Shown here in pieces: positions 1 through 35,671 of a stretch of 35,671 nucleotides of DNA (position 1 is the stretch's first letter; every line of letters begins with the position of its first letter). The notes beneath the pieces were generated by a model that saw nothing but the letters and a program-made list of their open reading frames with translations, was not told the DNA's origin and searched no databases. A program made the translations under genes and the position numbers. This DNA comes from Methanobacteriota archaeon (GTDB taxonomy: Archaea; Thermoplasmatota; Poseidoniia; Poseidoniales; Thalassarchaeaceae): positions 1 through 35,671 of the forward strand of contig PBSO01000031.1 of the NCBI GenBank assembly GCA_002726275.1. The letters run 5' to 3'.

Positions 1-1474
1 AAGAACGCGCAGACAGAAGTTTCCTAGAGGCGCCATCGGGAAGCTCCGAGATGTGCAAGTCTGCGATTCCTACCTCTCCCCTCTCCAATGCCAAATTCAC
101 TGCAGATTCCCTAATAGTCGAGTCTTCTGTTAAATTGACTGCGCTTTCCAGCAATATTGCCGCCGCAGAACTGTCATGCTCGGAAATCTCCTGGATGTTT
201 TCTGATATCCATATTGCATCCGATTCTTCGCCCCTCTCCATCCTGTGGTGGGCTTCCAAACGTCTGGCACGTGGGCCTTCTACAGAGGCCCATCTTTCTG
301 CGGCTGCTGAGTGGAGCTCTGCTGCCTCCTCCTCCGACCAGGTTGCCCTTCTGACATTTCGGACCAGGTGATGTGGCTCTACTGCTTCTCTGCTCCACCT
401 GAGTACGGCTGAATCATCGAGCTCGGAAGTTCCTTCCTCATGGCCCATCTCAGACACCACTAGTGGAATAGGGGAAAGGGACAGTTCATCCAGGGAATCC
501 AATCCTTGGTCGCTGAGTCTGCGTATGACGGTGGATTGCACGAACTCCTGGACTGCCTCGTCTTTCTCTGGCAATCCCTCGTCTGGAGACCACAAGCGGA
601 TTGCAAGGGGATGCCCTCCAAGAGCATCTGTAATTCCCCTGGCCGTATCAGAATCGATTCCCTCTGGTAGTAGAGAGGTTGCATCGTGATGTTTCAGCCC
701 CCCAATCCTGTAGTCGTCGAATCCGATCAGAGAATCGAATGGGCTTGGGGCCCTGACCACGACAAGAACGGGCGAGGGTCCTGATGAGACCTCGTTTAGC
801 AATTGAGATACGCCGTCAACGTGTCTGGGATGTAGCTCCTGCGCCTCATCGACAATTAGCAAAGTCCTCCCTGAGCCAGCTGCTGAGGAAATAGCGGAGG
901 ACGATGATGGCGAGTTCTCGCCTAACCACATATTGCCTACTGATGGAGCGTCGCAATCGAGGTTGCAAGAAGCCCACCTTATCGTCCACCCGATTTGGCT
1001 GAAATGTTCCGACACTGCCCTGGCAAGAGTGGACTTACCAATCCCTGGAAGGCCGCTGAGAACAATTGAGTTACCATCTGAAAGTGAAGTTGTGATATGT
1101 CCCACCTCTTCCTCCCTGCCATGCATGACAACAGAATCAGGGATTGGACCGAAAACCGCCCCTGTCTTTTTCTTCGGGGTTCGATCTGATTTCTCCAACT
1201 CTCGCCTGCCTTTCTTGGTAATGTGAATCACTGTCCTCCTACGGCTCCCCCCACCAATCACATGCGCATTGCGTGAAAACACCAAATCTTCTTCCTCCAG
1301 CATCGACAATGGGGGATGGAGGGCGGAACGAACCACTCCGAGAGACTCTGCGAGTCCCGGTAGGGAAAGGCTCCTTGGGACATCCCACGCTTTTTCCAGT
1401 GACTCTGAGAACTCACTCAGACGGGCCAAGATTCTCGACTGCGCCTCGGTAAGCACGCCTCTGTGGCGAGGCAC
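1..1474 (-). CDS. wHTH + STAND/AAA-type NTPase (C-terminus truncated by window edge)
   Basis: Manual reverse-complement translation gives one uninterrupted frame from about 1511 to position 1: ...VLTEAQSRILARLSEF...LPGLAESLGVVRSALHPPLSMLEEEDLVFSRN... (winged-helix-like), then VLSGLPGIGKSTLARAV (Walker A) and RTLLIVDEAQELHP (Walker B). Absent from the ORF track because it has no stop inside the window. GTG at 1474..1472 is the likely start. Confidence 0.75.
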   Translation of the reverse strand, partial: MPRHRGVLTEAQSRILARLSEFSESLEKAWDVPRSLSLPGLAESLGVVRSALHPPLSMLEEEDLVFSRNAHVIGGGSRRRTVIHITKKGRRELEKSDRTPKKKTGAVFGPIPDSVVMHGREEEVGHITTSLSDGNSIVLSGLPGIGKSTLARAVSEHFSQIGWTIRWASCNLDCDAPSVGNMWLGENSPSSSSAISSAAGSGRTLLIVDEAQELHPRHVDGVSQLLNEVSSGPSPVLVVVRAPSPFDSLIGFDDYRIGGLKHHDATSLLPEGIDSDTARGITDALGGHPLAIRLWSPDEGLPEKDEAVQEFVQSTVIRRLSDQGLDSLDELSLSPIPLVVSEMGHEEGTSELDDSAVLRWSREAVEPHHLVRNVRRATWSEEEAAELHSAAAERWASVEGPRARRLEAHHRMERGEESDAIWISENIQEISEHDSSAAAILLESAVNLTEDSTIRESAVNLALERGEVGIADLHISELPDGASRKLLSARS

Positions 1475-1511
1475 GGGTTCATGGGTATTGACCTCCGGCG
1501 CATCAACGTAA

Positions 1512-3212
1512 ATGACGGTCGACAGGGGCTCTCTTGACCTTCCAAACAAGCCCGGGGTATACCTTTTCAGAAGGTCCGATGAGGGTGTAATGTACGTGGG
1601 AAAGGCTACTGACTTGGAGTCCCGGGTTTCTTCTTACTTCTCCAGTAATCCGGATCGGGATATGATTCCAAGACTCGTCTCAGAGTCGGATAGGGTGGAT
1701 TTCATAGTGACAAAGAGTCCTTCTGAGGCACTAATCCTGGAAAGGCAGCTGATCAGAAAGCACAAACCCAAATTCAACTCCCTGCTGAAGGACGACAAGT
1801 CGTTTCCCTTCATTGCCCTCACTTCTCATGATTTGCCTCGAATCCTGTACTCGAGGCACCCTCCCAAAGATTCTCGCCGTTGGGGGCCATTTTCCGACGC
1901 TGGTGCCGCGAAGAAGGTTGTCGAGCTTCTAAGACGGTTCTTCGGAATCAGGGACAATCGTAACAATCTGCCTTTCGGATACATCGAGTCAGATGACCCG
2001 GATGACTACCAAAGGAGGGTCAAGGCTGTTATGAGCATCCTGGATGGTGATGCTGGACTCCTCATTAGGGGCCTGCAGGACGAGATGGATGAGCACAGTA
2101 GCAACCTCAGGTACGAAGCTGCAGCTAGATCCAGGAATCTTATTGCATCAGTGAATGAGACGATATCTCAAAAGGCGATTCATAGCAGGTTCTACCAGGA
2201 TTGTGACGCGATAGGTTTCGCCTCAACTGGTGACACTGGGATGGTCACCATACTCCATGCCAAGGAGGGTGTGGTAGAGGGGCAAACTGAGTACCCTCTC
2301 ATCCACAGGGGCGATGTCTCGGAGTCTGTTTCCTGTGTTCTTGTTGAGCACTACTCGAATAGGAAACCCCCGAAGAGGATACTCGTGCCATCAACGGTGG
2401 GCGAGTCAGTAGTATCGTGGCTAAAGGAAGTCAGAGGGTCCTCTGTTGAAGTCAGGACCCCGAAGAGGGGAGACTTGGCAGAGCTAAGGGGGATGGCGGA
2501 CAAAAACGCTGAGATCCTTGTTAGGCGTTCTTGGACGAAGGGGTCTGGGAACCTAGAGCAGAAGGCGGCGGATGATGCGGCTAGGCTCATTGGGCTAGAT
2601 ACTCTGAATCACTTGGTTTGCTTTGACATGGCTCAGCTTCAGGGAGTTGAGAGGGTGGGTGCCTCTGTAGTCTTCAGGAATGGGAGGCCCTCCAAGAAGG
2701 AATACAGGACATACAGAGTGAAAACAGATGCAAACGACGATCTGCGAATGATGTCAGAGGTAATTGAGAGGTGGCTGAAGCATCAGGATGAGTGGCCTGA
2801 TTTGCTTCTTCTGGACGGAGGTGAGACTCACCTATCTACAATAAGCAAGATGCTGGAGGGGAAGATTCCACGTGAGAGTTTCAAGCTTGCGTCATTGGCT
2901 AAGAGGGAAGAGACTCTGCATGTCCATGGAATGGACCCTCTAGTTCTGGACCGGCGTGGCAGGGTCCTGATCCACTCGAGGGACGAGGCGCATAGATTTG
3001 TCAACCAATACCACAGAAAAAGGAGGACGAAGGGAGCCCTAAGGGACCCTCTCGAGGACATCGACGGGCTTGGTGCCAAGAAGATTCAGTCCCTACTCCG
3101 TCACTTCGGCGGCAGAAGCGGAATCGAGCATGCTAGTGTGGCTGACTTGAGAAGGGTCCCTGGCATTGGCGGGTCAATGGCAGAGAGGATCAGGGAGCAT
3201 TTCCATCGCTAA
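1512..3212 (+). CDS. uvrC: UvrABC excinuclease subunit C
   Basis: N-terminal GIY-YIG domain (PGVYLFRRSDEGVMYVGKATDLESRVSSYF), UvrC RNase H-like core (FDMAQLQGVERVGASVVF ... PDLLLLDGGETHL), C-terminal helix-hairpin-helix (RVPGIGGSMAERI). Confidence 0.95.
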   Translation: MTVDRGSLDLPNKPGVYLFRRSDEGVMYVGKATDLESRVSSYFSSNPDRDMIPRLVSESDRVDFIVTKSPSEALILERQLIRKHKPKFNSLLKDDKSFPFIALTSHDLPRILYSRHPPKDSRRWGPFSDAGAAKKVVELLRRFFGIRDNRNNLPFGYIESDDPDDYQRRVKAVMSILDGDAGLLIRGLQDEMDEHSSNLRYEAAARSRNLIASVNETISQKAIHSRFYQDCDAIGFASTGDTGMVTILHAKEGVVEGQTEYPLIHRGDVSESVSCVLVEHYSNRKPPKRILVPSTVGESVVSWLKEVRGSSVEVRTPKRGDLAELRGMADKNAEILVRRSWTKGSGNLEQKAADDAARLIGLDTLNHLVCFDMAQLQGVERVGASVVFRNGRPSKKEYRTYRVKTDANDDLRMMSEVIERWLKHQDEWPDLLLLDGGETHLSTISKMLEGKIPRESFKLASLAKREETLHVHGMDPLVLDRRGRVLIHSRDEAHRFVNQYHRKRRTKGALRDPLEDIDGLGAKKIQSLLRHFGGRSGIEHASVADLRRVPGIGGSMAERIREHFHR

Positions 3213-6144
3213 ATTCGTCCTCGTCAAAGAACTGCTCGTCGACCAATACCAGTTTTTCCTCCAGTTTTCCGAACTCCCGTTCCATTGTGACTTCCAGTTC
3301 CTTCGCCTCCGTATCGGCCAGCCTCTTTGTCTTCCTCTCCTTCCGCTCCTTCCTCTTCCTGCGGAATCTGCTAATTGACAGAGAGAAGAACACCACTAGG
3401 ACGAGGGCATAGGGCGCCAGCTCCCCAATCAAGAAAATCCATGTGACCTCGATTGAGTAGGTCACTGTGTCCGTATTGGAGTTCTTGCTGCATTGCGCCC
3501 AAGACTCTGCCTCCGGACATGTCGGAAGCGAGTAATTGAGGACCTGTCGCCCGCCGATTGTCCCCAGCTCACCCAGGCCCATTTCGCTTTCGAAGGAGAC
3601 TATTCTCACCGAGTCAGGCATCAGAATCTGGAATCTGGCTGATGACTTGACGGTTCCAAGAACTGTGTGCTCCATCAATGGCGTGATTCTCTGTGTGATC
3701 GAGGCGCCTTCGATTTGCATACCAGTGTCTGAGAAGACCGGCATACCATATGCAGAAGCGACCGTTGATGATGCCCTCAGGGCGATTGATGCGGGTTGGA
3801 TGGAGATGTCCACTTGGTCCTGTCTCAGGGACATTTCAATCTCCGCGTCATCTATCCTGCTCAGGAGTTTCAGTGGGACTCTGTCACTCGTTTCCGGGTC
3901 ATCCCTCATCTGTATGGTGTCGAAATCAGCGGTGAATGGGGTTCTTTCCAAATTCGCATTGAATGAGTAGTAGCCAATACCGAGGTCCTGGTTCTCGAGG
4001 CCTATTTCACCGAGTTCCTCTATCATCTCGGATGACGATTCGGTCAGAGTCCTAGCTAGCTCCTGGATCCCGTTGTTGGAAACCTCGAAGTCGATCGGCT
4101 CACCGAATCCCGTGTCTATCGATGATTCCAGGTCGGAGCCTGCCAGAAGCCCTCCCTCCAGTCTATCGCCAATGACTATTATTCTCCTCAATATGTCTGC
4201 GGGAATCGGCAGGAGATCTATCTCATCCTCTCCCGGATCTATTCCCAACCTGTAAATCTCAAGGGTCACTTCAGAAGAGAAGCGGACCGAGGCGGATGCT
4301 GTAAGTTCGTGTATTGCGACGGATTCTATGTCAATGCTGACTTCAAAGGACACGCATGTCTTCTGAGATGCTGAGCATAGAAGATCGGGGCTGTCTCCTT
4401 CACAGGGATTTGATTCCAGACAGATTGGGTGCTTCCAATCGAATGGGCTTGCCCCTTCAAGACCTATCTTCTGTGTCGAGCTGTCGCCCGTATTTGCGGT
4501 GAAAACCAATGAGTCTGGGGTTGAGCCAGTAGATTCCAGCCATTCCGGTAAGAGGACGGTGATTCTGACATCCGAAGAAGGGAAATTCTCTGGTAGGAGG
4601 TCTTGGATGAAGCCCAAATCCACATCCACCTCGACTCCCAGGACACTCATGAGTGCGGCGAGATCCTCGTCAGTCATTTTCGACAAGTCCATTGTTGAAA
4701 CATCCCCCTCTGCGTGCTTAATCAATTGGCTGACGATACTCGAGATGTGCATCTCGGATGAGGAAGTGCTAGTTTGGAGGGTTACTGGGTAGGTACTCGC
4801 CATAGGGCTGCTCGTTCCCAGGCAGTATCTGTATGCCAGACTCTCCTCACATGTCACACTCGGGATATGCTGAAACATCAGTCCTCCAGAATCATCAGAA
4901 GGCGAGAAGGTGGGCGTCTGAAAGGCGACTTCTACCCCCAGAGCTTCAGAAAATGTATCTGAGAGTGAGCCTACTGGGATCGTGCTTAGCAATTCCTGTG
5001 CATCAACGTCCATTTCTGAATCAAACATCCTAATGCCATCTGAGGTCACCGAGTCTAGTTTTATTGTCGAGGTTTCAAGATTCAGGCCCCACTCTGCCAG
5101 AGTTTCTGCGCTCAGATGGTGTATGCCGAGTTCCATGTCTATTCGACTATTGATTCGATCCCTGACATCGATGAATAGGTCCAAGCTCAACGAGGGCCCT
5201 GCAAGGTTTGGCCAATCTGGCTGATCATCACCACGCCCCAGTACAGTAACTAAGTCGATCGATGTTGGGGAAGACCAGGGGGGCCCTGCAAGGTTGTCTA
5301 TCGCTACTCGGGCTCCAGAGAATTGCAATTGGCCTTGCTCCGTCCAGAAGATTTCCGCTGGTTCGTTGACATCAATGATTCTGGAATAGGAAGGTGGCAT
5401 CATCACATATTCGATGTAATGTCCCGATGTTGCGATTGTTGTGAAGTTTGTAGTCACCTCTCCCCCCATAGCCATGAGGCCCTGCATCACCCTGTCTATG
5501 TCCCCCGTATCTGGATCCATGCCAATGTTCGTTGGATTGACATTCAAGGTCAAAACCGATTGGAGGCAAATCGGAGGATGAAACGGGTCGTTCTCCATTC
5601 CATTCTCCTCGTCTATTGAGTCGATGTCCGGATTGAGCGTGCATGATGATGTATCGCGGTCAAAAAAGCTGATTTCTGACGTGGGCAGTAGTGGGCTCGC
5701 CGTAGCATTGGGAAAATTCTCATCGACTACTTGTTGTATTATTTGCTCGACCCTCTCGATCAGCCTATCCTCAACAGAAGAATCATCGCGTATCAAATCA
5801 CGATAGTTTCGAATGTAATCAGCAGGGATTCCATCAGAAGGGTCGCTGTCCCCCTGCATGTCCAAATCGATCAATCCGAGATCGTCTCTTGGGAGTTCGT
5901 GAATGGCGAGTTCGAGGCTCATCTCAATAGCCGATGCGCTCTCCATGGAAATCCGAACATGTCCCTCGACCCATTCATTGGAGGTGGTCGCATCCAAGTC
6001 CGAGTCATAGTCGTCGCAGACTCCCTCGCTACTGTTCCATGTGGAGCATATCTCATTGGAGACCTCGGGTTGTCCGGGAGGGGGGGCAGCTGCAGCTAGG
6101 GGGGCGATGAGGATAATCACCAACACTAGCGACTGTCGACGCAC
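3190..6144 (-). CDS. large secreted/membrane-anchored protein of unknown function
   Basis: 984-aa ORF; signal peptide MRRQSLVLVIILIAPLAAAAP; C-terminal TM (WIFLIGELAPYALVLVVFFSLSI) followed by a basic then acidic cytoplasmic tail; GTG start. Confidence 0.85.
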   Translation of the reverse strand: MRRQSLVLVIILIAPLAAAAPPPGQPEVSNEICSTWNSSEGVCDDYDSDLDATTSNEWVEGHVRISMESASAIEMSLELAIHELPRDDLGLIDLDMQGDSDPSDGIPADYIRNYRDLIRDDSSVEDRLIERVEQIIQQVVDENFPNATASPLLPTSEISFFDRDTSSCTLNPDIDSIDEENGMENDPFHPPICLQSVLTLNVNPTNIGMDPDTGDIDRVMQGLMAMGGEVTTNFTTIATSGHYIEYVMMPPSYSRIIDVNEPAEIFWTEQGQLQFSGARVAIDNLAGPPWSSPTSIDLVTVLGRGDDQPDWPNLAGPSLSLDLFIDVRDRINSRIDMELGIHHLSAETLAEWGLNLETSTIKLDSVTSDGIRMFDSEMDVDAQELLSTIPVGSLSDTFSEALGVEVAFQTPTFSPSDDSGGLMFQHIPSVTCEESLAYRYCLGTSSPMASTYPVTLQTSTSSSEMHISSIVSQLIKHAEGDVSTMDLSKMTDEDLAALMSVLGVEVDVDLGFIQDLLPENFPSSDVRITVLLPEWLESTGSTPDSLVFTANTGDSSTQKIGLEGASPFDWKHPICLESNPCEGDSPDLLCSASQKTCVSFEVSIDIESVAIHELTASASVRFSSEVTLEIYRLGIDPGEDEIDLLPIPADILRRIIVIGDRLEGGLLAGSDLESSIDTGFGEPIDFEVSNNGIQELARTLTESSSEMIEELGEIGLENQDLGIGYYSFNANLERTPFTADFDTIQMRDDPETSDRVPLKLLSRIDDAEIEMSLRQDQVDISIQPASIALRASSTVASAYGMPVFSDTGMQIEGASITQRITPLMEHTVLGTVKSSARFQILMPDSVRIVSFESEMGLGELGTIGGRQVLNYSLPTCPEAESWAQCSKNSNTDTVTYSIEVTWIFLIGELAPYALVLVVFFSLSISRFRRKRKERKERKTKRLADTEAKELEVTMEREFGKLEEKLVLVDEQFFDEDEFSDGNAP

Positions 6145-6160
6145 GCCCTTGGGGGCGTGC
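6141..6160. promoter_or_regulatory. perfect 8-bp stem-loop GCACGCCC-TTGG-GGGCGTGC over the start codon of the 984-aa gene
   Basis: Inverted repeat read directly; the GTG start (6144..6142) lies within one stem arm. Confidence 0.4.
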
Positions 6161-6205
6161 GCCCTACCATAAGTCTGAATCAGAAATGTTCCCCCATCGG
6201 GGCGT

Positions 6206-7066
6206 ATGTCGGGGAGGGGCCCTCACGGGAGGCTTGCAGACTCAGTGTCGAGTTACCTCGGGAGGAGTCTGCCTGGGCCTTTGCCAAAGAGGTGGGAGAG
6301 ATTCTCCGATGTTGTCCTGCTTCCATCGGATGCATTCACTGAAGGTGACTGGCCGGGCTTCAGGGAAGAGGGACTCTGGAGGGCGGTCGCAGAGGGACTG
6401 GATGCCAGCAGGCTAGGGCAGATGGGAGAGGTATCCGGGGAAACCAGGGAGAGCGGCGTCGAGATGCTGCTGGGGGATGATGACTGGGTAGTTAGGAGAG
6501 AGAGCGGGGTTGACTACGGATACAATCTGACAAAGTGCATGTTCTCGGCTGGGAACGTCAATGAGCGCAGGAGGATGGGTGAAATCGCCAATACGGGTGA
6601 TGTTGTTGTCGATATGTTCTCTGGTATTGGGTACTACTCCCTTCCGATCCTGATTCACTCGAGAGCTTCCCATGTGCATTGCTGCGAATGGAATCAGGAA
6701 GCCGTAAAAGCACTGAAGTGGAACTTGCAGAGAAATGGCGTAGAGGGCAGGTGCACCATTCATGAGGGAGATAACCGCCAAGCGGCCATCGAACTAGACG
6801 GAGTATCAGATAGGGTACTTCTAGGACTCCTGCCTTCCGCAGAGGGGAGTTTTGAAGCCGCTCTAGGGGTACTGAAGAAATCTGGCGGGACCCTTCACGT
6901 TCATGGCCTTGCAAGACCTGGTTCTCATGATGAGTGGTCAGAGGAAATCACTGCCAAGCTTCGGAGCATCAGGCCTGAATCCGGTTTCGTTATCACCGAA
7001 CTGGTCAGAGTCAAGAGTTACGCCCCCCGATGGGATCACATGGTTCTGGACATTGACGTTAATTGA
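6206..7066 (+). CDS. taw2: TYW2/Taw2-like tRNA wybutosine-synthesis aminocarboxypropyltransferase (Trm5/TYW2 family)
   Basis: FSAGNVNERRRMGEIANTGDVVVDMFSGIGYYSLPIL ... CEWNQEAVKALKWNLQRNGVEGRCTIHEGDNR ... RVLLGLLPSAEGSFEAALGVLKKSGGTLHVHG match the TYW2-type Rossmann methyltransferase fold motifs. Confidence 0.8.
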   Translation: MSGRGPHGRLADSVSSYLGRSLPGPLPKRWERFSDVVLLPSDAFTEGDWPGFREEGLWRAVAEGLDASRLGQMGEVSGETRESGVEMLLGDDDWVVRRESGVDYGYNLTKCMFSAGNVNERRRMGEIANTGDVVVDMFSGIGYYSLPILIHSRASHVHCCEWNQEAVKALKWNLQRNGVEGRCTIHEGDNRQAAIELDGVSDRVLLGLLPSAEGSFEAALGVLKKSGGTLHVHGLARPGSHDEWSEEITAKLRSIRPESGFVITELVRVKSYAPRWDHMVLDIDVN

Positions 7067-7815
7067 GCATCCGTCGAACTCAAGTCTCCGAACGGGAGCC
7101 CGAGTGCGTGGCAGAAGACTGGCTTGTCAGGGCCGCGGCTCAGTACAATCAACACTCATTGGACTGCCGTGACGACTATCCGGCGATTCTACTGATGCCG
7201 ATAGACACACTTTCCGCCATCCTGGAGTGGACTTTTCAGTCCCTTCCCGATGAAATTCTAGTTGGGCTTGATCCGGATTCAGACGTTCCCCACCCAGAGG
7301 GTGTCGCCGAGTCATTCCACGGCTGCGACTTCACGTCAGGTTTGTTCGCAGGCCAGGGCTTCGTCCTCGGCCCCCCCCATCTGGTCAACAGGGGCGACTC
7401 TTACTCTGTCCACCATGTGCCCGAGGAGTGGGTAGATGGAATCTTCTCCGAGGACAGGGGGGCAAGAGGAGGCAGGTTCACCCATTGGATCCACACTCAT
7501 CCGAATGCTGTCGCGATTCCAAGCGGGGCTGATGCTGAGGCGGCACAGTGGACAGAGGGGTGCGACATGATCCTAGGTGTTCGCTACTCGCCCGAGGGAA
7601 TCCTCCCCTGGTTTGACGACGTCGAAGGAACAAGGAGGAGGCTGAGTCCCGAAGAGGTTGACGACACCGAGGATTCGAACCATCCAGCAATCGGTAGGGC
7701 GATTACCGGGCACCGAATTCACGGATTGGAAATCATCGCCTTCCACAGGACTGGCCTAGGGGTGAATCTTATTCTGACTGATTCAGAGGGAAACCCAATC
7801 CTGATCAGTCCCTGA
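7063..7815 (+). CDS. JAMM/MPN (JAB1/Mov34) domain metalloprotease-like protein
   Basis: JAMM signature HxHx7SxxD (HTHPNAVAIPSGAD); TTG start overlapping the taw2 stop. Confidence 0.78.
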   Translation: MSIRRTQVSEREPECVAEDWLVRAAAQYNQHSLDCRDDYPAILLMPIDTLSAILEWTFQSLPDEILVGLDPDSDVPHPEGVAESFHGCDFTSGLFAGQGFVLGPPHLVNRGDSYSVHHVPEEWVDGIFSEDRGARGGRFTHWIHTHPNAVAIPSGADAEAAQWTEGCDMILGVRYSPEGILPWFDDVEGTRRRLSPEEVDDTEDSNHPAIGRAITGHRIHGLEIIAFHRTGLGVNLILTDSEGNPILISP

Positions 7816-8335
7816 AGACGTGCTCCCTGAAGTGGGAGAGTTCCTCGATGCTTCCCCTGATGTCATCCAGTGCCCTGTGACCGGAGGGCTTGGAGAACCT
7901 AGGCGCCTTGGGGTACCAACGCCTCGCAATCTCCTTCACGGAGGTTACATCGACGCTCCTGTAGTGAAAGAACTCGTGGAGTTCGGGCATGTATCTCCTC
8001 AGAAATCTTCGGTCCTGACCTATGGTGTTTCCACATAGGGGTGGGACGCCGGCTAGGCAGTGTTCCATCAGGAATTCCAAGGTCATCCTCTCAGCCTCGG
8101 CCATTGGAACACTGTCATTGCGGACCCTCTTCAGCAGACCGTTCTTTGTATGGTGTGTAAGGTTCCAATCATCCATCTTGGCCAACTCCGACTCAGGTTG
8201 TGAAATCGCCAGGGCTGGACCCTCTGCTACTATGGTCAGGTCGCCCTCAGTGACAATGGTGGCAATCTCAATGATGGTGTTCTCATCTGGATAGAGGCCT
8301 GTCATCTCCAGGTCCATCCACACTAGCCTGTCCTC
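7805..8335 (-). CDS. orn: oligoribonuclease (DEDD 3'-5' exoribonuclease)
   Basis: MEDRLVWMDLEMTGLYPDENTIIEIATIVTEGDL ... CGNTIGQDRRFLRRYMPELHEFFHYRSVDVTSVKEIARRWYP ... HRALDDIRGSIEELSHFRE is typical Orn. Internal ATG at 8335 preferred over the longer 8398 ORF start. Confidence 0.93.
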   Translation of the reverse strand, partial: EDRLVWMDLEMTGLYPDENTIIEIATIVTEGDLTIVAEGPALAISQPESELAKMDDWNLTHHTKNGLLKRVRNDSVPMAEAERMTLEFLMEHCLAGVPPLCGNTIGQDRRFLRRYMPELHEFFHYRSVDVTSVKEIARRWYPKAPRFSKPSGHRALDDIRGSIEELSHFREHVFRD

Positions 8336-8413
8336 CATGAACAGGGGACGACAGAGTGGTTGTCTTGAGTGTTGGGGGGCCAGAATCATAGACGTCAAGC
8401 GTTGGGAAGAGGC

Positions 8414-9658
8414 ATGGCAGGAATCGGGTACGTCGAGTTTCTGCGAAAGAACAGGAGCTTCCGCAAACTGTTCATCAGCGACATGGTGATGTTCACCGGT
8501 GACTGGTTCACGGTGATAGCTATGTTCCTGCTGGCCGCTGAGGCCACGGACAACTCACCGCTTGCGATAGCGGGAGTCCTAGTAGCACGAAGCTTCACCT
8601 TCGCACCTCTGGAGCCCATTACGGGAATGCTGGCTGACCGCTATTCGAGAAAATCATTGATGCTAGGGTCAAACCTTCTTTCCTTCTTCATTCTGGTGAC
8701 TTTCCTAGCTCTGGACCTGATGGGAGATTTGTTTACGATTTACCTGCTTGCGATATCTCTGGTAATTGGGAGGGCGGTCTATGACCCTGCACAAACTGCC
8801 TACTTGCCGAATGTGTGCACAGAAGAGGAGCTGCTGACGGCGAATGCGCTGGTCTCTGGTGGGTGGTCGGCCTCGATGGGGTTCGGTGCAGGGATCGGCG
8901 GCCTGGTAATTTCCCAGTATGGCATAGAAGTCGGCCTGATGATAGACTCGGTGACTTTCCTCTTCGCTGCTGTGATGATTTCCACCCTTCCCCATGGGGG
9001 GCCGGACCAGTCGGAGAGGAAATCAGCCAATCCTATCGAAATGTTCAGAGAGATCTTCGCTGGGTGGAAGTACATACTCGCTCGCCCACATATCAGGAGG
9101 CTGCTCCTAGCCAAGGGAGGATGGGCGACAGGCGGTGGAGCACAGGTATTCCTACTGATTCTGATAGGCATGGAGGCGGGCTTCGGAGAGGTCGCGGCGG
9201 GAATCGGTGTTGTCTATCTGTGCAGGGGCTTCGGCTCTGGTTTCGGACCGATAGTCGCACGACCCCTGATGGCCATGGAGAAATTGATGCCTTACATCAT
9301 TGGCTTCGCCCTCGCAGGAGCTGGTTTGCTATACATTGGGGTATCAACCTTCGAATGGGGGTTGTTGACCCTGGTGTGTATCTTCTTCAGCCATGGTTTC
9401 AGCGGGGTGTCATGGGTATTCAGCACGACCATGCTACAGAAGAGATCGGATGACGAGTGGATGGGGAGAGTTGCGGGGACTGACAATTTGATTATCACAC
9501 TGACCATGGGGATTTCCACACTCTTGGCTGGGCTAGCAATGGAGAACGAGGTGGTGGAGCTCAGGGAGATACTGATGATCACGGCAGGAGTCCAGATCGC
9601 AGTGGGGGTACTTTGGCTAACGCTGGCCTCTCCTAATGAGAAGAAGATGCTAGATTAG
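8414..9658 (+). CDS. MFS transporter
   Basis: Multi-TM ORF with the MFS motif GMLADRYSRKSLMLGSN between TM2 and TM3; start MAGIGYVEFLRKNRSFRKLFISD preferred over 8369. Confidence 0.85.
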   Translation: MAGIGYVEFLRKNRSFRKLFISDMVMFTGDWFTVIAMFLLAAEATDNSPLAIAGVLVARSFTFAPLEPITGMLADRYSRKSLMLGSNLLSFFILVTFLALDLMGDLFTIYLLAISLVIGRAVYDPAQTAYLPNVCTEEELLTANALVSGGWSASMGFGAGIGGLVISQYGIEVGLMIDSVTFLFAAVMISTLPHGGPDQSERKSANPIEMFREIFAGWKYILARPHIRRLLLAKGGWATGGGAQVFLLILIGMEAGFGEVAAGIGVVYLCRGFGSGFGPIVARPLMAMEKLMPYIIGFALAGAGLLYIGVSTFEWGLLTLVCIFFSHGFSGVSWVFSTTMLQKRSDDEWMGRVAGTDNLIITLTMGISTLLAGLAMENEVVELREILMITAGVQIAVGVLWLTLASPNEKKMLD

Positions 9659-10489
9659 TTGATCTAAGCCAATCAAAACGATGATTGGGGCTATGGAGAA
9701 TAATATGTTCTGGAAAAGTGACTTTGCCGAGGCTTGTGCCCTCTTTGTGACACGATCCTGAATCTCCTGATCGAACTTCTCCATGGCCGCGGTTGCTGGT
9801 TCCTTTACCTTGCCCAGGATCTCCTCAAGAGCGTCGGCACCCATGTCTAGGAATCCGTACAAAGCTTCCTTCAGGGGATTGTTTTGTGGTACGATGGTAG
9901 CGACCCCATCTTCCTCGTAGTCAAGGTCGATTACGTCTCTCCATGGCCTGGGGATACCCGTCTCAGTGACGTTCTGTAGTATCTGGCGACCGACAACAGC
10001 CCCCTGCACCACCATCTTGGCAGTGCTAAGATTGTACTTCGAAATGGTTTGGATGTCCCTACGGGAGCGCATGACCTTTGAGAAGTCCGACAGGAGCCAA
10101 GCGGACCCAGCGACAATAAGGAGGATAACTCCCAACTGAGGAGTCTCGTCCCACGTCGGCCAACCAATGGGACCTAGGAAGTGCCTTGCACCAATGGCTA
10201 TCAATGCAGGGAGGATGAATGCCATCACCTCGTTAGCGACTATCAACCAGAATCCCCTGACAGGCAATGACTTGATCTGTGCCAAGAACCACCTGATGTG
10301 CTTGGTCCTCTCTCCAGGAGGGGCATATGTGTTGATCAAGTCTATCAGTGGGGGCGAGACAAAAACTAGTCTCATGATGAATGGTATGGCAAGCATCAGA
10401 ATATACGCGTCCCAAGGTGAAGCGGGGGGCATGCTGGGGATGGCAAACGCGTCCGCCATGTGCGCACTGAGGAGCGCAACAGCAATCAA
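9650..10489 (-). CDS. hypothetical multi-pass membrane protein
   Basis: 279-aa ORF with several hydrophobic segments and a C-terminal amphipathic region plus TM. Confidence 0.72.
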   Translation of the reverse strand: MIAVALLSAHMADAFAIPSMPPASPWDAYILMLAIPFIMRLVFVSPPLIDLINTYAPPGERTKHIRWFLAQIKSLPVRGFWLIVANEVMAFILPALIAIGARHFLGPIGWPTWDETPQLGVILLIVAGSAWLLSDFSKVMRSRRDIQTISKYNLSTAKMVVQGAVVGRQILQNVTETGIPRPWRDVIDLDYEEDGVATIVPQNNPLKEALYGFLDMGADALEEILGKVKEPATAAMEKFDQEIQDRVTKRAQASAKSLFQNILFSIAPIIVLIGLDQLI

Positions 10490-10512
10490 CCCCTCTACGG
10501 AATATGGATAAT

Positions 10513-10950
10513 TTATCTTCTAAAGCTAGACAGGGTCTCTGCCTGCGTCATCGCAGTCCGTAAGAGGAAGAAGGCGATTATGCACCCAACGAAGAAGCTA
10601 CCACCAACATACACATGAGTCTCGAACATGAGTATCCCGATGGCAGTCAGGGACAGATAGGAAACCGTCTGACAAATCAGTGACAGTCTCTGTAGCATGA
10701 CATACTCCATCTCGTGAACGTTCGACGCATCCTGGATATACGAGTTGATGAGGAAGAATATGGCCTGGAACGGGAGAGCTGCAGCGAGAATGGCTAGACA
10801 CGCCACCGTCACCATCTCGGGATTGTCAGGGTCTAGCTCTAGGCCGCGAAACAGGAGGTTACCCGTATTCAGACCGATTATCGCCGCATGGATTGCCCAA
10901 GCCTTCCCGGCTGGGTTTTCTCCTCCATCCGCCCCTACTGGAACAACCAT
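10513..10950 (-). CDS. hypothetical membrane protein, about four TM segments
   Basis: 145-aa ORF with hydrophobic segments, just upstream of and co-directional with 9650..10489. Confidence 0.68.
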   Translation of the reverse strand: MVVPVGADGGENPAGKAWAIHAAIIGLNTGNLLFRGLELDPDNPEMVTVACLAILAAALPFQAIFFLINSYIQDASNVHEMEYVMLQRLSLICQTVSYLSLTAIGILMFETHVYVGGSFFVGCIIAFFLLRTAMTQAETLSSFRR

Positions 10951-11033
10951 GGAATGCTGCCATCCGATTCACCATTGAAGGTTACTCTGCCAGAGATAGT
11001 TTGTGAGAGGGTTGTAGGAGTTGTGAAGGAGTC

Positions 11034-12054
11034 TCAGACCCCTGGTGCCCTTCCCCTCATCATCCTCCTCCAGATGGGAGGGACCAGGCATGGCCACCAG
11101 CACGCATAGTAACCCGATGGAAGGGTCGGAGCATCGGGATATGGCCTGAGCTTCCAGAATGGTACCGATGCGTGAAGATGGTGATCGGAGTGCCTCGTTA
11201 GCTCGAGAAGGCTCCACCTTGACCACCTTGCCTCGGTGTTCCAAGCGTGTTCTTCCTCGAACTTCCTTGAGCCGTCCTCCCTCCTCAGTCCCCAGTGCCT
11301 GATGTAATTTACATACTCGAGCGTCATTATTGCTATCAGGGAAAGGATCCCCCATCCAACGAGAACTGGAAGGGCCCATTGTAATCCAGCGTAGTGCCCC
11401 ACTGCTAGGGATGAAATCAGGAGGATCTGTAGCGCGAGCCCCCTCCACGAGGGGTTCGAGAATCCGGTCCTGCCCTTGCGATTGTGGACTCTCACAGAGG
11501 AGGCGAACTGCCCTGGTATGGTGGAAATCCAGAACGCCCAGATTCCTTGCTCGTAAGTCGCACTGGCGGGGTCCAGGTCGGTTGCCACGTTCTTGTGGTG
11601 GTTGTGGTTGTGCTCGGTTGTGAAGTGAGGGTAGTTGATGCTGAAGAGAAGGGCCCTCGCCAATCGCCATCCGGGACTCTTGGGCCTCTTGTGGCCTAAC
11701 TCGTGGGCAGTGACGATGGCTGAGGCAGCTGCCACTAGGCCCGTGGACAGAGATGCTGCAATTAGCCACCGTGTCAGACCCTCCGAGGACGCGAAATAGA
11801 CGAATGACCCGAGCATCACGAAATGAAGCATCCCATGTACCCACAGGAGGGCCTCGAAGGGGGTTCCGGACTCCCTCGGGGGACGGGGATTCTTCGATTC
11901 ACCCATGGCCAAGTCAAGAAGAGGACCAACTCCCCAGATGAAGACGACACCCATCAGCGTGTACGCGCCACCCAGAATGTTCCCGGATATCGCGAGTCCT
12001 GGGCTTATTAGCCCCAGCAAGTGAACCGGCCAAGGCTCGGGGGAGAGTTCTGGC

Positions 12055-12062
<8 letters not shown>
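11034..12062 (-). CDS. alkB: AlkB-family (alkane 1-monooxygenase-like) membrane di-iron hydroxylase
   Basis: Histidine boxes HELGHKR, TEHNHNHHKNVATDLDPASA, and LTRHSDHHLHA...YPDAPTLPSGY; plus NYIRHWGLRRE in the place of the AlkB NYxEHYGL motif. Start MSEPELSPEP at 12062 overlaps the msrA stop. Confidence 0.85.
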
Positions 12063-14622
<2,560 letters not shown>

Positions 14623-14674
14623 TTTCCCTCTCCATGACTATTAGTCTGGCCTCCCTAGGAAGGCTGTGTCTCAG

Positions 14675-15313
14675 ATGCGCATTGAGGGAGCCTACTCCCC
14701 TATCAGCGAGCCATCCCCATGGTGGTTGAGGGGACTTGCCATCTTCATGGGCCTGATGGCCATTTTCTACGCGTTCAACTCATTGATTACCGCGGTCACG
14801 CCAATGCTCATCTCCGAGTTCACTGACATGGAATGGGAGGATATTGAGGAATACCCCGAGGATGGGAGCGACGAGGAGAAAGAAGAGTGGGAGGAGGGGA
14901 AGTTGGCCTGGGAGGACATGCAGGACTACACGGACGAGATGATGGAGTTCATGGGTCCGGTGGCGTTACACAGCGGGCTGCTTGCCATAATAGGCCTAGC
15001 CAGCGCAGTCCTTCTGTGGACCAACAGGGAATCGGGAATCAAGGCCGTCGGGGCATGGATAGCCGTCAATTTCGCAGGAGGCGTCTGGATGATGTGGAAG
15101 ATGTCAGAAATAGGCTTCACACCAATCGACGACTACGGCCCGGAGGCAGGGGGGACTGCGATTCCCGACATGGTGAATCAGATCTCAATGGTGGCCGGGG
15201 TCGGCCAAATAGCGATCTGCAATGGCATGATGCTGGCCCTACTGGTGCTTGTTGCTAGCAAGTCCAAGCCGGAGACCTCCTTCGACATCCCATCTGGATT
15301 CCGAGAATCCTAG
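14675..15313 (+). CDS. hypothetical membrane protein with acidic extramembrane segment
   Basis: TM segment followed by very acidic DMEWEDIEEYPEDGSDEEKEEWEEGKLAWEDMQDYTDE, then further TMs. Confidence 0.75.
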   Translation: MRIEGAYSPISEPSPWWLRGLAIFMGLMAIFYAFNSLITAVTPMLISEFTDMEWEDIEEYPEDGSDEEKEEWEEGKLAWEDMQDYTDEMMEFMGPVALHSGLLAIIGLASAVLLWTNRESGIKAVGAWIAVNFAGGVWMMWKMSEIGFTPIDDYGPEAGGTAIPDMVNQISMVAGVGQIAICNGMMLALLVLVASKSKPETSFDIPSGFRES

Positions 15314-15353
15314 AGTCACTATGTTCAAGTGGCTCCCGCGATAGGGAGAGTGT

Positions 15354-15689
15354 ATGGAACAAGTAGTGAATGGAGTGCTAGTGGTGAATACAGAGACTAT
15401 ACCGGGGAAGCTGATTACGGAGACGCTGGGAGTCGTTAGCGGATCAACGGTCAGGGCCAAGCACCTTGGGAAGGATATCTTCGCAGGCCTCAAGAACATT
15501 GTCGGAGGGGAGTTGGTACAGTACACCGAGCTCCTCCAGGAGTCTCGTCAAGAGGCAGTTGGGAGGATGGTGGCTGACGCGATGTCGCTTGGTGCGACGG
15601 CGATAGTCAACGTCAGATTCGCTACATCCGCAATCACGGCGGGCGCTGCAGAGCTCTTCGCCTATGGGACTGCCGTGAAGTACGAGTAA
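15354..15689 (+). CDS. YbjQ/UPF0145 family protein
   Basis: VNTETIPGKLITETLGVVSGSTVRAKHLGKDIFAGLKNIVGGELVQYTELLQESRQEAVGRMVADAMSLGATAIVNVRF is typical YbjQ. Confidence 0.9.
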   Translation: MEQVVNGVLVVNTETIPGKLITETLGVVSGSTVRAKHLGKDIFAGLKNIVGGELVQYTELLQESRQEAVGRMVADAMSLGATAIVNVRFATSAITAGAAELFAYGTAVKYE

Positions 15690-15703
15690 TCGGAGGTCTT
15701 TCG

Positions 15704-16240
15704 ATGGCTGCTGAAATTCCATTGGCGTTGGTAGTAACGGGCTTGTGCCTAGGGCCATTTCTCCTATTGGGCTTGATAGGGACGCTGTGGGGCTTCGCTT
15801 ACCCATTTGTGTTCCTCTGGGGGATGTTTACCAGCGGAGGTAAGCTTGACAACATGATTGAGGAGACAAACAGCAGAGAGAGGTCCACCAAAGGGTCGCT
15901 GGGGAAGGATCCCCTGACAACCATTGACGGTGGTTTCAGAAGTGATATTTCTGAGGCTGGTCTGGTATACGCGAGCGGGGTCTTCGGACCCAGTCACTGG
16001 CACCTCCTCATCGCTCGGTTCAACAATCTCTTTGGCGGCTCGGTGACTATTTTCCAGAAGGTCATATCCGCAGGCAGGGCAGAGGTCATGCAGAGGCTCC
16101 GGGAGAATGCCTTGGCAGCTGGTTGGGATGAGGTGATCAATGTCAGGATAGACACAGCAGACATGACCCCACAGGGAATGCCGACCGGGGCGAAGGGCGT
16201 CGAGGTGTTCGCCTACGGAACTGGTATCAGGTACTCCTAG
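15704..16240 (+). CDS. YbjQ-like protein with N-terminal transmembrane segment
   Basis: C-terminal half (AEVMQRLRENALAAGWDEVINVRIDTAD...GVEVFAYGTGIRYS) is similar to the preceding YbjQ; N-terminus is hydrophobic. Confidence 0.8.
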   Translation: MAAEIPLALVVTGLCLGPFLLLGLIGTLWGFAYPFVFLWGMFTSGGKLDNMIEETNSRERSTKGSLGKDPLTTIDGGFRSDISEAGLVYASGVFGPSHWHLLIARFNNLFGGSVTIFQKVISAGRAEVMQRLRENALAAGWDEVINVRIDTADMTPQGMPTGAKGVEVFAYGTGIRYS

Positions 16241-17721
16241 GACTCGTCGTATATCGGCGACTCGTCGAGGTGCATCGCGAGATTGAACAGCCACCAGGAG
16301 ATCAAGTCGAATGACTCGACTAGGTTCTGTACCCCTGTACCATTGTCGGTGACCATCATGTCAATCATCGTCTCGAGGTTGTCGCACGGCCCATGATAGC
16401 AGTCTGAGCCCCCAGTGAGTGAGCCGAAGTCCATCGAGACCACTCCTAGCTGGTCCGCTATCCTCTCGTAGTCGCTCCTGCCCCTCTGGGACTCATGCAC
16501 CGAGATGGAGAGCCTCTTCTGGTCACTCGAGTCAACGTCCTTCATCGAGGCATAGCCTTCGGTATGGTAAATTTCTCTTCCAAGTCGTAATGCCTCGGAG
16601 ATGTTGTTGTTGTTCGAGCCTATCCATTCGGCCAGTCTGATCATTGGCCACTGCTCATTGAGTTGGTTATCCGTCTCAGGAATAATATCCACAACCAAAG
16701 TGTAGTATCCAGGCCAGTTGGTACCCACTGCATCAGCGTTTAGATAGTTAGAGAGAGTTACTCCTGCAGGGATATTATCGATCCACCTGTCGACCCCGTC
16801 ATAGCCGTTCTCCTCGTTGGACCAGAAGCACACCACGATTGTTCTGCGGTGATCGAACTGAGCCAGTCCCCTAGCAGCCTCCAGTACCAGAGCGACCCCG
16901 GCTCCATTGTCATGCGCACCTATTTGCGCACCCCCTCCGGGGGGGCTTCCTGGCTCAGCGATGTCGAGGTGCGCGCCTAATACCAGCCACTCGTCTGGAA
17001 ACATTGTTCCTTCCTTGTAGCCACAGACATTGACGGCATAGGAGAAATCTGAGATCCAGTATCTGTGGACCTGTGAGTCATATCCCATCCCTTGCAGCTC
17101 TCCCTGCATGAAATTGGCGGCCCTCATGTATGTCGGATCATTGAGAGTAAAGGGGCCCCATCGCTGATTGTAACCAGAATCAGGGTCAGCGAATTCCTCC
17201 AACCACACAAAGGCATTGAGGCCGTCAATAATTCCGGTTCCATGCAGAGACCCTTCCTCGGGAGAGTAGCCAGACCTGTTCTCCCTGGCCACGGGCACTT
17301 GGACGTGCGTGTATGGCGAGTCGTTGAACTCAGGAGAGTAGAACCACTCCTCCCAGCTCTGGTTTGTCTCTCTCAAAGGCCACTCTATGCGTCCTTCCTG
17401 CCCAAGGAGGAAATATGCGGAGTCGATATTTGAGGGTGCTATCATTTCAACTGATTGAACGCCTGAACCACTGAAATGAAGGGTGGTCCCATTGACCACG
17501 AATCCGGATGCAGTGTCGATTATCAGATAGGGGATATGGACGCTCATTGACCTGGATGCAATTATCTCGACCTCTTGTAACTGGGCTCCTACAAGAGTAC
17601 CTGGACTGACCTCTAGATCTTCTGCGGGGATGAGTGGGGCGTCGGCATCGGAGGTGAGGCAGCCCTGCAGGGTACCTGAAAAGATGACCAGAGCGAATCC
17701 AATCGCAGCAATACGTCGCAT
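16237..17721 (-). CDS. M28-family zinc peptidase, predicted lipoprotein
   Basis: Lipobox-like GFALVIFSGTLQGC; M28 motifs VLGAHLDIAEPG, GAHDNGAGVALVLEAARGL, CFWSNEENGYDGV. Confidence 0.85.
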   Translation of the reverse strand: MRRIAAIGFALVIFSGTLQGCLTSDADAPLIPAEDLEVSPGTLVGAQLQEVEIIASRSMSVHIPYLIIDTASGFVVNGTTLHFSGSGVQSVEMIAPSNIDSAYFLLGQEGRIEWPLRETNQSWEEWFYSPEFNDSPYTHVQVPVARENRSGYSPEEGSLHGTGIIDGLNAFVWLEEFADPDSGYNQRWGPFTLNDPTYMRAANFMQGELQGMGYDSQVHRYWISDFSYAVNVCGYKEGTMFPDEWLVLGAHLDIAEPGSPPGGGAQIGAHDNGAGVALVLEAARGLAQFDHRRTIVVCFWSNEENGYDGVDRWIDNIPAGVTLSNYLNADAVGTNWPGYYTLVVDIIPETDNQLNEQWPMIRLAEWIGSNNNNISEALRLGREIYHTEGYASMKDVDSSDQKRLSISVHESQRGRSDYERIADQLGVVSMDFGSLTGGSDCYHGPCDNLETMIDMMVTDNGTGVQNLVESFDLISWWLFNLAMHLDESPIYDES

Positions 17722-17752
17722 TGGGTACGGATATGAGTGACTCGTATATGAG

Positions 17753-18862
17753 TTGGGCAGAACGAGTCAGTTTCAAGACGTGTTGTCCACACGCAGGTAC
17801 CTCAGACACGGCCCCTCTGCGGGATTCGGAGTCGGGGGTGAGTGCTTGCAGAGTCCCGTGACGAAGATTGACCCGGTTATCGCCGCACGCCTTTCCAAGC
17901 AGAAATATCAGCTGGTAGGAGAGCATGGCGGAGTGAAGACTTGCCACTGGACAAAGCAGAGCCTGATCGCTGACAGGTCCTGCTACAAGGGGACTTTCTA
18001 CGGTATCGAGAGCCATGGTTGCATGCAAATGGCTCCTAATGTGGATACTTGCAACCTGGGATGCACATACTGCTGGAGGGAGCCTCACTCGGACACCCTG
18101 AACAAGATCGACGATGACCCTTACGAGTTGTACCTGGAATCAGTGAGGGGGCACCGGAGACTGCTCACGGGATTCGGTGGGAACCCCAAAGCGGACCCTG
18201 AGAAGTTCGCAGAGGCGCAGAACCCGAAGCACGTCGCGATATCCCTGAATGGGGAACCCACTCTGTATTCCAGGCTCGGGGAGTTCCTGGACATCTGCCA
18301 CCAGCATGGCACCTCCACGTTCCTAGTCACCAACGGCAGCCTGCCCAAGGTGATCGAGAACCTCGACACCCTCCCAACCCAGCTCTACGTCTCCGTGGAT
18401 GCGCCGAACAAGGAGCTATTCGATAGGCTATGCAAGCCCAAGTTCGACCAAGGTGCCTTCCACAAGCTCGAGCAGACCCTGGAGCTTCTGCCGAGCCTCG
18501 ATACGAGGACAGTGTGTAGGCACACCCTGATCAAGCACGAGTCACTGGGCCATCACAAGGACTACGCCCGCTTGGACAACATCGCCAATCCGGACTTCAT
18601 CGAGGCGAAGGGGTATGTGAACGTCGGGAATAGCCGGAACAACCTCTCTATAGAGAACATGCCGACGCACCAGGAGATACTCGATTTCTCCAATACCCTC
18701 GCCCCCCTAGTCGGGAGGGAGGTTCTTTCTGACAGGAGGGAGAGCCGAGGGGCGCTGATTGGCAGGGAGATGATCCCGGTAACCCTCCCTCAGAAGGTTA
18801 GGGACCTGCCGAAAGATCTCGGCATAGCCAAGCCACAGAGATTCCTGCTCCCTCAAGCCTGA
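17753..18862 (+). CDS. taw1: 4-demethylwyosine synthase (TYW1/Taw1), radical SAM
   Basis: KQKYQLVGEHGGVKTCHWTKQSLIADRSCYKGTFYGIESHGCMQMAPNVDTCNLGCTYCWREP (radical SAM CxxxCxxC). The true start may be GTG at about 17858 (VTKIDPVIAARLSKQ...). Confidence 0.92.
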   Translation: MGRTSQFQDVLSTRRYLRHGPSAGFGVGGECLQSPVTKIDPVIAARLSKQKYQLVGEHGGVKTCHWTKQSLIADRSCYKGTFYGIESHGCMQMAPNVDTCNLGCTYCWREPHSDTLNKIDDDPYELYLESVRGHRRLLTGFGGNPKADPEKFAEAQNPKHVAISLNGEPTLYSRLGEFLDICHQHGTSTFLVTNGSLPKVIENLDTLPTQLYVSVDAPNKELFDRLCKPKFDQGAFHKLEQTLELLPSLDTRTVCRHTLIKHESLGHHKDYARLDNIANPDFIEAKGYVNVGNSRNNLSIENMPTHQEILDFSNTLAPLVGREVLSDRRESRGALIGREMIPVTLPQKVRDLPKDLGIAKPQRFLLPQA

Positions 18863-19851
18863 ACCATGGGCCTGCTGGAGCCACATTCGGGACATAGCTG
18901 CTCCACACTGTCACCATACTCATACTTGCAAGCTGGGCAAGTAGCCGCGAGTTTCATCTCAGACTTGCCATCGATGTCTATCCTCTCTTCTGATACCCTC
19001 TCAAGGTTTATCGAATCGCGCACGATATCAGGAATCTCAAATCTACCAGGGCCACCAATTTGCGTTAGTATGTCTGGGGGCAGGGTCACCGTTCCTGTTT
19101 CGTCAATGATTAGCTCACGGCTGCCCGATAGGTCTCCGATATCAACATCTGTTCCGTGTTGAGCGACGAAGCGTCCGTCTCTGAGCTCAAGTGACCGCTC
19201 ACAGAAGGCGGCGACCTCCCTGTTGTGAGTAACTAGGAAGAATGCTACATCCTCTTGCTTGTGAAGCGTTTTGAACAGATCTAGGACCTCTCTGCTGGTA
19301 ATCGGGTCCAGTGCTCCTGTCGGCTCATCGGCCAGAATAAGTTTGGGCTTTGTAATTAGTGCTCGAGCTATCGCAACCCTTTGCTGCTCGCCCCCAGATA
19401 GTTCCTCGGGCATTCCGCGAGCCCTGTCTCCCATACCAAGACGGTCCAGTAATATCTGTGCCTTGGCCCTGGCTTCTCCGGGTAGGACACCCTGATGTCG
19501 TAGCGGCTGGGCAACATTGTCCAATGCGTTGAGATGGGGTAGCAGATTAGAGTCTTGGAAGATGAAAGATACTGTGTTCTGACGGTGTTCGACCAATTCA
19601 TGGCCAGTCATTCGAGTCAGGCCCTTTCCAGCCAACGAGACCTTTCCTGCAGATGGTTTCATCAATCCTCCAAGGCTCTTTAGAAGTGTTGACTTTCCTG
19701 ATCCAGATGGTCCGATTACTGCGACTGCTTCGCCGTCGTAGACTGTGACATGAATCCCCCTCAGTGCCACCACGTTTCCATCCTCAGCATTGGATTCGTA
19801 TACGTGATATAGGCTCTCAGCCTTCAGAATCTCGTTATCGTGTGTACCCAT
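18853..19851 (-). CDS. ABC transporter ATP-binding protein (LolD/MacB-type) with C-terminal zinc ribbon
   Basis: Walker A GPSGSGKST, signature LSGGEQQRVAIARAL, Walker B LILADEPTGALD; C-terminal CPACKYEYGDSVEQLCPECGSS. Confidence 0.93.
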   Translation of the reverse strand: MGTHDNEILKAESLYHVYESNAEDGNVVALRGIHVTVYDGEAVAVIGPSGSGKSTLLKSLGGLMKPSAGKVSLAGKGLTRMTGHELVEHRQNTVSFIFQDSNLLPHLNALDNVAQPLRHQGVLPGEARAKAQILLDRLGMGDRARGMPEELSGGEQQRVAIARALITKPKLILADEPTGALDPITSREVLDLFKTLHKQEDVAFFLVTHNREVAAFCERSLELRDGRFVAQHGTDVDIGDLSGSRELIIDETGTVTLPPDILTQIGGPGRFEIPDIVRDSINLERVSEERIDIDGKSEMKLAATCPACKYEYGDSVEQLCPECGSSRPMVQA

Positions 19852-19852
19852 T

Positions 19853-22800
19853 TCACTCCCCCTTCAGTACCACAGCCAAATCCGCTTGCAGTGCTCTCCT
19901 CGTTGTGTATAAGAGAGCCAATACAACGGCAATCAAGACAGAGAGATTAACTAATCCCAAATCAAACCATGGCCAGACTAAATCTCTGCTAATCGTAGTC
20001 GATTGGCCCCCGAAAATCTGGAAGATGAATCCGAAAACCGCGAAGAATCCGTTGAAAGAGTAGGCAACAGCCAATCCGAGGGCGACACCCATGGCCATGC
20101 TTGCCATGATTATTGATAAGATCTCAAACAGAACCAATCTAATCACCTGATTTGAGCTTGCTCCGATTGCTTGCAGAATCGCCAACTCGCGCTTGCGTTG
20201 GGTGAGCACTAGAGAGAGGAAAACAAATGCCGAGGCTACAGAAGCCAGAGATGCGACCACGAATTGCAGACTTAATAGCCCCGGGGTGCCGAAAATCAAA
20301 CCTCCATTTCTCTCTACTTCCCTGTGAGTTGAAGACCAGTCTGTGACTGAAGAGGTTTCAGCGTCGGCAGTTAACTCTGCATTGAGTGTTCTGAGAGCAT
20401 CTCCACAGTTGTCATCGGTCTGATCGCATAATTCGAAGAACCATCTGCTGGAAGAGAAGGAATCTGCTACAGAATCACCAACCATTTGGCGGTATGTCTT
20501 CTCTCCAACCACCAAAGATTGCTCAGTCTCTGTTGTACTTAGGCCGGGAATCCACTCATGTTTCCCCATGTATGTTAGGTTGGCCTCAGTCACAGTAACG
20601 GTGATAATTGGTACAAAATCGGGGCTTAACCCCTCGAATTCATATGCCTTGTACTCGAAAGTGAAATAGGCCTCATCAGAATCAACGTCGAGGATTTCGA
20701 CTGCTGCTTCTCCTGCTGTGAATCCATTCCCTGACCATTGACTGACGACCATATCAATGTCATCACCGGGAACTGACTGCTTGTCCCAGTGCAAGGTATC
20801 CTCGTGACCATCAAAAACAATCCAGGTAGTAAGGACGGCTCCTTCTCCCTTTGGATTGGTGAATATACTGGATACCGCGGTAGCGGACTTGACTTGCTTC
20901 ACCTCAGGATCGTCGGCACGAATAATCGCCTCAGTGACTATGGCAATCGCTTCCTGCTCGGTCACTGGTTGGGTGAATTGGACTTGGATATCCGCGCCGG
21001 ACTGGGCTGAGGCTGTCCTCTCATCAACTACCGTACCGGTATATCCCTGAACTGCAGCTAGTGTCACAATTGACAGGGTGAGGAGCATGATGACTGCCAA
21101 GCGACTAACTGACTCGCTGGAACCGGATCCGCGGAGTCCCCGCTTGATGTCTGAAATTGCCGGTGACCATGAAAGCAGTGCTGAGAAGATCTTTGGCCCT
21201 GCAGCTCCGATTCTGCCAAGAACAAGAGCACCGCCAATCCACAAGCAGAAAGGTCCGAAGAGTTTGACAACTCCATCAATGAAAAACCCGGTGAGTATCC
21301 CTTCTGAACCAGGGTTTGTGGATTCAATCCAACTATCGGCGAATGCCAATAATCCGACGATGAATATAATCGTGTGTAGCCAATATTTCGGTTTGCTCTT
21401 GGCAGAGACCTTTCTGACACCTTCATCAATCTCGATATTGAGGAATTCCTTGGTTCTGCCATAGCCTAACAGATAGGCCAGTCCAACCGTCAAAAGTACT
21501 GTGAATATGGTGGAGAGTAGACTGAGGACGGGATTAACATCGATTTCAGTGGCCCTGAATTCTAGGAATCCGACAGCATCCAAAACGAGAGGAACTGCGA
21601 GCATCGCAATTAGATATCCTGAGAGCCAGGCGACAATGCTGAATACGGTTACTTCCGACATGACCATGCTCGTAAGCCCGCGTTCGGTTCCACCAATTAC
21701 GCGGTGAATGGAAATCTCCCTCTTCCTCTGTTCGAGGGATAGTATAAGTCCGTAAATCAGGACTGAGAATGAGAGTATGACAATTGGAATCATCAGGATG
21801 TAATCAAACAACTGAATCAATGCTAGGAAGAATTCCAAGAATCCTATCGTGGAGGAAATAAGATCATTGTATTCCACTTCAATCTGAGCATCTGTGTATG
21901 TAGCAGATTCAATCTCTTTCTTGATTTCACCTAGCCAGTTCTGGGCATCATTGGTTGAACTAGTGGGAACTAGATTACGATCTACTGCAAGCCCCAAGTA
22001 GCCATGATCGTTTTCCATTAGGATTAGTTTTTGTTCATCACTGAGGACTGAATCTGTGATGACTAGCGGATTGAATAGAAGAGTTGGATTTCCTGCTCCT
22101 GCCTCGGAAAGTATTCCTGCCACTCTGAGGTTCTCTACAGTCATGTTTACTCTACAGAACATGTATCCGCTTTGCTCGATTCTTGCTGTACCTGTGCAGT
22201 CATCAAATCCATCATTGATATTCTCAAACGAGAGATAATCAGTGACGTAGGTGAACGTGAGTGAGTCAATCGTATCGTTTACGGAGACGCCTGCCTGAGA
22301 TGCGATTCTGAGTGGAAGCAAGATAGAACGGTTTGAGGAAGCGTCATCGGGAAGAGGCCAAGTGCCATACAAAACCTGCTTGGCGTGTCTTTCTCCTAAC
22401 TCTCCGTCCCAAATCCCGTCTCCGTAGAAACGAACGATCCTTTGATCATTTATCGGAGGTCCGAAATCACCGGCTTCGGGATAATCCCAACTTACATTGG
22501 CCCAATCACCTGTCGACCCGGTGGCTGAGATTACATTCAGTGGCTGAGGGACCACAAAACCGTCATCTCCGAATCCCCCACTCCATCTGACTCCTTGACG
22601 CCCATACACAATCCCGCAGTCTGAGAATTCTTCCATTACTACGAAATCATCACACATTGACTCCCAAAGAACTGAATCATTGGTTCTGCCATCTGCATCT
22701 GAGCCGGGTTCATCAGCAAAGTCCACCTTAGCATCGAAGGTATCGTTCTCAAGAGAATACTGCAGGAATGCCTGAGAAAGCCCCACAGAGTAGGCTAGAA

Positions 22801-22927
22801 CAGTGGTAATGACAAGTGAAGCTAGGAACACTCCAGCGAATATCGCCAGTCCTCTCTCCCTTCCCCTCCAAGCGCTCTTGACCGCCATCTGGAAGTTGTC
22901 AGGCATGGAGAGTAAGCGTTCCTTCAT
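19853..22927 (-). CDS. FtsX/MacB-type ABC transporter permease
   Basis: Over 1000 aa; N-terminal TM then large exported domain; two FtsX-like TM blocks (LSLEQRKREISIHRVIGGTERGL and LTQRKRELAILQAIGASSNQVIRLVLFEIL). ATG at 22927 overlaps the upstream stop as ATGA. Confidence 0.9.
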   Translation of the reverse strand: MKERLLSMPDNFQMAVKSAWRGRERGLAIFAGVFLASLVITTVLAYSVGLSQAFLQYSLENDTFDAKVDFADEPGSDADGRTNDSVLWESMCDDFVVMEEFSDCGIVYGRQGVRWSGGFGDDGFVVPQPLNVISATGSTGDWANVSWDYPEAGDFGPPINDQRIVRFYGDGIWDGELGERHAKQVLYGTWPLPDDASSNRSILLPLRIASQAGVSVNDTIDSLTFTYVTDYLSFENINDGFDDCTGTARIEQSGYMFCRVNMTVENLRVAGILSEAGAGNPTLLFNPLVITDSVLSDEQKLILMENDHGYLGLAVDRNLVPTSSTNDAQNWLGEIKKEIESATYTDAQIEVEYNDLISSTIGFLEFFLALIQLFDYILMIPIVILSFSVLIYGLILSLEQRKREISIHRVIGGTERGLTSMVMSEVTVFSIVAWLSGYLIAMLAVPLVLDAVGFLEFRATEIDVNPVLSLLSTIFTVLLTVGLAYLLGYGRTKEFLNIEIDEGVRKVSAKSKPKYWLHTIIFIVGLLAFADSWIESTNPGSEGILTGFFIDGVVKLFGPFCLWIGGALVLGRIGAAGPKIFSALLSWSPAISDIKRGLRGSGSSESVSRLAVIMLLTLSIVTLAAVQGYTGTVVDERTASAQSGADIQVQFTQPVTEQEAIAIVTEAIIRADDPEVKQVKSATAVSSIFTNPKGEGAVLTTWIVFDGHEDTLHWDKQSVPGDDIDMVVSQWSGNGFTAGEAAVEILDVDSDEAYFTFEYKAYEFEGLSPDFVPIITVTVTEANLTYMGKHEWIPGLSTTETEQSLVVGEKTYRQMVGDSVADSFSSSRWFFELCDQTDDNCGDALRTLNAELTADAETSSVTDWSSTHREVERNGGLIFGTPGLLSLQFVVASLASVASAFVFLSLVLTQRKRELAILQAIGASSNQVIRLVLFEILSIIMASMAMGVALGLAVAYSFNGFFAVFGFIFQIFGGQSTTISRDLVWPWFDLGLVNLSVLIAVVLALLYTTRRALQADLAVVLKGE

Positions 22928-23634
22928 TCTCCGGCCTCCGTGTCTACGCCCCAAGCCGAACGGATGTCGGATGCTGCAGTGACTCCATCTCGTAGTAGCA
23001 GCATCCTGTCAGCCATTGAGGCTAGTGTTGGATCGTGAGTGACCATCAGGACGGACATGCCGTCATCCTCGCACAGTTGCTTGAATAGGTGGATTATATC
23101 GTGACCACTCTTCACATCGAGATTTCCTGTCGGCTCGTCAGCTAACAGCAGTGGTCGTGAGCCAGCGATTGCTCTGGCGATGGCAACCCTCTGCTGTTGA
23201 CCTCCAGATAATTGGTCGGGGATGAAATCTAAGCGATCTGACAAGCCGACTTTGTCCAAGGCTTCTCTGGCCTGTTCTTCTGCCTCGGCCGATGGTACTC
23301 CAGCCAACTCCAATGAGAAAGTCACATTGTCTAGGGCGCTTAGTCTGTCTATCAGGTGGAAGTCCTGGAAGATCCATCCGACCCCCCTCCTCCTGACGTC
23401 GACCACCCTGCTGGGGGACTTTGTCCCGTAGTTGAACTCCGAGAGAGAGATCGTGCCCGAGTCTGCCTCCAAGAGTCCCCCGATGATGTTGAGCAGCGTT
23501 GACTTTCCACACCCAGACGGCCCCATTAGAGCAACTAGCTCACCAGACTTGATCTCGAGGTCTATTCCCTTCAGTACCTCAAGCCTTCGCCGGCCAGACC
23601 CGAAGCCTTTCTTGAGGTCCTCTACAGTGAGCAC
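22924..23634 (-). CDS. ABC transporter ATP-binding protein (LolD/MacB-type)
   Basis: Walker A GPSGCGKST, signature LSGGQQQRVAIARAI, Walker B LLLADEPTGNLD; GTG start. Confidence 0.94.
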   Translation of the reverse strand: MLTVEDLKKGFGSGRRRLEVLKGIDLEIKSGELVALMGPSGCGKSTLLNIIGGLLEADSGTISLSEFNYGTKSPSRVVDVRRRGVGWIFQDFHLIDRLSALDNVTFSLELAGVPSAEAEEQAREALDKVGLSDRLDFIPDQLSGGQQQRVAIARAIAGSRPLLLADEPTGNLDVKSGHDIIHLFKQLCEDDGMSVLMVTHDPTLASMADRMLLLRDGVTAASDIRSAWGVDTEAGE

Positions 23635-23653
23635 AAGATTTCGTAAAATGGAC

Positions 23654-23664
23654 TGTATTTAATT
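23654..23664 (-). promoter_or_regulatory. candidate archaeal TATA box for the ABC-FtsX-ABC operon
   Basis: A/T-rich element, minus strand AATTAAATACA, centred about 24-25 nt upstream of the GTG start at 23634; compatible with a leaderless transcript. Confidence 0.45.
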
Positions 23665-23668
23665 CATT

Positions 23669-24763
23669 TTAACTCGCGGAGTGATGCTCGATGGCTTGGT
23701 CATAGGCCTCGGCGAGTGACTTTCCATGTGAATTGGGGCTCAATAGGGCATTTACATGACTCATCAGCTCCTCATCGGGATGTCTGGGGACTCCCCCTGC
23801 CTTCCTCCACTCGGAGTGGATTCTCACAAGCTCGTCGACCCAATCGACGATGCTTGTCGGATTGAGGAGGCAGCGGCTTGGGATGATCTCGTTGTGAGCG
23901 GTGAGGTCCGAGGCCATCACGGGGCATCCTGCTGCCATGGCCTCTGCAGGAGGGTACCCGAAGCCCTCGGACGCGCTGGGGAAGAGCAGTACCTCGGCAT
24001 GCTGGAATGCAGCGACTAGCTGCTCGTCGGACACCTTCTCCTCGCTGCCTATGTGTATGACGTTGACGTCCTTCGAAACCTCATCGGGGAGAGCGTCTAT
24101 CACTGCCCTGACGAAGTTTAGCCTCTTCCTCGGCTCGTCGCTCCCGACCGTAATGACTAGCATCTTTGATTCGTCATCCAAGTCCCCGAGAATCTCTCGT
24201 GGCTTGGGATTCTTCTCCGGGCTCCAGTAGTCGATATCCACCTGGTGCCTGACGAGAGCCGTTGGCTTCCCGGGGAAGGTGGCCATGACGTCCATCTGGG
24301 TGCTTTCCGATATGCAAATTAGCAGATCGGCCCTATTGAGTCCTGATCTGAGTCTGGAGAGGTCCCTCTTTCGGATTAGTCCCGGACTATGATCTCCCAC
24401 AGGTACGATGACGTCCCCGCCCCCGATGTTCCTCGGACGGATGTGAAACAGGTCATGCACGGTGACAGCGACAGGGATCTTGCTGCTCCGGGGGACGAGG
24501 TGCGCCTGCTCTTGGTCGGTGATGTGAAGCAGGTCGGCAGGACTTCTCTCAGCCTCGTCAGCGACCCTCTGTGGGTGTCGCCTCCACCTAGTGAGGATCC
24601 TGTCGAACGATGACGATGTCTCGTCGTGCTCGATTGTAGCTACTTTGGACCAGTTTGGGACTAATGCCTTCTGGAGGAGAGACTCGACTGAAAAATGGGC
24701 CCTGCCCAGACCCGAACTCTCTGGAAGGGCGGCCCCTCTAGCCAGCAATACTCGCCTCACCAC
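23669..24763 (-). CDS. glycosyltransferase, GT4-like
   Basis: VAVTVHDLFHIRPR ... LVITVGSDEPRKRLNFV ... HAEVLLFPSASEGFGYPPAEAMAAGCPVMASDLTAHNEI. Confidence 0.87.
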   Translation of the reverse strand: MVRRVLLARGAALPESSGLGRAHFSVESLLQKALVPNWSKVATIEHDETSSSFDRILTRWRRHPQRVADEAERSPADLLHITDQEQAHLVPRSSKIPVAVTVHDLFHIRPRNIGGGDVIVPVGDHSPGLIRKRDLSRLRSGLNRADLLICISESTQMDVMATFPGKPTALVRHQVDIDYWSPEKNPKPREILGDLDDESKMLVITVGSDEPRKRLNFVRAVIDALPDEVSKDVNVIHIGSEEKVSDEQLVAAFQHAEVLLFPSASEGFGYPPAEAMAAGCPVMASDLTAHNEIIPSRCLLNPTSIVDWVDELVRIHSEWRKAGGVPRHPDEELMSHVNALLSPNSHGKSLAEAYDQAIEHHSAS

Positions 24764-24814
24764 GCCATCAGCAAGGCGTATCGGACTTAAACGAGGGCGG
24801 GTGATGGGTCATCG

Positions 24815-26056
24815 ATGACGGGCAATCGCGGGGGACAGGGCGGTCCCCGGACAAGGCTACTGGTTGCCAAGGGTAGTTTCGTCGCCATGGGCGGAGCTGA
24901 GAGGGACCTTCTACGGAATCTACCCTCCATTGCAGAGTTGTTCGATGTAAGTGTGGCCACTCTTGCTAGCGTCAAGGAGTTGGACTCACTATGCGAAGAT
25001 CTTGGATTGGATCTGATGTGTCCCGATAGTTCTTGGTCGGCCCCCCAGGGAGCTCTCTCTTCAGTGTTGGATAGTGGCATGGATAGTGCATCACGAGCGT
25101 GGTCATCGATGGACAATCTGATTGAGGCTATTGGGGACTTTGATTGCATTCACCTAACTAGTGGCGATGGAAGCCTGGCCCTTCTAGATCACGTTCCAGA
25201 TGACGTAGCCGTGCATCTGCATCTTCTCGAGCCTCACAGGGGACTGCATGAAGACGTCCTTCACAGAGGGATTGACGGGAGGCCAAGGAGGAGTCTGGGT
25301 TTGACTAGGGCTATGCTATCCAGAGCCAGGCGTCGTGACATCTCCGCCGTCAGAGGCCTTTCGGGGAGAAAGAAATCCTCCATCAGTGGGAACTCCTCGT
25401 ACACCGCTGGGAGGATATCCGAAGTTTATGGCATCCCATCTGGGGTGCTGATGCCCAGTGTTGTTCCAGATGAGTTTCCAAGGGAGGCTGACGAAGGGGA
25501 GCCTAGGGGCGTTATGGAAATGGAGGGGGAATACGTAGTTACCGTGGGAAGGGCCAGTTGGGCCAAAGGTACATGGGAAGCGATTTCCATGCTCTCTGGA
25601 AGCGGTGTCTCTCTTGCCCAAGTCGGAGGGGGTTCCGACGATGACTTGCAGAAGCTGCGAGAACACGCAATGTCTGAGGGTGTGGGTGTATGGTTCGCAC
25701 CTAGGCTTTCCTCGCCAGAGATGTCCTCCCTCTACCGCGGAGCCCTTGCAGTGGTTAGCATGGCTCATGGAGAGCCGTTTGGCCTGACTCCGATAGAGGC
25801 ACAATCAGTTGGCACGCCAGCCCTTTTCGTTGACGAGGGGGGGTTCAGGGAGACTGTCTCTGACGGGGTCTCGGGGAGGCTTCTCCCGAGAGGCTCATTC
25901 GAACAGTGGCACCAAGCACTGGAGGATGCAAGAGAGGAAGGCAATCGGTCATTGTGGGCAACGAATGGGAGATCCTCGATTTCAGAGGCGCGCCTCGGGC
26001 CACAGGGGCACTCGGAGAGGCTGGCGGAGATTGTTGATGGGATCATTGGCGACTAA
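24815..26056 (+). CDS. glycosyltransferase, GT4-like
   Basis: GGAERDLLRNLPSIAELFDV ... YVVTVGRASWAKGTWEAISML ... SSLYRGALAVVSMAHGEPFGLTPIEAQSVGTPALFVDEGGFRETV. Confidence 0.87.
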   Translation: MTGNRGGQGGPRTRLLVAKGSFVAMGGAERDLLRNLPSIAELFDVSVATLASVKELDSLCEDLGLDLMCPDSSWSAPQGALSSVLDSGMDSASRAWSSMDNLIEAIGDFDCIHLTSGDGSLALLDHVPDDVAVHLHLLEPHRGLHEDVLHRGIDGRPRRSLGLTRAMLSRARRRDISAVRGLSGRKKSSISGNSSYTAGRISEVYGIPSGVLMPSVVPDEFPREADEGEPRGVMEMEGEYVVTVGRASWAKGTWEAISMLSGSGVSLAQVGGGSDDDLQKLREHAMSEGVGVWFAPRLSSPEMSSLYRGALAVVSMAHGEPFGLTPIEAQSVGTPALFVDEGGFRETVSDGVSGRLLPRGSFEQWHQALEDAREEGNRSLWATNGRSSISEARLGPQGHSERLAEIVDGIIGD

Positions 26057-26649
26057 TCCAGCGAAATTCTCTCGGCTCGTGGACCTAACTTGAACACTAC
26101 AAGCGATGCTGCCAGACCAATTACCAAAAGTGCTGCCGAGGCCCAAATGGGCAATACCACAGCGCTATCGGACGGGAACCAAATGGGCAGGACGTCGAAC
26201 AAAGACTCGCCCCTCACCAATTTCCCACCGATGGATGATGCCATTGTGGTCATGAGGAAGGCCATCACAGCAGTTACCGACTGCAAGAGTGATAGATTCC
26301 TGACCTCCCAGATTCCTGGGCCCATCCTGATCCTGCCCACAACGAAAGCGGCCCAGAAGCCTAGTGCTAGCCCGCTGTAGACGAACTTGTTGTACAGAAG
26401 CGCGTTTCCAACAACGCTGTCAGCAGCTAAGTTTCCACTCAAGATGGCGATTGGCATGAAGAATAGGGCCATGCTGGCACCTGCAATGGATGCCTTGTCC
26501 ATTGTTATCATCAGTGACTCCCTCCTATCTTCAGAGACCGGAATATAGCGTATCGATGCGCAGCCAACGGCACAAACGGTGGCTAACACCATGGTACCAA
26601 CTACTATCTCTGCCATGGCCACATGGAACGTTTCTGCTCCAAACATCAT
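26053..26649 (-). CDS. hypothetical multi-pass membrane protein (third gene of the anchor-V-like operon)
   Basis: 198 aa with several TM segments; start overlaps the upstream stop by ATGA-type overlap (26646..26649). Confidence 0.75.
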   Translation of the reverse strand: MMFGAETFHVAMAEIVVGTMVLATVCAVGCASIRYIPVSEDRRESLMITMDKASIAGASMALFFMPIAILSGNLAADSVVGNALLYNKFVYSGLALGFWAAFVVGRIRMGPGIWEVRNLSLLQSVTAVMAFLMTTMASSIGGKLVRGESLFDVLPIWFPSDSAVVLPIWASAALLVIGLAASLVVFKLGPRAERISLD

Positions 26650-27800
26650 GACTCGCCCCCTTGGAAATTAGGATCCGCTACCCACTCTTCCTCGACTGGG
26701 TCCCAGAGCCACCCCGGGTTCTCCTCGGAATGAACTAGCCTAGCCATGTATTCCTCGGAGGCGGTTTCGGGCTCTTCCTCCATGCCAGGTGGCGGAGGAG
26801 GAGCCTCTCCCTCTGAGTCTATGACTTCCTGGGTTTGGTCCAACTCATCCTTCCCATCCCAGGGGGACAGTCTCACTTGTAGGGACACTATGAATGAAAG
26901 GACCAGGAACGCGAAGGCGAAGGATTGGACTCTCGCATCCCAGATATCGCCCTCGAATGGGGCTGGTCCGGTGCCCATCGTCAGCCACGGGAGATCCATG
27001 GAGAATGAGCCGTTGAGGACTGTGATCTGGTATTGTATCCTAGTATCCCCCATGGTTGAAGGAAGCTGTGCCTCCCAAGTGTTGCAGACCTCCATGTCTT
27101 GGCATTGTGAGCTTACCTCCGCGTCATGGGGGGACCACTCCCCTTCGAGCATCCACTGTACGGAAACTGAAGTTGTGTTGACGGTCCCGATTTCCAGTGG
27201 GTCGTCATTCCCACTGGTCCTGTAAGCAGGTGCGGTCCAATCTGATGACAGGCCTGGCAGACCCTCTGGAACGGGCATTACGTCAATCGAATACCCACGT
27301 GAAACCCCTGTGTATGCAATGCCCTCGTAATTGGGTTCAGAGCCGTGATGCGTCTGTGCGAACAAGTTGTGGACCCCGGTTTCTTGGGGGGCGAGGAGTA
27401 CCCATGTCAGAGTTACCGAGCCAGTGGAGGGGACTACTGTCTCAACGTAGTTTGAGGAGCCTCCGTTTGGGTCCTGTATTACGTGCCAACCATGGTCCTC
27501 AGGATGGTCCGAGTTTCCGTCAATCGACCCTAGGATGAATGTTCCAAGTAGCCTGTTACTCGAGAGTGACATCCCAGCGACGTTGACGTGGACCGCCACA
27601 GCATGCCCGGCAAACACATCTCCGTCTTGGGAAATTGATATCGTGCCATCAGAAGGGAGGCTCATAGAAGGATCACCATGACAAGATCCACCGCATGTGT
27701 AGTCCCTGTCTGAGTCCCCGTTGCCTCCGGGATTGGCCATGCTGGAGCTGGAAACCATGAGAAGGGCAACTACCGAAGCCAAAACTAGTGCTCTGGACAT
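26646..27800 (-). CDS. exported, C-terminally membrane-anchored protein with CxxxCH motif (choice-of-anchor V-like)
   Basis: Signal peptide MSRALVLASVVALLMVSSSSMA; DYTCGGSCHGDPSM; beta-rich region; TM VQSFAFAFLVLSFIVSLQV; acidic/proline-rich tail. Confidence 0.78.
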   Translation of the reverse strand: MSRALVLASVVALLMVSSSSMANPGGNGDSDRDYTCGGSCHGDPSMSLPSDGTISISQDGDVFAGHAVAVHVNVAGMSLSSNRLLGTFILGSIDGNSDHPEDHGWHVIQDPNGGSSNYVETVVPSTGSVTLTWVLLAPQETGVHNLFAQTHHGSEPNYEGIAYTGVSRGYSIDVMPVPEGLPGLSSDWTAPAYRTSGNDDPLEIGTVNTTSVSVQWMLEGEWSPHDAEVSSQCQDMEVCNTWEAQLPSTMGDTRIQYQITVLNGSFSMDLPWLTMGTGPAPFEGDIWDARVQSFAFAFLVLSFIVSLQVRLSPWDGKDELDQTQEVIDSEGEAPPPPPGMEEEPETASEEYMARLVHSEENPGWLWDPVEEEWVADPNFQGGES

Positions 27801-27802
27801 TC

Positions 27803-30448
27803 TCAGAACCCCCTCCTCTTTCTTTCAACCATGGATATCCCAATGGCTGCCGCGCCCAATACGAACAAGATTGCAGATATGGCGATTGAAGCGACAGGAG
27901 TTGAGTCCTGAGACTCAGATACGGATTCCCCCGCCATACTTGCATCGACGCTGACGTGATTCAGTCCATCCATCACCCATACTACCTCATTGCCATCGAC
28001 AACAGTTGTCACGACGTAATAGAGGGTGGCGGAGACAGGTGCCTCCTCGCTCCACGTATTCAGGGATGTTGTTCCTTCTGGGCTCATCTGAATGGGAGTT
28101 AGTTCCCCCCAACCAGGCATCTCGTCCATGGAGGTCAGGCCAACGACAGTGGATATGGGGCTGGTTGATCTGTAAACCCTGAACTCCTCGGATGAGCCGC
28201 TCGACCACGATAGCGTGACGGTGCTTCCAGAGAGCGTGGCTTCTAGGGAGTCAACAGTGATGACGTCCCCATACATTATCTGATTCGATATGGTGTTGGA
28301 CATGCCCATATCATCAATTACAGTCAACGACACAGAGTGGGTGCCCGACGGAAGTAGTACATCGACCGACTTACCAGTTAGCCCAACACCGTTGATTAGC
28401 CAAATGTATGACGAGATTGTGCCATCAGGGTCGCTTGAAGAGGATGCATCGAATGTTGCCATCGCACCCGGTGTGGGCGGGGATGTTTCAGATTCCCAAG
28501 ACGCGATTGGCGGGACGTTTGCAATGAGTGTCTCTGTGAAGGAAGTGGATTCCATCCCCCATGGGTCACTCGCGGTGACCTCGACACCCCAAGTTGCCCC
28601 AGGCTCGAGTCGCGATTGGTCGACAACAGACTGTCCATCTAGGTCAGGGACGTGGAAGCCGTTCCTGAACCACATGTACGTGTAGGATACTGGTTCGCCG
28701 TCCGGATCGTAGGATATGGCTACCGCAATTATGTCCGACAATGAGTCGGGCTGTGCGGAAAGAGCGCCTATGGGCACGTTCTCAAGGGACACCTCCGGGG
28801 AGGAGGGGGCTGCGTTGTCTATTGACCTGGATGTGGTTTTCATTGACGAACCTAGGGACTCACCGTCCCCTGGCAATACCTGTACGGACCAATGTTGGTC
28901 ACGGATGGTTAGTGAGGCTGGAATGGCAGTCATGTCATCATAGTCTCGGACCCATTCCCCATCTACCCACCACCTGATCTGACTACCAGACTCCTGGTCG
29001 CCATCGATGTCTGTCTGCTCCCAGACAACTGACAGTTCTGTGGACGTGGTGAGGGGGCCTTCTGGAAGCATGGTTATCGATGTGACAACGGGTGGAGTGT
29101 TTCCAATCAATACCGAGCCGGTCTCGAACCACTCGGACCATACCAGTCCGTCGAAGACCCTGACTTTCGAGTACCATGTCTCACCTTTGGATGTGAACGA
29201 TGGGTCGACTGTCTGCTCGTCATTGAATGCGGAGACCCTGACTCCGTCCCTGTACCACCTGATTTCTACATCCTGGATAATGTCCCCGTCCGAGTCGAAC
29301 GACGAGTATGATAGTTGGAGGGCATCGGATGTCACGGCGTTTCCGGGAGGATTGACGTAGCCGTTTACGGTTGGCTGGTTGTTCGATGAACCAATGATAA
29401 TCTTCCCACTAGTTATTGTGTCACCGAAATCGGTTCCATCGTGAGGGGTGATTGCGACCTCCCACTCATCATCGGACCTAATCATGATGCTGGAGACCGA
29501 TTGCTCTCCATCCAACTCAGTTACCCTTGAGCCGTCTAGGAACCAATGAATGGTGGTCTGCTGGGAATCCTGTGGGTTGCCATCCAAGTCGTAATACTCC
29601 CAGTCCAGAGTGAGGTCGTCTGTGTCCAGGGGGGCGTTTGGAGAGACTGCGAGGTTCCTAGCAATAGGAATCGTGTTTCCTATGGTTACTGGATTCAATG
29701 AGACCGTGTCGCCCTGGTCATCCCCATCACTAGGTGTCACCTCGACCCTCCAGCTCTGGCCCCTAGCTATCCAGCTATTGGGGACGTCTGTCTGATCGTC
29801 AATCTGTGAGACTCGGAGACCGTCTCGATACCACCTGATGGTGGTGCCCTGCTCTGAGTCGCCATCCGCATCGTCGTACGTGTATGAGACGCCGAGGCCT
29901 GTAGCCTTGGTTGGATTACTGGGAATGTAGTAGACATTGGAAGCGGTCGGGGGGTTGTTGGTGGGTCCGGCCTCAGAAAGAGTCCACGTTCCGGTTCCCC
30001 AACTGTCTCCAGAATTCATACTATTTCCATTGGCATATAGGACTGCTAAGTCGAAATCGACGTCGCCTGTTCCCGAAGTGGGTGCGGTCCAGTCTGCGGA
30101 CCACGAGCGCGAGGCATCGCTGCTGTGAGTCAGCTCACCGCTCGCGAGCTGGACATCGGTACCGAGGCTTGACCAACTGCCAGCGCTCGCGGCCAGGTTG
30201 AATCCGCCATCTCCGGAGATGTGGGGGCCGCCATCCCATACCAGTGAGTATGTGGAGCCCGGAGTATAACCCCCCGCCCCCCATGGCAAGCCGCTCAGGG
30301 AGGGAGAGATCGGGGAGGTGTTCGAATGGCAAGTACAACCGGCGGTTGATTGGCCGGTTTTCCCGCCCGAATTAGCGAAAACCACTGGAGAAGTCGAGGA
30401 AAGGAGGAAAATGAGGACCAAGCCCACTGCGAAGCCTCGTCTCGTCAT
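27803..30448 (-). CDS. large surface protein: CxCH-containing choice-of-anchor V-like N-terminus, tandem Ig-like repeats, PKD-like and FN3-like domains, C-terminal TM anchor
   Basis: Signal peptide MTRRGFAVGLVLIFLLSSTSPVVFA; SGGKTGQSTAGCTCHSNT; repeated DxDGD...IRWYRDGxRV...W.V.V.P.DG units; ASWESETSPPTPGAMATFDASSSSDPDGTISSYIW (PKD-like); C-terminal ASIAISAILFVLGAAAIGISMVERKRRGF. Confidence 0.85.
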   Translation of the reverse strand: MTRRGFAVGLVLIFLLSSTSPVVFANSGGKTGQSTAGCTCHSNTSPISPSLSGLPWGAGGYTPGSTYSLVWDGGPHISGDGGFNLAASAGSWSSLGTDVQLASGELTHSSDASRSWSADWTAPTSGTGDVDFDLAVLYANGNSMNSGDSWGTGTWTLSEAGPTNNPPTASNVYYIPSNPTKATGLGVSYTYDDADGDSEQGTTIRWYRDGLRVSQIDDQTDVPNSWIARGQSWRVEVTPSDGDDQGDTVSLNPVTIGNTIPIARNLAVSPNAPLDTDDLTLDWEYYDLDGNPQDSQQTTIHWFLDGSRVTELDGEQSVSSIMIRSDDEWEVAITPHDGTDFGDTITSGKIIIGSSNNQPTVNGYVNPPGNAVTSDALQLSYSSFDSDGDIIQDVEIRWYRDGVRVSAFNDEQTVDPSFTSKGETWYSKVRVFDGLVWSEWFETGSVLIGNTPPVVTSITMLPEGPLTTSTELSVVWEQTDIDGDQESGSQIRWWVDGEWVRDYDDMTAIPASLTIRDQHWSVQVLPGDGESLGSSMKTTSRSIDNAAPSSPEVSLENVPIGALSAQPDSLSDIIAVAISYDPDGEPVSYTYMWFRNGFHVPDLDGQSVVDQSRLEPGATWGVEVTASDPWGMESTSFTETLIANVPPIASWESETSPPTPGAMATFDASSSSDPDGTISSYIWLINGVGLTGKSVDVLLPSGTHSVSLTVIDDMGMSNTISNQIMYGDVITVDSLEATLSGSTVTLSWSSGSSEEFRVYRSTSPISTVVGLTSMDEMPGWGELTPIQMSPEGTTSLNTWSEEAPVSATLYYVVTTVVDGNEVVWVMDGLNHVSVDASMAGESVSESQDSTPVASIAISAILFVLGAAAIGISMVERKRRGF
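28520..29960 (-). repeat. about five degenerate tandem Ig-like protein repeats of roughly 90-100 aa within the large surface protein
   Basis: Recurring pattern (D)(A/L/S)DGD...IRW(Y/F/W)xDG(x)RV...W(x)V(x)(V/I)(x)P(x)DG...IGN; boundaries approximate. Confidence 0.75.
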
Positions 30449-30542
30449 AACTCGCGATAAGGGAGGTGGCTGAATATGTTGCTGATGGCAACGACTTCTG
30501 TTCTTCCGCTGCATTCATGGATTGAACACTGGTGGGAGGTGC

Positions 30543-32606
30543 ATGCGCCCCATAGAGAAAGTAGCGATAATCGGTGCGGGAAACATGGGTTCAGGGATTG
30601 CCCAGAAGAGTGCGCAGGAGGATTTCGAGGTCCAGATGGTAGACCGAGAGAAGAAGTGGGTTGACAGGGGCCAAGGTATCGTCTCGGAGTTTCTATCGGA
30701 GGCCGTGGAGCGCAGGATATTCAAGCCAGAGAAGGCTGAGGAGATCAAGAGCAGGATTACAGGGGTTGTTGGGACAGAGAACGTGGACCCCACAACTGAC
30801 CTGGTCATCGAAGCCGTTTTCGAGGACTTCGACATCAAGACACAGGTGTTCTCCAAACTCGATGAGGTGTGCGATAGTCACACAATTCTGGCCAGCAACA
30901 CCTCATCTCTTTCTGTGAACGAGTTGGCTATGGCTACGGGACGCCCCGACCGGTTCGTTGGCCTGCACTTCTTCTACCACCCAGCCAAGAACAGACTGAT
31001 TGAGATCATTCCCGCTGAAACAACCTCGGACGAGTCTGTACGAGCGGTCGAGCAGTATTGCAAGACTATGGGGAAGGTAGTCATCATTTGCAAGGATAGG
31101 CCTGGTTTCGTCGTGAATCGATTCTTCGTCCCTTGGTTGAACGAGGCCTGCCTTCTTCTGGAGGAGGGAGTGGGGACGACTGCTCAGATTGATGCGGTCG
31201 CGCGTTCTGCGTTCAGGATAGGAATGGGGCCATTCGCACTCATGAACCTCACAGGGCCCCCTATTGCTTTGCATTCCACTGACTACCTCTCTGAGCAGCT
31301 AGGTGTGGAGAGGTTCGGGGGGGCTGAGAGTCTTCGCTCGTTGGTCGATGCCGGTGAGATGTGGGAGATAGGTGACGAGGAGGATTGTGACGATGATTCT
31401 TCTGCGATAATCAGTGAGCGGCTGTTGGGACAGGTTTTCTCCGTCGCATCACAGATCGTCGAAGAGGGCATATGCTCGATGGAGGATGTTGACAGGGGTG
31501 CCAAAGTGGGCCTCAGATGGGCAAGGGGACCATTTGAGATCGCCAACAAGATAGGTGTGGAGCAGGCAGTTGGAATGGCCTGCTCATACTCTGAGCTTGC
31601 TGGTCTCGAGTTGCCGGGTTGGTTCAAAGATCGGGTTCAGGATTTTGATTTCTCATATGTTGATGTTGAAGTCTCAGATGGAGTTGCAATGGTTAGGCTG
31701 AACAGGCCGGAAGCGATGAACGCACTGAACGTTACATTGGTGAACCAACTGGGGGAATGCCTGGACAAACTGAACTCAATGGAAGAAGTATCTACAATCG
31801 TCCTGGAAGGTGCTGGAAAGGCATTCGTTGCTGGTGCTGATGTGAAGTTCTTTGTCGACAAGCTCAGAGCTGACTCTTTCGGAGAAATTTATGACTTCAC
31901 AGCAAAGGGGCACGAAGTTCTTGGAAAGCTCGAAGGGAGTGAGAAGACCACAATCGCCCTAACTACTGGACTCGCACTGGGAGGGGGACTCGAGCTGGCA
32001 TTGGCCTGTGACTACAGGATAGGTACTCGTAGGACGCAATTTCGATTCCCTGAAACTAGTATCGGAATCTACCCGGGCTTGGGTGGAACTCAGAGGACCA
32101 CTAGGATTTGTGGAATAGAATGCGCTAGATTCTCAGTTCTGGCTGGCAACTTCCTAGACTCTGGGACGGCTCGCGCTCTGGGCCTTGTGACTCATCTTGT
32201 AGATCCGTCTGAAGTCGAGTCTACAGTCGCCTCATTGGTCGGAACAAAGCCTGATGAGAAATACCCCGGAAAACCTTCAGAGAAGTCAGGCCCCGTGGTT
32301 TCATTCGCTTCTTCTTTCTATTCCGATTCAAACATGGGGGCCATATTGTCCGGAAAGTGCCCTGATGGCTTCGACCAAAGTGACAACAATGTTGGAAGAC
32401 AGATGAAACTCCTCTCACGGGGTGCCCCCATTGCAATTGCGATGGCAAGTGACCTCCTCAATGAAGCGATAAGCACGAAAGGCGATCTCGACAGTGGACT
32501 ATCCAAAGAGTTAGGAAGATTGGAGGCTATTTTCGGAACTTCCGACGCCCTAGAAGGCCTATCTGCACTAATTGAAGGTCGTAAGCCAGACTACATCAAT
32601 GAATGA
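30543..32606 (+). CDS. 3-hydroxyacyl-CoA dehydrogenase / enoyl-CoA hydratase fusion (HAD N-terminal, ECH C-terminal)
   Basis: VAIIGAGNMGSGIAQ (NAD-binding), NTSSLSVNELA, GLHFFYHPAKNRLIEII, GFVVNRFFVPWLNEA; then ECH core MVRLNRPEAMNALN, GAGKAFVAGADVKFF, GLALGGGLELALACDYRIGT, FPETSIGIYPGLGGTQRTTR. Confidence 0.94.
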   Translation: MRPIEKVAIIGAGNMGSGIAQKSAQEDFEVQMVDREKKWVDRGQGIVSEFLSEAVERRIFKPEKAEEIKSRITGVVGTENVDPTTDLVIEAVFEDFDIKTQVFSKLDEVCDSHTILASNTSSLSVNELAMATGRPDRFVGLHFFYHPAKNRLIEIIPAETTSDESVRAVEQYCKTMGKVVIICKDRPGFVVNRFFVPWLNEACLLLEEGVGTTAQIDAVARSAFRIGMGPFALMNLTGPPIALHSTDYLSEQLGVERFGGAESLRSLVDAGEMWEIGDEEDCDDDSSAIISERLLGQVFSVASQIVEEGICSMEDVDRGAKVGLRWARGPFEIANKIGVEQAVGMACSYSELAGLELPGWFKDRVQDFDFSYVDVEVSDGVAMVRLNRPEAMNALNVTLVNQLGECLDKLNSMEEVSTIVLEGAGKAFVAGADVKFFVDKLRADSFGEIYDFTAKGHEVLGKLEGSEKTTIALTTGLALGGGLELALACDYRIGTRRTQFRFPETSIGIYPGLGGTQRTTRICGIECARFSVLAGNFLDSGTARALGLVTHLVDPSEVESTVASLVGTKPDEKYPGKPSEKSGPVVSFASSFYSDSNMGAILSGKCPDGFDQSDNNVGRQMKLLSRGAPIAIAMASDLLNEAISTKGDLDSGLSKELGRLEAIFGTSDALEGLSALIEGRKPDYINE

Positions 32607-32640
32607 GAAGGATGAATACTGAAGGCTGCGATGGACGTAC

Positions 32641-32949
32641 ATGGAATACGGGTGTCAGCACTGTGGCTGGGTTGGCGACGACCCTCAAGAGACAAGAAGC
32701 GTTGAGGGGATTCCCGTTGGATACGGAGGCCCAGCAGGAGGGGGAGACGGAGGAGGAGGCCCGGACGTAGGATTTGTTGTCATGGAGAAGAAGCACGTTT
32801 CCAAGAATTACTGTCCAGAATGCCACAGGCCCCTGCCTAAATCTCAGCAGCCAAAAATTGGAATGACTTCAGGACAGTTCGAACAGTCCCTTGGGAGAGT
32901 TTTACTATTCCTCATCCTTGCATTTGCAGGGTACTACATTTTCATCTGA
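32641..32949 (+). CDS. small zinc-ribbon-like protein with C-terminal TM anchor
   Basis: MEYGCQHCGWVGDD ... YCPECHRPLPKSQ (two CxxC pairs), Gly-rich linker, C-terminal VLLFLILAFAGYYIFI. Confidence 0.7.
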   Translation: MEYGCQHCGWVGDDPQETRSVEGIPVGYGGPAGGGDGGGGPDVGFVVMEKKHVSKNYCPECHRPLPKSQQPKIGMTSGQFEQSLGRVLLFLILAFAGYYIFI

Positions 32950-33112
32950 GATCCATCTTTTTTGATGGTGATTGTACCCAGGCTGGTGCCCTATGATTTG
33001 CAATGAGGGCGTAAATTAGCTCTCTAATTCGGATCCTGAATTTCTTGATCCTCATCGGTTTTTGGTCATTGTCAATCGTCTCGTCTATCCAGTTTTTCAG
33101 AAATCTATCCAT
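32942..33112 (-). CDS. small basic protein (56 aa), not in ORF track
   Basis: Manual translation: MDRFLKNWIDETIDNDQKPMRIKKFRIRIRELIYALIANHRAPAWVQSPSKKMDLR*; Shine-Dalgarno GAGGAGG (33126..33120) 7 nt before ATG; fills an otherwise empty gap of about 235 bp. Confidence 0.6.
   Translation of the reverse strand: MDRFLKNWIDETIDNDQKPMRIKKFRIRIRELIYALIANHRAPAWVQSPSKKMDLR
33014..33029. promoter_or_regulatory. palindrome AATTAG-CTCT-CTAATT
   Basis: Perfect 6-bp arms; core shared with 34439..34453. Confidence 0.35.
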
Positions 33113-33206
33113 TTGGTTTCCTCCTCATACTTAGTGCAGTATTCACACCAATCCACCGAGCTCCCATATATGATTGGGTAGGTTATGCTGATTACACGTA
33201 GGTGCA

Positions 33207-33213
33207 TTTTATA
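33207..33213 (+). promoter_or_regulatory. candidate TATA box upstream of the HxlR gene
   Basis: TTTTATA about 35 nt before the ATG at 33245. Confidence 0.45.
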
Positions 33214-33244
33214 CACTAGATACCTTGTGGCCAACCTGTTTCAC

Positions 33245-33703
33245 ATGACTTCGCACCCGACGCTTCGATTGACAAAGACAGACGTGAACAAGGTTCAGCG
33301 CTCGATTGACGGTGTGATGACCGAGGGTAGTGACATAAGGAGGATTTTCGCGAAATACAATGATGAGGAATTCGATGTCGGTTGGGAGGTAGATGCCGCT
33401 GTTGACGCATTCTCGGTATTCAGCTCTAGGTGGACGACCGAGATCCTGGCTACCCTATACATTGCAGGAGACAGGAGATTCAACGAAATGAGGGGGCTGC
33501 TCAGGGGAATTAGCAGTAGGACCCTCTCGGACAAGCTAACTACCTGTGTGGAACATGGGCTCGTTCAGAGAGTTGTTGAGGAGGGTCCGCCTGTCAGGGT
33601 GAAGTACAGCCTTACCGAGCATGGTAGGAGAGCCGGGAGGTTACTTGGGCCACTAGTAGCCTACATGAAAATCCACCAGGGCAGGATTACCGGGCCGAAT
33701 TAG
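33245..33703 (+). CDS. HxlR-family winged-helix transcriptional regulator
   Basis: FSSRWTTEILATLYIAGDRRFNEMRGLLRGISSRTLSDKLTTCVEHGLVQRVVEEGPPVRVKYSLTEHGRRAG is a typical HxlR domain; start MTSHPTLRL preferred over 33185. Confidence 0.88.
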   Translation: MTSHPTLRLTKTDVNKVQRSIDGVMTEGSDIRRIFAKYNDEEFDVGWEVDAAVDAFSVFSSRWTTEILATLYIAGDRRFNEMRGLLRGISSRTLSDKLTTCVEHGLVQRVVEEGPPVRVKYSLTEHGRRAGRLLGPLVAYMKIHQGRITGPN

Positions 33704-33776
33704 CACGTTTGCATAACGAGCATTTGGTGAACTTGTAGACGCATCATTAAAACCCCATAGGTAGACCAACGGTACT

Positions 33777-34427
33777 ATGGCTCTGATTGAACAGTGGCGG
33801 AATACGCGCCCCTGGTTCTTTGACTCGATAGGTGCAATGGCGGGAGCTGTACTTGGACTAGGGTCCATTTCTCCATTCTTCCTACCTACTGCGCAGGGCA
33901 CTCTAATCGCCCCAAGGGAGAGAGACTGGGAACACCCCCTGAGGAGAAGTATACTGAATACCCTTGAGAGGTCTCCGGGAATTCACTTCAGGGAGTTACA
34001 GAGGAGTCTGGAGGCGGCTAATGGAACCCTCAGGCATCACCTAGACATCCTGTCGAGAGAGGGTTCGGTTACTGTGGTTCCCGTGAATGGGAGGACTTGC
34101 TATTACGCGGGCGCTCCGGCTCATATCGAAATATTGGAAGGGACGGGGGTGGAAGACGCGCGGCGTGCAGCTGCTATGATGCCAGTTGGACTTTCGGAGG
34201 TCCAGAGGGTGGTAGTTTCCAGACTGACAAAATCTGATGTTCCTAGTTCTCAGGCGCAATTGGCTCGTGACTTGGGGAGATCGAGGGCTTCGGTCCACTC
34301 AGCCATCTCAGTTCTCAGGGACAGGGGGATTCTCAATCAAAGCGGGCTTTCCCTGGCTCCACACCTTAGTGGGCTAGGTGGTTCTAAGGTTGACTATCCT
34401 TGGTTGGACATCAGAGTTGAGTGCTAG
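33777..34427 (+). CDS. winged-helix regulator with two wHTH units and a hydrophobic N-terminal segment
   Basis: N-terminal SIGAMAGAVLGLGSISPFFLP; HPLRRSILNTLERSPGIHFRELQRSLEAANGTLRHHLDILSREGSVTVV; second HTH SSQAQLARDLGRSRASVHSAISVLRDRGIL. Confidence 0.8.
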   Translation: MALIEQWRNTRPWFFDSIGAMAGAVLGLGSISPFFLPTAQGTLIAPRERDWEHPLRRSILNTLERSPGIHFRELQRSLEAANGTLRHHLDILSREGSVTVVPVNGRTCYYAGAPAHIEILEGTGVEDARRAAAMMPVGLSEVQRVVVSRLTKSDVPSSQAQLARDLGRSRASVHSAISVLRDRGILNQSGLSLAPHLSGLGGSKVDYPWLDIRVEC

Positions 34428-34438
34428 TCGCTACTCGG

Positions 34439-34453
34439 AATTAGTTCTCTAAT
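34439..34453. promoter_or_regulatory. palindrome-like AATTAG-TTCT-CTAAT in the intergenic region upstream of 34544
   Basis: Differs from the 33014 copy at one position over the shared 15 nt. Confidence 0.35.
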
Positions 34454-34543
34454 GCATTCTGGAAGCCTACATCACAGCGAATTCTATTGAACCCCTTCTC
34501 ACGGGGTCGCTCCGTGTTCAGAATTAGGCTGGTGGAGCAACCG

Positions 34544-35599
34544 ATGCCTACGGGCAGCAAGGACCCGGAAATTCTGCTGTCCTGGTTACTAGATTCCATG
34601 GGCCTGGTTAGGCGGAAGAGCGAGTCTGGAACTCTGGACGAGGCGCAAGGTGCCATTCACAGGTTGATGATGGGGGCGCTTCTACCTGAGCCACTTGCAG
34701 GATGGGACGCGAAATCGCTCGGAGAGGCTTCTGGGCTATCCCAGACTGGAGTTCACCACCAGCTTGTGAAGCTCAGGGAATCGGGACTGGTATCAGCACA
34801 GAGTGATGGGAGGTGGCATGTTCATGTTCTCAGAGGTGGTTCTATTTCTGCCGCCGTGGAAATTTTGTCTGCTGAGTGTAAGGCAATACTCGGCCTGAGA
34901 ATGTCTGAGCTAGGTCAATTTGTGAGGGAGTCCGACGAGAGGATGTCAATTCCAGTTGATGGTGAACCCCCTGAATTCAGGATAATGATAGCTGAGCCGG
35001 GCGCCAGTAGCGAGGCTGTGGATAGTTTGGATAGCCTTGTTAATGACCTCGGACTATCGGGTGATCGAGCCAGAGCAGACGATAAGCTAGCTCGAAATGT
35101 GATCGAGGAGCTAGCAAATGGGACCTCGGCGATTACGATTCTTGCACTGTCCGAGAAGATGGGGGAAACAAGGTCCAGGATCGGTAGAGCGGTGGATCGG
35201 ATGAGGTCGGCGGGAATTGTCGAGAGGGTCCCCATGATGGACAGGATTGCACAAGACGTCTATCTCGGAGTAATGAGGCAGCACGATGCAAGAGGTGCTG
35301 ATTGGCTTATGACTCGCGGAGGCCTGGGGAGGTTGGAAGAGGACGTCTCGAAAAAACTGATTAATGGTGCAAAAAAGGGCTCACTTAGCATAGAAAAGGT
35401 TCAGTCGATACTAGAGCCTGTGAGCCTCGATTCCCAGAGGGTTCTGCTGAACACCCTCGGAGGGAGGATGCCGTATGGATTCAGGGTCGCTGGTAGGGAC
35501 GGCGCGGAGATTTCAGAGAGAGTCATGAGGAACGCGGATAGGACACTCAGAAGGCTGCGGACGGTCGCGGGAAGGCTGGATGAGGCTCTCTCAAATTAG
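34544..35599 (+). CDS. multi-wHTH transcriptional regulator-like protein
   Basis: wHTH-like SLGEASGLSQTGVHHQLVKLRESGLVSAQSDGRWHVHVL and a second ALSEKMGETRSRIGRAVDRMRSAGIVERVPMM; ATG at 34544 preceded by GGTGGAG. Confidence 0.75.
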   Translation: MPTGSKDPEILLSWLLDSMGLVRRKSESGTLDEAQGAIHRLMMGALLPEPLAGWDAKSLGEASGLSQTGVHHQLVKLRESGLVSAQSDGRWHVHVLRGGSISAAVEILSAECKAILGLRMSELGQFVRESDERMSIPVDGEPPEFRIMIAEPGASSEAVDSLDSLVNDLGLSGDRARADDKLARNVIEELANGTSAITILALSEKMGETRSRIGRAVDRMRSAGIVERVPMMDRIAQDVYLGVMRQHDARGADWLMTRGGLGRLEEDVSKKLINGAKKGSLSIEKVQSILEPVSLDSQRVLLNTLGGRMPYGFRVAGRDGAEISERVMRNADRTLRRLRTVAGRLDEALSN

Positions 35600-35671
35600 G
35601 CGACCGTAGCAGGATGAGACAGTTCTTCGAGATAGTTGCTTACCTCGAGGCCTAGTTCCTTGTTGTCTCGC
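35596..35671 (-). CDS. 3' end of an unidentified minus-strand gene (N-terminus outside window)
   Basis: Open minus frame from the edge: ...RDNKELGLEVSNYLEELSHPATVA*, stop overlapping that of the + gene. Confidence 0.5.
   Translation of the reverse strand, partial: RDNKELGLEVSNYLEELSHPATVA

Follow-up and report, generated by a model that had tools for sequence, protein, structure and literature searches.

Few archaeal groups are as abundant in the surface ocean as Marine Group II (Ca. Poseidoniales). In a genome survey from 2019, its members were reported to carry cytochrome b and Rieske genes without a canonical complex III (PMC6336850). Proteins with a CxCH or CxxxCH motif would have escaped the motif search of a survey of archaeal cytochromes c from 2015, which relied on the CxxCH pattern (PMC4429474). 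CXXCH is nearly all that System I recognises, and attachment goes wrong when the spacing of the cysteines is altered (PMC3601427); CXXCK and CX15CH motifs need dedicated synthases or lyases (PMC3601427, PMC10663686). The CX15CH and CXXCK cytochromes with their dedicated lyases resemble the proteins described here in having a non-canonical heme c motif, but they are rare exceptions beside canonical motifs, whereas in the genome analysed here such motifs seem to be the norm. No report of a CxCH heme motif was found among the papers searched. The same holds for a described function of the choice-of-anchor V family (NF041895), to which part of these proteins belongs.

The window, i.e., the whole stretch of 35,671 nt that was analysed, is contig PBSO01000031.1 of the Thalassarchaeaceae archaeon GCA_002726275.1, the assembly of which is 87% complete. 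According to the ORF calls, its minus strand holds three genes, P1 (27803-30448), P2 (26646-27800) and P3 (26053-26649), with a gap of 2 nt between P1 and P2 and an overlap of 4 nt between P2 and P3; the preliminary description had both the coordinates and this packing right. The longest P1 ORF spans 27803-30514, and Met23 (30448), located ahead of the signal peptide, is the likely start. A divergent gene for a 3-hydroxyacyl-CoA dehydrogenase/enoyl-CoA hydratase lies at 30522, 7 nt beyond position 30514 of this longest ORF. With slightly better than even confidence, the operon is read here as encoding an outward-facing electron-transfer module, in which P1 and P2 would be monoheme c-type cytochromes with non-canonical motifs, built on a Reeler scaffold, and P3 their membrane partner.

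P1 is an exported surface protein, in which a signal peptide precedes the choice-of-anchor V domain. This domain scores 83.3 bits against NF041895 (cut-off 42; 1.7e-23), placing P1 within the family. It has a Reeler fold by sequence profile (2ZOU, E 8e-4), and its best six Foldseek matches are all F-spondin Reeler domains (TM about 0.6; 3COO, E 4.6e-6). The profile comparison of the N-terminus that had been proposed earlier thus points to choice-of-anchor V as well as Reeler. F-spondin (PDB 2ZOT, 2ZOU, 3COO) differs from P1 in that the aligned stretch starts after the Cys motif of P1 and in that the position of the distal His is not a His. F-spondin Reeler domains are the sole close matches in the profile and Foldseek searches, with no heme protein among the best fold matches of the P1 domain; to our knowledge, the three F-spondin entries hold no heme. 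A tblastn search of the domain against plasmids gave no match.

The Cys motif of P1, C60-T-C62-H63 (30326-30337, minus strand), corresponds to the GCTCH noted earlier. C60, C62 and H63 are invariant in 37 homologs, spaced as CxCH in 36 and as CxxxxCH in one. Equally invariant (37/37) is the distal His H130, in an LTHS context (30125-30127), a candidate sixth heme ligand. The domain is followed by five tandem repeats of approximately 95 residues (186-666; 28517-29959) with periodic conserved N..P and W positions, their boundaries marked in the homolog alignment by the conserved residues N186, N280, N378, N472, N567 and N666. Next come a PKD domain (666-744; 28283-28519; PF18911, 4.5e-7) and, by hydropathy, a transmembrane helix at 877-895 of the 903 residues (27830-27886).

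The five repeats and the PKD domain would be appropriate for a spacer or an adhesin at the cell surface. Together with the match of the N-terminal domain to F-spondin, they fit a surface adhesin or sensor, in which a Reeler-type β-sandwich would carry a structural Cys pair and the operon would anchor the repeat stalk. This reading is improbable: a disulfide within C-x-C would be strained, nothing would account for the invariance of H63 and H130, and the occurrence of paralogs in bc and oxidase loci, described below, would be unexplained.

P2 is likewise an exported protein with a signal peptide, and its AF2 model has a mean pLDDT of 81.5. It consists of a CxxxCH domain, a second β-sandwich, one transmembrane helix (286-311; 26868-26945, minus strand; from the AF2 model and hydropathy) and a C-terminal tail. 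P2 thus crosses the membrane once and continues for approximately 70 residues after the helix; of the two C-terminal anchors announced in the preliminary description, the one in P1 is confirmed and the one in P2 is not. Within the tail, a Trp-rich hairpin, PGWLWDPVEEEWVAD (26673-26726), seen in the homolog search and in the AF2 model, resembles parts of other large proteins from this order.

The motif of P2, C36-GGS-C40-H41 (27678-27695), was also read correctly before as CGGSCH. All 63 homologs have CxxxCH with C36, C40 and H41 invariant, in the variants CGGSCH (45), CGGACH (15) and CAGSCH (3). In a cleaner alignment, these residues and the distal His H152 (HHG; 27345-27347) are present in 57/57 sequences, down to 25-30% identity. 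Conservation in P1 and P2 homologs, as the earlier reading had asked for, shows that the altered motifs are not due to chance.

The family assignment of P2 is weaker than that of P1. The earlier claim that both proteins begin with a segment like choice-of-anchor V stands firmly for P1; P2 of the window itself gave no significant match to NF041895, and 25 of its 57 homologs match the model (best 8.5e-8). The P1 and P2 profiles align across the whole domain (hhalign E 1.9e-4, with a probability of just 48%), and the N-terminal domain of P2 looks, from its sequence, like a diverged member of the family. The proteins differ from the described family in the spacing of the cysteines, x1 in P1, x3 in P2 and x4 elsewhere, and in their gene partners, which are a DUF2231-like protein or bc/oxidase genes. 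The distal histidines of P1 and P2 sit on different strands of the domain. Confidence of the AF2 model of P2 is low around the CxxxCH segment, and against the PDB the model returned generic tandem Ig-like matches alone, which are uninformative for a cofactor.

P3 is a membrane protein with five transmembrane helices by hydropathy. PF09990 (DUF2231) is matched by 9 of 58 P3 homologs (best 2.3e-5) and not by P3 of the window, so the P3 family is described here as distantly DUF2231-like. H9 (26623-26625, minus strand), directly ahead of the first transmembrane helix, is invariant in 58 sequences, and G72, N87, K88, S139 and G141 are invariant or nearly so in the homolog alignment. By the positive-inside rule, the N-terminus is predicted to lie outside, in which case these six residues would mostly point to the outer face.

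If P1 and P2 carry heme c, a system to attach it should be encoded in the same organisms. The search for cytochrome c maturation genes that had been suggested retrieved PF01578 (CcmF/CcmC) in 60/60 genomes and CcmE in 46/60. All eight CcmE sequences that were read contain CPSKY, which is the archaeal CXXXY heme-binding motif of CcmE (PMC9084895). The host genome has matches for CcmF/NrfE-family, CcmC and CcmA-like genes, with scores that fall short of the curated bacterial cut-offs, as one would expect of remote family members; CcmE was not found in this 87% complete assembly. Canonical cytochrome c families are nearly absent from the 60 genomes, with PF00034 in one and PF13442 in none. In the host survey, for which nearly all of the 87% complete assembly was read stretch by stretch and 1096 ORFs were called, no exported CxxCH cytochrome was found. 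The CxxCH matches of the host are a thioredoxin-CcdA-like fusion, an RND-type transporter and a small zinc-ribbon protein, and its exported C-x(1-4)-C-H proteins with a spacing of x1, x3 or x4 are the choice-of-anchor V proteins, P2 and one Rieske protein. A complete Poseidoniaceae genome, of which 0.38 Mb was read, gave a similar picture: the four exported matches in that part are three CxCH proteins and one CxxxCH protein of this kind. That the CxCH and CxxxCH domains are the clients of the Ccm proteins would be the simplest account.

Compared with monoheme cytochromes c and cytochrome c1, P1 and P2 share export, a C..CH box with its CH histidine and a conserved further His, a Ccm system in the organism and, for a paralog, a position in a bc operon. 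They differ from them in having CxCH or CxxxCH instead of CxxCH and a β-sandwich instead of an α-helical fold, and do not match PF00034 or PF13442.

From these elements we infer heme attachment, its ligands, the partner interaction and the direction of electron flow as follows. P1 and P2 would be exported as apo-cytochromes on a Reeler (choice-of-anchor V) β-sandwich, after which the archaeal Ccm proteins (CcmAB, CcmC, CcmE with CPSKY, and CcmF) would attach one heme each to C-x(1)-C-H in P1 and C-x(3)-C-H in P2. The CH histidine would be the proximal ligand and the distal His, H130 in P1 and H152 in P2, the sixth ligand. P3, with conserved residues on its predicted outer face, might serve as docking or electron-exchange partner in the membrane, and P1, on its long repeat stalk, might move electrons to or from the surface layer. 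The published limits of System I on altered spacing and the need for dedicated lyases lead to the prediction that CcmF is adapted to CxCH and CxxxCH. Those same limits are counted against the heme reading, as are the fold matches to Reeler domains only, the low confidence of the P2 model around the motif, the different strands of the distal histidines and the patchy occurrence of the three genes. A surface redox or adhesion system had been suggested in the preliminary description; its redox half gains indirect support from the conserved motifs and distal histidines, the bc and oxidase gene context and the retention of Ccm genes without canonical cytochromes c.

The gene context comes from the paralogs. 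Four choice-of-anchor V matches are present in the host genome, three with CxCH and one with CxxxxCH. One of the CxCH paralogs scores well above the curated cut-off of NF041895 and heads an operon with a DUF7318 protein, a Rieske protein (TIGR01416, 1.9e-9, below the cut-off of the model, with both Rieske boxes readable) and cytochrome b (PF00033, 8e-42). This paralog gene is present in 78/78 genomes, its motif is CxCH in 41/41 parsed sequences, with an LTH distal His, and the Rieske gene adjoins it in 49 of 50 loci. Marine Group II seems to have no cytochrome c1, and this paralog is a candidate for that role. Another CxCH paralog of the host adjoins a TatC-like gene and lies near genes whose sequences resemble NAD(P) transhydrogenase subunits. 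Outside the order, elsewhere in Thermoplasmatota, CxCH members adjoin CoxB, CoxA and DUF420 genes, with a redoxin. A Rieske-type cluster in P1 and P2 themselves was considered and set aside, since they have a single C-x(n)-CH box and a lone His instead of the two Cys/His boxes.

The main rival to heme is a heme-free metal site in the Reeler-like domain, formed by two Cys and two His. It would hold zinc, copper, mononuclear iron or a 2Fe-2S cluster and play either a redox or a structural role. Both P1 and P2 have exactly two invariant Cys and two invariant His, which is enough for a tetrahedral site; such a site would tolerate variable Cys spacing more easily than the known heme lyases, and a CxCH paralog beside a Rieske gene fits any redox metal. 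We regard this alternative as serious but unlikely, because it would leave the retained Ccm genes without an evident client in the host genome, and because heme c sites typically keep a Cys directly followed by a His, as is the case here. A canonical CxxCH in one related protein (L361) also speaks against a heme-free site; another related protein has CxxxxCH. The spacing of the cysteines drifts within the domain family (x1, x2, x4) while C, CH and the distal H remain fixed, which is counted in favour of heme.

Returning to heme, the wider proposal is held more tentatively than that for the operon, at a little under an even chance. Marine Group II and its relatives may run extracytoplasmic electron transfer, including that of the cytochrome bc complex, on a class of Reeler-fold c-type cytochromes with shortened (CxCH) or lengthened (CxxxCH, CxxxxCH) heme motifs, loaded by an adapted Ccm system, of which the operon would be a surface-anchored branch. 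If the CxCH proteins do carry heme, there is a candidate for the missing cytochrome c1, and the view that System I depends on CxxCH spacing would need revision. If they bind another metal instead, a respiratory subunit found throughout an abundant lineage has a redox site not described before.

The distribution of P1, P2 and P3 was followed in 118 relatives from the two Ca. Poseidoniales families Thalassarchaeaceae, to which the host belongs, and Poseidoniaceae. About 90 of these genomes gave a match to P2 along most of the protein, the others being hit through the C-terminal hairpin only, and P3 was found in 92. Order and adjacency of P1-P2-P3 are kept in essentially all of approximately 70 loci, some of which share a genome, and the trio is syntenic across both families; the paired module with a membrane partner that had been proposed is thus right as anatomy and conserved. 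An apparent natural fusion of P2 and P3 (L076) was rejected, as the ORF spans a run of N in the scaffold.

P2 was accompanied by the CxCH protein P1 at every locus read, and in approximately 16 genomes of Thalassarchaeaceae CcmF is encoded some 13-17 kb away from the three genes. These two observations would agree with P2 and P3 being assembly factors, handling thiols or heme for CxCH cytochromes, rather than electron carriers. This is a very improbable explanation, since no such linkage to CcmF was observed in the second family (G072) and genomes without P2 and P3 keep the bc-operon CxCH gene as well as Ccm. For the electron-transfer module favoured here, the absence of the trio from the genera g2 and g10 and from most of g7 indicates that it is accessory and not part of core respiration. 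Where the trio is present in relatives, overlaps of 4 nt between its genes are frequent.

In all Poseidoniales examined, the operon encoding the Rieske protein and cytochrome b opens with a gene for a CxCH choice_anch_V protein, located in the host genome at G000:C25:53624-54430 (L196:16625-17434, L287). This protein is a candidate for the equivalent of cytochrome c1. The bc operon also encodes a 929-aa protein (L197:1126-3915), with an N-terminal membrane part followed by 4Fe-4S and CCG (heterodisulfide-reductase-like) domains. Another CxCH paralog (L150:9601-10719) adjoins genes for a TatC-like protein and, apparently, for NAD(P) transhydrogenase.

Although genes for a CcmF/NrfE-family protein, a CcmAB-like fusion, CcmC and CcmE are present (L204:14050-16389, L176:6581-8814 and L118-L125), with CcmE carrying CPSKY, canonical cytochrome c families are almost missing from the same genomes. 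PF00034 cytochrome c gave one match, in one of 60 genomes, at L206 (G093:C53:3742-4029), which may be either a genuine gene or contamination.

A very large surface protein of the host genome (L176:17909 onward, G000:C8:36471) has a CxxxxCH choice_anch_V domain and, by eye, RCC1-like repeats; similar large proteins of relatives have CGGCH or CGGGSCH. The Trp-rich C-terminal hairpin of P2, the exported CxxxCH protein (PGWLWDPVEEEWVAD, window 26673-26726), is found again in many large (~1400 aa) proteins of the order (G000:C17:14239-14616). A Poseidoniales P2 gene is also present on L282 (NZVP01000003.1), a contig labelled Flammeovirgaceae bacterium, which is probably wrongly labelled or mis-binned. 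Near the trio, positions 18853-23634 of the window contain ABC transporter ATPase genes and a gene for a 1033-aa FtsX-type permease.
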